In this document: in pieces, positions 1 through 64,000 of the stretch
Layout: every line of letters starts with the position of its first letter
How positions within the stretch are numbered: position 1 is the stretch's first letter
Assembly: GCF_006265175.1 (NCBI RefSeq)
Contig: NZ_VDCQ01000060.1
Span: 1-64,000, forward strand
Direction: 5' to 3'
Origin: Paenibacillus hemerocallicola
GTDB lineage: Bacteria; Bacillota; Bacilli; Paenibacillales; NBRC-103111
DNA length: 64,000 nt
Notes under the pieces: generated by a model
The model's input: only the letters and a program-made list of their open reading frames with translations
Databases searched by the model: none
What the model was told of the DNA's origin: nothing
Translations under genes and position numbers: made by a program

Positions 1-365
1 CCTTCGGGGGCGCGCTTCATCTGGAGCTCCTCCGACTCTTCCTCGATCTCCTCGCGCTGTACCGATTGTCCGCCATCCGGAGCAGAGGTGATCCTGTCGG
101 CGACCAGCTTGCCGACTTGATCGGCTTCCTGCTCGTAGGCGTCCCCGGCGGGACCGACCGTCAGCTTCGCTTGTACCCCTTCGGGCAATGCGGCCTGTTG
201 CTGGGTACCCGACAGCATGTTTCCTATCGCCTTGTTCCCGAACGATCGCTGCAGCTGCATCATCGGATGGGCTTCGGCGGTTTGCGGCTGTTTCGTGCTT
301 GGTGTAGCCTTTTTGGTCAACTCGCCGTCCGGGCGTCTATGGATGCTTGTATGGCGGGTAGTCAA
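1..365 (-). CDS. DUF4157-type eCIS cargo protein, N-terminal part (cut by window edge)
   Basis: The reading frame is open from a TTG at 365 to the window edge, so only about 121 N-terminal residues are visible. A strong ribosome site (AAGGAGG, 375-381) lies 9 bases before the TTG; no ATG fits. The visible protein has a polar leader, then LQRSFGNKAIGNML, then KLTVGPAGDAYEQEADQVG. This layout (LQRxxGN, then LTVGxxGDxYEQEADxVA) is the hallmark start of DUF4157 proteins, many of which are eCIS cargo with a later HExxH metallopeptidase motif. That motif would lie outside the window. The gene follows the PP2C gene by 110 bases on the same strand and is probably the next gene of the accessory operon. 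Family assignment is good; the toxin or enzyme part cannot be judged. Confidence 0.75.
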   Translation of the reverse strand, partial: MTTRHTSIHRRPDGELTKKATPSTKQPQTAEAHPMMQLQRSFGNKAIGNMLSGTQQQAALPEGVQAKLTVGPAGDAYEQEADQVGKLVADRITSAPDGGQSVQREEIEEESEELQMKRAPE

Positions 366-475
366 TGGGAACGACCTCCTTCATGGATCAATCGGGAACG
401 CAAATCCCGTCTTGCCTTCTATTCAAAATATACCACAAATCGCCATCTGGCCGCGGGACTATTTTCGGATAAATT

Positions 476-1945
476 TTATTTTTTTTCGACGGTCATGACT
501 GCAATATCGTCCGATTGCATCGCGCCGTTGGCGAACCGGTCCACATCCTCGATCAGAAGGCGCAGCATGTCCGGTCCCGTTGCGGATCGCCCGCGATCCA
601 GCATGCTCTGCAGCATCGCGGAGCCGTATTGGCGCCTGGCCAGATCCTCCGCTTCGGTTATTCCGTCGGTATATAGCACGATGCGGTCGCCGGACTTGAG
701 CAACGTCCCATGATTGGAATAGAACGTGTCGTCCATTACGCCCAGCGGCAAGTTTTTTTTGCCGACGAGCGGCTCGACCCCGCCTTCGCTCCTCAAAATG
801 TATGGGGTACAATGGCCCCCGTCGCTGAATTCGAGCTTTCCGGTAACGACGTCCAGCACGCCGCATATGATTGTCGCGAACATCGTAGAATCGTCCTTGT
901 ACAGCTCGCGGTTCACTTCCGTCAGCAGCTCGCCGGGAGTTATCCCCCGGGACATGCGCCCTTTGATCAGCGTCATAATCATCGCCATATAGAGGGCTGC
1001 CGGAATGCCTTTGTCCGAAACGTCGCCAAGCGCAAAAAACAATTCGTTGTCCCCGAGCATGAAGTAGTCGTAAAAATCGCCGCCGACCTCCCTGGCCGGC
1101 CTCAGCATGGCGTGCACCTCGACGGGAAAAACCGCCGTTGCTCCGGACTCTCCACGATCGAGACGGAGAGAGCCTCCCGCTTGTGACGCAGTCGCATCCT
1201 TCTCCTCCGGCTCGTGCCATATGGCGGATGCCGCCCTGCGGTGCGACAGCTCCATCGGCAAAAATCCCATCTGAATCCGCTGGGCGATTCTTAGCTCGCT
1301 CTCCATCCGCTCTTTGGCCGCCACCGTGTTTTTCAACGCCTCGAGCGATTTTTCCAGCGCGTCGACCAGCATCGCATTTTCCAGCGACACCGCAGTCGGC
1401 GCCGCAATCGATTCGAGTAGCCGTACGTCCCGATCCGTAAAGGGCTTTCCGTTCCGTTTATTCAACACCTGCAGCACGCCGATGATCGAGCCTTTGCTGA
1501 AGATGGGCACGCATAGCAGGTTGCGCGTCGCATAGTCGACCCGGTTGGCCACCTTCGACGACCAGCGCGGATCCTTCGACGCATCGTCGATTTTTAAAGG
1601 CTGCCCGTTCTCCGCAACCCATCCCGCGATGCCTTCCCCCATCTTCAAGCGGATTTCGCGAAGCTTCTCCCCTTTTTCACCAGTAGCGAGCTCGAAAAAC
1701 AGATCGCCCGTCTCCGGATCGACGAGAATAACGGAGGAAGCTTCCGCATTCATAATTTGGGCGCTCGTATCCATAATCCGCTGCAGCAGATCCTGTTTCC
1801 GGATCGTCGAATTCATCTCCAGGCTCACATCGAACAGTTGCATCGTCCGCCGAAGCTCTTTGTCGAGAACCCGGCGGCTACGTTCGCTCCATACCCACCC
1901 CGCTATCGCCAGGGCAGCCAGCAGCGCAAAAGGGAGTGACATCAT
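476..1945 (-). CDS. Membrane-anchored GAF-PP2C (SpoIIE/RsbU-type) serine phosphatase
   Basis: 489 aa. One N-terminal membrane segment (about residues 4-20) is followed by a GAF domain (about 50-195, ending in the typical LLESIAAPTAVSLENA) and a coiled linker. The C-terminal half is a PP2C/SpoIIE domain (about 265-488) with the metal-binding aspartates visible in REVGGDFYDY, LGDVSDKG, LYTDGITEA and SDDIAVM. Enzymes of this family dephosphorylate a STAS-domain anti-sigma-factor antagonist, releasing a partner held by the HATPase kinase. The STAS and HATPase genes lie directly upstream in the same operon, so this is the likely input phosphatase of a partner-switching module. The signal sensed by the GAF domain is unknown. 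All key catalytic residues seem to be present. Confidence 0.9.
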   Translation of the reverse strand: MMSLPFALLAALAIAGWVWSERSRRVLDKELRRTMQLFDVSLEMNSTIRKQDLLQRIMDTSAQIMNAEASSVILVDPETGDLFFELATGEKGEKLREIRLKMGEGIAGWVAENGQPLKIDDASKDPRWSSKVANRVDYATRNLLCVPIFSKGSIIGVLQVLNKRNGKPFTDRDVRLLESIAAPTAVSLENAMLVDALEKSLEALKNTVAAKERMESELRIAQRIQMGFLPMELSHRRAASAIWHEPEEKDATASQAGGSLRLDRGESGATAVFPVEVHAMLRPAREVGGDFYDYFMLGDNELFFALGDVSDKGIPAALYMAMIMTLIKGRMSRGITPGELLTEVNRELYKDDSTMFATIICGVLDVVTGKLEFSDGGHCTPYILRSEGGVEPLVGKKNLPLGVMDDTFYSNHGTLLKSGDRIVLYTDGITEAEDLARRQYGSAMLQSMLDRGRSATGPDMLRLLIEDVDRFANGAMQSDDIAVMTVEKK

Positions 1946-1988
1946 CGTGAACCCCCCCTCCCCGTTTTCCTTATGGTCCGTTCCACGT

Positions 1989-2324
1989 TCAGCCTACGGC
2001 TTGAACGGCTTCGGTCTCGGTTGCGCAAATCGTAAAAATGGTGCTGAACCCGGACATATCGAACACTTCCTTCACATGCTCGTTCATATGCGCCAGCGCA
2101 AGCTTCCCTTGGATCGACTTCACCTTTTTGGCCGCAAGCAGCAAGCTGCGCAGCCCTGCGCTGCTTACGTATTCCAGCGCGGACAAATCGAACACGAACC
2201 GGGTCGCTCCTTCCTCGACAAGCCGTAAAAACCCGGTCTCCAAATTCCCGGACGTATTCCCGTCCAATCTCCCGCCGATCGCTACTACCGTTACGCCGTC
2301 CTGTATTTTATGTTCGATCTTCAT
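1989..2324 (-). CDS. STAS-domain anti-anti-sigma factor (RsbV/SpoIIAA type)
   Basis: 111 aa, almost exactly one STAS domain. The segment FDLSALEYVSSAGLRSLL (about residues 45-62) is the conserved region with the serine that the kinase partner phosphorylates and the PP2C enzyme dephosphorylates. The start codon overlaps the stop of the HATPase gene by 4 bases (2321-2324), implying translational coupling. With the HATPase kinase and the GAF-PP2C phosphatase it forms a complete partner-switching triad. No sigma factor gene is visible in the window, so the final target is unknown; it could be a sigma factor encoded elsewhere or a non-sigma partner. Confidence 0.92.
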   Translation of the reverse strand: MKIEHKIQDGVTVVAIGGRLDGNTSGNLETGFLRLVEEGATRFVFDLSALEYVSSAGLRSLLLAAKKVKSIQGKLALAHMNEHVKEVFDMSGFSTIFTICATETEAVQAVG

Positions 2325-2815
2325 CCCGTTTGTTCCTCCTCCGGCAGCTGTAGCCGGTTTATCGTTAACCGCAATACGTTCCGTTCTCCATCTCGCTCAT
2401 ATATCGCTTCGTCCGTCAACGTTTTGACGAAATGGATGCCGAGTCCTCCGATGCCCCGCTCCTCGATCCCCGCGCTCACGTTCGGCTCGGGGCGATTTAA
2501 CGGGTTGAACGGAACGCCGTCGTCCGTTATGCGGATGACCATTCGATCCGTGCTGTCGGTCAGTACGATTTCGATGCGGGGACGTATGTCCGTGTCCGCG
2601 CGGTCGCCGAAGCCGTATGAAATAATATTCGTCACCAGCTCATCGCAAATGAGATTCAATCTGTATTGCGTACGTTCGTCGAATTGAAACGATTCGGCCG
2701 AGTCCTTCAGAAACAGACGCAGCCTTTCCAGCTCCCGAAGCTCGTTCGTCAGCGTTACGCTTTTGATCGTCACCCGGACTCCCCCTCCGCCCGTTTTCCC
2801 GTACACGTTCGTCAT
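2321..2815 (-). CDS. HATPase_c_2 serine kinase / anti-sigma factor (RsbW/SpoIIAB type)
   Basis: 164 aa. A GHKL ATPase fold is visible: N-box ICDELVTNIISYGFGD (about 54-69), G1 box ITDDGVPFNPL (about 95-105) and G2 box GIGGLGIHFVKTL. Members phosphorylate a STAS antagonist and hold a sigma factor or other partner. The 5' end overlaps the stop of the transporter/HEAT gene by 4 bases (2812-2815) and the 3' end overlaps the STAS start by 4 bases, so the three are tightly coupled. The N-terminal residues MTNVYGKTGGGG look loose; a shorter GTG start at VRVTIKSV (2773) is possible. Confidence 0.88.
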   Translation of the reverse strand: MTNVYGKTGGGGVRVTIKSVTLTNELRELERLRLFLKDSAESFQFDERTQYRLNLICDELVTNIISYGFGDRADTDIRPRIEIVLTDSTDRMVIRITDDGVPFNPLNRPEPNVSAGIEERGIGGLGIHFVKTLTDEAIYERDGERNVLRLTINRLQLPEEEQTG

Positions 2816-5800
2816 GCCATCTTCAGCAGCATATTTTCCAGTAGACGGACGCGGGCGCTCGTCGCATGCAGCAGCCCGATTCCGATTTCCGGATACAGCC
2901 TGATGAGGCGGGACAGTTGTTCGCCATGCAGCTCAAGCACGTGGGCCTCGTCGAAAATGACTTGAGCCGTAACCGACGACGGTGCACCGTCGAGCGCCGA
3001 CGTTTCGCCGAACGACTGCTTCGCACCGAGCACTCCGATCGTACCGCCGCCACCGTCCGCCGTTTCGTTGCTCAGCTCGACATTGCCTTCGATCATAATG
3101 TACAAGCTCGGGGACGGTTCTCCCCGGCGAAGCAGCACGGCCCCTTCCGGATGCAGCTCCTCCTGCGAAATACCGGCCAGATGTCCCAACTCGTCCACCG
3201 ACAAATTGGAGAACAGCGCAACCTGCTTCAGAAAAATGACTTTGTCCAGCATGGACAATATTTTCCGCTCTTCCTTCATATTCGGTCCCTCCTGTAGCGC
3301 AAAGACGGCAATTCGATTCAGCCATTCGTCCGGCCAGCTCCGCGCATCCTCGACGATCGCCTTCGGATGACCGGAGCCACCTTGCGACTCCGACTGTTTG
3401 TATAGCTCCAGCAGCGCTGCGGACAGCTTGCGATCGCCGATTCCTTCCGCCAGCACCTCCATGCCGTTTTCCCGTACTTCGTCGTTGTCGTCCCGCACCG
3501 TTTCCATAAGCGACGCCACGACGCGCTCGTCGGACAGCTGGGCAAGGACCGACCATACTCCGTCAATCAAGGACTGATGGATTTCAACGCACCGCTGTGC
3601 CGCGAGTTCCGCCAGCTCGTGCTTATCGAGCCGCTTCAGCGCTTCCGGCAGGGCGCCTTCCCGGCTGGAGACGGAAATCCTTTGAATGCACAGGTCGACC
3701 AGCTCGTTGCGGATTGCCGATTCATCCATAATTCGCGCCAGTGCGGATACGGTCATATTCCATATAAACGGGTTTCCGTTCACCGCGTTTTTCTTCAATA
3801 GCGGAACGCACGGCTCGCCGATATCGACAAGCGCGTCAAGGATCGCTTTGCGCACCTCTTTATCGGCCGCAGGGACCATGTCCAGCATGACCGGGGCCGC
3901 GTCGGAAAATCCGAGCTTGCCCAGTCCGTAGGAAGCGGCGACTTTGACGGCCGGCTTCGGGTCTTCCAGCAGCGTCATAAGCCAAGGCGCATAAGACGCC
4001 AATTTCAGATCCGCGACGGTATGACAGCCGCATATCGCCCATTCCCCGCCTTTATCGAGCATCGTAACCAACGCTTCCTCGCAAGCGGGATAGCTCTCCT
4101 CGCTTTCCAGCGCGTACAGGGCCTTGATTCCTTCATAGACGACTTGAGGACGCGAATCGAGCAATTTGACTCGCAGAAAGAAGTGCACCTGGCTCTTCAT
4201 ATGCTTCGCCTTGGCCAGCAGCTTGACGCATTCCGCTCGGACCTCCTCGTCTTCGTCCTCCAGGAAGGCCGCTACTTGTACAAGCTCCTGCACCGTGGCG
4301 GCTTGCAGATTCATCGCCCTGAGCGATGCGACCCGGATTCGGGCGCTGCCGTCTCCGATCAAACCGACGAGATGCGGAAAGAACGAAGAGTCTTTCACTT
4401 TGCCGACCAGCTCGAGCGCCAGCTCCCGCACATAATCGTTCGGATGCTTCAAATAGACGAGAACGGCTGACAGCGCTTTGGAGTTGCGCATCGCCCCGAG
4501 GAACGATACGGCGTTATCGGACAAGTCGGAGAACAGCGATTGGACGCTTCCTACCAGCTCTTTGATGTACAGATGCCTTCCGTACCAAGCCACGATCATA
4601 AGAACTGCGCTTAATGCGATTCCGATCCAAGCGAGCGGAGCGAGTCCGAGCCATTTCATGGAATGCGTCATCGATAGGAACGATCCGAGCAAGATGCCCC
4701 CGGAAGCCGCCAGCCCTTGGGCGAAATACCGGAAGCCGTCCCGCTCCGAAATCGGCATCATTTTGAAAAACAGCTGGTAGCAAGGCTCGGCGATATAATA
4801 CAGCAAAATGTAAAGCACGGCATAGGAGCCGGAGACAACCCCGAGCCCGAGCGGGCCGTTCATGAATAGCGAGACGAGTCCGAAGCCGCCCAGAAAGAGG
4901 ACCGATACGGCCAGCAGCACATTGCTCGCGCCCAGCTTGTTCATCAGCTTGCCCGATACCGTCTGCAGGACGAGACAGAATGTGAACTGGAGCGCCGTTA
5001 TAAGTCCGTAATAGGCGGTCAATTCTCCCTCCGAGGCAAATCTGGCCTCCGCCGCGTTAAAGTACTGGTACTCCATCATGAAATACAAGGTAGGCATCAG
5101 CGTCATTAACCCGATAGCGGTTAGTATGAACGGACTTCGCATCATTTTTTTCAAAAAGTAGCCGCCGCGCCGTTCCTCTTCATGAACAGCGGGCATCTCC
5201 TGCCTGCGGGCCGCATCCTTGATCATGAGCGGCGTCAAGTAGCGGGACAGCGATTTACGGAAAAACCGGTAACCGATCAGCAGAAGAACCGGAGCAAGCG
5301 CGTATACCGCTTCCGTACCGAACCATTTGCCTACGAAATAGGCCAAAATGCCGGCCGTAATTCCGCCGGTCGTCGTCGAGCCGATGAAAATCGGCATGAG
5401 CCGCTTCGCCTGCTGGGTCGGGCACAAGTCGAACGCCGTGCTCCACAGCAGCAGTGTCAGCTGCCTGACGACGAAATTGGATGAAATGAACAGAAACGGA
5501 TAGTAGTACCGGAATGAAAAACCGCCTGCCATAAAGATTAGAAGCACGACCGCGTTCAACACCAGAATGGACAGCATGATCAAATACAAAACCCGCATAA
5601 ACCGGTCTTTTGCCGTCCGTCCGGCCAGCCTCGAGAGCAGCCAGCCTTCCAGCGGAATGATCGCGGCTTCCGCGATATAAACGTAAGGCAAAAACTGGAC
5701 GCCGAACCTTTGATTAAAAAAGGCCATGAATGCGGTGTAATTGAGCGATTCGGCGATTCCTCCGCAATAAAAGATCGGCAGCATCGTCCACAGCTTGCGG

Positions 5801-5847
5801 GTATCCTCCCCGCGCAGTCCGAACCACCGAGTTAAAGCAGCCTGCAT
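2812..5847 (-). CDS. Nucleotide-transporter-like (NTT/MFS) + HEAT repeat + cNMP-binding-like fusion protein
   Basis: 1011 aa. Residues about 1-430 form about 12 hydrophobic segments resembling the ATP/ADP translocase branch of the MFS. About 440-840 is a helical repeat array of HEAT type (VRELALELVGKV, VRAECVKLLAKA, VKVAASYGLGKLG). About 875-1000 is a cyclic-nucleotide-binding fold (LFSNLSVDELGHL, then FGETSALDGAPSSVTAQV). The cNMP pocket keeps the Glu of FGE, but the usual phosphate-binding Arg is Ser, so normal cAMP binding is doubtful. It heads the HATPase-STAS-PP2C operon with a 4-base overlap. Similar fusions are often named Npt1/Npt2-type nucleotide transporters; substrate and direction are unknown. 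Its place between a degenerate cyclase gene and a partner-switching set suggests signalling, which is inference. Confidence 0.8.
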   Translation of the reverse strand: MQAALTRWFGLRGEDTRKLWTMLPIFYCGGIAESLNYTAFMAFFNQRFGVQFLPYVYIAEAAIIPLEGWLLSRLAGRTAKDRFMRVLYLIMLSILVLNAVVLLIFMAGGFSFRYYYPFLFISSNFVVRQLTLLLWSTAFDLCPTQQAKRLMPIFIGSTTTGGITAGILAYFVGKWFGTEAVYALAPVLLLIGYRFFRKSLSRYLTPLMIKDAARRQEMPAVHEEERRGGYFLKKMMRSPFILTAIGLMTLMPTLYFMMEYQYFNAAEARFASEGELTAYYGLITALQFTFCLVLQTVSGKLMNKLGASNVLLAVSVLFLGGFGLVSLFMNGPLGLGVVSGSYAVLYILLYYIAEPCYQLFFKMMPISERDGFRYFAQGLAASGGILLGSFLSMTHSMKWLGLAPLAWIGIALSAVLMIVAWYGRHLYIKELVGSVQSLFSDLSDNAVSFLGAMRNSKALSAVLVYLKHPNDYVRELALELVGKVKDSSFFPHLVGLIGDGSARIRVASLRAMNLQAATVQELVQVAAFLEDEDEEVRAECVKLLAKAKHMKSQVHFFLRVKLLDSRPQVVYEGIKALYALESEESYPACEEALVTMLDKGGEWAICGCHTVADLKLASYAPWLMTLLEDPKPAVKVAASYGLGKLGFSDAAPVMLDMVPAADKEVRKAILDALVDIGEPCVPLLKKNAVNGNPFIWNMTVSALARIMDESAIRNELVDLCIQRISVSSREGALPEALKRLDKHELAELAAQRCVEIHQSLIDGVWSVLAQLSDERVVASLMETVRDDNDEVRENGMEVLAEGIGDRKLSAALLELYKQSESQGGSGHPKAIVEDARSWPDEWLNRIAVFALQEGPNMKEERKILSMLDKVIFLKQVALFSNLSVDELGHLAGISQEELHPEGAVLLRRGEPSPSLYIMIEGNVELSNETADGGGGTIGVLGAKQSFGETSALDGAPSSVTAQVIFDEAHVLELHGEQLSRLIRLYPEIGIGLLHATSARVRLLENMLLKMA

Positions 5848-5851
5848 GCAA

Positions 5852-6442
5852 TCAAGTCCTATCCGTTTGGTCTATGCCTGAATTCGCGTTCTCAACGAGG
5901 GCGATTTCGGGCTTTGCTTCGCAATCGAGCTTTTTGTAAAAAGCGATCCGGTCCTCGCCGTCGTAGTAATAGTGCGGATATCGGCCGATCAATTCGAAGC
6001 CTCGAGCCTTGAACATCCGTTGAATCGGTATATATTCCGGCAAATCGCATGTGTAGGTCAATATATATCTTCCGCCGATCGAGCGGATGTAGCCCTCCAG
6101 CGAGTCGAATAAAACGGCAGCCAAGCCGAGCCGGCGGTAGTTTCTGTGAACGACCAAGTAATCCCATAAATAACCGTTGGTGCGATGCTCGTTCTCCTTG
6201 CAGCTCGTCACCGCGACAATGGCCCCCGAGTCGTCCTCGATATACCAATACATATGATGCTGCTGCTTCAAGCTGTCGAACGGGCCGTTCGTAAAATGCT
6301 CCAGCTCGCCCGGCGTATGTCTCTGGTCGTCGAACGACCATTCGGATAAGAAAAACGCGCTGATCCGCCCGGCTTCTTCGACGCTTCTCATCAGCTTCAC
6401 CCGGATTTCGCTTATCGACTCCGCTTTCCATTCGGCGTTCAT
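5852..6442 (-). CDS. GNAT-family N-acetyltransferase
   Basis: 196 aa from the ATG at 6442, which has a GGGGGAAG ribosome site 4-5 bases upstream; a GTG at 6481 would add 13 residues but has no clear site. The GNAT core is visible: the acetyl-CoA-binding loop region YRRLGLAAVLFDSLEGYIRSIGG (positions about 114-136) resembles R/Q-x-x-G-x-G/A, followed by FKARGFELIGRYPHYYYDGEDRIAFYKKL, the usual C-terminal strand and 'pYY-DGED' end. The substrate cannot be told. It sits between the cyclase-like gene and the transporter/HEAT gene, 4 bases before the latter, so it is co-transcribed with the regulatory genes. Confidence 0.8.
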   Translation of the reverse strand: MNAEWKAESISEIRVKLMRSVEEAGRISAFFLSEWSFDDQRHTPGELEHFTNGPFDSLKQQHHMYWYIEDDSGAIVAVTSCKENEHRTNGYLWDYLVVHRNYRRLGLAAVLFDSLEGYIRSIGGRYILTYTCDLPEYIPIQRMFKARGFELIGRYPHYYYDGEDRIAFYKKLDCEAKPEIALVENANSGIDQTDRT

Positions 6443-6508
6443 CCAACTTCCCCCTGTCGTATCGTCTCCCAAATGCGACACAGCCCCTCGATGCTTGTTC
6501 CCCTGAGA

Positions 6509-9268
6509 TCAAGATACGGACAAGGTTCCGTTCCAATCTTCGGTCGTGCCGTTCTGGAAATATTCGTCGCATAAATAGAAGTAAAGCTGCGCCGCCTTAT
6601 CTTGGCGATTCTGCTTGATGACCATCAAGAACGCTTCGCGGGCGTCGTAGAAACGACCGACCTGGTAATACGTGACAGCTTCCTCGAAACGCGCTTTCGT
6701 CCGCTCCTTCAGCGCCCGGACCGTATCGGGATCGCCTTGATACACGTCATACAAATGGAGCGGCTCCTTCATGCCGCCGACCTGAATCAAGCCCAGATTG
6801 CGGAATTGAAACTTGCCCGGGTCCCCGATCGCCTTCACGACGCTGTCCGTAATGAGAATGGAAGCGCCCAACGGTTCCGTCAGCCTTTCCAATATATTGG
6901 AGACGTTCACGTTGTCGGATATCACATTGCTTTCGAGACGCTGCTCTTCGCCGATAATGCCGAGCCTTAACGGGCCCTTGTGAAGTCCGATGCCGATATC
7001 GACGGAACGGTAGCCGGAATTGTCGCGATGCGAATTGTACAGCTCCAGTTCCTTTCTCATCTCCACGGAAGCGATCAACGCGTCGTCGGCGGAGCCGGGG
7101 AACAACGCCATGAAGCCTGCGCCCGAATATTTGTTGATCATGCCGCTATGATTGCGCACATAGGGTCCGAACCGTTTCAGGAACGAGTTGACGAAGTTGA
7201 AGTTCTCCTCCGGCGTCAGCCGCTTGGACATCGCGTAGAAGCCGCGTATATTGCATATCATCGTGCTCATGTTCTGCTCGACCTGATCGCCCAGCTCGAC
7301 GTCCAATATCGTGTCCTTGTTCAGGAAGCGCAAAAATTGCTGCGGTACGAACCGGTAATAGGCATGACTGAATGCCTCGACCTTCATAATATATTCCCGA
7401 ATCCGGGCGGCCATCGTATTGACGCTTTCACCAAGATCGGCGATTTCATCCCGGGAGCGGATCTTGACGACCGTTTCCCAGTTGCCTTTGGCAATATCTC
7501 CTACGCTTTTGCGAAGCTTGCGGAGCGAGGAAAGCTGGATGAATGTCATGAGCAGAAGCACGATCAGCAGCCCGCCGGATATGATTGCGATATTGTATAC
7601 GATCGATTGCATGACCCCGCGTCTATGCGCCAGCAAGGATTCCATGTTTTTGCTCGTCTCGAAAATGCCGACGATTTTGCCGGAGGAGTTCATGATCGGC
7701 GCGATCGCGTAATTCCAGCTCCCCGTGTCGTCGGTCCAGCCTCCGTTCACCACTTTTCCTTCGCGGACCACTTGCTTGTTCTCCTCGGTAAGCGGGAAAG
7801 GATTGAACATATGCATCTCGTCGTCATCTTCCAATATGCGATAAATAAGCCCGTTTTCCACTTTGTAGACCGCTTTGTAGAAGCCGCGGTTTTCGGAGTT
7901 GGCGCTGTTGTCGAATACCGCATTGATCTTCTTGCGGAACTCGTTGAACGTCTCTCCCCTGTATTCCGACGGGGAGGCGATTGCTTCCAGCTTGTCGCCG
8001 TCAATCAGATTTTGCCCGTTGGCGGCCAGCAGCGACAGCTCGCGGAACGTCTCCTGCTCCATTTTGGCGACAAAATTGTTGTACACGACCGTGGACAGCA
8101 AAATCATCGCTGCGGCAACCGCCGGAACAAATACGACAATCTGCTTGAATACTAGCGACGTTCGGCGTTTCAGCACATTGACGTATAATAATCGGCCGGC
8201 AAGCAGCAGCAGCAGAGCGCCCGAAGCCGCCGCCCCCCATACGAACCATCTCCAGGCAATATAACGGTTCGAATAGTTCGCATTTTCCAATGTCGGAGCG
8301 AATGTTCCGTCCATCAACCGACGGTTCAGCTGCGTATCGTCCACGATAATGATATCGCCGTCGGGACTTAGGCTGATATCGGTTTTCTCGTAAGGAATCG
8401 TAATGCCGCTCGCCTTCGCATTGCCCGCATGGACCAATTCCTCGACGATATATGGCTGCTTCGGATCGACCCGGCTGACCGCCTTCGAATTATAGTCGAT
8501 GAACACGAGGCTGCCGCCAGCATCCAATCTCAAGCTCTCCGGAAAGTTACGGCGCGTCCGGTCCAGCCCGGGAAGAGGATACGTCATGGACGATACTCCG
8601 TTCATGGCAACGCTGTATATTTCTCCGCTTCGCGTAGAGTAATAAATTTGTCCGGGGACATAGCCGTCAATCTCCGCCAAAAATTTGTTGGGGGGAAGCT
8701 CGAAGCTGAAAATGGGCTTGGGCTCCGTCTCTCCCGGTCCTAGGCGGTACTCGGTAACTTTCGTCATCTCGTCGTTGAAGAAATGCAAGCTTCCTTCTTT
8801 CAGCTGCGGGCTCTTCAAGCTCCCGATCCGGTACCACCTGTTTTTGGAATCGTTGTAATCCTGGGCAAAAATGATTCGGTCGAACGTCCCGTCCGGATTG
8901 TAGCGGGCAATCTGCTCCGATTTGACTGTCAGTCCGTAAGGATCGAGCAGCGTCCGTACCGTATAGAGACGGTTTTCGTTATCGACGGCCATGTCGTTGA
9001 ACCGGAATTGTTCCCCGTTTTTTCCGATCTCGCTATGGATCGAGTACAGAAGCGTCCCGGTTCCGTTCAGCTTAAGAATCGTCTTCTTGGCGTTATCGAT
9101 CAAATAAAGGTTGTCGTTTTTGTCGGCGATCGCTTTCGACAGACTGACAAATGGAAGTTCGCGATTCAGCGGGTTTTGCGCAAGCAAGCGCCTTTCTTGG
9201 AACACGAATGTCCCGGCTACGGCGGCGAGCAGCAGCACGAGCAGCAAGGCCGCTACGGACTTCTTCAT
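6509..9268 (-). CDS. Membrane sensor with degenerate class III cyclase domain (propeller-Cache-HAMP-pseudocyclase)
   Basis: 919 aa. Order: membrane segment (about 4-22), extracellular NHL/propeller-like region (about 30-320), membrane segments near 330-355 and 375-395, a Cache-like extracytoplasmic sensor (about 400-575), a membrane segment (about 580-602), HAMP (about 603-655), a class III cyclase fold (about 660-840), and a short TPR-like helical tail (ARFEEAVTYYQVGRFYDARE). The cyclase fold lacks key residues: the first metal Asp is Asn (ICNIRGF, about 670), the second is Ala (KYSGAGFMALF, about 715), and the transition-state Arg is Ile (VNVSNILERL, about 787). It is thus probably a signalling scaffold, not an active cyclase. 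It lies just upstream of a cNMP-domain protein that has also lost its key Arg. Confidence 0.85.
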   Translation of the reverse strand: MKKSVAALLLVLLLAAVAGTFVFQERRLLAQNPLNRELPFVSLSKAIADKNDNLYLIDNAKKTILKLNGTGTLLYSIHSEIGKNGEQFRFNDMAVDNENRLYTVRTLLDPYGLTVKSEQIARYNPDGTFDRIIFAQDYNDSKNRWYRIGSLKSPQLKEGSLHFFNDEMTKVTEYRLGPGETEPKPIFSFELPPNKFLAEIDGYVPGQIYYSTRSGEIYSVAMNGVSSMTYPLPGLDRTRRNFPESLRLDAGGSLVFIDYNSKAVSRVDPKQPYIVEELVHAGNAKASGITIPYEKTDISLSPDGDIIIVDDTQLNRRLMDGTFAPTLENANYSNRYIAWRWFVWGAAASGALLLLLAGRLLYVNVLKRRTSLVFKQIVVFVPAVAAAMILLSTVVYNNFVAKMEQETFRELSLLAANGQNLIDGDKLEAIASPSEYRGETFNEFRKKINAVFDNSANSENRGFYKAVYKVENGLIYRILEDDDEMHMFNPFPLTEENKQVVREGKVVNGGWTDDTGSWNYAIAPIMNSSGKIVGIFETSKNMESLLAHRRGVMQSIVYNIAIISGGLLIVLLLMTFIQLSSLRKLRKSVGDIAKGNWETVVKIRSRDEIADLGESVNTMAARIREYIMKVEAFSHAYYRFVPQQFLRFLNKDTILDVELGDQVEQNMSTMICNIRGFYAMSKRLTPEENFNFVNSFLKRFGPYVRNHSGMINKYSGAGFMALFPGSADDALIASVEMRKELELYNSHRDNSGYRSVDIGIGLHKGPLRLGIIGEEQRLESNVISDNVNVSNILERLTEPLGASILITDSVVKAIGDPGKFQFRNLGLIQVGGMKEPLHLYDVYQGDPDTVRALKERTKARFEEAVTYYQVGRFYDAREAFLMVIKQNRQDKAAQLYFYLCDEYFQNGTTEDWNGTLSVS

Positions 9269-9346
9269 GGGATGGAATCCTCTCGTTTGTAAACTGGATC
9301 CCCCGGAACCGCTTATGGAGCCGATCCCGGGAGAATGAATCTTTAC

Positions 9347-12964
<3,618 letters not shown>

Positions 12965-13119
12965 CTAAATCATTCGCTATGTATTCTTGTTTTAACGCCG
13001 TCCTATCGGCATCTTCTACCTTAGGACATATTGCTGACTGCCATTTTTTCTAGTACTATGAAACTAATTATACCATTTATCGAGTATAAATTGATAAACA
13101 AGATTGGAAGAATGTCGAA

Positions 13120-13506
13120 ATGGGAAATGTCGTTTGCGGCGGAGCCATGCTTCAATGCAGCTTCGGAGCCGCGCCAAGCTCGCTGATGGTGCTGCCGGCC
13201 AATCGGGTCATGACGTCGATGCCGATAGCCAACATTATGGATAACAAGCCCATGGTCAACATATTGCCCTTCGGCATGTGTCAATCGATGGCCAACCCTA
13301 CGGTAGCGGCCGCTACCGCCGCCGCTTTCGGAGCCTTGACCCCGATGCCTTGCGTGCCCGTAACGGCTGCCCCTTGGGCACCCGGCTCCCCGACGGTGCT
13401 CGTCGCCAACATGCCTGCACTGAACAATACGTCGAAATGCATGTGCAACTGGGGCGGCGTCATCCAGGTCGTTCAGCCCGGACAAATGACGATCCAAGTC
13501 CCCTGA
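13120..13506 (+). CDS. DUF4280 PAAR-like spike-tip protein
   Basis: 128 aa. Starts GNVVCGGAMLQCSFG and continues with repeated Cys, Pro and Gly positions (FGMCQSMANP, MPCVPVTAAPW, NTSKCMCNWGG), the pattern of DUF4280 proteins, which resemble PAAR tips. In contractile systems such proteins sharpen the spike and can carry cargo. The ribosome site GGAAGA lies 8 bases before the ATG. It is encoded on the plus strand, diverging from the TolC-like gene and 23 kb away from the gpV spike gene (36.6-37.3 kb), whose partner it probably is. No other PAAR-like gene is visible in the window, which strengthens this pairing. Confidence 0.85.
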   Translation: MGNVVCGGAMLQCSFGAAPSSLMVLPANRVMTSMPIANIMDNKPMVNILPFGMCQSMANPTVAAATAAAFGALTPMPCVPVTAAPWAPGSPTVLVANMPALNNTSKCMCNWGGVIQVVQPGQMTIQVP

Positions 13507-13764
13507 CACCTGCGCATCATTGATCGTCTTTATACATACTTATGAACCGTTGGCCCTAATACGACAGTTTATACCGGTTCGTTTTTTTCATTCCGGCATG
13601 ATTGCGTTCGCTAAAGCGATACAGCTGCGAAGCGATGCTTTGATAATGCGAACAACAGACATTCCGAACCAAGAAAGACAACTGTCCGGACACGGACGCA
13701 CTTTCATCGAAACATTTCGATCAGAAGCCTTATTTATTATTTTTTTGGCGAGGACGTGACAAGC
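13507..13764. other. Intergenic gap between the DUF4280 and MORN genes
   Basis: About 250 bases with no convincing gene. No clear terminator follows the DUF4280 stop, so the MORN gene may be read from the same transcript. The stretch is lower in GC just before the MORN gene (a run of A/T at 13,730-13,747). Confidence 0.4.
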
Positions 13765-15516
13765 TTGTCGTTCAACCCCGTGAAGACGCTGGAATCGGTA
13801 TTCAGGCCGATTTTCAATCCGATGGTGTTCAAAGTTCTAAAGCCTTTGCGGGAAGCCACCAAGCTCCCGGGCATCCTGATCAAGAAATTCCAGGCGCTTG
13901 TGAACAGCTTCGTGAACACGAAGGAAACCACGCTGAAAAACTACGTATCGATCGGCGCTTATTACGTATCGAAAAGGTTGCTTCTCGTCGTAGCCCTGGT
14001 CATCCTCCTCCTCGTCTATTTCATATTCATAAAGCCTCCCGCCTTCGTCAACAAATGGATCAACCGGGTTCCCGTCGTGGTGGAAAACACGCCGAAGGCG
14101 GTCTCTTTCTCGGGCGATGCCAAAATCGTAAGCACCGACAAAAAACAGTCCCGCTATGTCGGAGGATTGGCCGACGGCCTCTACATGGGCACGGGCAAGC
14201 TGTACAACGAAACCGGCACGCTCGTATACGAGGGCGAATTCGACAAAGGGATGAAAGCAGGTGCCGGCTCCTTGTACGACGACAGCGGCAAGCTTGTGTA
14301 CAAAGGCCAATTCACCGCTGATCAGTATAACGGCGAAGGGACGCTGTTCCAGAAGGACCGTAAAATCCGGTTCACCGGACAATTCCAGAACGGCAAATTC
14401 GGCGGACCGGGCAAGCTGTACAACGACAATGGAGCGCTCATCTATGAAGGCGCTTTTCTCGAAGGCATGTACCATGGCGCGGGCAAGCTGTTCGGCCAAA
14501 ACGGTCAAATCGTCTATGAAGGCGACTTCGCCGCCAATGAATATAACGGTGCGGGCAAAAAGTACGACGATCAGGGAAAGCTTCAATATGAAGGGGCGTT
14601 CAAGGCCGGCCGCTACGCCGGCGACGGGACGGAATATTATCCGAACGGCTTCGTGAAATACAAAGGCGCATTCGTTGCAGGCGGCTACGGCGGTGGTGTC
14701 GGGGAATTAAATGACGACAAAGGCATGCTTCGCTTCAAGGGCTCGTTCCAGAACGGCGTCATGACAGGCCTGGGCGAAGCATTCGACGAGACGGGGAAGC
14801 TCGTATATAAGGGCGATTTTGCAGGAGGCCTATATGACGGCATAGGTACCCTTTACGACAAAGACGGCGGGATTGTGCTGAAATCGTTTTTCGAGAAGGG
14901 CCGGATCGGTTTGCAAAAGTTTATCGGCCTTCCGAGCAAAAAGCTCGAGGACTTGCTTGGCAAGCCCGCCGAGATCACGCTGCTGGATCAACCCCAGCCG
15001 CTCGGCGCGGAAATCACGGACACGACGGAGTCGTCGACTGCAACGGGAGCGGGTGCGGGTGCAGGGGGCGCCACGAATGCAGGCGGACCGAGCAACGGTG
15101 CGGCAGCCGGAACCGGTTCCGGCGCTTCCGCTACAGCTTCAGGCACGGTTTCCGATACAGCTTCCTCCGTTTCGGCAGCCTCAGGCATGAAGTTCCAGAT
15201 GATCTACTCGGACCTTCAATATTCGTTTTTGGTGGAACCGTCCAAGTCGAATCCGAAGGAAGCGGTCGTGACCGAGCTCACCATTTGGGGCAGCAAGCCG
15301 CTTTCCGTACTGCAGCCCGCCATCGAAACGTTCAAGGACACGGAGAAGACGAATGCCGAGGGCTTTACCGTACTGGAGCTTCAAGCTCCGTTCCCCGGAG
15401 GTTTGAGGATCAACCGGTATTACCGGGACGATAATCTGTATTCGCTCACTTTTTTCGCCGGCGAGAAAGCGGCGCACGAGCTTGAGATCATCGCGATCGA
15501 ACGGATCAAGCCGTAG
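13765..15516 (+). CDS. Membrane-anchored MORN-repeat protein
   Basis: 583 aa from a TTG at 13765, 10 bases after GCGAGGA; a GTG at 13756 would add three residues but is too near the site. One membrane segment (about residues 72-92, LLLVVALVILLLVYFIFI) follows a basic N-terminal part. Residues about 125-375 hold roughly ten MORN-like repeats of 23 residues (pattern GxGxLYdxxGxLvYeGxF). A Gly/Ala/Thr/Ser-rich linker (about 415-465) leads to a folded C-terminal domain (about 470-583) of unknown kind. MORN arrays commonly bind membranes or proteins. It follows the DUF4280 gene on the plus strand. A second MORN protein is encoded convergently at 16244-17818. Confidence 0.8.
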   Translation: MSFNPVKTLESVFRPIFNPMVFKVLKPLREATKLPGILIKKFQALVNSFVNTKETTLKNYVSIGAYYVSKRLLLVVALVILLLVYFIFIKPPAFVNKWINRVPVVVENTPKAVSFSGDAKIVSTDKKQSRYVGGLADGLYMGTGKLYNETGTLVYEGEFDKGMKAGAGSLYDDSGKLVYKGQFTADQYNGEGTLFQKDRKIRFTGQFQNGKFGGPGKLYNDNGALIYEGAFLEGMYHGAGKLFGQNGQIVYEGDFAANEYNGAGKKYDDQGKLQYEGAFKAGRYAGDGTEYYPNGFVKYKGAFVAGGYGGGVGELNDDKGMLRFKGSFQNGVMTGLGEAFDETGKLVYKGDFAGGLYDGIGTLYDKDGGIVLKSFFEKGRIGLQKFIGLPSKKLEDLLGKPAEITLLDQPQPLGAEITDTTESSTATGAGAGAGGATNAGGPSNGAAAGTGSGASATASGTVSDTASSVSAASGMKFQMIYSDLQYSFLVEPSKSNPKEAVVTELTIWGSKPLSVLQPAIETFKDTEKTNAEGFTVLELQAPFPGGLRINRYYRDDNLYSLTFFAGEKAAHELEIIAIERIKP

Positions 15517-15545
15517 TGCCGCTATAGTCGGGTTTCGCAAAAGGG

Positions 15546-15589
15546 AAGACCTCCTCCCCCACCTTACGGTGGAGGTTGAGGTCTTTTTT
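15546..15589 (+). terminator. Rho-independent terminator after the plus-strand MORN gene
   Basis: GACCTC (15548-15553) pairs with GAGGTC (15578-15583) and the inner CACC/GGTG closes a TTAC loop; a run of T (15583-15588) follows. It lies about 30 bases after the MORN stop codon. Confidence 0.85.
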
Positions 15590-15715
15590 GCGCATGCATA
15601 TCCAGGATGCTCTTGTCTCAAGAACGCTTAGGAACAGCTCCTGTTCCCGATCGCATAAGCGGCATCCAACGCGGGGCCTCTTGCCGAGGCATGTGCCACC
15701 TATTGCCGTAAATTA

Positions 15716-15847
15716 AGGAACTGGATTCCGTTATTGTCCCGAATTCCATGACACCCTTGAAAATAAAGGAACCGGCTTCCGTTAATTGGGTTTTTCGGAG
15801 TAAAAATGGTCGAAAACAGCGGGATAACGGAATATTTTTCCGTTATC
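15716..15847. repeat. Intergenic TTCCGTTA repeats and inverted repeat
   Basis: GGAACTGGATTCCGTTATTG (15717-15736) and the closely matching GGAACCGGCTTCCGTTAATT (15768-15787) are followed by an inverted repeat, GATAACGGAA (15823-15832) and TTCCGTTATC (15838-15847), with a TATTT loop. The shared TTCCGTTA core suggests one dispersed element family; GTCCGTTA variants also occur near 18,255 and 18,297. Confidence 0.7.
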
Positions 15848-15986
15848 TTGCGATCGACATCGGGACTCGGGTCAATAGCATACTCCAGTTCCGCTAATGG
15901 ATGGATTCGCGGCCTCGCTGGTATCGGCTAGGCAGCTTGCGTTCACCGATCATGCGTTATATGCACCCCTCTCGCGAATTATGCTA

Positions 15987-16103
15987 TGGGTAGTTTTTCT
16001 TCATGCTTTGGTAAGTTTTCTTCATGCTTTGGTCGTTTTTCTTCATGCTTTGGTAGTTTTGCTTCATGCTTTGGTAGTTTTGCTTCATGCTTTGGTAGGT
16101 TGA
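15987..16103. repeat. Five tandem copies of a 21-bp repeat
   Basis: CTTCATGCTTTG starts at 15999, 16020, 16041, 16062 and 16083, an exact 21-base period; the spacer between copies is GTAGTTTTG with small changes. There are no spacers of unique sequence, so it is not a CRISPR array. Confidence 0.95.
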
Positions 16104-16243
16104 CACGCTAACTTCACTTGCGCACTGATGCTCCGATAATCAATCGCAATGAAGCGTTGGCGCTTTTTCGTACCGCACGCAGCTCCCGGCGCTCGGTGTG
16201 GCGTTGCATAACTTCCGTCGACCGTCCGTACGGGAGGGGCGGC

Positions 16244-17818
16244 TTATTTGCCTTCCGTATAGACGTCAAGCTTAACCGATTCGTCGACCATTTTGTAGCT
16301 GATGTCCGCTTCGGCGTATACGAGTCCTTGATACTTAACTTTCGCGTAGCAATGCTTGACGCCCAGAACATTCCCCCAGTTATCCTGAGCATAGCTGTTG
16401 ATTACTTGCTTCTTGGCACTGTCGGACAATTGCTGGAACTGAAGCAACGCCTCCTTCGTAGGCAGTTCCATAACCATAATCGCCTCGGACGAATCCAATC
16501 CATACGAATTCGGCATCAGGCCGTCTATCACTTGTTGGGTAAATTGCTTCTTCAGGGTCATCACTTTATAATGTTCGGCTTGTTCATCCGGTCTGGGCGA
16601 CTTGTAGGCTCCATTCTCGAAGTACCCGGCCGATACGACCTTTCCGGAAACGTCCGACAACGTTCCGATTCCCTCCGGTTTCCCGCCGTATACTTCTCCT
16701 TCGTACGTTTGGCCGTTGCTGTAATAAACGTTTCCCTTACCCGTCTGATTGTTGGATTTGAACTGTCCTTCGTATGCCAGACGCCCTGTGTTGTCATACA
16801 TTTTCCCTTGTCCGTGACGATTCGCGTCCCGTAGTTCTCCTTCGTACCACAATATCCCGGTATTGTCCGAGCGATATATTTTACCTTTCCCGGTTTGCTT
16901 GCCTTCGTAAAAATCGCCCTCGTAAATCATTTTGCCTTTGTTGTATAACTTGCCGACGCCATGCTGTACGCCTGCTTTAAAATCCCCTTCATAAAACAGC
17001 GTTTCGTCGGTATTGTAATATTTCCCTTTCCCTTCCCGCGAATCGTGCGCATATCCGCCTTCGTATTTCAGCTTGCCTGTTTTGTCGTAAAGCTTGCCGA
17101 TTCCTTCCCTGCTTCCTTCCTTAAAATCGCCCTCATAATACGAGCCGTCATCGAAAACGAGCTTCCCTTTCCCATTGGATAAATTATCCAAATAATGACC
17201 CTCATAGTAAGATTTCGGATTTTGCGGATCGTATTGCTTTCCGATTCCCTCCATCCTGTTCGCCTTAAAATCGCCTTCGTACCACAGTGTATTCCGGTAA
17301 TAGTACTTTCCTTTACCTTCTTTATTATCGCCCTTCATGTCTCCTTCGTACTTCAAATCGTTCGAGTACAGAATATCGATCAGATCGGATCTGAGAGTCG
17401 AGACGATCTTGACCGTCTTCGATGTGTCATCCCATCCGACTGTCCGACCTGTAGCTTCACCTACAAAACGCAGCGGAATGAACGTATGTCCGTTAATCAT
17501 TCGGGCCGCCTCGGGCATCATGATCGTCTCGCCGTTTACGATCGCTTGCTCTTGATCAATCGTCAGGGAAATCGACCATTTTTGTTTAGTGCCTGTAACT
17601 GCTCGCTTCTCTTCGTCCCAAGAAACTTGTATGCCGAATGTCTCGAATATCGGGCGAAACGGCACCATCGTAACGCCTTCGACATTGACGGGCTGTTCCG
17701 CAAATTGGACTTGGCGCTCATCGATGTACACTTTAATTACCGGCTCCTGAGCATACGCGAGGGGTGCAGCGACCAGCAGTACGACGAAAATGAAAATTGC
17801 GGCAATCGTTTTTTTCAA
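16244..17818 (-). CDS. Secreted stalk-domain + MORN-repeat protein
   Basis: 524 aa with a signal peptide (KKTIAAIFIFVVLLVAAPLAYA). A copper-amine-oxidase-N stalk domain spans about 28-145 (VPFRPIFETFGIQVSWDEEK and FIPLRFVGEATGRTVGWDD). Residues about 155-415 carry about eleven MORN repeats (YEGDFKANRMEGIGKQYD type). A C-terminal domain (about 425-524) has unknown function. The ribosome site GAGAGG lies just before the ATG. It is the exported counterpart of the membrane-anchored MORN protein encoded convergently at 13765-15516; the two may act on either side of the membrane, which is speculation. Confidence 0.8.
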   Translation of the reverse strand: MKKTIAAIFIFVVLLVAAPLAYAQEPVIKVYIDERQVQFAEQPVNVEGVTMVPFRPIFETFGIQVSWDEEKRAVTGTKQKWSISLTIDQEQAIVNGETIMMPEAARMINGHTFIPLRFVGEATGRTVGWDDTSKTVKIVSTLRSDLIDILYSNDLKYEGDMKGDNKEGKGKYYYRNTLWYEGDFKANRMEGIGKQYDPQNPKSYYEGHYLDNLSNGKGKLVFDDGSYYEGDFKEGSREGIGKLYDKTGKLKYEGGYAHDSREGKGKYYNTDETLFYEGDFKAGVQHGVGKLYNKGKMIYEGDFYEGKQTGKGKIYRSDNTGILWYEGELRDANRHGQGKMYDNTGRLAYEGQFKSNNQTGKGNVYYSNGQTYEGEVYGGKPEGIGTLSDVSGKVVSAGYFENGAYKSPRPDEQAEHYKVMTLKKQFTQQVIDGLMPNSYGLDSSEAIMVMELPTKEALLQFQQLSDSAKKQVINSYAQDNWGNVLGVKHCYAKVKYQGLVYAEADISYKMVDESVKLDVYTEGK

Positions 17819-18528
17819 TTGACCTCTCTCCTTGACATCGAATTGTACAAAATCCCGGCTTCATTTTCCATTATTCGACAACATTCCTCCCAATCCTTTG
17901 ACATGTCCTAAAAAAGTCATTTATTTCATCAAATTATGACTCCGCCTTATTTCCTATTTTTCTATATTGAAAGCTTATCTTCACGAAATAAGAATCATTT
18001 TCCGGGAAATAATTCGGCCTACTGCCCCTGTATTCTTTGCAGCCCGAGCAACTCCTCAGTGCTGACGCGATGAGCTTCTTTAACCAATCTGCATCATTTG
18101 CGAACACGCGTTCCCCATTTGATAAATCGTGTTCATCATTGACGCAATCCCGCCTAAAACCGCAAATTAGCGATATAACGGACAGCAGCCTCTGATAGGT
18201 GGGGAAAAGTAGATGGAAGAGCCTTGTGTCATGCTATCAGGTCTACGGTGTCCGTTAGTCTTCGAAGGTAGCCATTTTTTTCAAAAGTTTTATGGCGTCC
18301 GTTAATCCGAACGTCCGTTTCTCTCTACCTTAACAGTTACTAGGAGGCTCACTGATCGTGCGAAAGCCATATAAAAACAGGCTCCCAAGTCCAAAAAGCG
18401 CTGGCGCAACCAGCTCCAACGCTCGAAAACCGCCCAAAGACAAAAAATCATGCGGTATACCGCCGCCATGCAACTCCGCACCGTTTGCAGCTCCCGGCGC
18501 TTGATGCGAAAGCCATACTCAAAAATCA
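17819..18528. other. Intergenic region, about 710 bases, no supported gene
   Basis: The part next to the stalk/MORN gene (17,880-18,010) is AT-rich and probably holds its promoter. Further on are GTCCGTTA-type repeat fragments (18255, 18297) and a segment (18,355-18,530) resembling other intergenic sequence in the window: TGCGAAAGCCATA occurs at 18,361 and 18,498, and GCAGCTCCCGGCGCT occurs here and near 16,180. A 76-codon minus-strand frame (18302-18532) in it shows no known domain. Confidence 0.5.
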
Positions 18529-19740
18529 TCAAAGTCCCGGGTTCGAGGACTTGACCCGATCCGCGAGCATCGTCAGATCATATCCCTTCAAAGCACCCTC
18601 GATCAGTTCAGGCAGCTTGTCGGGCGAGCAGCCGAAGGAGGGGATGCCGAGCTGGGCCAGCTTCTTCGCGACGGATTCGTCGTAGGACGGAATCCCTTGA
18701 TCGGATAAAGCGAGCAGGCAGACGACCTTCACCCCGGCCTGGTGCATTCCTTCCAGCCTCCGGATCATTTCCGAACGGTTGCCGCCCTCGTACAGGTCGG
18801 AGACGAGGATAAACATCGTCTTCTTCGGCTCCGCGATAAAAGTCTCGCAATAAGCGACCGATTTATTAATATCGGTCCCGCCGCCGAGCTGAATCCCGAA
18901 CAGCATATCGACCGGATCGTCCGCGCATTGCTCGCTCAGATCGACGACCTCGGTATCGAAGGCGACTACCCGGGTGTCCAGCGAAGGCATGCTGGCAAAA
19001 ATCGAACCGACAATCGACGCATAAATAACCGAGTTGGCCATCGAGCCGCTTTGGTCGATATCGAGAATGACCGTCCATTCTTTGCTTTTGCGGGCACGGT
19101 CGAAGAAATACACTTTCTCCGGTATGAGCAGCTGCCGTTCCCTGTCGTAATGCTTCAGATTTTTGCGGATCGTCGTATTCCAGTCGAGACCGGTCAGGTT
19201 GGGGAGCGGCGAATGCCGCCTGCGATTCAGGGCGCCCGTGACGGCGCGTCGCAAGTCCTGGCTCAACCGCTTCATGATTTCGTCGACGACCGTGCGGACC
19301 AACTGTCTGGCCGTTTCCTTCGTTTTCTCGGGGATTTTCCCTTTCAGCGCCATGAGCGTCGCGACCATTTGAATGTCCGGCTTCACTTGGGCCAGCAGCT
19401 CCGGCTCGAACAGCAGCTGCTTCAAGCCTTTGCGCTCGATCGCATCCGCTTGGATGACCGAGACGATATCGGCCGGAAAAAACGTCCGAATGTCCCCCAG
19501 CCATTTGGCCAGCTTCGGCGAAGACGAACCGATGCCCGCCGATCTGGAGTTCCCCGTTCCGGTGCCCGACGCTTCTCCGCCACCTGTCGTTTCATCGTAT
19601 ATCGAGGCCAACGCTTCGTCCATGATCCTCGTCTCATCATCCAATAACGGCCCGTCATGGAACGATTGAAGCTTCTCGTCGGAAGCGGTGCCGAGAATCA
19701 ACCGCCATCGTTTCATTTTATCCCGATCGACCGCGGTCAT
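18529..19740 (-). CDS. VWA-domain protein (CoxE-like)
   Basis: 403 aa. The N-terminal half is helical; the C-terminal half (about 222-395) is a von Willebrand A domain with an intact metal site: DxSxS (Asp229, Ser231, Ser233 in DIDQSGS), the Thr in LGGGTDI, and the Asp in LVSDLYEGG. VWA proteins of this type work with MoxR AAA+ ATPases in assembling or activating metal enzymes and large complexes. It lies 3 bases downstream of the DUF5682 gene and is the last gene of the MoxR/VWA/SWIM operon. Confidence 0.88.
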   Translation of the reverse strand: MTAVDRDKMKRWRLILGTASDEKLQSFHDGPLLDDETRIMDEALASIYDETTGGGEASGTGTGNSRSAGIGSSSPKLAKWLGDIRTFFPADIVSVIQADAIERKGLKQLLFEPELLAQVKPDIQMVATLMALKGKIPEKTKETARQLVRTVVDEIMKRLSQDLRRAVTGALNRRRHSPLPNLTGLDWNTTIRKNLKHYDRERQLLIPEKVYFFDRARKSKEWTVILDIDQSGSMANSVIYASIVGSIFASMPSLDTRVVAFDTEVVDLSEQCADDPVDMLFGIQLGGGTDINKSVAYCETFIAEPKKTMFILVSDLYEGGNRSEMIRRLEGMHQAGVKVVCLLALSDQGIPSYDESVAKKLAQLGIPSFGCSPDKLPELIEGALKGYDLTMLADRVKSSNPGL

Positions 19741-19743
19741 AGG

Positions 19744-22116
19744 CTACAAATCTCCAAAATCGAATTCATTGAGCTCATCCAGCTTCTCCTTTTCTTCGTC
19801 GCTGAGCGGGCGCTGCAGCGCGATTCCCGCCTCGTCCGGCCGAATTCCCCATATATCTCCCATCATTTCGGCGACGGCCGCCTTCTCTCTCGCCTCGAAC
19901 GATCCGAAAGCTCTGCGGAGAAAAACGAGCGAACGATGGAACGATTCCTTCTCCAACGTACCGATGTAGTCGTCCAGCTGCTTCCATAAGGAAACTCTGG
20001 ACAAAAGCGCATACCGGTTGCGCAGCGACAAGCCCTCGAACCATCCCGCGCCGAGATCCGCCGGCACGCCCGGCGACAGACGACGCGACACTTCCTGCGC
20101 GCACTGTTCGTCGGAAACCGCATTTCTCTCCAACAGAATGGCGAACGACAGCCCGGACAGCTTCGCATTGCGGTCGTCCCTCGAAGCGAGCTCCTGCAAT
20201 CGCTCCAGCCACAGTTCCCCGTCCACCGCCTCGAAATGCTCCTGCGCAACCGTATGCAGCGTCTGGATCGCCGCCGACACGCCTGCGGCCGCTTCATCGT
20301 TGCACGCGGAGGCGTCGATCAGAAGCAGGGCGCCGCGGAGAAACAATTGCTGCAACAACGGAACGAGCGACGCGGTTTCCATCTTGCGGATGGAGCCGTA
20401 TTGGATCAGGACGGACAATTCGTACGCCGCTGTCGCGATCTGCTCGAAATTGCCCGCATCGACGGCCAGACGCTGCAGCGCGGATGTCGCCTCCTCCATC
20501 AGCTTGTGCAGCGAGCAGTCGCAGGCGACGCGGATAAGACGGGAAGCTTCGGCTATATCCCCACAGCCCTCGAGCCGTTCCTTCAGCACGAAAGCAGCGG
20601 CCAGCTCGATCGTCTCGCCCTTCAACGTCGATTCCACCGTCTGTATTTCCGCTTCCGGCGTCCATTGCAGCACCCATTGCTCGGCCCACGAGGCGGATTG
20701 CCGCCGTACGCCCTGCTTCTTGGCGAAGCCGATTCCGAGCAGCTCCAACCGGTGCAGCAGCACGGAACGGTTCAAATCGAGATAAGCGGCTTCCTCGGAC
20801 TGCACCCTGCGGTTTTCCCTCAAGTCCAGCTCCAACGAATTCGCTACCGCCGACTTGTATTTTTCCAGCTTCAGCCGTTTCAGCTCCCGGTTCAAATCGT
20901 CCTGAACCGGTGTCTGGCTGACGCCTTCCGGCAGACGTCCGATAGCCGTCCCTACGTTCGTCCGGGCCAGCGCTTCCGCAATGACGGACAACTCCCCGAA
21001 TCCGAGACAAACGACGGCAGCGTCCTGCAAATCTCTCCATGTCGGCTGACTGCCGTCATGAAGGGCGGCCAGCGCTTCCGCCATGCGGACTGCCTCGATT
21101 AGCGCAGCCGTCGAGCGGAATGTCCCCTGCTCGCGAAGATGGGCGACCGCATGGGAGAAATACAAGGACGGGAGCTTGCCCAAGTCGTTTTGCCGCAAGC
21201 AGCTCCACAGCAGCTCGAAATAAGCAGGCGCTTCGTTGCCGGCGCCATATCCCGAATGCGTGGACAGCTTGTAGTAGGAATAAGGCATCAATGTCAAACG
21301 GGTCGACGTTCTCGGGAGAGCCGCTGCTTCGGTATCGCTCATGACCGGCAATCGGAAATCGAGCGCCGACGCGTGATGCGCTCCCGTCACGACGACGACG
21401 CGATCGGGCGAATGTCCAGCGTCGATCGTTTCGCGAATGCGCCGCCTCATATAAGCTTCGCGTATGTCGTTATACGCGGCCTCCTCCGGAGCCATACTCC
21501 ACTCCAATGATTCGGTTTCCTGCCTCATTTGCGCCGAAAACCGGTAAACCGCCTTTCGATATGCGTCTTTATGCAAATTATGCTCGAACCGTCTTTCCCA
21601 GAATGCTTCGTAATCCGGCTCTCCGCCTTGTTCGGCAATGCTGCGGTACAGCTTCCCTTGCTCGCTTGCATACCTCTTCCGGTTCGCCCTTTCGTGCCCG
21701 ACCGCATCGTCCTGACCGGCTTCGGGTACCTTCCGTTTTCGATCGTAAAGCGCAAGAGTCGTTTCCGTAGGCAGATCGATAAAATCCGCATGAGCGCCAT
21801 TCCGGACCGCCCATACGAAAGCTTGATATTCAGGCGAATATTCGGCGAAAGGATACAGGATCGTCCGCACGGGCAGTCGATCGGTATAAGCGAGCAGAGC
21901 GACAGGCGGAACGACTCCTCTGGCCGTAAGCTGGGCGATGTAACCGCCGGCATCGCTCGGTCCTTCGACAAGAACGGCCGTCGGCTTCACTTCATCCAAA
22001 TAGGCAAGCAAATGATGCGCCCCCGCCGGAGACAAATGCCGGATACCGAATACATGAAACGGCTGATCGAAGCTTACTTGTTCATCTCCGAGCATGCGTG
22101 GTACAGGTTTCTCCAT
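19744..22116 (-). CDS. DUF5682 family protein
   Basis: 790 aa from the ATG at 22116 (GGGGAG 4 bases upstream); a TTG at 22161 would add 15 residues. The N-terminal part (VFGIRHLSPAGAHHLLAYLD and AVLVEGPSDA) matches the DUF5682 start, a fold related to the TraB/ChaN-like group. The rest is mostly helical without a motif I recognise. The biochemical role is unknown. In many bacteria DUF5682 genes travel with MoxR ATPase, VWA, HEAT-like and SWIM genes in the order seen here, so it is likely part of that chaperone-like complex. It overlaps the MoxR gene by about 43 bases. Confidence 0.75.
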   Translation of the reverse strand: MEKPVPRMLGDEQVSFDQPFHVFGIRHLSPAGAHHLLAYLDEVKPTAVLVEGPSDAGGYIAQLTARGVVPPVALLAYTDRLPVRTILYPFAEYSPEYQAFVWAVRNGAHADFIDLPTETTLALYDRKRKVPEAGQDDAVGHERANRKRYASEQGKLYRSIAEQGGEPDYEAFWERRFEHNLHKDAYRKAVYRFSAQMRQETESLEWSMAPEEAAYNDIREAYMRRRIRETIDAGHSPDRVVVVTGAHHASALDFRLPVMSDTEAAALPRTSTRLTLMPYSYYKLSTHSGYGAGNEAPAYFELLWSCLRQNDLGKLPSLYFSHAVAHLREQGTFRSTAALIEAVRMAEALAALHDGSQPTWRDLQDAAVVCLGFGELSVIAEALARTNVGTAIGRLPEGVSQTPVQDDLNRELKRLKLEKYKSAVANSLELDLRENRRVQSEEAAYLDLNRSVLLHRLELLGIGFAKKQGVRRQSASWAEQWVLQWTPEAEIQTVESTLKGETIELAAAFVLKERLEGCGDIAEASRLIRVACDCSLHKLMEEATSALQRLAVDAGNFEQIATAAYELSVLIQYGSIRKMETASLVPLLQQLFLRGALLLIDASACNDEAAAGVSAAIQTLHTVAQEHFEAVDGELWLERLQELASRDDRNAKLSGLSFAILLERNAVSDEQCAQEVSRRLSPGVPADLGAGWFEGLSLRNRYALLSRVSLWKQLDDYIGTLEKESFHRSLVFLRRAFGSFEAREKAAVAEMMGDIWGIRPDEAGIALQRPLSDEEKEKLDELNEFDFGDL

Positions 22117-23171
22117 GTCGCTCCCCGCTTCTTCATTACATTGTCCAAATATTCCTTCCAAACGATGCGGTCCTTCTCCTCATCCTTGACGATCGCCCCT
22201 TGCAGGCCGGATGCGATATCCTCGTCGTTGATCGTCCCGTTGCCGAAGCTGGCCGCCAGCGCCATGCTGCCTGTCAGCAGCGATATCGCCTCCGCCGTGG
22301 AAATGACTCCGCTCGGCCCTTTCACCTTTTCTTTGCCGTCCAGCGTCATGCCGCCCCTAAGCTCGCGGAAAATGGTGACGACCTTGCGCACCGCTTCGTC
22401 ATCCGGCAAAGCCGCCTTCAGCTCGTAGCTTCCCGATATTTCACCGACCCGCTTGCGGACGATCTCGACCTCCGTCTCGATATCGGCCGGCGAAGGGAGC
22501 ACAATGATATTGAACCGTCGCTTCAAAGCGGCCGACATGTCGTTTACTCCCCGGTCGCGTGTATTGGCGGTGGCGATGACGGAGAAGCCGCGTACGGCCG
22601 ATATTTCTTTGCCCAGCTCGGGGACGGATATCGTTTTTTCGGACAAAATGGAGATCAAAGCATCCTGCACTTCCGACGCGCAGCGTGAAATTTCCTCGAA
22701 GCGGGCGATTCCGCCCGTTTCCATCGCGCGGAATATCGGACTTTTGATCAACGCCTGGTCCGACGGTCCCTGCGCCAGCAGCATGGCATAGTTCCACGAA
22801 TAGCGGATCTGCTCTTCGCTCGTTCCGGCCGTGCCCTGAATCACCTTGGACGAATCGCCGTGAATCGCCGCCGTCAAATTTTCAGACAGCCACGACTTCG
22901 CCGTACCCGGCTCTCCGATGAGCAGCAGCGCCCGATCCGTCAGCAACGTCGCAATCGCCATCTCGACGAGCCGCTTGTTGCCGATATATTTGGGGGTAAT
23001 GACGGTGCCCCCGGCTTTGCCTCCGATCAGGTAGGTAAGCACCGCTTTGGGCGACAGCTGCCAGCCCGCCGGCTTGGCGTCCCGATCCGTTTCCTTCAGA
23101 GCGGCCAGCTCCGCTTCGTACAGCAATTCGGAGGGCAATCTTACCGCATTTTGTTTTTGATCCATCCCCAT
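22074..23171 (-). CDS. MoxR-family AAA+ ATPase
   Basis: 365 aa. Walker A GEPGTAKS is at residues 86-93. The Walker B region reads IARFEEISRC, with Glu in place of the usual Asp (FEE instead of LDE). The sensor/arginine-finger part has VIATANTRDRGVNDMSAALKRRF. MoxR ATPases act as assembly chaperones with VWA proteins. The 5' end overlaps the HEAT gene by 31 bases and the 3' end overlaps the DUF5682 gene, so the module is translated as a coupled set. A shorter start two codons downstream (23165) is possible. Confidence 0.88.
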   Translation of the reverse strand: MGMDQKQNAVRLPSELLYEAELAALKETDRDAKPAGWQLSPKAVLTYLIGGKAGGTVITPKYIGNKRLVEMAIATLLTDRALLLIGEPGTAKSWLSENLTAAIHGDSSKVIQGTAGTSEEQIRYSWNYAMLLAQGPSDQALIKSPIFRAMETGGIARFEEISRCASEVQDALISILSEKTISVPELGKEISAVRGFSVIATANTRDRGVNDMSAALKRRFNIIVLPSPADIETEVEIVRKRVGEISGSYELKAALPDDEAVRKVVTIFRELRGGMTLDGKEKVKGPSGVISTAEAISLLTGSMALAASFGNGTINDEDIASGLQGAIVKDEEKDRIVWKEYLDNVMKKRGATWRNLYHACSEMNK

Positions 23172-24952
23172 ATCCCCGTTCCCTTCTTGTCGTGTTCCGG
23201 TACATCCGTTTCCGCCGGCTTAAGCGCCAGCGAATCCGCAACGTCCAGCACCTGCTTCTTCACGCTGTCGTAAGTCAATGTTTCGGCAAAAGTCCTCAGC
23301 CTGTCGGCATAAGCTCCCGGCAGCATCGACAGCAGTTCATGCTGAGTCCGGTCCAAATAATAGAGCTGCCTCTTTCCGCCGCTCTCCAACACATTCATCA
23401 TCAGCTCCGGCGCATCCCGATATCCGATTCGGAAAAGAGCCAGCAGCAAATTGATCGTTCTGTAGTGGCCGAAATTCGGTTTCTCCATACACTTCTTGAC
23501 CAAATACGACTCGATATCGCGGTCCGGCTCCCGGATCAGACCGCATACGAGCTCTTCCTCATCGATCTCGGCGAACAGCCGGACCCATCTCGGATCCCAG
23601 TTGTCCGGATATTCGTCTTCTTCCGGTTCCCGGAGCAACTGTTCGGCGAGCGTCGGTACGGTTTCATGTATGGCGCGCAGCAGCGGTTTGGCGTAGGGCT
23701 GCTTTTTCTGTTTCAAATCGGGTGCGTACTTCTCGTAAATCTCGTCTGCCGGACAAATCCGCAACGCCGCCTTGAAGCTGTAGGCGATAAATTTGCGCTT
23801 GTACGGCTCGTGCAACGAGACGGCGAACAGGTCGGCCTCGGGCGACCGCTGCTCGAGCAGCAGCTCCGCGGCCGCCTCCTGCGCGGCTTCGGTCTCCGGC
23901 ACGATAAAGCCGTCCGTCGAAAGAAGCTTGATCAGCAATCCGGTCACTTTCGGCACACGTTTGCCTTCGAGACTGCGCAAACTTGCGAGCAGCTGCTGAA
24001 CGATCTGCTCTCCGCCGGTTTTCGACACGATTTTGTCCAGCAGCTTCTCTGCGTCTTGGATGACGAATTCGACCAGTTCGTGAGCATCGCATTGCTGAAT
24101 AGGCTCGATGGCGATCTCCCGGTCCTTGGAATTCAACGCCTTGCGCAGCCTGTCGATCGCCGGTCCGGACGCCAACCGCGATAAGGCCGTATAAGCCGCT
24201 CGGCGGATTTCCTTCTTCTTGTCGTCCGCCATATCCAACAGGTACGACTCTTGAGAGAGATAGTGTCCCAGCAGCTCGATGGCCGTTGTGCGCACTTCCA
24301 TCGAACCTTCGGCAGAGGCGTGAAGCAGCAGCTCCATGGAGCTTTCGCGCAACAAACGATGAATCAGGTCGAGTCTGCGGGCATCGCCTTTTCCGCCTTC
24401 GGGACGGAAGCGGCTTCTCAATACGTCCAACGCCTCCAGCCCGTAATCGGGCAGCACGACACGATGCAAATATTCCGGAACTTCCGCATAACTGTCATCC
24501 AGCGCCTGAACCGCCGCGGGCAGCACCCGGAAGTCCCGAAACAATCGTTCTTCGCAGGCTTGTTGCAGCTGCTCGAGCCTGCCTTGCCCTTTCTGCGTCA
24601 ACGCTTGCAGAAGCGGCTGGAGCTTGCGGAACGGCACCGGGTCCTTCAGCGACATATCCGTCCCGTCGAGCGGGCGAAGTTCGTCCTTCGTCTCGGTTGT
24701 TCCTTGCGTGTACAAGACGGATTGCAGCAAATTTCCCAGCTCCAGGAGCGCAACAGCCGAGCTGCCGGAGTCGCCCGTCAAAACCTGGGAGACCGATTTG
24801 GCCAGTCGGGTGAAGACGGGCGAGGATTCCCCCAGCTTTTCCAGCTGCGGCACCGTTTTTTGCAGCCGCATATCTCCCGCCGCCAACCCGCTTCCGGCTA
24901 TAAATAAGCGTCGCACCTCATGCTGGAGCTCGAATAAAACGTCTATGCTCAT
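23141..24952 (-). CDS. HEAT-repeat-like helical protein of the MoxR module
   Basis: 603 aa, almost entirely helical, with HEAT-like units such as VRTTAIELLGHYLSQESYLL and IRRAAYTALSRLASGPAIDR (about 220-270). The C-terminal half has no motif I recognise. No signal peptide or membrane segment. In comparable MoxR/VWA/SWIM clusters this slot is filled by a DUF5691-type or HEAT protein; similarity to DUF5691 is suspected only from gene order. Probably a scaffold for the ATPase complex. Confidence 0.65.
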   Translation of the reverse strand: MSIDVLFELQHEVRRLFIAGSGLAAGDMRLQKTVPQLEKLGESSPVFTRLAKSVSQVLTGDSGSSAVALLELGNLLQSVLYTQGTTETKDELRPLDGTDMSLKDPVPFRKLQPLLQALTQKGQGRLEQLQQACEERLFRDFRVLPAAVQALDDSYAEVPEYLHRVVLPDYGLEALDVLRSRFRPEGGKGDARRLDLIHRLLRESSMELLLHASAEGSMEVRTTAIELLGHYLSQESYLLDMADDKKKEIRRAAYTALSRLASGPAIDRLRKALNSKDREIAIEPIQQCDAHELVEFVIQDAEKLLDKIVSKTGGEQIVQQLLASLRSLEGKRVPKVTGLLIKLLSTDGFIVPETEAAQEAAAELLLEQRSPEADLFAVSLHEPYKRKFIAYSFKAALRICPADEIYEKYAPDLKQKKQPYAKPLLRAIHETVPTLAEQLLREPEEDEYPDNWDPRWVRLFAEIDEEELVCGLIREPDRDIESYLVKKCMEKPNFGHYRTINLLLALFRIGYRDAPELMMNVLESGGKRQLYYLDRTQHELLSMLPGAYADRLRTFAETLTYDSVKKQVLDVADSLALKPAETDVPEHDKKGTGIWGWIKNKMR

Positions 24953-25004
24953 TCCTGAATTCTCCTAGTCATAGTCTCTAAAAGGCCGATTTCCGTGACA
25001 GTTC

Positions 25005-26435
25005 CTAATACAGCAATCGAATGACGGCTTTTGACGTCACGATGCTAAGCGGCTGTGCAATCAACCGGTTGAGCGTCATGTCGTGCCCGAACATGACCAG
25101 AACCGCCTGCCCCTTCAGCCACTCGCCGTTCAATAACGGCAGCAGCGATACGGTCGGGTGCTCCAAGTGCGAGATATCGCCAAGCACCAGCCGTTTGCCT
25201 TGTTCATCCACAAGAACGAACGATTGCTCCGACTTCCGTATTTCGGCGGCATGCAGCAGCATGACGGGATGCTTGTCGGAGAGCGGGTTCTTGATCTGAT
25301 TTTTGACCCGCTTCACCGCTTCCGGGAAAGACCTCACGGCCCGCGAGCGGATATCCGAGTAATCGGCAGCCCCCGCATCGCGCAGCGTCGCCTCATCCCA
25401 GCGTATTCTGGCATTCAGCTCGCCCGGGTATCGGATCAGTTCCTTCGTCTGCACAATCTGGTAAAAGGAGTCTTCCTCCCGTATGTATTTCGCCGCCCGA
25501 AAAGGCCGGTAAGTCCGGGTAATATGCACCTGTCCGTCGCCCATATCGATCCAGTAGCCTTCGTCGACGAATTCTCCGCGCGCCTCATCCGGGTACGAAC
25601 GGAACGCTAGCTGGAGCAGCTCTCGCTCACCCCGAACAAGGCCGTGATCGCGAAGCTCTGCAAGCTGCCATGCATGCCCGATCCGCTCCTCCAGCGTCGT
25701 TTCCGTATCGACCGGGGTATCCGGATCGTCCGCTTTCGCCTGCAAATACGTTTTGCTTCTCTTAAGCAGAGCATATAGGACCAGTAGACGCTCCATCGCG
25801 CCCGTATACAGGCTCTCCCGTTCTTCGTCGGAACGAAGCTGCAGCAGCAGTTCGCGCAGGGACGCCTGAACGCCGGGGATATAATAGTTGCCCAGCTGTT
25901 TGGCCTGCTCCTCCGCGGTTTGCAACGTTTTCTTGTCGAGACTGCCCAGCCCCGAATGGACGATGTGCAGCACCAGCTTCTCCGCTATGGCGAGGCCTTC
26001 CAATTGGGCGGCCGCTTTTTTGGCCAGCGCCGCTTTGTTCGTTTTCCGTTTGGGCGGGCTTTCCGAGCTTGCCGCTTCTTTCTTTTTCTCCTCCCGCTTC
26101 TCCGCCTTTTCCCGCTTCTCCGCGAGATCCGACGGAATGGGAGCCGTCTCGAACGGTTTTCCATCCGCATAGGCATACATCAGGCCGAGTATATGCTTGC
26201 ACGGAAATTGCCGGCTCGGACAAGAACACCGGAACACCGGATTCCCTTCAACCGCGAAATCGGCCGAGCAACGATAAGGGTCCTTGCCGCTCCCTTTGCA
26301 TTCGCCGAACAGGACCGTACGGTCCTCGGACTCGCAGAGGAGGGGGAAGCTGTTTTTTTTCACCAAATCGCGGCCGTTTTTGATCGCGCTGCCGTTCAAC
26401 GCCAAACTGTCTACATAAGCTTCGGTTACATTCAT
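25005..26435 (-). CDS. SWIM zinc-finger protein
   Basis: 476 aa from the ATG at 26435, which has AGAGGA 8 bases upstream; the frame is open further up but lacks a good site. The SWIM motif CxC-x6-CxH is complete at residues 70-81 (CSCPSRQFPCKH). A Lys/Glu-rich linker (about 100-140) and a long helical/beta C-terminal part follow. SWIM domains bind nucleic acid or protein through zinc. It is the first gene of the module SWIM-HEAT-MoxR-DUF5682-VWA, 52 bases before the HEAT gene. Confidence 0.85.
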   Translation of the reverse strand: MNVTEAYVDSLALNGSAIKNGRDLVKKNSFPLLCESEDRTVLFGECKGSGKDPYRCSADFAVEGNPVFRCSCPSRQFPCKHILGLMYAYADGKPFETAPIPSDLAEKREKAEKREEKKKEAASSESPPKRKTNKAALAKKAAAQLEGLAIAEKLVLHIVHSGLGSLDKKTLQTAEEQAKQLGNYYIPGVQASLRELLLQLRSDEERESLYTGAMERLLVLYALLKRSKTYLQAKADDPDTPVDTETTLEERIGHAWQLAELRDHGLVRGERELLQLAFRSYPDEARGEFVDEGYWIDMGDGQVHITRTYRPFRAAKYIREEDSFYQIVQTKELIRYPGELNARIRWDEATLRDAGAADYSDIRSRAVRSFPEAVKRVKNQIKNPLSDKHPVMLLHAAEIRKSEQSFVLVDEQGKRLVLGDISHLEHPTVSLLPLLNGEWLKGQAVLVMFGHDMTLNRLIAQPLSIVTSKAVIRLLY

Positions 26436-26951
26436 CTTCGCATTCCTCTCGCAACTTGGGTAATAATAGGGCTCCCTATCCATATTCAGTCGGATCGGCT
26501 GCCGATTCCAGATCAATTGGAACTAAAATCGGCAGCCTTACGAGGGGCTTTCGCCCCCTTTTGCCGCTAAATTTGTCAAATCGGAAGCAACTCGCGCAAA
26601 CTTGCTCCCCTGCTCGACCACTTGGCAAGGAACGCCCCTCCAATTATATGAAAATTCCCCTTGAAAATTCTTGCATATTCTTTACAACCAGGCTCGGTCA
26701 GCAAGCGGCTCGGACATGAAAACGACAAAACCACCTGCCGGTGGTTTTTCGTATCCGCGTATACGCTTTTCTTAGTTGAACGTTGCGCATATCACCCAAT
26801 ATACAAACACTTCACACAGTACCCGAACCGGGTCGCTTTGCATGCAAGCATTCGATCACTTGCCGTCCACTCGATCGCCGGCGAGCATCCCGGAACGCCA
26901 AATAAGCCGGTTCGCCCATAAGGATAACGAAACCGGCTATGCTCGTATGGG
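26436..26951. other. Intergenic region between the eCIS core and the MoxR module
   Basis: About 515 bases. It carries the hairpin at 26,725-26,750, an 8-bp inverted repeat (AGCCGGTT 26905-26912, AACCGGCT 26931-26938) just after the last eCIS gene, and probably the promoter of the SWIM operon. No supported gene. Confidence 0.5.
26725..26750. terminator. Hairpin terminator, likely end of the eCIS core operon
   Basis: AAAACCACC pairs with GGTGGTTTT around a TGCC loop. T-runs lie on both sides, cleaner on the plus strand. By position it would stop minus-strand transcripts leaving the last core gene at 26952, separating them from the SWIM operon. Confidence 0.6.
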
Positions 26952-28601
26952 TCAATCCGCCTTGTTCTCCGATCCGGCGGCCGCTTCTGAGAATGTGACG
27001 ATGTCCGGGGACGATTCGAGATCCCCTTCCTGCTCCTGTCCGTTGCGGTAAGCCCACCAGCGTACGCGTATCGTGCGCGCTTCGGAAATTTGCCGGAGCT
27101 TGATGCCGATCCGGAACGTTCCCTTCTGCGGATACGAGACGACGCCGAGCTGATACCCCGGCAGCACCGATTCGAATTCGCTTCCCGTGAAAACGTCCGC
27201 CGCTCCGAAGTACGACCTCTGACCGCTGCTCAACATGTCCGAGATCGCATCATGCGTCCGTTCCTCCAGGCTCGTCATGATCAGAACGTTGCCTGTTCCG
27301 AGGCCGTGCTCGATTTCTTGCGATACGAAGCTTTTGACGGCTTTGCCGAAAGAGAGCGCCGATTTCGAAAATGGCGATACCGGGATGTCGGCCCATCCGG
27401 ACTGGATATCCGCCGCTCCGGCGATCGGGGATGTCCGCTCGGCCGACTGGTCGTACGATTTCTTCTCCGTCTCGGAGACGGCAATCGTTTCCTTGGCGGC
27501 AGGAGCCGGCTGCTCGGGTGCCGCCGGAATGCTCCGGCGCCGTTTGGCTTCGGTGAGCGCCAGCCGGTGCGACGCGGTGGCGTTGTATACGTACTCCCCG
27601 AACGGCACCTGATCGACCCGTTCGATGACGTACGTCGGACCCATTTGCAGCAGTCCGATTTTCGCCAAATAGAGGCAAGGGTCTGACGGGGAATCCAATG
27701 ACGCTTCGAGCGGCTGCTTCAGGAAATCGTCCATCAATTGCTCCTGCACGGGTGCGGAAATAATATGCACCGCAGCCGTGTCCTTGGACACGGAATCGAG
27801 CTGTTTGTCGCCTACGCGCAAAACGGCCGAACCGGACTTTACGCCGACAAGCGCTTTGCCCGAACCGACTCCGTCCGCGCGAAGCGCTATTTGAAACTCG
27901 TACTCCGTCTCTTGGCTGTCCTGCGGCTCGATGAAACGGACGGTACGGCCTTCGATCGCCTCCGCGCGATTCGTTGCCAGTTCGTATTGCAGCTCGATTT
28001 TGCCGATTTGCAGCGACTTCTCGATACGGATCGTGGCGAGAAAAGTCTGACCCGAATTCACATATTTCGGCGTTATTTGCAGGATGCGGACGTTGGCATC
28101 CTGGTACAGCACGACGGTCTGCTCCGTCAAATCGCTCATCGGAAACGACGACGGATCGGGAGCCTCCTCGCGGATAAAGAGCCGGTAGCTTTCCAGCACC
28201 CGGTTGTACTCGCTAACTTCGTCCGATCGGACGGAGGAATTGGCGATCGAATGTACGGGCTCCTTGCCCTTTTCGTCGTACGCGATGCATAAATAAACAT
28301 TTTTGGCATACTCGTTGTTCGTAAACCCGTCCATCATCGACAGCTTCAGCGTAACCGGGGCGGGTACTACGATTTCGCGGCCGAGCGCGTCGATCGCCGC
28401 ACCCATTTCCACCGACACGGACTTGTCGTCGACCGCAATGACCTGCAGTCCCGTAATTACGCCGGCGCCGAACAGCAGCCGGTTCATCATGCGCCGCTTG
28501 TCGTTGAAATATTTTTGTTCCGATTCGAAGTCGCGCACCGTCAAGAGTTTGCCGTAAAAATACCGGTTCCGTTCGAACGGGTAATACCGCGATTTTTTCA
28601 T
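26952..28601 (-). CDS. eCIS-associated protein with FYGKLLTVRDF N-terminus (unknown function)
   Basis: 549 aa. It begins YYPFERNRYFYGKLLTVRDF and then a beta-rich region (about 40-130). The N-terminal sequence type recurs, to my recollection, in proteins at the end of eCIS baseplate operons, but I know no experimentally assigned role. The middle is predicted beta structure and linker, with a Pro/Ala-rich segment at about 355-375; the C-terminal part (about 430-549) may be another beta domain. It is last in the core operon, 24 bases after the gpI-like gene, so a baseplate-periphery or fibre-adapter role is plausible but unproven. Confidence 0.6.
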   Translation of the reverse strand: MKKSRYYPFERNRYFYGKLLTVRDFESEQKYFNDKRRMMNRLLFGAGVITGLQVIAVDDKSVSVEMGAAIDALGREIVVPAPVTLKLSMMDGFTNNEYAKNVYLCIAYDEKGKEPVHSIANSSVRSDEVSEYNRVLESYRLFIREEAPDPSSFPMSDLTEQTVVLYQDANVRILQITPKYVNSGQTFLATIRIEKSLQIGKIELQYELATNRAEAIEGRTVRFIEPQDSQETEYEFQIALRADGVGSGKALVGVKSGSAVLRVGDKQLDSVSKDTAAVHIISAPVQEQLMDDFLKQPLEASLDSPSDPCLYLAKIGLLQMGPTYVIERVDQVPFGEYVYNATASHRLALTEAKRRRSIPAAPEQPAPAAKETIAVSETEKKSYDQSAERTSPIAGAADIQSGWADIPVSPFSKSALSFGKAVKSFVSQEIEHGLGTGNVLIMTSLEERTHDAISDMLSSGQRSYFGAADVFTGSEFESVLPGYQLGVVSYPQKGTFRIGIKLRQISEARTIRVRWWAYRNGQEQEGDLESSPDIVTFSEAAAGSENKAD

Positions 28602-28625
28602 GAGGTTTTCCCTTCCCTTCGGTTC

Positions 28626-30731
28626 TTATTCCAGTTCCGAATCGAGCTCCAGACGGGTATGAATGTCCATCCGCTTGTCGCGGTCCGGATCGATCAATAC
28701 CGTATGGTGAGGCATCGACGATTGCTGGTCCAACGTGAGCAAGGTCGGCTCCGAGAGTACCGTATTGATGCCCAGATACGTGTGCATATCGGCATGCATC
28801 CACGGCTGCAGAACGATCAGCTTGCCGTCCGCGTAGGCCGGCTTCTGATCCGCGATAATCGCCTCGACAATCAGCCGCTGCTTGTCGGACCGCACGCACT
28901 CGGGAGGCAGCATGACGCAGAAACCGTAAGGATTGTCGCCATACAGCCGATTGAACATTTGCCGCATTTCGGACGTTTCCTGCATCGCTTTGAGCTGATG
29001 ATGCTCGACGATATGCGGCTCTACGCCGGTGTATATTTGCAGCAAGCGCGCCAATCCCCTTCGCGTCCCGCGCAATCGATACAGCTCGGGAGCTTGCTTC
29101 ATCAGCGTTCGCAGCTTGCCCTCGTCCCAGCCGTCCGCGATATCCAGCGCCAGCCAACCGCCGAGCCATTTCAAATACGGGCCTGACACCGCATCGGGAT
29201 CGAAATTGGAGCTGACCGTATCGATTTTCTGTTCCATTTCCTCGATAAACGTGCCGAACATGGCAAGAAACCGTTCCAAAAATGCGGTTCCGTCCGGATC
29301 CTCCTGATAAATCGGAGGCAAATGAACGATCGGCGACTGCCTGGGAAACCACATGCGCAATCTGTGAATGACCGGGGCGCTTCTGTCGCTGCCCGCCAGC
29401 TCGATGCGGAAACGCAAATATCTGCCTTTGGCGTTCATCAGCAGCGCATCCCTCGGATTGACGATCGGCTCGGACCACAGGTGACGGCTGGCTGTCCATT
29501 TTCGCGTGAGCGGAATGTCCGGGTCGGCGAAGTAATCGGAGTAATCGACGACGCTGCCATCCAGCACGCCGAACTTCTCGTCCGTCGCAAAGTAAGAGAT
29601 GCGGATTTGCGTTTCCTCGGGAATTGCCGCGAGCAGCTCGACCTTGTGCCACTCCGTCTCATCCTCCGCGCTGTCTAGCTCGGCCGAAACGTACCAGGCC
29701 TCCGGCAGCCCGGTGTCCGCCATCGTCATCGTCCGCGTCTGCAGGTCGAGCAGCGTTATCGTGCCTTTCTCCAAATCGAGCGCGTACATCCGGTCTATGC
29801 CGTCGTGCAAGAGCTTGTCGGCTCTCGAGCGGTAGCCGGATACGACCGTCAGAAACTCTCCGCGCTCCGAATATTTTAAAATAAACCGTTCGTCTTGGGC
29901 GGATTCGCCGCGGCCCGAATCCCCGATATACAGCCCCCGCGCCGAATCGACCGTCAGACCGGCAAAGGTCCCTTCCCGGTCAACCGCAAATTCGTCACGG
30001 ACCGAGCCGTCCTTCCGGAACACGACCGCATTCTTGGCGTCCGCGTCCAACAGTACGGGCTCCCCGCTGCCGGCGATCGCGAGGAAAAAACGATTCCGCA
30101 GCGCTTCTATCGGGGCGGACTGCTCCAATCTGAGCGGTTCGTGCTCATACAGCTGTACCGCTTCGCCTGATGCATTCCATTGCAGAACCGCGATTCGTCC
30201 GCCTGCCGGAATATCCGGGCCCCCGGAGGCTTCCGGCCGAACGTCCAACGGAACGGCCGTATACAAATTCCGGTTGTCGTCGACCGCTACCGCAAGAGGG
30301 AACAGCTCCAGTCCTCCCCACTCTTGCACAGCCCAAAGGAGCTGGCCGTTAGACGGAGACACGGAAACGATCCTCCTTTCGCCGACCGTATCGACGATGT
30401 AGAGAGAATCTCCTTCGGCCGCAAGCATCGAATGGTTCGAAAACAACCGGTGGCCCGGAGAATACAACGGCTCCGTATGCCGGTTTTCGTAATCGTGCAC
30501 CCACAAGGAAGCTTTCGCATCCAATACGTACAGCTTGCTCCCGGGACCGACGGCGAAGTCGGTAACGGCATCCGCGCCGTCGATTTCGCCCGCTTGCACG
30601 GTCCGGTATACCGAATATTTCTCCGTCCGTTCGATCGATACGCCTTCTTGGCGGATGTTCAGGTTCGCCGCCGTTCCGGCTCCCCAGTCCGACGGTTTGT
30701 TGAATGAGAAAAACCGTGCCGTTCGCCGCAT
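28626..30731 (-). CDS. gpI-like baseplate/tail protein with propeller-like N-terminal domain
   Basis: 701 aa. The C-terminal part (about 470-640) carries the phage tail protein I-type signature of eCIS proteins: PPIYQEDPDGTAFLERFLAM, YLKWLGGWLALDI, LYRLRGTRRGLARLLQIYTG. The N-terminal 340 residues are unlike P2 gpI: repeated AVDDNRNLYTA, LTVDSARGLYIGDSG, DGIDRMYALDLEKG units suggest a beta-propeller (NHL-like). In contractile particles gpI joins wedge and tail fibre, so the propeller may be a receptor- or fibre-binding add-on. It follows the second J-type gene by 35 bases. Confidence 0.82.
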   Translation of the reverse strand: MRRTARFFSFNKPSDWGAGTAANLNIRQEGVSIERTEKYSVYRTVQAGEIDGADAVTDFAVGPGSKLYVLDAKASLWVHDYENRHTEPLYSPGHRLFSNHSMLAAEGDSLYIVDTVGERRIVSVSPSNGQLLWAVQEWGGLELFPLAVAVDDNRNLYTAVPLDVRPEASGGPDIPAGGRIAVLQWNASGEAVQLYEHEPLRLEQSAPIEALRNRFFLAIAGSGEPVLLDADAKNAVVFRKDGSVRDEFAVDREGTFAGLTVDSARGLYIGDSGRGESAQDERFILKYSERGEFLTVVSGYRSRADKLLHDGIDRMYALDLEKGTITLLDLQTRTMTMADTGLPEAWYVSAELDSAEDETEWHKVELLAAIPEETQIRISYFATDEKFGVLDGSVVDYSDYFADPDIPLTRKWTASRHLWSEPIVNPRDALLMNAKGRYLRFRIELAGSDRSAPVIHRLRMWFPRQSPIVHLPPIYQEDPDGTAFLERFLAMFGTFIEEMEQKIDTVSSNFDPDAVSGPYLKWLGGWLALDIADGWDEGKLRTLMKQAPELYRLRGTRRGLARLLQIYTGVEPHIVEHHQLKAMQETSEMRQMFNRLYGDNPYGFCVMLPPECVRSDKQRLIVEAIIADQKPAYADGKLIVLQPWMHADMHTYLGINTVLSEPTLLTLDQQSSMPHHTVLIDPDRDKRMDIHTRLELDSELE

Positions 30732-30766
30732 AAAGTCCCTCCTGTCCGCAGTTTGGTGCTGTGCCG

Positions 30767-33010
30767 CTACAAATCCGTTACGCCGATCAGCTCGACCTCA
30801 TGCTCGCCCGAGTAGACGAGCCCATAGGGCGGCAAATGAATGTCTCCGCCACCGTCTTTCCGAACCGAAGGCCCTTCCGCATCAATCCACAAATCCTGCA
30901 CATATACGACGCCCTTCAACCGGCTGATCGCCCCGTAAATATCGCCCTTGTGCACCGATCTGCCGAACCTCCAGCCTTCGCCGTCGCCATGGCCCATCGG
31001 ACGAAGCAGCCGCTTCAATACGGCAGCTATGATAGAGGCGTCATCCTTATGCGACGGCTCTACCACGACGACCGCGTGAACGGTTACTTTGATATAGGCC
31101 GCCGAAATGACGTGCAGCTCGGTGGACAACAGCCGGTGCCGCTCGAGATGCCGGCGTACGTTTTCCAGAAAAGCGGGGCCCGCTTTCGGCCGATCCCGCT
31201 CGCTGTAGGGCACGACGACGACCGTCATCTGCGCCGGCGCCTTCTCCCGCGGGTAGTCCCTCAATCCGGGCTTATATTGCGGAATCGCTTTTACGCGGGC
31301 GACCCGCAATCCGGGCGTATCGCTCGCGATCGCTTCGTAGTCCTCCGCGGTCACCGCGCGGGTCGGCGCGTTCAGCTCCTGCTGCACGCGCAGCTTCGCT
31401 TCCTCCAGCGACTCTTCCTCGTCGCCTCCGGACGCCGCCGCCGGATTCGCTACGGATATCCCTTCCCATTCGGGCGCGAACTCCGCAAAAGCGTTGATCA
31501 TTTCCTTCTTGACGTTGCCCCGGACGCCGCCCCCCGTCTGCAGAGAGACGAACCGGATGTTGGGGATGCCGCATTTCGCGGGAATGGCGCCCTGCTCGTT
31601 ATTGCCGAACCGGATCAACCCTTCCGACCGGTCATACGTATAATGGCGGTCCGTCGACCTCGAGTTGTCGAAATCGTCCACGAGCTCCCAATCTTCCCAC
31701 ATCCATTCATCAGCTGCGGAGTCCCGTACGGCGACTTGAAGCCCCATTCCGGATCTGCGGAACGTACCGGATCTGGAGATGTCGAATTCCTGCTCCGGTA
31801 GTCCGTTGCTTGTACCGACCCATAAGCGATCTTCCTTTGCCGGATCCCAGGCAATCAGTCTGACCGTATGCTCCCTTGCCGGCATGACCCCATGTTCGCC
31901 ATCGCCGAAACGCAGCTTGACAGATTTCGCGGAAGGGTCCCGCTCCAGCTCGTAGCAGCGATCTCCGGGACCGCAATCCTCCAACAGCCTAGTCGTCCGC
32001 TTCCACTCGCGCCAGCGTCCCTTATCGTCCATGACCTGAACGGATACATTTCCCGTATAGGCCAAGTGCCCGATCGTCTCGCATGCAAAGTCCGCTTCGC
32101 CGGTCGGCCTGAACGGCACGCTTTCGCAAACCGTTTGCCGCTGCACCGCCCGGACCGCGTTAATGCACAAGCTCTCGAGCTTCGGGGACAGCTCGTATCC
32201 TTCCTGCTCCAGCGTACAGCTTAGCCAGTATCGCTTCTTGTCGTCGGCGGGGTACATGGACAGCGGCTTCATCCGATCATGAAGCCGGAATACGATCTCT
32301 CCGGTTTGCGACAAATGGGCGGTCGTATCCATAACCGTCGTAATCGGCATCCAACCGTCTCCATCGTCGCCTGTCGCAAATTTCCACGAAACCGATGACG
32401 GTGCAACCATCGGCTGCTCTTCCTCCGTTCCGACGCCGCCCCGGCCGATCGGCACGGGATAACGATCCGACAATCGGATCGACAGCACGATATCGGTATC
32501 GACCGGCAGCTCGCGGTCAAAGCCGACGAACAGCCTGCTGCCCGCACTCGCATCCGGTCCGAAAGCGTAAAACGCGATCCCCGATTTCAGGTTCGACGTG
32601 AAATCTCCGACCGCCGTATCGGTACGGACGATGACTTTGTCCAGCACTGCGGGAACGAACCGGAGCGTTTCATCCGTCTCGAATGTCTGGTCGTAAGCTC
32701 GAAGCGGCGTCCCCCGCGGAATCGTAAGCGGGATCGGCGCGCCGGCAAAGGAGACGACGACCGAGGCGGAACTTTCGTCGCGGGGTCTGACGCCCAGCAG
32801 CTTGAGAAACTTGCGCTCGTTGTTGGCCGTAATCCGGTTTAAATAATATTGCTGCATCTCCGTCATCCATGTCAAAAGCTCAAGCATGGTCATGCCGGGG
32901 TCGTGGGCGTTCTCGTCCGTCCATTGCGGAAACAGCTTCGGAATCGCCTTACGGGCTTCTTGCAGCATTTGCTCGTATAACCGATCGTCCAAATTCGGCA
33001 GCGGCAGCAC
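30767..33010 (-). CDS. J-type baseplate assembly protein 2
   Basis: 747 aa. The N-terminus (LPNLDDRLYEQMLQEARK, then WTDENAHDPGMTMLELLTWM) is typical of the eCIS 'putative baseplate assembly protein' family, which is related to phage P2 gpJ. The segment LRFGDGEHGVMP and the region ITAEDYEA-like (RAVTAEDYEAIASDTPGLRVARVKAIP, positions about 545-571) are the conserved J features. It forms the baseplate wedge with gp25 and gpI. It is followed by the gpI-like gene and preceded by another, larger J-type gene with 23 bases between. Confidence 0.88.
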   Translation of the reverse strand: MLPLPNLDDRLYEQMLQEARKAIPKLFPQWTDENAHDPGMTMLELLTWMTEMQQYYLNRITANNERKFLKLLGVRPRDESSASVVVSFAGAPIPLTIPRGTPLRAYDQTFETDETLRFVPAVLDKVIVRTDTAVGDFTSNLKSGIAFYAFGPDASAGSRLFVGFDRELPVDTDIVLSIRLSDRYPVPIGRGGVGTEEEQPMVAPSSVSWKFATGDDGDGWMPITTVMDTTAHLSQTGEIVFRLHDRMKPLSMYPADDKKRYWLSCTLEQEGYELSPKLESLCINAVRAVQRQTVCESVPFRPTGEADFACETIGHLAYTGNVSVQVMDDKGRWREWKRTTRLLEDCGPGDRCYELERDPSAKSVKLRFGDGEHGVMPAREHTVRLIAWDPAKEDRLWVGTSNGLPEQEFDISRSGTFRRSGMGLQVAVRDSAADEWMWEDWELVDDFDNSRSTDRHYTYDRSEGLIRFGNNEQGAIPAKCGIPNIRFVSLQTGGGVRGNVKKEMINAFAEFAPEWEGISVANPAAASGGDEEESLEEAKLRVQQELNAPTRAVTAEDYEAIASDTPGLRVARVKAIPQYKPGLRDYPREKAPAQMTVVVVPYSERDRPKAGPAFLENVRRHLERHRLLSTELHVISAAYIKVTVHAVVVVEPSHKDDASIIAAVLKRLLRPMGHGDGEGWRFGRSVHKGDIYGAISRLKGVVYVQDLWIDAEGPSVRKDGGGDIHLPPYGLVYSGEHEVELIGVTDL

Positions 33011-33033
33011 TTCTTTTCACCTCTTTATTACGG

Positions 33034-36000
33034 CTATACAGCGTGTACGGATACTTTATGCTTGCCGCTTACGATGACTCCGTGGGGAATGTTGAGCGGC
33101 CGACTGCCGTCTATTTCGATCCGGCGGTCGTCTTCCAGCAAATAGACGGACATGTACAGCTTTTCCACGAATGAAATCGTACGGATCGTTTTCAACAGCG
33201 CATAGAAAACGGACGGATGGATCGTCTGGCCGATCTCCCAGCCTTTGCCGTCGAAGTTGCCCGTCAGCGGATCGAGAAACCGTTCCAGCCTTTGGAGCGC
33301 GGCAAGCTCCGTCGGCAGTACTTCGTCGAATTGCTCGACCGCGACTACCGCGGCAATCGAGATTTCGAGAAAGACCGGAGGTACGACGCGTATTTGCTCC
33401 GGCCAGGCGACTAGACTCGAGGCGCGCTGAAGCAAGTAGGACTCCACTTTTTTGCGAAGCTCGCCGAACGCCGGCAGGCCGGCCCGGCCTTCCTTCGGGA
33501 GAACGACGATCGTCATCGAAGCGGGGGCCGCCTCCATGAACGCGTTCCGGTTGGCCATGCATTTCACTTTGGCGATATTCGGGTAAGCTTCCCTGGCAAG
33601 CCATTCGAAGTCTTCGGCCGTCACCGCCCTGCCGCGATGCTTCAGCAGCTGCGGTCCGCGACGGACGGCGGATTCCATCGATTCCGGATCGCACCCGCCG
33701 GCAGCCGGCTCGACGTTCGTCACTCCGCCGACGAAAGCGATCGAGTTTTGCAAATTCTTGATCGTTCCGGCTTCCGTATTGCCTTGCCTCCCGAGCGTAA
33801 CCCGATAAGACACTCTAATTTTCTCGAGCCCGTCCTTCGGCGGCTCCATTCCGTATATTCCGTCGCCGAACCGGAGCTTGCCGAGCGTCCGGTCGATCGT
33901 ATAATGACGAGCTTTGGCCGAAGAGTCGGCCAAATTCGGCGCCTCCGACCAACGTACCCAGACGCGCTGGATTTGACCGTCGCTATCCCGGACCGCTTCG
34001 AACAAAGGATCGCCCAGCTCTTCGAACGATGTCAAATCCTCCTCCGACACTCTGCCCGTTTCGTCCACCCATACTTCTTCCGATACGACGTTCCTTCTCG
34101 TAAGCGAATAGACGCCCTCGTCCAGCTCCCTGCTCTCCGGATATTCCGTTGGCACGGATTCCTGCTGGATAGCCTGCACCGTATTAAGAAACAGCCCGTT
34201 CAGCCTGGGGGCAGCCTCCTGGCCGTTCAAATCGTCGTATCGGTCGTCCCGGTTGACCGCGCGTATCCAATAGCCTCTGGAGCCAAAGACCGTGTCCTCC
34301 GCAAAATCGGCCGGTCCGGCAAACTGGATCGTACCGCTCTCGGTCAATCCCTTCGTTCCGTCGATGACTTTCAGAGCAGCCCATTCCGAACGACTGCCCG
34401 ATCCGGACGACGTCCGCAAATATTCCCATTCGAGCCACGGCGAAACTTCACCCTTCAGCCGCTGCGGCACGATCGAGGCGTATATCGAGATCGGCCCGCG
34501 CACGGGCGGCGCGTCGAAGCCGATATGCAGCGTCGGATGATCGACACCGAGCGGCACGAACGGTTCGAAGCCGCCCAATCCCGAACGGCTGTGCAGAGTC
34601 TTATCCTCGAACACCGTATTGTTGAGCGTTAGGCACCGCTCCAAACCGTATACCCGTTCGTCGAAGCCGTAGGTGACCTTGACGTTCTCCAGCCAGGGAG
34701 ATAAGTAGATCGGCAAGGGCGCATAGGCGTTCTCGATCTGCAAAATGCGTCCGCGAATCCAGAAGTTGTCATGCCCGTTCACATAGACGGAGTCCATATC
34801 GTTCGGGCAGCGAAATGCGATCGTTTTCCGTGCGCCTTCCACCGACGGGTGATAAAACAGCTTCTCCGCATCCTTGCCCGCATTCAGCCGCACCCAGGCA
34901 TTCCCGTTCCAATATTCCCATGCCACATGGGTAATCGAGACGATCGGCACTTTGGATTTCTCGAATTGCGACTTCTTCATAATCATCTTCCAGTCGATCT
35001 GCTTATCCGGTTCGGGCATGAACCGGTTCTCGACCGCCTTCAGCGTGAAGTCGAGGCGAACCCAGCCGTCCCTTTTGGTAAGAGCTTCTCGGCTCGCCAT
35101 ATAAAACGTGCCGTACTGCACGAACTGGTCCCCGAACGGATAAAACCCGGCGGGATCGGTCTGGATGTCGTTATAGAACATCAAATCCGGATCCAAGCCG
35201 CCCCGGTTCAAGCTATCGTCGTAGTCGGTCTTGATCGCGATCCGATCCAGCGCCAGCCCCCCGTCGGCGAGCGATTTTCGGCCGGGAATATGAGGGGTCA
35301 GTTGGCACCGGATCCACCGGCTGGCGACTCCGTTCAGCTCCCTTTCGGCGATTTCCCCCGGCTCCGACTTCGTGAGCACGATCCGGTTATTGCGTGCCGT
35401 TACCGTATCGAACGGTCGCCAGCCGCCGTCGGGAGTTGCATACGACCATTCCGTCAAGGAGCTGTCCGTCAATTGATTGCACATGCCTGTCTCGTCATAT
35501 CGTCGTGAGGAATTGCCGATCTCCACTTCGATGATCGCCGTTTCGTATACGGTCAGCATGGAGGCATGGGCCAAGTACAGCGCATGCTCTTGCAGATTGG
35601 GCTCGCCCTTCAGCCGGAACAGCGGCGTCGGCTCCGCCTTGCCTATCGTCGGATCCGTCATAAGCCGCTGGGGAATGCGGACAATGCTATCGTGCGTCTT
35701 GCTCGACAAATAAGCCGAATGCCACCGGGAAGGCGTAAGAAGCACGGTCCGGTCCGTCTCGTAAGGAATATCTCCGTCCGGTCCGACGGCATTGATCCGC
35801 GTGCCGGACATGATCAAAACCGGCTCCCTCGTTCCTTCGTTCAACGAAAAGGTGACATAGCTGACGGAAGGCCGCGCCGGCAGCAGCGATACGTCGAACA
35901 TGTTCAGGAAGGCGACGAGGTTTTTGGCAGGAACCCGGTTCAACCTTTTGACATTCTCGTGGTACATGTCCGCGAACAGCAAAAACAATGCCGTACCCGG

Positions 36001-36111
36001 ATCGGGATCGTCCGGAGTAAATCTCCATTCCGGCGTATAATAAGGCGCCAGCTCCTTCATCCGGGCAATAAGATCCGCCCTTGTGCGGGTATCAAGCTGC
36101 GGAGGGTTCAC
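33034..36111 (-). CDS. J-type baseplate assembly protein 1 (large)
   Basis: 1025 aa from a GTG at 36111 with GAGGAGG 7 bases upstream. Family features: YTPEWRFTPDDPDPGTALFL near the N-terminus, LRFGDGIYGMEPP (about 745) and GRAVTAEDFEWLAREAYPNI (about 830). It resembles the Afp11-like large wedge protein, with an inserted beta-rich middle (about 200-680) not present in the smaller J protein. Two J-type genes side by side are usual for eCIS clusters. The gp25 gene lies 59 bases upstream; a possible 18-codon frame in that gap is probably just leader sequence. Confidence 0.88.
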   Translation of the reverse strand: MNPPQLDTRTRADLIARMKELAPYYTPEWRFTPDDPDPGTALFLLFADMYHENVKRLNRVPAKNLVAFLNMFDVSLLPARPSVSYVTFSLNEGTREPVLIMSGTRINAVGPDGDIPYETDRTVLLTPSRWHSAYLSSKTHDSIVRIPQRLMTDPTIGKAEPTPLFRLKGEPNLQEHALYLAHASMLTVYETAIIEVEIGNSSRRYDETGMCNQLTDSSLTEWSYATPDGGWRPFDTVTARNNRIVLTKSEPGEIAERELNGVASRWIRCQLTPHIPGRKSLADGGLALDRIAIKTDYDDSLNRGGLDPDLMFYNDIQTDPAGFYPFGDQFVQYGTFYMASREALTKRDGWVRLDFTLKAVENRFMPEPDKQIDWKMIMKKSQFEKSKVPIVSITHVAWEYWNGNAWVRLNAGKDAEKLFYHPSVEGARKTIAFRCPNDMDSVYVNGHDNFWIRGRILQIENAYAPLPIYLSPWLENVKVTYGFDERVYGLERCLTLNNTVFEDKTLHSRSGLGGFEPFVPLGVDHPTLHIGFDAPPVRGPISIYASIVPQRLKGEVSPWLEWEYLRTSSGSGSRSEWAALKVIDGTKGLTESGTIQFAGPADFAEDTVFGSRGYWIRAVNRDDRYDDLNGQEAAPRLNGLFLNTVQAIQQESVPTEYPESRELDEGVYSLTRRNVVSEEVWVDETGRVSEEDLTSFEELGDPLFEAVRDSDGQIQRVWVRWSEAPNLADSSAKARHYTIDRTLGKLRFGDGIYGMEPPKDGLEKIRVSYRVTLGRQGNTEAGTIKNLQNSIAFVGGVTNVEPAAGGCDPESMESAVRRGPQLLKHRGRAVTAEDFEWLAREAYPNIAKVKCMANRNAFMEAAPASMTIVVLPKEGRAGLPAFGELRKKVESYLLQRASSLVAWPEQIRVVPPVFLEISIAAVVAVEQFDEVLPTELAALQRLERFLDPLTGNFDGKGWEIGQTIHPSVFYALLKTIRTISFVEKLYMSVYLLEDDRRIEIDGSRPLNIPHGVIVSGKHKVSVHAV

Positions 36112-36170
36112 TGTTCCACCTCCTCTCCGTCTTTATCGTTCGACATGGCGTCCGGCTCCTTCATTCGCGG

Positions 36171-36572
36171 TCAGTTCGTTCCTTCGTACAAGTAGAACGG
36201 ATATACCTGGTTGAACAGGTTGTTGGTCGTCCGGACCAAATATTGGATCCGGATTTGCACCTTGCCCGGATCGGTCCGGTCCGGAATGGCGTTGACTTCC
36301 ACTTCCTCCACCCGCGGCTCCCAGATGCGAATCGCCTCGACGATGCTGCCTTCCAGCATGCGAAGCGTCGTATCGTCCGTCGTCCCGAACACGAATTCCC
36401 TCATGTCGCATCCGAAGCCAGGCCTCATGACCCGCTCCCCTTTGGACGTGCCGAGGATGATCCGGATCGATTCGGCGATATCTTCCTCGTATTCGGACAT
36501 TCGGATGCGGCCGGTCGCCGGATCGACCTGTACCGGGAATTTCCAGCCCCGTCCCAAAAATTCGCTGGACAT
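36171..36572 (-). CDS. gp25-like baseplate wedge protein
   Basis: 133 aa. Conserved gp25/GPW features: GWKFPVQVDPATGRIRMSEY near the N-terminus, then IRIILGTSKGERVMRPGFGC, the most conserved part of this family, including the EPR motif later (WEPRVEEVEV). gp25 binds the inner baseplate and helps trigger sheath contraction. Length fits the family. It lies between the spike gene and the large J gene, the standard order. Confidence 0.93.
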   Translation of the reverse strand: MSSEFLGRGWKFPVQVDPATGRIRMSEYEEDIAESIRIILGTSKGERVMRPGFGCDMREFVFGTTDDTTLRMLEGSIVEAIRIWEPRVEEVEVNAIPDRTDPGKVQIRIQYLVRTTNNLFNQVYPFYLYEGTN

Positions 36573-36591
36573 TCGCGTTCGACTCCCCTGC

Positions 36592-37308
36592 TTAATTGAT
36601 TTTGACGATCGAGCCTTTGATATTGATCATGCCGTCCGATTTCAGATCCAGCGAGGCGCCCGCTTTGATCGCCATCGTCGCGGACGCTTCGATATTGACC
36701 TGCGTCGATTTGATTTTGATTTCTTTGGCGCTCTCGATCGCGACGTTTCCTTTCGCGTCGAGCGTAATTTTGGTGGAGCTGCTCGTGATCGAAATCTCGT
36801 TGGCGGAACCGCCCTTGATCAGAATCGTATTGTTGCCGCTCTGATCGGCGATTTTGAGCGAGTCGTCCTTGTCCGCCAGCACGACCGTCTGACCTTTTTT
36901 TGTCTTGACCGTAATCGTTTCCTCTCCGGACTTGTCGGTAAACACGATCTGGTTGCCCGATCGGGAAATGATTTTTCGCTCGTCGTTTTTGTCGGCGGGC
37001 GGAGGGGGCGTATGCTTTTTGTTCCACAGCATGCCGATGACGATCGGGTAACGGATTTGGCCCAAGTGGAATGCGACCAGCACCTCGTCTCCGACCTCGG
37101 GGATGAACAAGCTGCCCATCTCCTTGCCCGCCATCATCGTGGCGATCCGCACCCAATCCGTCTCCGCCTTCTCGTCATGCAGCGGCAAGTGCAGCTTGAC
37201 CCTTCCGAGCTTGTCGGGATCGTTGTTGTTCGTCACCACTCCGATCATGACACCGTCTATGCGCGGATTGAGCGCATGCGTCATGACGTCAATGGGAAAT
37301 TCCATCAT
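36592..37308 (-). CDS. gpV/gp5-type spike protein
   Basis: 238 aa from the ATG at 37308, which overlaps the stop of the hub gene by 4 bases. The N-terminal OB-fold (GVVTNNNDPDKLGRVKLHLP, then PEVGDEVLVAF and PIVIGMLWN) is that of baseplate assembly protein V. The C-terminal half (about 110-238) is a repeating beta pattern (ISITSSSTKITLDAKGNVAI) as in the trimeric beta-helix needle. It has no lysozyme domain. In VgrG proteins the hub and this spike are fused; here they are separate, coupled genes. The DUF4280 protein (13120-13506) is the probable tip. Confidence 0.9.
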   Translation of the reverse strand: MMEFPIDVMTHALNPRIDGVMIGVVTNNNDPDKLGRVKLHLPLHDEKAETDWVRIATMMAGKEMGSLFIPEVGDEVLVAFHLGQIRYPIVIGMLWNKKHTPPPPADKNDERKIISRSGNQIVFTDKSGEETITVKTKKGQTVVLADKDDSLKIADQSGNNTILIKGGSANEISITSSSTKITLDAKGNVAIESAKEIKIKSTQVNIEASATMAIKAGASLDLKSDGMINIKGSIVKIN

Positions 37309-38396
37309 ACGGCGTTCCCCCCCAGCCTGAACCGTGTCACGTAGCCTTCCCCGTCCAAGATGTGACTGGCTGCCGTCACATAGTAGGGCTGGTTGTACGA
37401 AGCGCCGGCTCCGGTCAATTTCAAATAACGGCCCGCGCGTATTTCCGGAATGCCGTTGCATTCTCCCGTTCCCGTAACCAGCTTCATCGACCTGTGATTG
37501 ATATAGGCGTCCGCATAATTTTTCGCTTCGCTCGCGGAGCTCGCGTTCATATACAGCGTTTCCGTGTAATCGCCGATTTTGGCCAATACGTCTTTGCCCG
37601 TCTTGGAATTGCCCCCCAGCTTCGCGATCGCCCCGGCTTCGTTCAAGACGACCTTCTGCTCCTTGTCGTCCCAAAACCGGATCTTCACCCCTGTCAGCTG
37701 CTCTGACAAATTATGCTCGATGGAGAGGGAGCGGATCTCCTTGCCCCAGGCCAGCGTCACGACCGGCGTCGTCTGGGTGAGCGGCTTGCGAAAGTACAAA
37801 TGCTTGCCGACGACGAAGAAGTCGTAATTCATCAGCCTGGCCAAATGCTGGACAAAATGGAAATCGTCCATCATGTTTTGCGATATCGTCGGCAGCTTAT
37901 CCGGCGTAGCGTCGATGTGCGGCGTAGCTTTATGGCGGGAGGCGATTTCCTGGACGACCTCGCTATATTTTTTCTCGTTCCACGTCTGCATCCGCGTGCC
38001 CTTCATCATGAAGAAGCTTAAATCCATGCCGCTCACGATGAGCGTGGCGCCTTCGGCTTCTTGAAATTCGGCCGTGATCGCCGTAATATATCCGCTGAAT
38101 ACCGGCGCGAATTTGTCGACATAGCCGAGCTGGATATCGATCGGATTGCCGATGGCGAATACGTTCTTCCACAGCCATTCGCTCGTTTTCCAGTCGAACG
38201 CGTTCGTGACGCGGATCGTGAACGAGTCGGCCGTCGAATCGATCGTCGTATCGACACGAACCGACGCAATCGCGATTTTATCGGACAACTTGCTTCCGTT
38301 GACGGAAATTTCGGCGGCCGGCGCGAAGAAGTTGCCGTACTTTTTCTCCAGATCGGCGTAGGAGAATGAATTGCTCTCGAGCTGCAATTGTGCCAT
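37305..38396 (-). CDS. gpD-like baseplate hub protein (phage late control D family)
   Basis: 363 aa. The N-terminal half has the gp27/gpD pattern (IQLGYVDKFAPVFSGYITAI, MDLSFFMMKGTRMQTWNEKKYSEVV, positions about 95-150, where a KGT motif and 'D-S-FMMK' are typical), and the C-terminal half continues the hub fold. It forms the trimeric hub on which the spike sits and to which the tube attaches. It overlaps the spike gene by 4 bases and follows the LysM gene at 38401 with a 4-base gap, an order conserved in contractile systems. Confidence 0.9.
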   Translation of the reverse strand: MAQLQLESNSFSYADLEKKYGNFFAPAAEISVNGSKLSDKIAIASVRVDTTIDSTADSFTIRVTNAFDWKTSEWLWKNVFAIGNPIDIQLGYVDKFAPVFSGYITAITAEFQEAEGATLIVSGMDLSFFMMKGTRMQTWNEKKYSEVVQEIASRHKATPHIDATPDKLPTISQNMMDDFHFVQHLARLMNYDFFVVGKHLYFRKPLTQTTPVVTLAWGKEIRSLSIEHNLSEQLTGVKIRFWDDKEQKVVLNEAGAIAKLGGNSKTGKDVLAKIGDYTETLYMNASSASEAKNYADAYINHRSMKLVTGTGECNGIPEIRAGRYLKLTGAGASYNQPYYVTAASHILDGEGYVTRFRLGGNAV

Positions 38397-38400
38397 ATCG

Positions 38401-39027
38401 TTAATCCAACCTCGGTACGGTTATTCGTTTCCCGGTCTGCATCTTGGCCGGATTGTCGATCCGGTTCGCCTTGGCGATTTCTCTCCACAGACCCGGGTCC
38501 TGGTATTCGTCGGCGGCGATCATCCACAGCTCCTCGCCCTGCTTCAGCATTTTCTGCTTCGTCCGATCGGCCGAATGGCGCGGGATGTTCTGGAGCTGCT
38601 CCTCCTTCGTATACCAGGAGCGGAATGTCACCTTCAGCTTTGCCCGGACCGGAATTCCGGTGTCGAGAAACATCGTGAACGTCTGGGTCACTTTCTCGAC
38701 GACGCCTTTGAAATCGATCGAGCCCCATACGAACCGGCATACCGGCGGCGCATGCAGCTCCTTCTCGACATCGAGCAGGCCGGAAATTTTCTTCGTGTAA
38801 TCGCGGACATCCGTCTTTTTCTCATACGTATCGAAAAACAAATCCAGCGTGAGCGTCGTCGTATTGCCGCTTACGAATTGCCCGACCGGCATCGACAGCC
38901 CGGGTACTTTCTCCCAATTGTAGTGGTTGCTGGACTCCATGCCGTATTCGGTCGGATTGAACAGCACCTCGATATCTTCCTTTTTGTTGCCGCGGTCTAC
39001 GACGATTTTGGCTTTCTTTAGCGCCAA
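38401..39027 (-). CDS. LysM-domain baseplate hub/tube-adapter protein (Afp7-like)
   Basis: 208 aa from a TTG at 39027 with GGGGGAG upstream. The N-terminal part (KIVVDRGNKKEDIEVLFNPT) is the usual start of the contractile-system LysM family. A LysM domain closes the protein (GEELWMIAADEYQDPGLWRE, then AKANRIDNPAKMQTGKRITV). In tailed systems this protein bridges the tube and hub and may touch peptidoglycan. The neighbouring gpD and spike genes confirm the assignment. Confidence 0.9.
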   Translation of the reverse strand: MALKKAKIVVDRGNKKEDIEVLFNPTEYGMESSNHYNWEKVPGLSMPVGQFVSGNTTTLTLDLFFDTYEKKTDVRDYTKKISGLLDVEKELHAPPVCRFVWGSIDFKGVVEKVTQTFTMFLDTGIPVRAKLKVTFRSWYTKEEQLQNIPRHSADRTKQKMLKQGEELWMIAADEYQDPGLWREIAKANRIDNPAKMQTGKRITVPRLD

Positions 39028-39065
39028 CGCTGCTCCCCCGCTTTCCCTTGCTGCGATATAACGCC

Positions 39066-42000
39066 CTACAGTCCTCGCGTCTGCCTGTCGAAGCGGATTT
39101 TTCGTTCGATCTCCCGATAGACGCGATCGACGATTTTCTTAATATCGAATTGGGGCAGCTTCTTAACCATCTCCTGAAGCTCCGCCATATCGACCTGCGG
39201 CGGGACGGGCTCGGCGGCCGGCGCCTGTTCGGGCGGGGCGGCCGGCTTCATTTGCCGTCGATAGTCCAGATCCGCCGGGTCCGATCCGAGCGCGCCCGGA
39301 ACCGCCGCCTTCAGCTTGTGCTCCAGCTGGAACATCGGATCCGTATGCCGGGTATCGCTTTGCCTCATCCTCAAAACGTTCTCCGACGCTGCGGAAATTG
39401 CCGTCTGCTGCTGCGGAATGCCGCGTCGCTCAGACCGGACCGGACTCCTCCCGCCCGATTTATTCATCCGAAGCGTTCCCGCAGCCGCGGCACCCGGGTT
39501 CATTGCGGTACGCACGAGACGGAGCTCCGCCGCCGCAGACGGACGAATGCGATCAGGCGGTCGCTTTTCCGGGCTTTCCATACGCGCGGTGCCCGTTTTG
39601 GCAAAGTAATAGTTGTACCACGCTTGATAGCCGTCGCGTATCGTGCGCACCGCACTATTCGCGGTGCCGCTTATCGGGCCCGGCGCTCGTTGCACGATGG
39701 CAAAGCCTCCGCCGTTCTCGCCCGCCGCCCGGTCAAGCGTATATAAGGATACGATAGGGGCCGCGGAGCGGATTATTCCCGGCGAAGACGTGAATCGATT
39801 CACATTGCGAACGATCGACGTTCGGACATTTGCGTTGGACCCGCTCCATCTTCGCTGAATCCGTTCCATTCCGTCCGCTGCGGCCTCCCTGGAGCGATAG
39901 GGGAAAACAAGCTTCTCCCCGGTCATTCCGACAGAACGGGCCGACGAAACAGGTGCAGCCCTTGCCGTTTCGTTCCGCTTCAACGGCGCCGTTCGCCTGA
40001 TCTCCCCGCTACTCCTTGCTGCCGAAGCGTGCTCCCGGGCAATACCAGATTGGAATGAAACTGCCGTATGTATTCGATCCGTCCGATCGGTAAAATGACT
40101 CCTATAACGTAACAACGTTCGGTCGGAGCCGGGCCGCGTCCACCGCTCCAAGTCTTGCTGCGCTCCTCTTGAAGGACGTCGGTGCGAATCGGCTCCGACG
40201 ACAAATGGAGTCAGCCCGTCTTTTCCCGCCGATAAGTCCGATCCATTGGCTGTCGGCACGTATCTCCGACGGATCGGAATCATCCGTTCGACGGCGTTCC
40301 CGCTGCCGCTATCCCCATACGCCGATAAACGATTGACGAACGCGTCTGGCCCGTCTCGTCTTGACGACGTTTGCTTACGGGAGTGTGATAATATATTGCT
40401 CACATCGCTGCGGCTAATCGCGAATTCCGCATTCGGATCATCCACTGCCGGTATCCATGCCGATGTCGGCATTCGGTTCGTCAGAACGTTTAATTCGCCC
40501 GATTGCCTGCGAATCGTTCCGGTCGACAGCTCCGGCCACGACTCCGATACATCCGTTTCGATTTCCGCATGTCGCTTCAGCAAGAACGATAGGCTTGCTC
40601 GTACCGAGCTCCGGCGCCTATCCGACGCAGAGGAAAATAATGCGGGCCGATGCCGCACCGCTCCGGATTCCGTAGACGGGAATCCATTCCGGCTCCGATC
40701 CGTCGCGCCCGAAATGTCCGCTGCCGCACGAAACATTTTCGCATTTTGCCCGTATGAGGAAGCTGCGCTCGCCCCATATCCGTTACGTCTATGGATGACT
40801 CCGTTCTGACGAACGGATTGCAAACCGCTATAACTTCGCGCACCGTCGGCCACGCCCGATCCGTAAAGGGGGCGCATGCGTACCGTACCGCTTTTGTCGG
40901 ACTGGGCTCCGCGTTCCATACCGAACGGTCCCGCTTCCGGGTCTTGCCGTCCGCGAAGAAGCCGTTTTAGCATAAGGCCAATCGTCGCCGGATAAGAAGG
41001 ACCGGAACCAGTCCGATCGGACGCCTTGTCAGCGCTCGACATCGGCATGAATCGATCCTCGATCGTTCGAATCGTCTGCGGTTTGGCCGGATTCAGTCGA
41101 ACGTTAAGCCTGTCGATGGCTGAGGCGGCGGAAATGCTCCTGCCGACTGCAAGTCGATTAGGCACGGCTTGAGTGAAAGCTCGTGTGGAACCAACCCCGC
41201 TGCCCGCATCTAACGCATACTTCCGTAACGTATTCCGCAAATCCGCCAAACCGTACGTTCCGTCGTAATTGCCGTAGATCAAACGCATGCGATCCGCCTG
41301 CGGCCGGGAAATGCTGCCGACCGGCATTGCGGAAGGAATGATGCCAGACTTCGACGGCATACGAAGCATACGAGCTTGACCTGGTTCCCCTCGGTCACTC
41401 CTTTGCACGAACATCCGAATAACGCTCGTCGGTTCCGGGCTCGATCCGGAACTGTTAACATGACGGGGGCGCGCCGCTTGTATCCGTAACGGAAATCGCC
41501 TACCGAACGATTCCACAGACAGCGGATCGCGAATATGCCCCATCGGTGTCCCCGGAGCAGCCGTCCGCTTCAGCCTAATCGGTCGACGCGCAGAAGGGAA
41601 GTCCTCCGCATTGTCGGCATGATCGGCTGAAATTCCGCCGGAAATGGATGTCATCGCGGGACGAAGCTTGATGCCGAACACGAACGCCTTTTTATCTTCC
41701 TCATACGGACCCGATCGAGGGCCGATGCCGGAATCATGCCCCATACGAGACGTCGCATACTTTTGAAACGTTTCCTCCGTATACGGCTTCCCTCGCACCG
41801 GGGAACGAGGTCCGTAAGAAATCCCTCCATCCGACTCTGCATGGTCGGCAGACGATTGACGGAGTACGAGTCTCGACACTAGCGAAGCCGCAGCGGAGGC
41901 GCGAGGCGAGTAAACTGCATCCTCCGATTGCGTGCCGGCAAGACGGTCAAATCGATGCCGCGGCTCCGGATGCCGCGAAATCCGTTTTATTGTCGGATAT

Positions 42001-45000
42001 GCCGCATTGGAAATCATTCGCCGCAGCTGTCGAGATGTGGGAGGAGCGAATTCCGAAACGCCAGTCCCGTACGGAAATTGTCGGATTGCGGTAGACTGAC
42101 CGAAACTGAAGCCTATTCGCGACGGAGCATCCGACTCCGCATGGTCGGCAGACGACCGACGGAGTACGAGTCTCGACACTAGCGAAGCCGCAGCGGAGGC
42201 GCGAGGCGAGTAAACTGCATCCTCCGATTGCGTGCCGGCAAGACGGTCAAATCGATGCCGCGGCTCCGGATGCCGCGAATTCCGTTTTATTGTCGGGTAT
42301 GCCGCAGCGGACATCATCCGCCGCAACTGTCGGGATGTGGGAGGTGTGAATTCCGAAGCGCCGATCCCGTACGGAAATTGTCGGATTGCGGTATACTGAC
42401 CGGAACTGAAGCCTATTGGCGATTGAGTCGAACTATGTATGGTTGAACGAAACACGGCCGATCGCTTGCCGCGTTCGTTCTGTCGAGGTTGAGAGCGATT
42501 TGCTTGTATAGCTCCATCCTCGACAAAATCGGAAGAAACGTCATCGTTGCGAATATGTCGATTTCGAACCGTCGGCGGCTTATCGCCGATGGAACGGAGA
42601 GAACCGCCCCTCTCGCGATGTATGCGCAAATCCCGGGAGAAAAGGGACATTTGCCATGCATTTTTTTCCGGCATGGCGGTCGGATCAAGCAAATTCCTTC
42701 GTATCCCTACCTCGCGGCGAAGCGCCATACTCGACGGCAAGATCGACGTTTCCCTTTCGTTTGCCGTCACGGCTCTGCGGGCCCGCGCCACAATCGTTTC
42801 CATGGAAGGTGCCCGGATAAAGCCGGCAGTCGATCCCCGACCGATAGCGAACGGACTGGCTGTATTCGCCATTCCGGAATCGTCCGACTCCGCTGACGGT
42901 ATAATCGTTCTGCCGGTCAAACGGCGTCCGGTCGGAACCCTTCCCGGCATCGAAGCAGTGCCCCGTTCCCTCTCGTTTCCGAATCGATGCACGGTTCGGA
43001 AAGGCTTGTCATCTTCCTCCTTTTCAAACCGTTGTTTTCTGCGAATGATCGCGTCAGACGACTGATTGCCACTTTGCCGCGAGAGCGCGTTCGTGTGCCC
43101 GGCGCTCGACAGCATTGCCGCAAAGAGTCGATTGTCCGTCGAAATATCCGTTAACAGGTCGTCAAAAGCTCGCACGGCCGGCGTATCGAGCCGTGAACGG
43201 AGAGTCGACGCCATAGGCCTGAAAGCCGTATCGATACGCATGCTCAGGAAGCGCGGTATACTCGATTGAGTCGAGTTCGATAATACGCCCTTCGAAAATA
43301 CCGGTTGACGCCCGTTAGCGTCGTAAGAAACATGGCTCGGATGCATCGTACGACGATGTACGGTTTCCTTGCCTTTCTTATCATGCCGGTGCATAAGCAA
43401 GGTTAATTGCCCGCCAACCGGTCTGACCCGGCTACCGGCTGATACTCCGTAGAAATGATCAAATGTTTGGACGCCGCGTCTGGCCGGTCCCGCGCCGACT
43501 ACTTGATCGCTTGATCCCGGACGGCCGAACGACCACGCTTGGCTATTCAATCGTTCGGACTTGCGCGCGATAAATGGCCCATGGGTATTCGGCCTCACCG
43601 CTTGATTCCCATGCAGCGGAGAACGACGGAATGCGAACCGGTTAATCATTATGTATGGATCGACCGTCTCCGGCCTCGCAAATACAATGGCATGTCGAAT
43701 CGCCCGTGCTCCGGGAATCGAATGCCCGTTTCCCTGCAAGGGTCGCCGAAATACATGCATGTTCCCAAGCGAAGACGAGAAATCCCGATCGATGGCGGGA
43801 TTTATGGAGCGGCCGCCGATCGGCTTCCTTAAAAGCCGTTGTACGGTATGCCCCGGACTGTGTCCGTCTACTGCCGCGACAGCCGAGTTGTTTCCGGACA
43901 ACGGAAACGGTTTTAGAGACGTATGCTTTCGCTCCACCGGAGCTGCTCCGATTTTCGCTTGTGCCGGGAGCTTATATGGTAGTCGGATCGAATCCGCGGC
44001 CCGGTTGGACGGGAAAAGGCTCTCCACCGCCGGGTGTCCACTGTCTCGGTCCATTGGCCGCACAGTTTCCGCGGAGTATCCTTCGTTATGTTCGCGGTTT
44101 GCTTGCTTCGCTTGCAAGGAATTTCGATCGAGTCGCGGCGTTCCGCGAAGCTGAACCGAATCATTCCGGGTTAATGTGTTGCGGCTGGCAGGATCCGAAG
44201 CTCGCGCATATTTGTCGATTACGGATTCCGCATAAGTATTCGTGCGGGTCGAACGGTATATCGTTTCGAAAGGGTGTAAATATACGCTTTTGGCCCCTAA
44301 ACGGCCAGGCTGCTCATTTCGAGCCCGTCGCGATCCCGGATTGCCGTCGGTTTGGCGGCGACCGGCTAAGTGCACCATGGCCGATTTCACTCCGAGCCCC
44401 GTCCGCATGCCCAGACCGTGCTTCGGACCGGCAGCTTCGAGCTGCGTGAACATCGATCCGTCAGCGAACGGCTTCGCCCGAATGATGACGACTCCCTTGC
44501 CTCCGGGTACCTCCGCCCTGATCGGCGGCGCAATTTCCGTTGCCGGATCGGCGGCTTTCGTATCCTTGTTGACTGCTTCCTGATTCGCTTTACGCTTGCG
44601 TTTCGATTTCCCGTCCGGTGAAGCTGGGGTCGTGCCGTCTGGATCGGACGATTTACGGGAGTTCCGCGTTTTGGTCGTCTTCGCTTGTTTGTCGCGGCTG
44701 CGTTCGGAACGATCCGTTTTCTCGTCTCCCGAACGACCGCTCCGTCCGGTGTTCGGAGCATCCGAGCGTTCTTCGGAAGCATGCCCGGTCGGTTTCGAGT
44801 CGGGAATTAAGGCCGATTTATCGGCCGACTGACCATTACCCGTCTGGGCCGTTTCCTTCTCGACGATGATCCGCTCCACAAGCCGGGTCGTTTCCGAGAC
44901 GACCATGCGCTCTCGCGGCGTCGCCGGCATCGCTTGCTGCAGCTGCTGCAGACGAATCAGCCATTGCGCCGTCATGACGTCCGAGCTCTTCGCGCCGCGC

Positions 45001-45221
45001 ATGATTTGCCGGACCAGCTCGCGCTGCTGCTTGAACACGAGCGACAGGCGGCCCAAATAATTGCCCCGCGTGAACCCGTACTTGCTCATAATTCCGGACG
45101 CAAACCGGTCCGGGTCATTCCCCGCCATGCCTTTGTCCGCGACACGGACATCGGCCTGCACGCCGGCCGTTTTCGAGGGACCGCCGAGGATTCGGGACTT
45201 ATACGGTTTTGGTGGTGCCAT
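39066..45221 (-). CDS. Giant Arg/Ser-rich protein in the tape-measure position (2,051 aa)
   Basis: 2,051 aa from the ATG at 45221, which has GGAGG 8 bases upstream. Only the ends look folded: an N-terminal helical part (about 25-130, RGNYLGRLSLVFKQQRELVR and LIRLQQLQQAMPATPRERMV) and a C-terminal helix (FDIKKIVDRVYREIERKIRF, about 2025-2045). The 1,850 residues between are very rich in Arg, Ser, Pro, Ala and look disordered, not coiled coil. Its place between tube 2 and the LysM gene is where other systems put length-control or adapter genes. A tape-measure role is possible, but the composition is unusual for one; a cargo-holding or DNA/RNA-binding role is also possible. It contains a 100-residue tandem duplication (see repeat). 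Confidence 0.6.
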   Translation of the reverse strand: MAPPKPYKSRILGGPSKTAGVQADVRVADKGMAGNDPDRFASGIMSKYGFTRGNYLGRLSLVFKQQRELVRQIMRGAKSSDVMTAQWLIRLQQLQQAMPATPRERMVVSETTRLVERIIVEKETAQTGNGQSADKSALIPDSKPTGHASEERSDAPNTGRSGRSGDEKTDRSERSRDKQAKTTKTRNSRKSSDPDGTTPASPDGKSKRKRKANQEAVNKDTKAADPATEIAPPIRAEVPGGKGVVIIRAKPFADGSMFTQLEAAGPKHGLGMRTGLGVKSAMVHLAGRRQTDGNPGSRRARNEQPGRLGAKSVYLHPFETIYRSTRTNTYAESVIDKYARASDPASRNTLTRNDSVQLRGTPRLDRNSLQAKQANREHNEGYSAETVRPMDRDSGHPAVESLFPSNRAADSIRLPYKLPAQAKIGAAPVERKHTSLKPFPLSGNNSAVAAVDGHSPGHTVQRLLRKPIGGRSINPAIDRDFSSSLGNMHVFRRPLQGNGHSIPGARAIRHAIVFARPETVDPYIMINRFAFRRSPLHGNQAVRPNTHGPFIARKSERLNSQAWSFGRPGSSDQVVGAGPARRGVQTFDHFYGVSAGSRVRPVGGQLTLLMHRHDKKGKETVHRRTMHPSHVSYDANGRQPVFSKGVLSNSTQSSIPRFLSMRIDTAFRPMASTLRSRLDTPAVRAFDDLLTDISTDNRLFAAMLSSAGHTNALSRQSGNQSSDAIIRRKQRFEKEEDDKPFRTVHRFGNERERGTASMPGRVPTGRRLTGRTIIPSAESDDSGMANTASPFAIGRGSTAGFIRAPSMETIVARARRAVTANERETSILPSSMALRREVGIRRNLLDPTAMPEKNAWQMSLFSRDLRIHRERGGSLRSIGDKPPTVRNRHIRNDDVSSDFVEDGAIQANRSQPRQNERGKRSAVFRSTIHSSTQSPIGFSSGQYTAIRQFPYGIGASEFTPPTSRQLRRMMSAAAYPTIKRNSRHPEPRHRFDRLAGTQSEDAVYSPRASAAASLVSRLVLRRSSADHAESDAPSRIGFSFGQSTAIRQFPYGTGVSEFAPPTSRQLRRMISNAAYPTIKRISRHPEPRHRFDRLAGTQSEDAVYSPRASAAASLVSRLVLRQSSADHAESDGGISYGPRSPVRGKPYTEETFQKYATSRMGHDSGIGPRSGPYEEDKKAFVFGIKLRPAMTSISGGISADHADNAEDFPSARRPIRLKRTAAPGTPMGHIRDPLSVESFGRRFPLRIQAARPRHVNSSGSSPEPTSVIRMFVQRSDRGEPGQARMLRMPSKSGIIPSAMPVGSISRPQADRMRLIYGNYDGTYGLADLRNTLRKYALDAGSGVGSTRAFTQAVPNRLAVGRSISAASAIDRLNVRLNPAKPQTIRTIEDRFMPMSSADKASDRTGSGPSYPATIGLMLKRLLRGRQDPEAGPFGMERGAQSDKSGTVRMRPLYGSGVADGARSYSGLQSVRQNGVIHRRNGYGASAASSYGQNAKMFRAAADISGATDRSRNGFPSTESGAVRHRPALFSSASDRRRSSVRASLSFLLKRHAEIETDVSESWPELSTGTIRRQSGELNVLTNRMPTSAWIPAVDDPNAEFAISRSDVSNILSHSRKQTSSRRDGPDAFVNRLSAYGDSGSGNAVERMIPIRRRYVPTANGSDLSAGKDGLTPFVVGADSHRRPSRGAQQDLERWTRPGSDRTLLRYRSHFTDRTDRIHTAVSFQSGIAREHASAARSSGEIRRTAPLKRNETARAAPVSSARSVGMTGEKLVFPYRSREAAADGMERIQRRWSGSNANVRTSIVRNVNRFTSSPGIIRSAAPIVSLYTLDRAAGENGGGFAIVQRAPGPISGTANSAVRTIRDGYQAWYNYYFAKTGTARMESPEKRPPDRIRPSAAAELRLVRTAMNPGAAAAGTLRMNKSGGRSPVRSERRGIPQQQTAISAASENVLRMRQSDTRHTDPMFQLEHKLKAAVPGALGSDPADLDYRRQMKPAAPPEQAPAAEPVPPQVDMAELQEMVKKLPQFDIKKIVDRVYREIERKIRFDRQTRGL
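41828..42424. repeat. Two tandem 300-bp copies inside the giant gene
   Basis: The stretch 41,881-41,940 recurs without change at 42,181-42,240, and the surrounding copies (about 41,828-42,124 and 42,128-42,424) differ at few positions. The period is exactly 300 bases, so 100 codons are duplicated in frame. Similarity fades at both ends, so this is a local, recent duplication. Confidence 0.95.
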
Positions 45222-45265
45222 ATGGAATCCCTCCCGCATGCGGCTTCAAGAACGATGCGCCGTTC

Positions 45266-45721
45266 TTATGACTTGCTGAAGATGGTCTTTAACCCGTTAT
45301 GGACGATCTCGATCGATTCGACCGCCACATTGCCGCTCGTCGCATTCAGATCCGGACCGTGCCACTTGACGGGATACGCTTCGAAAAAATTCCAGCGGCA
45401 AAGCTCTTTGGCGGCATGATTGTGCAAAATAACGGAACCGCTCTTCCGCTTGATCGTGCCTCCCGCCACGCCGTCATACCAATCCCACAGCTCGCTGGAT
45501 TGGGTAATCCCTCTCTTCAGCACGATGCGGGAGTACTTCGTATGCTTCGGCAATATATGCACATGGGTGTTCAGTCCCCCTTCGGGGTATTCCATCACTT
45601 CGGTCTCTGACTGGATGCCGGTGACCTCGGAAAAACCGCCTACCAGCAATCCGTCGAGCTCCACCTTGAAACGGAAAGCTCCGATCGCATCGTTCGTGCG
45701 CTGCGTAGTCACAGACGTCAT
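45266..45721 (-). CDS. Tail tube protein 2 (gp19/Hcp-like)
   Basis: 151 aa from the ATG at 45721, whose A is shared with the TGA of the DUF6760-like frame (TGATG), indicating re-initiation. The ribosome site AAGAGG lies only 2 bases before it, so a GTG at 45712 (11 bases after the site) is a real alternative. Tube-family features: AFRFKVELDGLLVGGFSEVT, the beta pair VMEYPEGGLNTHVHILPKHTKYSRI, and W-x-W (SSELWDWYDGV). It probably forms the tube end or first rings that dock on the baseplate. Confidence 0.9.
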   Translation of the reverse strand: MTSVTTQRTNDAIGAFRFKVELDGLLVGGFSEVTGIQSETEVMEYPEGGLNTHVHILPKHTKYSRIVLKRGITQSSELWDWYDGVAGGTIKRKSGSVILHNHAAKELCRWNFFEAYPVKWHGPDLNATSGNVAVESIEIVHNGLKTIFSKS

Positions 45722-45948
45722 CACCTCTTGTTAAACACGTCGAACGGATTGGGCGGCTTCTCCTGACCGTCGTCGTTCAAATTTCGGTTGATTTTGGAAA
45801 TTTCCTCGCACCAGCGTCTGCGTTCCCGATGCTCCATCGACATGATCTGCTCGTGCGGCCAGTGAAAATAATAGGCGATAAAGCCGGCCTCCTCGTAAAT
45901 CTTGTCAATGGGGTATCCGGTTATGCCTCCGCCGTCTCGTCCAAAAAA
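45721..45948 (-). CDS. DUF6760-like -1 frame extension of the tail-assembly chaperone
   Basis: This reading frame has no ATG, GTG or TTG before its conserved part. It is entered in the -1 frame from the slip site T TTT TTG (45948-45942) near the end of the chaperone gene. After the slip it reads FFGRDGGGITGYPIDKIYEE, then AGFIAYYFHWPHEQIMSMEH, and ends PFDVFNKR with TGA at 45721-45723, giving about 76 residues. GYPIDKxYEE with a later 'FHWP' and 'EHRERRRWCEE' is the DUF6760 pattern, found between tail-chaperone-like and tube genes in such clusters. Upstream the -1 frame is closed by TGA at about 45,964-45,966. The arrangement parallels phage P2 genes E and E+E'. Confidence 0.8.
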   Translation of the reverse strand, partial: FFGRDGGGITGYPIDKIYEEAGFIAYYFHWPHEQIMSMEHRERRRWCEEISKINRNLNDDGQEKPPNPFDVFNKR

Positions 45949-46298
45949 GACACGTCCACATCGAATTCATGCTCGCATTTCGGGCAAATGCAATGAACCT
46001 TCGGAGCTTCCACCTCATTGATCGTACGATACAGATTTTGCAAGTAAGCGAGATCGGCGGTAAACAGCCCTTCGACCGTGCGGGTGTCGATCGCACGCAG
46101 CTCGCCCAGCTTGATGACGACGCGGGCCAACAATATAATGCTGAGGTAGCCGGGGTTTTGCTGCACCCGTTGGTCGCGCATCGGCAATATTTCGTCCGCA
46201 GCCGTCGCAAGGCGCATGACGCCCCGCTTGTGAAGCGTTCCGCTATCGTCGACATATCCGCGGGGAAGCTCGAATTCGTATTCGGTTTGAAAAGCCAT
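45921..46298 (-). CDS. Tail-assembly chaperone (phage E/gp41-like, TAC family)
   Basis: 125 aa from the ATG at 46298 with AGGAGG 9 bases upstream. It starts AFQTEYEFELPRGYVDDSGT and contains MRLATAADEILPMRDQRVQQ and LLARVVIKLGELRAIDTRTV, the pattern of the E/41/14 family of tail chaperones in contractile systems. The C-terminal end holds a CxxC-type pair (HCICPKCEHEF) that may bind zinc. Tail chaperones coat the tape-measure protein during tube assembly and, in phages, are made in two forms by frameshift. Near its 3' end lies the slip site described separately. Confidence 0.82.
   Translation of the reverse strand: MAFQTEYEFELPRGYVDDSGTLHKRGVMRLATAADEILPMRDQRVQQNPGYLSIILLARVVIKLGELRAIDTRTVEGLFTADLAYLQNLYRTINEVEAPKVHCICPKCEHEFDVDVSFLDETAEA
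45942..45948 (-). promoter_or_regulatory. Candidate -1 ribosomal frameshift heptamer T TTT TTG
   Basis: On the coding strand the codons GTG TCT TTT TTG GAC contain the heptamer T TTT TTG in the exact 0-frame register (X XXY YYZ) needed for tandem slippage. The 0 frame stops at TAA (45921-45923) seven codons later; the -1 frame continues for about 75 codons as the DUF6760-like protein. A downstream GGCGGAGG (about 45,927-45,934) could act as a stimulating element. Confidence 0.75.
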
Positions 46299-46419
46299 CT
46301 CTAAAGTCCTCCTAAACATATCGCGTATGCAAAACTCGCTTCGCAACCAAGGCCATGAAAAACGGAGGCGGGAAGAGCAGGGCGTAGCCCGACGCCGCTT
46401 CCCGCTGGTCCGCAAATCG

Positions 46420-46854
46420 TTACTTCGTGCGTGTCATTCCTTCGTGAGCCAGCTCCAGGTTTTCGATCGCCACTTCGTTGCCCGAGCCGTTGAAGCCGGG
46501 CGCCGAATATTTGGAAGGCCATGCCTCGATAACTTGCCAGGTGGCTACGTCCGCGCCTTCTTCATTGATGGCGATAATCGTAACCGTTTTGCGCGTAATT
46601 TTGCCTTGAATCGATTCGGCCATCCAGTTGTACATATCCAACGAATCCGTAACGCCCCATTTGAGCGTGATATTGCCGTATTTGGCCAACCCGGGCAGCT
46701 TGCGGGGAGTGATAACCTGATTGCCCTCCCGGTATTCGATTACGGATAAACTGGCGTCGAAACCGGACACTTCGCTGAACCCGGCCTGCTGAATACCGGC
46801 CACTTCGACGCGGAATCTAAAATTGCGGTATGGATCTTTGCGTTCGCCTGCCAT
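46420..46854 (-). CDS. Tail tube protein 1 (gp19/Hcp-like)
   Basis: 144 aa. Tube-family features: PYRNFRFRVEVAGIQQAGFS, then the beta hairpin VIEYREGNQVITPRKLPGLA and KYGNITLKWGVTDSLDMYNW. Length and order (directly after the sheath gene) fit the major inner tube protein. AAAGGGG lies 6 bases before the ATG. Homologous to tube 2, but the two are clearly diverged; this one, next to the sheath, is likely the main tube subunit. Confidence 0.92.
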   Translation of the reverse strand: MAGERKDPYRNFRFRVEVAGIQQAGFSEVSGFDASLSVIEYREGNQVITPRKLPGLAKYGNITLKWGVTDSLDMYNWMAESIQGKITRKTVTIIAINEEGADVATWQVIEAWPSKYSAPGFNGSGNEVAIENLELAHEGMTRTK

Positions 46855-46897
46855 ACTATACCCCTTTCCTGAACGTTAAGAATGAAGGACGTTTTAT

Positions 46898-48646
46898 TTA
46901 TTCTTCTCTCGTTTTTTGCGTAATCCGGAAGATGACGAACTCGGCGGGCTTCACCGGAGCTACGCCGATTACGCAAATGAGGCGGCCGTTATCGATATCG
47001 TCCTGCGTCATCGTGCTCCGTCCGATATTGATATAGAACGCTTCGCCCGGACTGCTGCCCGTGAGGGCTCCGTCTCTCCATACGCGTGTCAGGAAAGCAT
47101 CGATCGTCCGCTGTACGCGGGCCCACAGCTGCTCGTCGTTCGGCTCGAAGACGACCCAGTTCGTGCCGTTGCGGATCGATTCTTCGAGGAATATGAACAG
47201 TCTTCTTACGTTGATGTACTTCCACAGCCCGTTGGAGGAGCAAGTGCGGGCGCCCCAGACGCGGATGCCTTGCCCGGCGAATTGGCGGATCAGGTTGACC
47301 CCTTGAGGATTCAGGATGTCCTGCTCGCCCTTGTTGTACTGGCAATCGAGACCTACCACGCCTCGCACGACTTCGTTCGCCGGAGCTTTATGTACGCCGC
47401 GCGTATTGTCGGAACGGGCGTAGATACCGACCATCGAGCCCGATGGCGGGATATAGATGTTGCGTTTGTCGAGCGGGTCGAATACTTGCAGCCACGGATT
47501 GTACATCGCCGCGTATTGGCTGTCGAAAATGTTGCGGTGCGTCATGACGTCCGTTACCTTCGTTTTGTCGCGCGGAATGTCAAGCACCGCGAAACGGCTG
47601 CCCAAGTTTTCGCAATGCGCTACGAGAGCCAACTGTACGTTGGGATCGGTAACGCCGGGCACGGCCATAATGCTGACGAAGTCGTTGTCGATAAACGCCT
47701 GGATGCCGGTCCGTTTACCCGGTCCCCGATCCTGGCCCATGAAATCGGATGCGGACAAGTTGGCCACGGAGCCGTCGCTGCCGCCGGAAAGTGCGATTTG
47801 GTATTTGCCTGCCGTCTCTTCCTGTCCGGAAATGACTTCGAACGGAGCTACCGCGCCGCTGCCGCCGCCGGATATGTCCTGCACCTTGACGATATTGGAG
47901 CGGGCCATCACTTTCTCGATATGGTTGGCGGCCGATACGTTCAGGGACATTCTTTCGAACGTTTCCGCCTCGTCGCCGTAGAACACGTGCATCGTAAACT
48001 CGCTGGTCGTCAACACCTTCGCAGGCAGCAGGTTTTGATCGATAACCGCTTCTCCGCCTTCGAGCGGCGTTTCCAGCTCGATAATGTTGTCCTGCGAGGA
48101 TACGATTTTATTGTACTGCTTCTCGCCGTTCGCTTCGAAAGCGACTACATCGCCAACGTTGAAACCTGCATTGTTTTTCACGCGGTATTGCTTGGATTGC
48201 TCGGCATCGCCCAATATTTCGTAAATTTGGGTTTTGGCTTTGCTCGATGGAACGACCGCGATGCGAACTTGATTTCCCCATGCTCCCGGATTTTTGGATT
48301 GAATGTTCAGGATGGAGGATTCCTTATTCGACGCGGACTGGTTGTTGGCCAGCTTGGCGTCGGATGGCGCTACGCGCATAACGAATGCACGCGCTCCGCC
48401 GTTCAGGAAGAAATGCTCGACGGCGTAGGACAAGAAACGATAGTCGCCGAAGGCGTTCTCGGACAAATAGCTGCCGAAGATGCGATGGAAATCGGCTACG
48501 CTCGTTACGAGTTGAGGAAGTCCTTCAATTTCCCCCCGTTGCGCCAAGCCGATGAATCCGGCCGTGCTTGTGCTTGCCCCTTCCAACGGAGCCGCGCCAC
48601 TGTCAAACTCTTCCACATACACGCCTGGCGATAAATATTCTGCCAT
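46898..48646 (-). CDS. Contractile tail sheath protein
   Basis: 582 aa from the ATG at 48646. The start AEYLSPGVYVEEFDSGAAPL is the classical sheath N-terminus. The C-terminal part contains KYINVRRLFIFLEESIRNGT and WVVFEPNDEQLWARVQRTID, the conserved sheath end domain. The frame is open further upstream but has no start codon in good context. Only one sheath gene is visible, whereas Afp-type systems have three. It forms the contractile outer layer around the tube. Confidence 0.95.
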   Translation of the reverse strand: MAEYLSPGVYVEEFDSGAAPLEGASTSTAGFIGLAQRGEIEGLPQLVTSVADFHRIFGSYLSENAFGDYRFLSYAVEHFFLNGGARAFVMRVAPSDAKLANNQSASNKESSILNIQSKNPGAWGNQVRIAVVPSSKAKTQIYEILGDAEQSKQYRVKNNAGFNVGDVVAFEANGEKQYNKIVSSQDNIIELETPLEGGEAVIDQNLLPAKVLTTSEFTMHVFYGDEAETFERMSLNVSAANHIEKVMARSNIVKVQDISGGGSGAVAPFEVISGQEETAGKYQIALSGGSDGSVANLSASDFMGQDRGPGKRTGIQAFIDNDFVSIMAVPGVTDPNVQLALVAHCENLGSRFAVLDIPRDKTKVTDVMTHRNIFDSQYAAMYNPWLQVFDPLDKRNIYIPPSGSMVGIYARSDNTRGVHKAPANEVVRGVVGLDCQYNKGEQDILNPQGVNLIRQFAGQGIRVWGARTCSSNGLWKYINVRRLFIFLEESIRNGTNWVVFEPNDEQLWARVQRTIDAFLTRVWRDGALTGSSPGEAFYINIGRSTMTQDDIDNGRLICVIGVAPVKPAEFVIFRITQKTREE

Positions 48647-48768
48647 TGTTTCCCGGTCATATTCGACGGCATGGGACGATTTGCATTGTCCGCCATGCCG
48701 TAAACTCGGACCAGTTCTCTCCTTTCGGCTTCGGTTTTTAGTATTCAAAATGGAAATGAGCCCGGATG

Positions 48769-49569
48769 CTAGACGGTCCATGTTCCAAGATTGACGGTTT
48801 GGCCTTCTGCTACGGTAATTTCTTGGGCCGCGATCGTTACGCCCGGCTCGCGCTCGATGCGGAGCTCGGCCTTGAACGAATTCGACTTCCCCCCCGGAAA
48901 GGCGACTGCCAGCTCGCCCCGTTCGGTCGTCTTCGTCGCGTATATGGGATACAGCAGCGATCCCCGCGAATACGAGGAAGTGAGGACGCTTTCCAGCCGA
49001 AACCGTTTCTGATGCTCGAGCACTTCGCGAATGCATACGATTTCGCGGCCTTCCTTGGAGCCTCGCCCGACCAGCAAGAAACGGTCGCCGATCTCGATTT
49101 TCCCGGTAAGGGACGCGACCGTAATCTCGTCGCTTCCTTTCACCGTTTTGTCCTCGGATATGCGCCCTTTGACGCAGTCGTCGGATAACAGGGTAGCCGT
49201 CACGCCCGCATGCCGCAAAGGGGCGCCGGAAGCTTCCGCCACGATCGCCCGCACGAGCGTATCGTTCGGCTTATACGGATAAGATGGAATCGGGATTAGA
49301 GGAATATGAATGACGCGATTGGAGGAACCGACCGAAATGTCCCTGGTCTCGCGAAAGTAATAAGTAGAGCTAATGTCCAAACGATATGTACCCGGATCCA
49401 AGTCAACGAATATGTAAGTGCCGTCCGGCTTGCCGATCGGCTTTCTCGGATATTGAACCAGTCGCACCTCCATATTGCGGTCGGAGGGCGGTCCGGAAAC
49501 GTAGCCGTCGCGCAGCGCGATTACGAGCGAAACCCGCGATTTCATGCGGACGACACGCAGTTGTTCCAT
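48769..49569 (-). CDS. eCIS-associated Ig/carboxypeptidase-regulatory-like protein (unknown role)
   Basis: 266 aa; GGGGGGAG lies just before the ATG. The N-terminal part (PIGKPDGTYIFVDLDPGTYR, then LDISSTYYF) resembles a carboxypeptidase-regulatory/Ig-like beta domain; two more beta-rich parts follow (about 95-180 and 215-266). No signal peptide or catalytic motif. Genes of this kind occur between the DUF4255 and sheath genes in eCIS loci. It may decorate the particle or cap region, which is inference from position. Confidence 0.65.
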   Translation of the reverse strand: MEQLRVVRMKSRVSLVIALRDGYVSGPPSDRNMEVRLVQYPRKPIGKPDGTYIFVDLDPGTYRLDISSTYYFRETRDISVGSSNRVIHIPLIPIPSYPYKPNDTLVRAIVAEASGAPLRHAGVTATLLSDDCVKGRISEDKTVKGSDEITVASLTGKIEIGDRFLLVGRGSKEGREIVCIREVLEHQKRFRLESVLTSSYSRGSLLYPIYATKTTERGELAVAFPGGKSNSFKAELRIEREPGVTIAAQEITVAEGQTVNLGTWTV

Positions 49570-49584
49570 ACTGACTCCCCCCAG

Positions 49585-50154
49585 CTAGCCTTGAATCGAA
49601 ACGTCGCGCTCGAGAACCCGTTTGGTCGTCTTGATACGGGTCGAATCGATCATGACCGGTCCTACTATATAGCTGACGGTAAGCCGGTAAGGGGTGTCCG
49701 CGAAGTTCCACATGTTCAGCATTCCGTCACCGGATATGCTGTCCATCACGACACGCACCTCTTCTCCATGTTCCGCCAGCGTCCCGACTACTGTCGAACC
49801 GCGGAGCACGGAGTTGTCGTAGAGCACCTGCATGGCACGTCCCAATATGCGCTGTTCGTCCAATGCGCGGGACTGCAAGTCTGCCGGAGACTGGACGGTC
49901 ATCATGTAGTGCAGGTCGACCGCCATCGGCGGATACTGGATTTCGCCCGTTCCGCGCGAAATCATCTGGGTTTTCCGGTTGTCACCGCTTTCTTTGACAT
50001 TGTACAGAAACAGGGACAAGTAAAAATCGCCCTTGTCGACCGGATTGCCAAGACCGATCAATTCGGGCTGGGGAATCGGATCGGGCGTCATCTGCTCCCT
50101 CAGCAGCTTGATCAGAGAAGCGCTAACATCGGCTATGACGGAATAATCGCCTAT
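49585..50154 (-). CDS. DUF4255 (Pvc16/Afp16-like) tube-terminator protein with apparent ATA start
   Basis: 189 aa if read from ATA at 50152-50154. The frame gives GDYSVIADVSASLIKLLREQ directly after it, matching the usual start M-A-D-Y-S-V-I-A-D-V of this family. Between the upstream TAG and this point there is no ATG, GTG or TTG; the first ATG (50091) would cut off 21 conserved residues. GGGAGAG lies 7 bases before the ATA. The rest (GDFYLSLFLYNVKE, PPMAVDLHYMMTV, RLTVSYIVGPVMID) is typical of the family, whose members cap the tube and sheath end. Alternatives are a recent ATG-to-ATA mutation or a sequencing error. Confidence 0.85.
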   Translation of the reverse strand: MGDYSVIADVSASLIKLLREQMTPDPIPQPELIGLGNPVDKGDFYLSLFLYNVKESGDNRKTQMISRGTGEIQYPPMAVDLHYMMTVQSPADLQSRALDEQRILGRAMQVLYDNSVLRGSTVVGTLAEHGEEVRVVMDSISGDGMLNMWNFADTPYRLTVSYIVGPVMIDSTRIKTTKRVLERDVSIQG

Positions 50155-50294
50155 AGGTAATCTCTCCCATCCCGCTGGTGGAATGTCGGAAAATATACGC
50201 TAGGTGCCGCCCGGCTGACATTTTCCGACTCGAGTATATTATACTGGTAATCTCCCGGACTGACTATAGGAAATATGGTATAGATTTCTATCTG

Positions 50295-52514
50295 TCAATA
50301 GTCTTCCAGGTCGTTGCGGGATATAATTTTTCCCGATTTTTGCAGCTCGTGGCGTACGGCATGCACGATGTGGCGCATGTTTATTTTTTCTCCCTTTTCC
50401 GCCGCGAGAAATGCCGCGGAAAGGACCACGTTCTTAATATTTCCGCCGGCGATCTCGTATTTTTGGGCCAGCCATTTGAAGTCCAGCTCGTCGGATAACG
50501 GCGTTTCCTTGGGGAAGGTAGCCTGCCAAATTTTCTCCCGGTATTCCGCATCGGGAAACGGAAATTTGATCACGTAATTGATCCTGCGCAAAAACGCCTC
50601 GTCGATATTGTTCAGCAAATTCGTCGCCAGAACGGATATCCCTTCGTACTCCTCCATCTTCTGCAGCAAGTAGGCGGTCTCGATGTTGGCATATTTATCG
50701 TGGGCGTCCTTCACCTCCGACCGTTTGCCGAATAAGGCGTCCGTCTCGTCGAAAAACAGGATCGCGCCGCTTTTTTGCGCCTCGCGAAATATCTCGTGCA
50801 GGTTTTTTTCCGTTTCCCCGATATATTTGCTGATCACCTGCGACAGGTCGATCTTGTACAGCTCCATGCGCAGCTCCTTGGCCACGACCTGCGCGGACAT
50901 CGTCTTCCCCGTGCCGGGCGGTCCCGCGTACAGCATCGATAGCCCTTTGCCGTAAGCGAGCTTTCGCTCGAATCCCCACTCCCCGTACACGAGCGCCCGG
51001 TACTTGATCTGGTTGCAGGCATTCCTCAACAGATCCTTCTGCTCATCGGGCAGCACGATGTCGTCCCATGTATAGCGGGGCTCGATCCGGACAGCCTTTC
51101 GCTCCAGCCTATGCCGGATTTGACGGTAACATGCCTGTTCGAGCACGTCTAGGATCGCTTTGCTCTCCCAGACGGCCAAAACCGCCGCATCGTCGATGGC
51201 TCCGCGGATTTGCCCCGGCGTGAAGCGGAATTTGGCGGCCATTCCGGACCAGCCCCCGCCGGCCGTTAGCTCCGCCGTCTCGCCGAGGACGCGCCAAAGC
51301 GATTGTCGCTCCCGTTCGTCGGGGACGGGCAGCTCCTTCTCCAGCCAAACTCTTTTGCGGGAATGCCATTCGAGCCGGATCTTTGTCTCGGACAGCAAAA
51401 AGAGCGGCAGCCGGAATTCGTCCAGCATGTCCTGAAACGTTCGCAGACGTTCCACAGCCCCTTTGTCGGGCTCTTCCGGATACAGCAGCTCCGTATGCGT
51501 AAAGGCTAGTGCCGTCTGGTGAAGCATCGCCTCCCGCAAAACCCGCGAGAGCGTCTCCCCGAAACGGTCGGAATCGGCCGCGATCAGGCGCAGGTCGGCG
51601 AACAGCAGGCTTTTGCCCCAATTCGCGCATAAATGCCGCAGATGCAGCTTTTTGCCGGATCCGGACAAGCCGTATAGATGAACTCCGACCGCCGCCTCGC
51701 CCTCTCTTCGCGATTTGCCCATAATCGAAACGAACGAGGCCAACTGCTCCTGCACTTCTTCATGAACGAGCAGCTTCTCTAACGGGCCGTCCGGATAATG
51801 AATCGATACGGTCGACTGAAGGGCTTGGTCCAACGAACCGGTATCGAGCAGAAACGTCGCCATTCTGCGGTCAAGGGAAAGAGGCTTGGCCAGAAGCGTT
51901 CGGCCGAACGGCTCGCCGTCCTCCTTCGCCAGCATATAGCGGGCCAGCTTCCCATCCGGTACGAAGGAGAGGCGCGCCGCCCTCATATCGTCGGCCGAAC
52001 GGCATACCAATTGAAGCGCCAGCCCTACATTCGGCAGTCGCACTGTCAAATCGTCGGCCAAAAATCCGAACATCCGCTCGTATTTGCGATCCAGCTCGAC
52101 GGCCAAGCACAGCATGACCACCTGCTGCTCCACTTCGCTTAAAGCAAAAACGGAGCTTATGTAAACAGTAGGAAGAAAGACGTGCCGTTCGGCGCTTGCC
52201 GCCTTGCGGGCCGCTATTTCGTCCTGCAGCCTGCGTATTTCCGCAGCCGTGAAGGCCAGCTCGCCGTCATCGCCGTCTTCCTCCTCTTCTTCATTCCAAT
52301 CTCCGACCATCCGCATGAACTCGTCTTCCGACACATACATGCCCCGGAACGCGTCCGCCTGCGGGTCCGGCGCCGACATTCTGCGGCGAACGAACATCAG
52401 CCTCAGCTTCAGGTCCAGCAGGCGAAGCTCGTCGGCGTAATGCTCCCATACGCGCGAATAGCCTTCCTCGACGGGCGTACCCTCCGGGACATCTTGAATT
52501 AAAGGATTGCGCAA
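50295..52514 (-). CDS. eCIS AAA+ ATPase (Afp15-like)
   Basis: 739 aa from a TTG at 52514 with GAGGGGG 9 bases upstream. The C-terminal AAA module has Walker A GPPGTGKT (about 527-534), Walker B ILFFDETDALFG (about 582-593) and the sensor/arginine-finger region LATNLLNNIDEAFLRRINYV. The N-terminal half is a winged/helical region with a second, degenerate ATPase-like part (YGLSGSGKKLHLRHL, about 285-300), whose Walker A ends in GKK instead of GKT/S. This ATPase is the eCIS core marker, probably needed for particle assembly. It is the first gene of the core operon. Confidence 0.93.
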   Translation of the reverse strand: MRNPLIQDVPEGTPVEEGYSRVWEHYADELRLLDLKLRLMFVRRRMSAPDPQADAFRGMYVSEDEFMRMVGDWNEEEEEDGDDGELAFTAAEIRRLQDEIAARKAASAERHVFLPTVYISSVFALSEVEQQVVMLCLAVELDRKYERMFGFLADDLTVRLPNVGLALQLVCRSADDMRAARLSFVPDGKLARYMLAKEDGEPFGRTLLAKPLSLDRRMATFLLDTGSLDQALQSTVSIHYPDGPLEKLLVHEEVQEQLASFVSIMGKSRREGEAAVGVHLYGLSGSGKKLHLRHLCANWGKSLLFADLRLIAADSDRFGETLSRVLREAMLHQTALAFTHTELLYPEEPDKGAVERLRTFQDMLDEFRLPLFLLSETKIRLEWHSRKRVWLEKELPVPDERERQSLWRVLGETAELTAGGGWSGMAAKFRFTPGQIRGAIDDAAVLAVWESKAILDVLEQACYRQIRHRLERKAVRIEPRYTWDDIVLPDEQKDLLRNACNQIKYRALVYGEWGFERKLAYGKGLSMLYAGPPGTGKTMSAQVVAKELRMELYKIDLSQVISKYIGETEKNLHEIFREAQKSGAILFFDETDALFGKRSEVKDAHDKYANIETAYLLQKMEEYEGISVLATNLLNNIDEAFLRRINYVIKFPFPDAEYREKIWQATFPKETPLSDELDFKWLAQKYEIAGGNIKNVVLSAAFLAAEKGEKINMRHIVHAVRHELQKSGKIISRNDLEDY

Positions 52515-52688
52515 GCGTCCACACCCCCTCTCTCTTCTATCAGTTTAATCGAGAATCCGGGTCGTTGTGAAGCCGCATCCATCACAACTTTTTATCGAGG
52601 CGACAACAACCTCTTATCGGGTATATCCGATATTACATGATATGATGACGATGGAACGCAGAATAACAGTTAGGAAGTGCCTTCGGTC
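52515..52688. promoter_or_regulatory. Divergent promoter region between the eCIS operon and the MFS gene
   Basis: About 170 bases between two divergent starts. It contains an inverted repeat GTTGTGA (52564-52570) and TCACAAC (52582-52588), separated by 11 bases, and a small palindrome ATATC-C-GATAT near 52,622-52,632. A TATGAT (52640-52645) is a possible -10 element toward the MFS gene. Exact promoters are uncertain. Confidence 0.4.
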
Positions 52689-53921
52689 GTGACTTACTCC
52701 TGGAAACGCAACTTGTTCATTCTATGGCTGGGCTGTTTTCTGGTCAGCATGGCGTATTCGGTATCGATTCCGTTCATGCCTATTTTTCTTCAAGAGGATT
52801 TGGGCGTAACCGATCACCTCGAGACTTGGACCGGCGGCGTCTTCGCCATTACGTTTCTGGCCAGCTCCCTGATCGCTCCGTTCTGGGGCTCCATGGCCGA
52901 CAAATACGGCAGGAAACCGATGATGCTGCGGGCGGGCATATGCTTGTCGGCCTCTTATTTCATGTATTTTATCGTAGACGATCCTTATATGCTTCTGATC
53001 GCCAGAGTGGTGGAGGGCTTGCTCGCGGGTTATATTCCGTCGGCTATCGCGATGATCGCCACCAATACGCCGGAGAAGCAGGTCGGATACGCGCTGGGCA
53101 TCATTTCGACCGCCTCGGCGGCGGCAGCCATTATCGGACCGCTGGCAGGCGGAGTCATCAGCCACATCATCGGCACCCGCGAGACCTTTTTCGCCGCTGG
53201 AGTCATGGTGTTCATCGCTTTTCTGATCGCTCTGATCTGGGTCAAGGAGCCTTCCTTCGTGAAGCCGGAAGGCAAACGCTCCTCGGTCATCAGCGACCTG
53301 AGGGAAGCGGCGCGGAACCGCCGGCTCATGATCGCCATCGCCATCGTGTTCGTTACGACGACCTCGGTCATGATCGCCGAGCCGCTGCTTACGATCTACG
53401 TGCTGCAGCTCGGCTCCAGCGCTTCCTCGGCTTCGCTGCATGCCGGCATTATTTTCTCGGCGGTCGGCGTCGCCACGCTGCTGGCCGCTCCCCGCTGGGG
53501 CAGGCTCGGCATGCGGATCGGTTATGAGAAAGTGCTGTTCATCGGACTCTTGGGCGGCGCGATCGGCAATGTGCTCCAGGTCGCGTTTCACAATCTGCTC
53601 GGCTTCGGTACGCTGCGGTTCGGGTACGGCTTGTTTTTCGCGGCCGTATTCCCGGCGCTCAATGCGATTATTGCCCAGAATACGGACCACGCCTTCCGCA
53701 GCCGGGCGTTCAGCCTGAACCAGTCGGCCAATGCGATGGGGCTCATGGCTGGCCCTCTGCTCGGCGGCCTGCTCGGCAGCCAGCTTCCGATCCCCGCCGT
53801 CTTCGTGCTGACCGGCGTGTTTCTGTTCGGCGTGGCCATGATCGTACGCCTGCCCCGCTTCTCCGTCTCGGCTCCGGTTGCGGATACCGGCGTCGGTGCG
53901 TCGAAGGAGCTGCAGCAGTAG
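52689..53921 (+). CDS. MFS drug/proton antiporter-like transporter
   Basis: 410 aa from a GTG at 52689, 11 bases after TTAGGAAG; a GTG at 52677 would be too near the site. Twelve membrane segments; motif A of the MFS is present between segments 2 and 3 (SMADKYGRKPMMLRAG), and the second-half copy reads RLGMRIGYEK. The profile fits the DHA1 multidrug efflux group. It diverges from the eCIS operon and seems unrelated in function. A terminator follows at 53938. Confidence 0.9.
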   Translation: MTYSWKRNLFILWLGCFLVSMAYSVSIPFMPIFLQEDLGVTDHLETWTGGVFAITFLASSLIAPFWGSMADKYGRKPMMLRAGICLSASYFMYFIVDDPYMLLIARVVEGLLAGYIPSAIAMIATNTPEKQVGYALGIISTASAAAAIIGPLAGGVISHIIGTRETFFAAGVMVFIAFLIALIWVKEPSFVKPEGKRSSVISDLREAARNRRLMIAIAIVFVTTTSVMIAEPLLTIYVLQLGSSASSASLHAGIIFSAVGVATLLAAPRWGRLGMRIGYEKVLFIGLLGGAIGNVLQVAFHNLLGFGTLRFGYGLFFAAVFPALNAIIAQNTDHAFRSRAFSLNQSANAMGLMAGPLLGGLLGSQLPIPAVFVLTGVFLFGVAMIVRLPRFSVSAPVADTGVGASKELQQ

Positions 53922-53937
53922 AAGGCGGGTAAAAGAA

Positions 53938-53979
53938 GGCTGCCGATCGTTGTTGATCGGCAGCCTGTTTGTTGTTTTC
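53938..53979 (+). terminator. Rho-independent terminator after the MFS gene
   Basis: GGCTGCCGATC (53938-53948) pairs with GATCGGCAGCC (53955-53965) around GTTGTT and is followed by TGTTTGTTGTTTT. It lies 17 bases after the stop codon. Confidence 0.9.
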
Positions 53980-54059
53980 GGGAAGGTTACAAACGGGTAA
54001 TGCGGGATGGAAACGAGGCACATATTTCTCCAACTCGTCTTCCGCAGTCACCAATTATA

Positions 54060-54623
54060 CTATGTTCTTCTGGTAGAGGCTCGTCCCTCTACTGGCGATA
54101 AAAGATTGATATACACACTACCGTCGGCGATTAAAGGTTTGAATGTGGCCAATCCTTGCAAGCCTCTGCCGCTACCGGTTGCATTTCCGATCGAGTCGAA
54201 CTCGGCGCCATGACATGGACAACGGTAACCTATAGGATCTATTGCGCCTCGCTCCTTATCGGAAGTCGGTTCTACCGTACACCCCAAGTGTGTGCATATA
54301 GGGGACAATATGAGCAGCTGACCGTTTGTATCGTTAGTTATATATACGAAGCCTTTTATCGATTTCGCGACCCAAGCGTCTTGAATCGTCGCCTCGTACT
54401 CGACCTTCTCGATACCCGCAATGGCTGATAGCCGTTCAAGCTTGCCGAGCTCGATGATGTTGCCCGGGCGCTCCTTGGGTGTCGCCCGTTTTCTCCGCTG
54501 GGTCTCTCCATAGTAAAACAACCCCGTACTCCCGGCCAAAATCCCCGTTATCCCCAGTCCCAATTTGCCGGATATGCCGAGAAAGCTCCTTCTGCCAATC
54601 TTTTTGGGTAAACGTCCATTCAT
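54060..54623 (-). CDS. Rieske 2Fe-2S protein with Tat-type N-terminus
   Basis: 187 aa from the ATG at 54623 with GGGAGG 8 bases upstream. A twin-arginine motif (RRSFLG, residues 11-16) precedes a hydrophobic segment (about 20-36), so it is probably folded inside and anchored outside. The cluster ligands are complete: C110-T-H112-L-G-C115 and C135-P-C137-H138, with the disulfide cysteines 115 and 137. It resembles QcrA-type subunits of the cytochrome bc complex, but no cytochrome b or c gene is beside it. Its partner is unknown; it could be an oxygenase-like or stand-alone Rieske protein. Confidence 0.9.
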   Translation of the reverse strand: MNGRLPKKIGRRSFLGISGKLGLGITGILAGSTGLFYYGETQRRKRATPKERPGNIIELGKLERLSAIAGIEKVEYEATIQDAWVAKSIKGFVYITNDTNGQLLILSPICTHLGCTVEPTSDKERGAIDPIGYRCPCHGAEFDSIGNATGSGRGLQGLATFKPLIADGSVYINLLSPVEGRASTRRT

Positions 54624-54663
54624 AGCCGTCACCTCCCGTAAATTACGGTGAAGAGGCGTAACT

Positions 54664-55584
54664 TTACTGTTGTTTTATCAATTTCCGTACTTCATCCACC
54701 GGAACCTCGATCGTCTCGGCCACTTCCTCCGGCGAGAAGCCCTTATCGAGCAGCTTTCTGATGATTGAATGACGTTCTTCCGCTTTGCCTTCTACCTTGC
54801 CCTTTTCAAAACCGATTTCAATGCCTTCCTCCATGCCCCATTTCTTCCATGCAGGCATCAGCTCCATAATCTTCTCTCCTTCCTCGGGATCGTGACTGCG
54901 AATTTCCCGGAAGATCGCTTCGTCTTCCTCTTTGCTCGGCTGAAAATATAAATCAGCCACCGACATGATAAGAGCTAACCGAGCTTCGTCCCATTGGTGC
55001 CGCAATCGCAGCAGCATACGCAAGTAGGTCAGCCGCATCTCGCGCCTCTCTTTTTGATTATATCCCATTTTGGCCAGCAACGCAGCAGCAACCGGGTTGG
55101 TCGAGTCGACGAAAGTACGCCAATTTTTGTTTCTAAGCTCTACCTTCAGAAAACGGAAATGCAGGATGTCGTGCTCCGCAATCGTCATTGCAAGCGTATC
55201 CGGCTCATTCTTCGAATCGTCCGATGTGAAGATCGCGATCGGAATAATCAGCCTATGCTCTTTCCGGTGCCGCTCGAAAAGGCGGCTAAAGTAAATGTAC
55301 ATCCGCTCGTGGAAATCGGCTTCCTTGTAGGACTGCGGCTCGAAATGCACAAGCACGAAGGCGTCCAACGCCTTGTAGCGGGTTTCCAGCAGCAAATCCA
55401 GCTTGCGCGCCTCCTCCCCAACGATATCGACAAGCAGCTCCTGCATGAGAAAGCGGGTTTGACCATGATCCAGCACTTGATCTAGCTCTGGGAAAAACAA
55501 CTCGATAAATTCCTTGAAAAACGTTTGAAGGAGCTTCTTGAACGCCTCGTCGTGCGGGGTAGGGTTAGTTTTTGTTACATGCAT
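54664..55584 (-). CDS. Rpn-family (PD-(D/E)XK nuclease) protein
   Basis: 306 aa from the ATG at 55584; a TTG at 55605 would add 7 residues. Typical start HDEAFKKLLQTFFKEFIELF. The nuclease core is visible: RKLDLLLETRYK (Asp), then FVLVHFEPQSYKEADFHERM (Glu and Gln-x-x-x-E), about residues 60-100, and RLIIPIAIF. The Glu/Lys-rich C-terminus (EEGIEIGFEKGKVEGKAEER) is usual. Rpn proteins are linked to recombination and, in many cases, to phage defence. They are often found in multiple copies in such genomes. No toxin partner is visible next to it. Confidence 0.88.
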   Translation of the reverse strand: MHVTKTNPTPHDEAFKKLLQTFFKEFIELFFPELDQVLDHGQTRFLMQELLVDIVGEEARKLDLLLETRYKALDAFVLVHFEPQSYKEADFHERMYIYFSRLFERHRKEHRLIIPIAIFTSDDSKNEPDTLAMTIAEHDILHFRFLKVELRNKNWRTFVDSTNPVAAALLAKMGYNQKERREMRLTYLRMLLRLRHQWDEARLALIMSVADLYFQPSKEEDEAIFREIRSHDPEEGEKIMELMPAWKKWGMEEGIEIGFEKGKVEGKAEERHSIIRKLLDKGFSPEEVAETIEVPVDEVRKLIKQQ

Positions 55585-55639
55585 CCGTTCTTCCGTCGCT
55601 TTCAACCATCAATCGCCCTTTCCGGCAACAAGCCATTCT

Positions 55640-57970
55640 TTAAGCGGAAATGCCTTCCTTCATCGGAAAAGAAATGTTCATGCGAACCCCTTCTCCTTTG
55701 TGCGCTTCAAGCTCCAAATGTCCGTGCAAATGCAATATGCGGCTCCGCAGCTGCTCCATGCCCACGCCGGACGTCCGAATATCGGACATCGCCTGCAAGC
55801 GCTCCGGCTCGAAGCCGACTCCGTCGTCCCGGTAGTGCAGATGAAACGAGCCGTTCGACATCGACAAGCGAAGGCTTACGACCGAAGCTTCCGAATGCTT
55901 TCTGGCGTTATTGAGCAGTTCTTGCACGATCCGGAACAGATGACGTTTCGTTTCCAATTGTTGGCGCTCGATCGCGTATGCCCCGGCCGCCTCGAAACGA
56001 ATTTCGAACGGACAAGCGTAAGATTCTCGCTCGACAATTTTTTCGACAGTCCGGATAAAACCGATTTCCTGCAGCAAATACGGATGCAGGTCGAAGCAGT
56101 TTTGGCGCAGAGTAACATTGATGATCTCGACATACTCGACAAGACTGCGGACGTTTTCCTTCGCTTCTGCGGGGAGTGCGTACTTATCGCCCAACGCGGC
56201 AATTTTCCGTTTCAGGTGGAACAAGTCCTGCATCGTCGTATCGTGCATATCGGCGGCTATCCGCATCCGCTCCCGCTCCTGCAGCTCAAACGACAGCTTC
56301 CGGAACCAACTCATATCTTGCGTGTCCTGCTCCCCCATCGACTGGGAGGACATCCGGTTCATCTTGTCCGTCAGCTTGCGGATCAAATACACGTTCTCGA
56401 GACTTACCGCCAAATAAGAAACGATCAGGCCGAGCCACTGCACCTCTTCGAGAACGAGCAGCGTGTTGGAGCGTTTGTGCGTCATGATTAAATAACTCGT
56501 ATATTCTTCGTGCTTATTGATCTCGAAGCTTATAAAGTCCGGATGATCGAGTTGGGCTTCACGACCGATCATATCCTTCACTGCTGATTCGTCAATATCC
56601 CCCTCGCTGATGATTTCTATGCTGTCTCTGTATTTGAACGCGATGGCTCCGCCGTAAACCTCCAGTGTGCTTACTATATCCACCAGAATCAAGTCTTTTA
56701 ATTCTCTGAAGCTTGATGTGGATGTCAAATCCTTTGCGATTTTTTTAAGTGCCGCCTGCAGTATGTGTTTTCGTGGAAACATAAATCTTTCCATTCGAGT
56801 AAAGATGTTTTCAGTAGAGTATAGAAAAAATGTGAAAATCAACAAAATAACAAAAAACAACAAAATGTAGTTTTTGGGAGACGGTTGATGCGGGAACAGC
56901 AAGTAGACCGCAGCTATCACCAAAATGCTTGGAGCAGACGCTAAAATGATGGTGAATCCAATTCTTCTAAGAGCCATATCAATGTCGTAGAGTTGCTTAG
57001 TACCAATAAGATAGGCAAATGCTAGCGGAAGAATAAGCACAAACCAACTTGTGTATAAAGAATTAATAAATTCTTTTCCATAGATAATATGTGGAATAAA
57101 AGAAAAGAAAATAATCGGAAAGAACGAAAGGAACAAAGACCCGCAAACAAATTTTGTAATTGTTCTGATGTACGAATTTTTAGTTCGATTTTGAAGATAT
57201 ACATTGAGCAAGAAAGCAAATACCAAAATAATTCCCACTAAAAATAACAAAAGACTCAACGAGGAGCTCGATCTGTAAATAAGGAAACTTATCGTTGAAT
57301 CGTAGTAGAAGCTAATTCTAACAAAAACGCCTATAAGCACTATAAAATACAGGTATTTAAAGTAGTGCTCCTTGTAGGACAACCCACCTTTTTCATTATA
57401 AAGAACAATTAGAAAGTGAAGAAATACAATAGGGATAGTAATAAGCGAGTTTGTAAGTAAGAGTTTACCAGTCGCATCCCCTCTCATCGAACCTGCAAGA
57501 CTCATGAACGTAATACCGGTAACAACAAATACAAGCGCTAAAAATTGAGCTGAACGGGAGTTCCTGACTTTTAGGAGCAGTAATATCGCAGCTATAAAAC
57601 AAAGTGTTTCAACAATGGGAATTAAAAGATCATACTTCAGGGAATCACTTAAGGAATTGGTTGAAAGATAGATAGTTTCACCGTCACGAAATAGCACTAT
57701 CGTATCGGCTTGCTCAATGATTTGCCATTTTTGAACTGTATGATAGTCATCAGGCACTAAATTATTAATATTAACAATAATATCCCCTATTTGAATATCC
57801 AAACGAGAAGAACTGTCTACTCTGTCGATGGAATAAACGGTCCACTCCTTGTTTTCATTTTGCTTCAAATTAATTCCTAAGAACGGATAACGAATCGTTA
57901 AATAGAGGAACCAACATTGGGCAAGGATAATTAATACGAAAACTGTCGAAAAAATAATTCTTTTTTTCAA
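55640..57970 (-). CDS. ComP-like membrane sensor histidine kinase
   Basis: 776 aa. Like ComP of Bacillus, it starts with a membrane segment and a short PDZ-like loop (LQIGDIIVNINNL, then DTIVLFRDGETIYLS), then about eight to ten membrane segments (about 115-390). The cytoplasmic part has HisKA_3 with phospho-accepting His in RIAADMHDTTMQDL (about 576) and a HATPase with LFRIVQELLNNARKH, DDGVGF and SGVGMEQLRSR. The region coding for the membrane half (about 56,700-57,970) is AT-rich, the kinase half GC-rich, so the gene looks mosaic. It diverges from the ComX-like peptide gene with 76 bases between. No response regulator gene lies beside it, and no comQ is seen. Confidence 0.88.
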   Translation of the reverse strand: MKKRIIFSTVFVLIILAQCWFLYLTIRYPFLGINLKQNENKEWTVYSIDRVDSSSRLDIQIGDIIVNINNLVPDDYHTVQKWQIIEQADTIVLFRDGETIYLSTNSLSDSLKYDLLIPIVETLCFIAAILLLLKVRNSRSAQFLALVFVVTGITFMSLAGSMRGDATGKLLLTNSLITIPIVFLHFLIVLYNEKGGLSYKEHYFKYLYFIVLIGVFVRISFYYDSTISFLIYRSSSSLSLLLFLVGIILVFAFLLNVYLQNRTKNSYIRTITKFVCGSLFLSFFPIIFFSFIPHIIYGKEFINSLYTSWFVLILPLAFAYLIGTKQLYDIDMALRRIGFTIILASAPSILVIAAVYLLFPHQPSPKNYILLFFVILLIFTFFLYSTENIFTRMERFMFPRKHILQAALKKIAKDLTSTSSFRELKDLILVDIVSTLEVYGGAIAFKYRDSIEIISEGDIDESAVKDMIGREAQLDHPDFISFEINKHEEYTSYLIMTHKRSNTLLVLEEVQWLGLIVSYLAVSLENVYLIRKLTDKMNRMSSQSMGEQDTQDMSWFRKLSFELQERERMRIAADMHDTTMQDLFHLKRKIAALGDKYALPAEAKENVRSLVEYVEIINVTLRQNCFDLHPYLLQEIGFIRTVEKIVERESYACPFEIRFEAAGAYAIERQQLETKRHLFRIVQELLNNARKHSEASVVSLRLSMSNGSFHLHYRDDGVGFEPERLQAMSDIRTSGVGMEQLRSRILHLHGHLELEAHKGEGVRMNISFPMKEGISA

Positions 57971-58046
57971 GTGGATACCCTCTTTCTGATAATTTTGGAA
58001 AATGATATATTAGAAGTGTTCGAAAAATATTAAAGGAGGGTTCCCT

Positions 58047-58226
58047 ATGCAAGAAGTTATGTGGTCAAGCAGTCTCAAAGAAGTAGTAAAGAATACCTGC
58101 AACCGAAATAAAGTGACAGAAAACTACACGAATTGTGATCTATCTGAAGCAGAACTCGTAGCTGTATACCGTGTAACGAAGAAAGAAAACGTTTCCGGCA
58201 ATACAGTAGCTTGGTGGTGGGAGTAA
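58047..58226 (+). CDS. ComX-like pheromone precursor peptide (59 aa)
   Basis: A 59-codon gene with a perfect-looking site AAAGGAGGG (58032-58040) 6 bases before the ATG. The peptide starts MQEVMWSSSLKEVVKN, has a middle NCDLSEAELVAVYRV and ends NTVAWWWE. ComX precursors start MQD/MQE, have an acidic middle of type D-x-x-E-x-E-x-I/L-x-x-x-Y, and end with a Trp 2-5 residues from the C-terminus that is isoprenylated; all three points match. It diverges from the ComP-like gene. AT content is high, like the kinase's sensory half. A matching prenyltransferase (ComQ) is not in the window, so modification is uncertain. Confidence 0.7.
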   Translation: MQEVMWSSSLKEVVKNTCNRNKVTENYTNCDLSEAELVAVYRVTKKENVSGNTVAWWWE

Positions 58227-58321
58227 ATACTTCATACTATATTTTACCAAACGGAAGAAAGATTGTATATTTAGAAGTACAAAACTTCGATGTTTCAATT
58301 AATGCCTTATGTACTGCATAG
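58211..58321 (+). CDS. Possible short frame overlapping the ComX-like gene's end
   Basis: A 36-codon frame from a TTG at 58211 that overlaps the last codons of the ComX-like gene. It reads VVGVNTSYYILPNGRKIVYL and then EVQNFDVSINALCTA. The sequence looks protein-like but there is no known family and no ribosome site of its own except the GGTGGTGGGA within the start. Low confidence; it may be chance in AT-rich DNA. Confidence 0.25.
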   Translation: MVVGVNTSYYILPNGRKIVYLEVQNFDVSINALCTA

Positions 58322-58324
58322 TAC

Positions 58325-58366
58325 AAAAAACAGCCATGTTCCCATTAGGAAAACTGGCTGTTTTTT
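58325..58366. terminator. Bidirectional terminator between ComX-like and C26 genes
   Basis: AAAAAACAGCCA (58325-58336) pairs with TGGCTGTTTTTT (58355-58366) around an 18-base loop. T-runs flank both sides, so it can end transcripts of the plus-strand peptide gene and the minus-strand C26 gene. Confidence 0.9.
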
Positions 58367-58381
58367 GTAATCTCTATTTAC

Positions 58382-59080
58382 TCACTCCCCCGCACAAGCC
58401 TTAACAAAAGCCTCAAACAGCTTGCGCGAAACGTCATCGGTGCCCGCAGTATCCTCCGGATGCCACTGGACGCCGACGACGAAACGATGCGACTCGCTTT
58501 CGATCGCCTCGACGATGCCGTCTTCGGATTTGGCGGTGACGCGCATGCCCGGCGCGGGCTCCTTGACGGCCTGATGATGAAAGCTATTTACTTTGAACTC
58601 GGTCGTCCCGGCGATGCGGGCAACCATGCTGTCCTCCTCGGTGCGCACCCGATGGGACAGATGGCTTCTCGGCGCCTTCTGGCTGTGCTGGAGCGTTCGG
58701 CATTGCGAATATATGTCCTGATATAGGCTACCGCCCAAAGCGACATTGAGCACTTGCTCGCCCCGGCATACGGCGAAAATCGGCTTGCCCGCCGCCGCGT
58801 ATTCGCGGACTAACAGCACCTCGAGCCCGTCGCGTTCGGGTGTTATGCGCCCCAACTCCGGCAGCGGCTCTTCTCCATAATAGCCCGGATCGATATCCGG
58901 CCCCCCGGTGAGCAGCAAGCCATGGGTCACCTCGCACAGCTTGCGGACCTCCTCCTCCCCCAATCCGAACGGCACGATAACGGGAATCCCGCCCGATTTC
59001 AGTATCCATTCGGAATAAGAGTGCTTCAGACTCGCGCTTTCTTCCTCATAATTGGCCGTGATGGCCACTATCGGTTTCAT
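58382..59080 (-). CDS. Gamma-glutamyl-GABA hydrolase-like peptidase C26 (PuuD-like)
   Basis: 232 aa, the usual length. Class I glutamine-amidotransferase-type triad: nucleophile Cys105 (FAVCRGEQ), His206 and Glu208 (VQWHPED). The glycine loop LLLTGGPDIDPGYYGEEP and FHHQAVKE are typical of the C26 gamma-glutamyl hydrolase group. It would cleave gamma-glutamyl bonds, for example gamma-glutamyl-GABA in polyamine breakdown. No other polyamine genes lie beside it, so substrate is not sure. Confidence 0.9.
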   Translation of the reverse strand: MKPIVAITANYEEESASLKHSYSEWILKSGGIPVIVPFGLGEEEVRKLCEVTHGLLLTGGPDIDPGYYGEEPLPELGRITPERDGLEVLLVREYAAAGKPIFAVCRGEQVLNVALGGSLYQDIYSQCRTLQHSQKAPRSHLSHRVRTEEDSMVARIAGTTEFKVNSFHHQAVKEPAPGMRVTAKSEDGIVEAIESESHRFVVGVQWHPEDTAGTDDVSRKLFEAFVKACAGE

Positions 59081-59331
59081 CGAATCCCCTCCGTCGCTCG
59101 CGCATTGCTATCCCTGTTATACCTTATGCTCGACGGCCTGTAAACTTCTCTACGCGTCAAAAAGAGGCCGCCCGCTCTGGTACAGCCTCCATATACTTTA
59201 GTTCCTCGGACATACGATAATGACTCTTTCGTAGTTTCGCGGCTTGCCCCCTTGCAGCAGCATGGACACAGATCGTTGCCGGACGCCATCAAGGAAGCTG
59301 AGTTGTTTCTTAAGCCTATCTTCAAAAGGCA
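59081..59331. other. Intergenic gap, no supported gene
   Basis: About 250 bases between two minus-strand genes. A minus-strand frame across it has no recognisable domain or ribosome site and is not called. Probably carries the promoter of the C26 gene. Confidence 0.4.
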
Positions 59332-59949
59332 CTATTGGGGAACAACCTCAAAAACGGACTTATTTGTCTCCAGTTCATAATTCCCTTCACCAACACGAAA
59401 TTGCGCAATCGCCGAAGCCTCATACTGCCCAGTTGATTCCAATTTGTACTGGTATGTTTCTGTTATTGTTTCGTTTGCTCTTAATCCTCTCATAATTCCG
59501 ACATGATCCATTGAAATCACATTGACTTGCATTCCTTTACTGTCCTTGATTCTAAATATAAAAAGCTGCGAAGCATGCATGATTGTAGTCCGCTTGCCGC
59601 TTGAATTCAACAGTGTTGCAGTGATCGAAAAAACCTCATTTTTCTTAACTGTTTCGGGTGCCTCGATACTTACGGTATACAACGGTTTCGCTTCTCCTTT
59701 AGTGGCAGGAGTATGGGTCGTTGTCTCGGATGCTCCAGCAGCAGGGTGATTTCTTGCGGTCTCAGGTGCTTCAGCAGCAGGAGCAGTTGTTGTCGTCTCA
59801 GGTACTTCAGCAGCAGGAGCAGTTGTTGTCGTTTCAGGTGTTTCAGCAGCAGGAGCATTTCTTACCGTCTCCGATTGGTTTTGCGGATAGAACAGATTAC
59901 AAGCCGTCAACGCAACGGACAATAGCAACAGTATTGTTATTTTTTTCAT
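59332..59949 (-). CDS. Lipoprotein with 12-residue repeats and Ig-like C-terminal domain
   Basis: 205 aa from the ATG at 59949, with GGAGGTGG 5 bases upstream. A lipobox (LTAC, Cys about 17) follows a hydrophobic signal, so it is lipid-anchored outside. Residues about 29-80 contain about four 12-residue repeats of APAAExPETTTT type (36-bp DNA repeats). The C-terminal part (about 90-205; VKKNEVFSITATLLNSSGK and TITETYQYKLESTGQYEASA) is an Ig-like or BsuPI-like beta domain. Function unknown; possibly a surface protein with a Thr/Pro-rich stalk. Confidence 0.75.
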   Translation of the reverse strand: MKKITILLLLSVALTACNLFYPQNQSETVRNAPAAETPETTTTAPAAEVPETTTTAPAAEAPETARNHPAAGASETTTHTPATKGEAKPLYTVSIEAPETVKKNEVFSITATLLNSSGKRTTIMHASQLFIFRIKDSKGMQVNVISMDHVGIMRGLRANETITETYQYKLESTGQYEASAIAQFRVGEGNYELETNKSVFEVVPQ

Positions 59950-60265
59950 AAGATCCACCTCCGTCCTTCTAAACGCACAGAGATGGTAACTTGTTTCAGG
60001 CAGTGATCATTCTGTCTGGAGGACCTTCTACGATCTCGGTAGAGCTTAAAGTAAGGGCGACATGCATTTTGGCCGCGAGCCGGCCGATATGAACCTGTAA
60101 CGGAGAACGGCGAGGGGACCGCCGTTTTTCATCCTCCTCCGCTTTGTTATTCTCAGGTTGATGACATGCCTGAAATACAAGCAAGCGCTCACGTTATCGA
60201 CGGTGATTGCAACACCAACATAGTACGTGAACGCTGACGATGACGGCAAGGAAGCCCGGCAGGGC
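59950..60265. other. Intergenic region of about 315 bases
   Basis: Contains a small hairpin ACGGCG...CGCCGT followed by TTTTT on the plus strand near 60,108-60,136. Several short overlapping frames exist, for example a 62-codon minus-strand frame ending at 59996, but none has a clear start or a known domain. It may hold remains of a small gene. Confidence 0.4.
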
Positions 60266-61843
60266 CTATGTTTCCCCCTGCAGCAGCTCGTCCATGATCC
60301 GCTGCTGCCCGATCGGAGACCAGCTCATGCGAATCCAGTTCGACGCCCGGCGAATCCGGTCGTTGTGGAAGGCGTTCATGCCGCCCCAGCAGGCGTTTTG
60401 CCCCAGCCGCGAAAGGAGCTCCGTATCGCTTCCGGACGGCAGATCGCTGTAAATGTATAAGTAGTCGGTATCAAAGGGCGGCACCCGGCCAACGTCATAT
60501 TCCCGATATTGCCTATCCAGCGGAACGCTGCTGCCGGGCCTCAGTCCCAGCTCGGTATACAACAGCGCATTCATCGGGTGCTGTCCCAGCCCCTGTACTC
60601 TGATTTTCCGTCTGAACAGACGCATGAAGGAAAAAGACTGGCTGGTTCTGGACGAATTCAGCATATTCTTCGCGTAGTGGATCTTTTGCTCCACCTGATC
60701 GAAGTTTTGCTGCGCTTCCTTTTCCCTTCCGACAAGCTCGGCTATTCTCCTGTGCATTTGCCGCCAATCCGCCGAATATTCCAGTACAACGGTCGGCGAT
60801 ATTTGCTTCAACCGCTCGTAGAACGGCCGATGCCGGCTATCGGCGATGATTAGGTCCGGACGCGCCCGGCGAAAGCGTTCCAATTGATGCTCGACCATCA
60901 AACGGTGCCCTTCCTCGGTCTGCTCCACATTTCTGCCGCCGTTCATGACGGCCTCCGGCTCCAGGCCGAGGGAGCGAAGACAGTCCTCATAGCCGAAGCT
61001 GCAGGCGACCGCTACCCGCAGGTGCCTTCTCTTGATATAAAATACGGGAGACATCCCGAACGCCTGCTTGAAGATCCGGCTAAAATAAAACTCATTGCCG
61101 AAGCCCGCGGATTCGGACACCTCTTTAATCGGATGTCCTTGCTCCAGCAGCCGTTTGGACCGGTCCATACGAATGTGCTGCAAATATTCCATGGGAGATA
61201 TTCCTTTGGCTCTCTTGAAGCTTCTGGAATAAGAGGTTTGCGTCAAGCCCGCTATGTGGGATAGCGTATCCAGTCGGATTTTTTCCTTGTAATGCCTGTA
61301 CATATAATCGATCGTTTGATCGATGCCGCCGCCCTCTCCCTTCTCCGACTCGCCCGGCACGGACAGCTCGTCGAGCATATGCTGGAGCAGCGAGTTGAAT
61401 TGAAGCTGAAGCCCATCCGACCGTGCTGGACGGGAACGGAGCCCGCGATACATGCGCTCGATCCGCTCCGCAATCGGCTCTATCGACCGGATCGGCAGCT
61501 TGCCCGGCGGAAGCGGCATGCCGGACGTTTCGCCCGGCGTGCAGCTCCAGCTTCCCTGCCGCCAGTCCAGGACCACGCTCCCGAACCGGAGAAGGTAGCA
61601 TTCGACGCAGCTCGATTGCACCAAAATTTCCACTTTCATCGAGGGCCGCAAAAAAAAGGCGCAGCACGGCTGCAAAGAAACGAGACGGCCGTCAAGACGC
61701 AAATAGCCCTCTCCCGCCGTTACGACGCATAGCATGTCGCAAGGAACCGGCGGACAGAGCGGCGAAGCCTTCGTACGAAACCTAAGCTTGTGTAGAGAAG
61801 TAAGCAGATATAGCGGGTATTGGACAATGTCGCGGGGCAACAA
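60266..61843 (-). CDS. AraC-type regulator fused to a siderophore-binding-like domain (Btr-like)
   Basis: 525 aa from a TTG at 61843 with GGAAGGTG upstream. An N-terminal cupin-like part, an AraC helix-turn-helix pair (about 175-275; LDTLSHIAGLTQTSYSRSFK and IKEVSESAGFGNEFYFSRIF), then a periplasmic-binding-protein fold (about 278-520; RRARPDLIIADSRHRPFYER). This layout is that of Btr/YbbB-type regulators of Bacillus, in which the substrate domain senses an iron-siderophore and activates uptake genes. A Fur-type box lies upstream and two FecCD permease genes nearby, consistent with iron control. Confidence 0.88.
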   Translation of the reverse strand: MLPRDIVQYPLYLLTSLHKLRFRTKASPLCPPVPCDMLCVVTAGEGYLRLDGRLVSLQPCCAFFLRPSMKVEILVQSSCVECYLLRFGSVVLDWRQGSWSCTPGETSGMPLPPGKLPIRSIEPIAERIERMYRGLRSRPARSDGLQLQFNSLLQHMLDELSVPGESEKGEGGGIDQTIDYMYRHYKEKIRLDTLSHIAGLTQTSYSRSFKRAKGISPMEYLQHIRMDRSKRLLEQGHPIKEVSESAGFGNEFYFSRIFKQAFGMSPVFYIKRRHLRVAVACSFGYEDCLRSLGLEPEAVMNGGRNVEQTEEGHRLMVEHQLERFRRARPDLIIADSRHRPFYERLKQISPTVVLEYSADWRQMHRRIAELVGREKEAQQNFDQVEQKIHYAKNMLNSSRTSQSFSFMRLFRRKIRVQGLGQHPMNALLYTELGLRPGSSVPLDRQYREYDVGRVPPFDTDYLYIYSDLPSGSDTELLSRLGQNACWGGMNAFHNDRIRRASNWIRMSWSPIGQQRIMDELLQGET

Positions 61844-61920
61844 GCGTCTTCACCTTCCTGTCGAAGTCGGCGAAGCAGCCGGAGCGTCGTCCGGACGCCG
61901 TCGGCCGCTTCTCGAGCCTA

Positions 61921-61940
61921 TTGATGAGAATCATTATCAA
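61921..61940 (-). promoter_or_regulatory. Fur-type operator upstream of the AraC/substrate-binding gene
   Basis: The plus-strand TTGATGAGAATCATTATCAA matches the Fur consensus GATAATnATTATC-type inverted repeat closely: the right half ATCATTATCAA is perfect and the left half differs at a few bases. It lies about 78 bases upstream of the TTG start, so iron repression is likely. Confidence 0.8.
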
Positions 61941-62024
61941 TAGATCTAGTATAGCTGTTTCCCGCTTCCTAGGAAAGGCTCCCGCCGAAAATAATTCCGT
62001 CGCGCTCCCGGCGAACGGCCGCAG

Positions 62025-62597
62025 TTAGCCGAAAACGGTCAGCAGCTCCTCGGCCGGTATGCGGGGGCGGGCTGGCGGGACAATGTCCGGATAGCCGATG
62101 TGCAAGACGCCGACGATTTTCTCTCCCGGCTGCGCGCCCACCGTTTCGCGGAATCCCGGATCGTAATTGTAATGGTTCGTTTTCCATACGACGCCCAAGC
62201 CCCGCTCCCAGGCGGCCAGCTGAAAATTTTGAATCAGACTGCATACGGCCGCGTAATCCTCGTCCCACTTTTTTTGCCGGGGGTCCTCCTTCAGCAGCAC
62301 AATGAGATGGGCCGGGACCGCTTCCAGATACGCCCGTTTTTTTGGGCCGTACTTCTCTCTATCCTCGGAGGAATACGTGCGGACCATTGCTTCGGCGAAG
62401 ATCGATCTCGCCACTCCCTGAAACAAGATGAACCGCCACGGCTGCCTATGCTCGTGGTTCGGCGCCCATACCGCCACGTTCAGCAGCTCCAGCAGCAGCG
62501 CTTCGGGCACAACGTCATCCTTGAAGAGCCTGACCGTTCTTCTCGATTTGATCAGGTTCGCCACCTGCGTTTCTCCGTTCATTCCCCATGTTTCCAA
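62025..62597 (-). CDS. Nitroreductase-family protein (YdjA/NfsA-like, FMN)
   Basis: 190 aa from a TTG at 62597 with AGGAAG 7 bases upstream. Nitroreductase signatures: IKSRRTVRLFKDDVVPEALL, VAVWAPNHEHRQPWRFILFQ and later GVVWKTNHYNYDPGFR, with the FMN-binding Arg-Arg-Thr near the N-terminus. Probably uses NAD(P)H with FMN. It lies between the FecCD gene and the Fur box/regulator, so a role in reducing ferric siderophores is conceivable but not shown. Confidence 0.88.
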   Translation of the reverse strand: METWGMNGETQVANLIKSRRTVRLFKDDVVPEALLLELLNVAVWAPNHEHRQPWRFILFQGVARSIFAEAMVRTYSSEDREKYGPKKRAYLEAVPAHLIVLLKEDPRQKKWDEDYAAVCSLIQNFQLAAWERGLGVVWKTNHYNYDPGFRETVGAQPGEKIVGVLHIGYPDIVPPARPRIPAEELLTVFG

Positions 62598-62650
62598 TGT
62601 TTATCTTCCTTTCCGAATCAGCTTTCTATTCCATAACCGGAGCCGGCCGT

Positions 62651-63637
62651 CTATGCCGAATTCCGCCTCGCATACAGCAAATAAATGAAAAACGGCGCTC
62701 CGACGGCAGAAGTAAATACGCCTACCGGCACGTCAAGCGGAAGAAAGAGCGTTCTTCCCGACAGGTCCGCAAGCAGCACCAGAATGGCGCCGAGCAGCAC
62801 AGAGACCGGAAGCATACGGGCAAAGCCCGGCCCGACCAGCTTGCGCGCCATATGCGGGGCCAGCAAACCGATAAATCCGATGCCGCCGGCCACCGAAGTA
62901 GCCGATGCCGCCAAGGCAACGCTTATAAGCAAGAGCAGCAGCCTGCTCGACTCCACCGCACTGCCGGCCCCGGTCGCGACTTCGTCGCCCAACTGCAAAA
63001 TATTGACATGGCGGGAGAGCAGAAATGCGAGCGGCAGCAGGATCAGCGTCCAGGGAAGTATCGTCAGCACATTTCCCCAGCTTGTCGCGTAAATCGATCC
63101 CGTCAACCATAAATAAGCAATCCCGGCATCGCCCCGCGGATTGAAGATGATCATCATCGTCGTGGCCGCCGCGGTCAAGGAAGACATGCCGACTCCGATC
63201 AGCACAAGACGGACGGGCGTCGTCCCTCTCTTCCAAGCGAGCAAATACAAGACGAACGAGGCGGCCGCCGCGCCGGCGAAGGCGAATAACGGCAGCCATC
63301 TAATGCTGACCCGCTCGGACAAGTAGGTCAGAAACATCACCGCCGTCACCGAGGCGCCGCCCGTAATGCCCATAATGTCCGGCGAGGCGAGGGGATTGCG
63401 GATCATCCCCTGCAGCAAAGCGCCGGCACCGGCCAACGTGCCTCCGACCAGCACGGCGATCACGATTCGCGGCAAACGCAGCTTCTGGACAACCATCACA
63501 TGCTCATCGGCTCCCGCTCCGAATATGGCGCGCAGCGTATGTAAGGGGGAAATTTGCATATCCCCCAGTCCGGCGCTCAGTATCGCGGCCGCGATAACGA
63601 CGGCAAGCAGGACAAGCGATACGAATGCGCCTTTCAT
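62651..63637 (-). CDS. FecCD-family iron-siderophore permease 2
   Basis: 328 aa from the ATG at 63637, with GGAGG 9 bases upstream and a 4-base overlap with the stop of the preceding permease. About nine to ten membrane segments; family marks GTLAGAGALLQGMIRNPLAS and MGITGGASVTAVMFL near residues 65-100, and LLAPHMARKLVG near the C-terminus. It forms the membrane channel with the partner permease at 63634. Confidence 0.95.
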   Translation of the reverse strand: MKGAFVSLVLLAVVIAAAILSAGLGDMQISPLHTLRAIFGAGADEHVMVVQKLRLPRIVIAVLVGGTLAGAGALLQGMIRNPLASPDIMGITGGASVTAVMFLTYLSERVSIRWLPLFAFAGAAAASFVLYLLAWKRGTTPVRLVLIGVGMSSLTAAATTMMIIFNPRGDAGIAYLWLTGSIYATSWGNVLTILPWTLILLPLAFLLSRHVNILQLGDEVATGAGSAVESSRLLLLLISVALAASATSVAGGIGFIGLLAPHMARKLVGPGFARMLPVSVLLGAILVLLADLSGRTLFLPLDVPVGVFTSAVGAPFFIYLLYARRNSA

Positions 63638-64000
63638 GATTGAATCCCTCCTCTCCGGGCGATGTAGAAGAAGAAGGGCACCCCGATCAGCGCGGTCATG
63701 ACGCCAACGGGCACTTCCTCCGGTATCATGATGAAGCGCGCCGCCAAATCGGCCGCCACCAGAAGAAGCGCGCCGAGTACGGCACAATAAGGGATAAGCC
63801 AGCGATGATCCGTTCCGGAGAAAAACCGGCCGATATGCGGGACAACCACCCCGATAAAGCCGATCGGCCCCGCCACGGAAACGGCTCCTCCCGCCAGAAT
63901 GACGATCATGAGACCGATCGAGGCTTTCAGCCAGACGGTTTTTTGTCCCAGACTTCTGGAAGTCTCCTCGCCCATCATCAGAACGTTCAAATCCCGGGCA
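63634..64000 (-). CDS. FecCD-family iron-siderophore permease 1, C-terminal part (cut by window edge)
   Basis: The last 121 codons of a permease whose start lies past the window. The visible part has GGAVSVAGPIGFIGVVVPHI and RFFSGTDHRW, the conserved C-terminal FecCD segment, and LAARFIMIPEEVPVGVMTAL. Stop overlaps the next permease start by 4 bases. Binding protein and ATPase genes, if any, are outside. Confidence 0.93.
   Translation of the reverse strand, partial: ARDLNVLMMGEETSRSLGQKTVWLKASIGLMIVILAGGAVSVAGPIGFIGVVVPHIGRFFSGTDHRWLIPYCAVLGALLLVAADLAARFIMIPEEVPVGVMTALIGVPFFFYIARRGGIQS

Follow-up and report, generated by a model that had tools for sequence, protein, structure and literature searches.

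The tail assembly chaperone gene of the eCIS cluster in the window (the whole stretch of 64,000 nucleotides of Paenibacillus hemerocallicola DNA that was analysed) very probably gives rise to two products, the chaperone itself and a longer protein in which a -1 frameshift, caused by ribosome slippage, joins the chaperone to DUF6760. Judging from sequence, we place the probability of this reading at about 90%; that slippage occurs in the window, and what each product binds, we infer. The host genome amounts to 9.65 Mb in 167 contigs, and the nearest named relatives by the frameshift locus are Paenibacillus species (96% identity in the DUF6760 peptide). The features concerned are:

46898..49036, minus strand: tail sheath gene of the same cluster (PF04984/PF17482)
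46420..46854, minus strand: first tube protein gene, 5' of the chaperone gene (PF06841, E 7.1e-47)
46298..45921, minus strand: 0-frame tail assembly chaperone gene, 125 aa, with its TAA at 45923-45921 and a C-terminal CPKC motif (phrog_508)
45949..45966, minus strand: part of the open -1 frame 5' of the slip site; its Shine-Dalgarno-like (SD-like) match is weak
45948-45942, minus strand: slippery heptamer T TTT TTG, exactly in register with the 0 frame; the TTG is the seventh codon before the TAA
45724..45942, minus strand: -1 frame extension with DUF6760, 73 codons from the slip site, the core GYPIDK beginning at 45918
45721..45723, minus strand: TGA stop of the -1 frame; its last base is the first of an ATG in the second tube gene
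45266..45724, minus strand: second tube protein gene, T4 gp19-like (PF06841, E 2.4e-45), the longest ORF running from GTG 45724, the next from ATG 45721

Re-reading of the window showed that the initial annotation had placed the heptamer, its register and its distance from the TAA correctly, and the -1 frame was seen as it had been described: this frame opens right after the TGA at 45969-45967 (minus strand), contains no ATG, GTG or TTG before GYPIDKIYEE and ends at the TGA at 45721. Two near-cognate codons occur in it, an ATT 5' of the slip site and, overlapping the chaperone TAA, an ATA. The window's DUF6760 scored 64.8 bits against the PF20546 model, above the curated cut-off of 27 (E 7.5e-18; 2.1e-16 in the whole-genome search), and the predicted fusion with the chaperone is 192 aa long. 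At sites of the X_XXY_YYZ type, where both tRNAs would be expected to slip, work on the HIV site leads one to expect Ser-Phe-Leu-Gly as the main junction and Ser-Phe-Phe-Gly, the junction peptide named in the initial annotation, as a lesser form. Tube genes flank the chaperone/DUF6760 pair on both sides. AlphaFold2 modelled the chaperone as a beta hairpin with helices (mean pLDDT 80.9) and DUF6760 as three helices (pLDDT 73.9). The chaperone C-terminus reads CICPKCEHEF at about 45990-45960; most relatives possess a single CPxC pair, which is half of a usual zinc ribbon, and HypA-like and zinc-ribbon models match weakly.

Of 104 genomes from the family, 56 possessed DUF6760 (PF20546), as did 22 of 398 at class level and 13 of 398 at phylum level; each figure includes the window's own genome. 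All 14 control genomes lacked it. A scan of named genomes contributed 80 loci kept from 113 relatives; the plasmid collection held 34 records with DUF6760, of which 13 and later another four were fetched, and 26 rows of the family search were left unfetched. Merging of loci identical over ±150 nt reduced the 157 first loci to 129 distinct ones, and a limit of <80% identity left 44 diverse loci. The distinct loci are mostly from Bacillota, with some from cyanobacteria, actinobacteria, proteobacteria and archaea. Six later loci (L168-L173) stand outside the 129. IMG/VR yielded two loci (L168 and L169) among 89 stretches, alike in the stretch read and not identical over their whole length, and a tblastn search of the phage collection with DUF6760 gave no match.

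DUF6760 lies in the -1 frame of the chaperone in 154 of the 157 loci as determined by script, and likewise in L135, L144 and L157 as determined by eye. The initial annotation had advised collecting eCIS loci and looking for a slip site in register; one was present in 128 of the 129 distinct loci, always inside the open -1 frame. The sole locus lacking it is that of Haloferax (L138), which has DUF6760 under its own ATG. Three classes of site were observed: (i) T TTT TT[AG] in 80 loci (T TTT TTG in 58 and T TTT TTA in 22), (ii) T TTT followed by another codon in 26 (TCA 8, ATC 7, CAG 3, CTT 3, CCG 2 and ATA, ACC and CCC 1 each; L062 and L063 have T TTT CAG), and (iii) a G run in 22 (G GGG GAA 15, G GGG GAG 5, G GGG GGA 2). 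The sites of the first and third classes are full heptamers, and the 26 of the second consist of T TTT only. The later loci all carry an in-register G GGG GA[AG], with GAG in L168 and L169 and GAA in L170-L173. The distance from slip to stop is 25-28 nt in 63 of the 80 T TTT TTR loci and 7-10 nt in 19 of the 22 G loci. According to passages of the published work, roughly a thousand SEA-PHAGES sites have the motif GGGGGAA, the frameshifted genes there being nearly all tail assembly chaperones (PMC10274946), and the tetramer U_UU.U, equivalent to T TTT alone, ranks third among weakly shift-prone tetramers in E. coli when given a strong stimulator (PMC4066793).

The codons used at the site hardly vary. 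Synonymous resampling, using the motifs TTTTTT[AG], GGGGGA[AG] or GGGGGGA and excluding L144 and L157 as too short, predicted an in-register heptamer within the last 12 codons of 9.3 genes, as compared with 100 of 127 observed, and of 4.8 diverse genes, as compared with 38 of 43; the other 12-codon windows of the same genes held a heptamer in 7 of 1147 instances (all genes) and 0 of 388 (diverse genes). The Phe at the site is encoded by TTT in 107 of 108 cases against 319 TTT to 249 TTC at the other Phe positions of the genes (Fisher 5.5e-23), and in 26 of 27 cases of the diverse subset (p 0.003), the latter being the safer figure because Fisher values ignore the kinship of the loci, most of which are related. 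The sole exception is L111, which has G GGG GAA instead. The codon preceding this Phe ends in T in 107 of 108 genes, against 31.5%. Conservation was compared between frames in 64 T-class loci picked by a heptamer at -30, which biases the slip codons themselves; the codon-choice test was not conditioned on the heptamer and is free of this bias. The 0 frame was better conserved in 13 of the 15 codons 5' of the slip; over the seven codons 3' of it, the -1 frame led at three, the 0 frame at three and one was equal, with the -1 frame clearly ahead at two (R, 0.62 vs 0.29; G, 0.87 vs 0.40). This change at the slip site fits a -1 reading from there on; it does not fit translation beginning no earlier than the stop codon.

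Two other explanations were weighed. A start codon is missing in most loci, as would be expected if the -1 frame were a decaying, chance or mis-sequenced gene devoid of function; this is hardly credible for a domain with 8 invariant columns in 61 sequences (plasmid rows excluded). The initial annotation had proposed to look for the start-less state in related loci, and its recurrence in 111 of the 129 distinct loci, free of canonical starts from slip to core, is further evidence against decay. It is also very unlikely that the shift is already present in some of the mRNA, through slippage of RNA polymerase along the T or G run. Length control in type III secretion offers a known case of such transcriptional slippage, as a passage of PMC5009743 relates, and the runs that it would use are present; but they are short (T4-T6 and G5-G6, with T4 or T5 only in 26 of 128 loci), and slippage of this kind needs neither a codon register nor an upstream SD-like match, both of which are conserved.

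Canonical starts (ATG, GTG or TTG) between slip and core were found in 17 of the 128 slip loci: 12 of the 26 with T TTT and another codon, 4 of the 22 with a G run and 1 of the 80 with T TTT TTR. L070, L082, L085 and L090 were not counted, as the TTG or GTG there is the first codon of the core. Among the other slip loci, the same interval holds an ATA in 59 of 128 (the window included), another near-cognate in 15 and none of the seven table-11 starts in 37. A canonical start 5' of the slip, within the open -1 frame, was seen in 19 of 128 loci, mostly GC-rich and not including the window. Because of these codons (in the 17 loci and Haloferax, and upstream in the 19), DUF6760 could be made alone in those loci, and in the 59 with an ATA some initiation at AUA is conceivable. 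In the later loci, a GTG lies between slip and core in L170 and L173 and a CTG in L171 and L172, and L168 and L169 are without a start. The lineages in which DUF6760 has its own start are Brevibacillus, L129-L131, L076, L135, some Streptomyces and Haloferax. An own ATG at the stop overlap was noted in L079, L081, L117, L119-L125, L129-L131, L076, L135 and L138; these loci mostly show a decayed heptamer (T TTT TCA, CCG, CAG or ATA), with L135 keeping G GGG GAA, and apparently represent a switch from frameshifting to coupled initiation. The counts by class indicate that start codons accompany decayed heptamers, though the lineages are few (Brevibacillus, L129-L131 and L076). The initial annotation had named related loci with an own start and no slip site as evidence that would go against it; own starts do occur in some lineages, and the slip site is absent as well only in Haloferax.

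Such start codons would also be at home in a different scheme, in which DUF6760 is a separate protein produced by termination and reinitiation at a non-standard start, an AUA overlapping the chaperone stop (AUAA or AUAG), in coupling with chaperone translation. The frequency of ATA between slip and core, the ATG or GTG at the stop overlap in some lineages (ATGA in Brevibacillus, GTGA in Streptomyces) and the annotated plasmid records L134 and L140, which start DUF6760 at ATA or ATT, are all in keeping with it. However, a 0-frame TAR or TGA read in the -1 frame gives xTA or xTG, so that ATA and GTG arise there by arithmetic, and 37 of the 128 slip loci lack every table-11 start in this interval. 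Reinitiation also leaves unexplained the fixed T|TTT codons, the residues conserved in the -1 frame between slip and stop, and an SD-like match whose position goes with the slip site in spite of two different distances to the stop. We therefore consider it improbable, and return to slippage by the ribosome in what follows.

Potential pairing with the anti-Shine-Dalgarno sequence was scanned in 9-nt windows; in both the T TTT TTR and the G class it is strongest where the window ends about 5-9 nt 5' of the slip. Relative to the synonymous null, the match 4-9 nt upstream was stronger in T TTT TTR loci (z -11.5, n=80; z -4.4, n=21 diverse) and in the G class (z -3.7, n=22; -3.4, n=18 diverse); in loci with T TTT and another codon it gave z -2.6 (n=26) and was absent in the 4 diverse loci (z -0.3). 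The best SD-like 6-mer ends 8 nt before the slip in 46 of the 80 T TTT TTR loci, 22 nt in 20 and 3 nt in 8; in the 22 G loci it ends 9 nt before the slip in 8, 11 nt in 3 and 6 nt in 3. Passages of PMC5009743 give a spacing of 9-14 nt for SD sequences stimulating -1 shifts. Six codons 5' of the slip, T TTT TTR loci had fewer SD-like matches than the null (z +34.6, with a very small spread), perhaps reflecting avoidance of competing SD-like sequence. The eCIS loci resemble E. coli dnaX in having an internal SD-like sequence, here a candidate stimulator, 5' of the -1 site, and differ from it in that dnaX is a cellular polymerase gene whose shift yields the shorter product.

The G class has a further element, a stem-loop 3' of the slip (MFE -16.5 against -8.4 for the synonymous null; z < -1 in 20 of 22) that begins at the core; the gap between heptamer and stem-loop is 5 nt in 15 of the 22 loci and 8 nt in 6. 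In 17 of 27 G-type loci all pairs of a fixed 7-bp stem can form, and GTACGC...GCGTAC replaces it in L143, L145 and L170; consensus folding of the class with RNAalifold returned almost nothing. The T classes showed no such excess of structure (mean z -0.5, n=21; -0.05, n=26), and a general stimulating role of RNA folding 3' of the slip was rejected for them. Structure thus goes with the poorer heptamer and is missing beside the better one, which is how a tuned frameshift signal might look. In the window, no downstream structure beyond the synonymous null was detected (z +0.9), and the SD-like duplex is weak (-4.3 kcal/mol at 6 nt, -6.6 at 0-1 nt), the match in relatives being on average stronger and of the GAGGTG type. 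Frameshift efficiency in the window could be low because of this weak match and the lack of downstream structure.

Phage P2 makes E and E+E' by a -1 frameshift, and lambda makes G and GT likewise; the eCIS particle is an injection machine without a capsid, unlike P2. The annotation of AF063097 records P2 E+E' as a -1 frameshift. The P2 slip region, GGT TTT TTG TCG, occupies the same place as that of the window, and the two -1 frames read FHWPPSELYPMSLTELITW (P2) and FHWPHEQIMSMEHRERRRW (window). P2 (Peduoviridae) and eCIS share a short -1-frame domain with A-x-x-FHWxxxE...M...E...W behind a tube gene. Among P2 and nine relatives, taken from 253 matching records, nine of the ten had T TTT TT[GTC] and one T TTT ATG. 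In these P2-like records, E' was annotated as a separate gene in L163, L164 and L166 and beside a joined CDS in L159, and was unannotated in L162 and L165, although all six have an in-register T TTT site.

Comparison of DUF6760 with the P2-like E' frame by hhalign gave a probability of 78 and a score of 34.0 against a shuffled maximum of 17.2 (200 shuffles), and a second comparison gave a probability of 89 and a score of 33.0 against a maximum of 19.2 (100 column-shuffled). The single P2 E' sequence scored 9.3 bits against the DUF6760 profile, above all 2000 shuffles. PF06528 (Phage_P2_GpE) was the second commonest Pfam match of DUF6760 members (37 of 61, weak, best E 0.0047), and the window's DUF6760 fell below its curated cut-off (12.6 bits vs 23). 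By these profile comparisons, DUF6760 is a remote relative of Phage_P2_GpE and not a member by cut-off. For the chaperone itself, all 49 members matched phrog_508, 'tail assembly chaperone' (best 5.8e-10; window E 9.4e-5), the next PHROG being phrog_150, 'baseplate hub' (18 of 49). Its Pfam matches were the phage Mu gp41 model PF23746 Gp41_Mu (32 of 49, best 5.5e-4), PF12322 T4_baseplate (17 of 49, best 6e-4) and Phage_TAC_7 (2 of 49). Against the P2 E profile it scored 9.6, less than the shuffled maximum of 20.7 (100 shuffles), so that the link of the eCIS chaperone, with its CPxC stretch, to phage chaperones comes from PHROG and Pfam models only. T4-like phages, in work attributed to Vladimirov (2022), are said to make their chaperones without frameshifting. 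Chaperones of the mycobacteriophage type have, as in the eCIS G class, a GGGGGAA site, called the 'fivetwo' motif in a passage of PMC10274946.

Slip sites, start-less frames, codon selection and homology thus argue together for the -1 frameshift that had been proposed for this eCIS tail chaperone. The initial annotation had also suggested that DUF6760 may generally be the E' equivalent in such clusters: 'generally' is upheld by the remote homology with P2 E' and by the slip sites of 128 of 129 loci, and 'always' would go too far, given the own starts of some lineages. The arrangement appears to be general, not universal, among DUF6760 loci. DUF6760 would then likely function as the E'/T-type arm of a tail chaperone, which gives a likely role to the adjoining chaperone gene also. 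Reportedly, the chaperone roles in lambda and P2 were the subject of work by Xu in 2004 and Christie in 2002. The parts of PMC5009743 that deal with them describe lambda G/GT as a chaperone of two lengths made by low-level -1 frameshifting, and, in lambda and P2, many chaperone copies that bind the tape measure and few fusions that recruit tube subunits, both of which leave.

By analogy with lambda G/GT and P2 E/E+E', most ribosomes in the window would read to the TAA and produce the 125-aa chaperone, and a fraction would shift by -1 on U UUU UUG, thereby avoiding the TAA, and append the helical DUF6760 to yield the 192-aa fusion. The chaperone part would coat an internal ruler or lumen protein, the DUF6760 part would bind tube subunits and start tube polymerisation, and chaperone and fusion would both leave before the particle is complete. 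Cis6/Pvc6, described in passages of PMC8894136 and PMC12210884 as a spike plug resolved in particles, has a different role. We lean towards the view that recoding of the chaperone is the ancestral and general way of expressing DUF6760 in bacterial and archaeal eCIS, that the signal was rebuilt at least once with the -1 register kept, and that a few lineages gained an own start as the heptamer decayed. Most Bacilli would then use a U run as the heptamer, together with an SD-like stimulator; cyanobacteria, actinobacteria, clostridia, proteobacteria and methane-oxidising archaea would use a G run, together with an SD-like stimulator and a stem-loop 5-8 nt downstream. Were this the case, the ratio of chaperone to fusion would set tube initiation in a cellular nanomachine, and eCIS assembly would be tied to the phage rule of a fixed ratio between the two.

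A search of the open-licence PMC literature, outside of which lie subscription papers and preprints, found no report of an eCIS tail-chaperone frameshift, none of a frameshifted tail assembly chaperone in tailocins and no mention of DUF6760; passages of PMC13222765, PMC10020575, PMC8718954 and PMC8528098 do not mention an eCIS frameshift. The start-less frame would account for the odd annotation of DUF6760 in plasmid records. Among the 10 fetched records with gene tables, DUF6760 was missing in one (L133), begun inside the core in one (L136, at TTG) and begun at ATA, ATT or CTG in three (L134, L140 and L172). In L133 (a Brasilonema plasmid, 1501-1650) and L136 (a Rhodococcus plasmid, 1528) the chaperone was annotated and DUF6760 was missed or misplaced, gene callers having been misled by the start-less frame. 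Expression of an eCIS from annotated ORFs alone could lose a fusion that is needed. In L144 (a Kovacikia plasmid) the chaperone frame seems to be interrupted before CPxC, 5' of 1501, by either a broken gene or a sequencing error, and in L146 (genome G839) the first-look DUF6760 match holds one internal TAG.

In the window, the gene next to the chaperone/DUF6760 pair is the second tube gene, unlike the tape measure of P2. The place of a tape measure behind the tube genes is occupied by a 2057-aa gene rich in R, S, A and P (39066-45239, minus strand), between the second tube gene and a CIS_tube gene, which had no match in Pfam, NCBIfam or PHROG. Proteins of other lengths lie behind the second tube gene in L108 (576 aa) and L111 (423 aa), and their C-termini (..ERRVRIERERRGL and ..EKRIAIQKDRRGLL) are similar to that of the window's 2057-aa protein (..ERKIRFDRQTRGL); a protein of variable length with a conserved end at this position may be a lumen ruler or plug-linked cargo.
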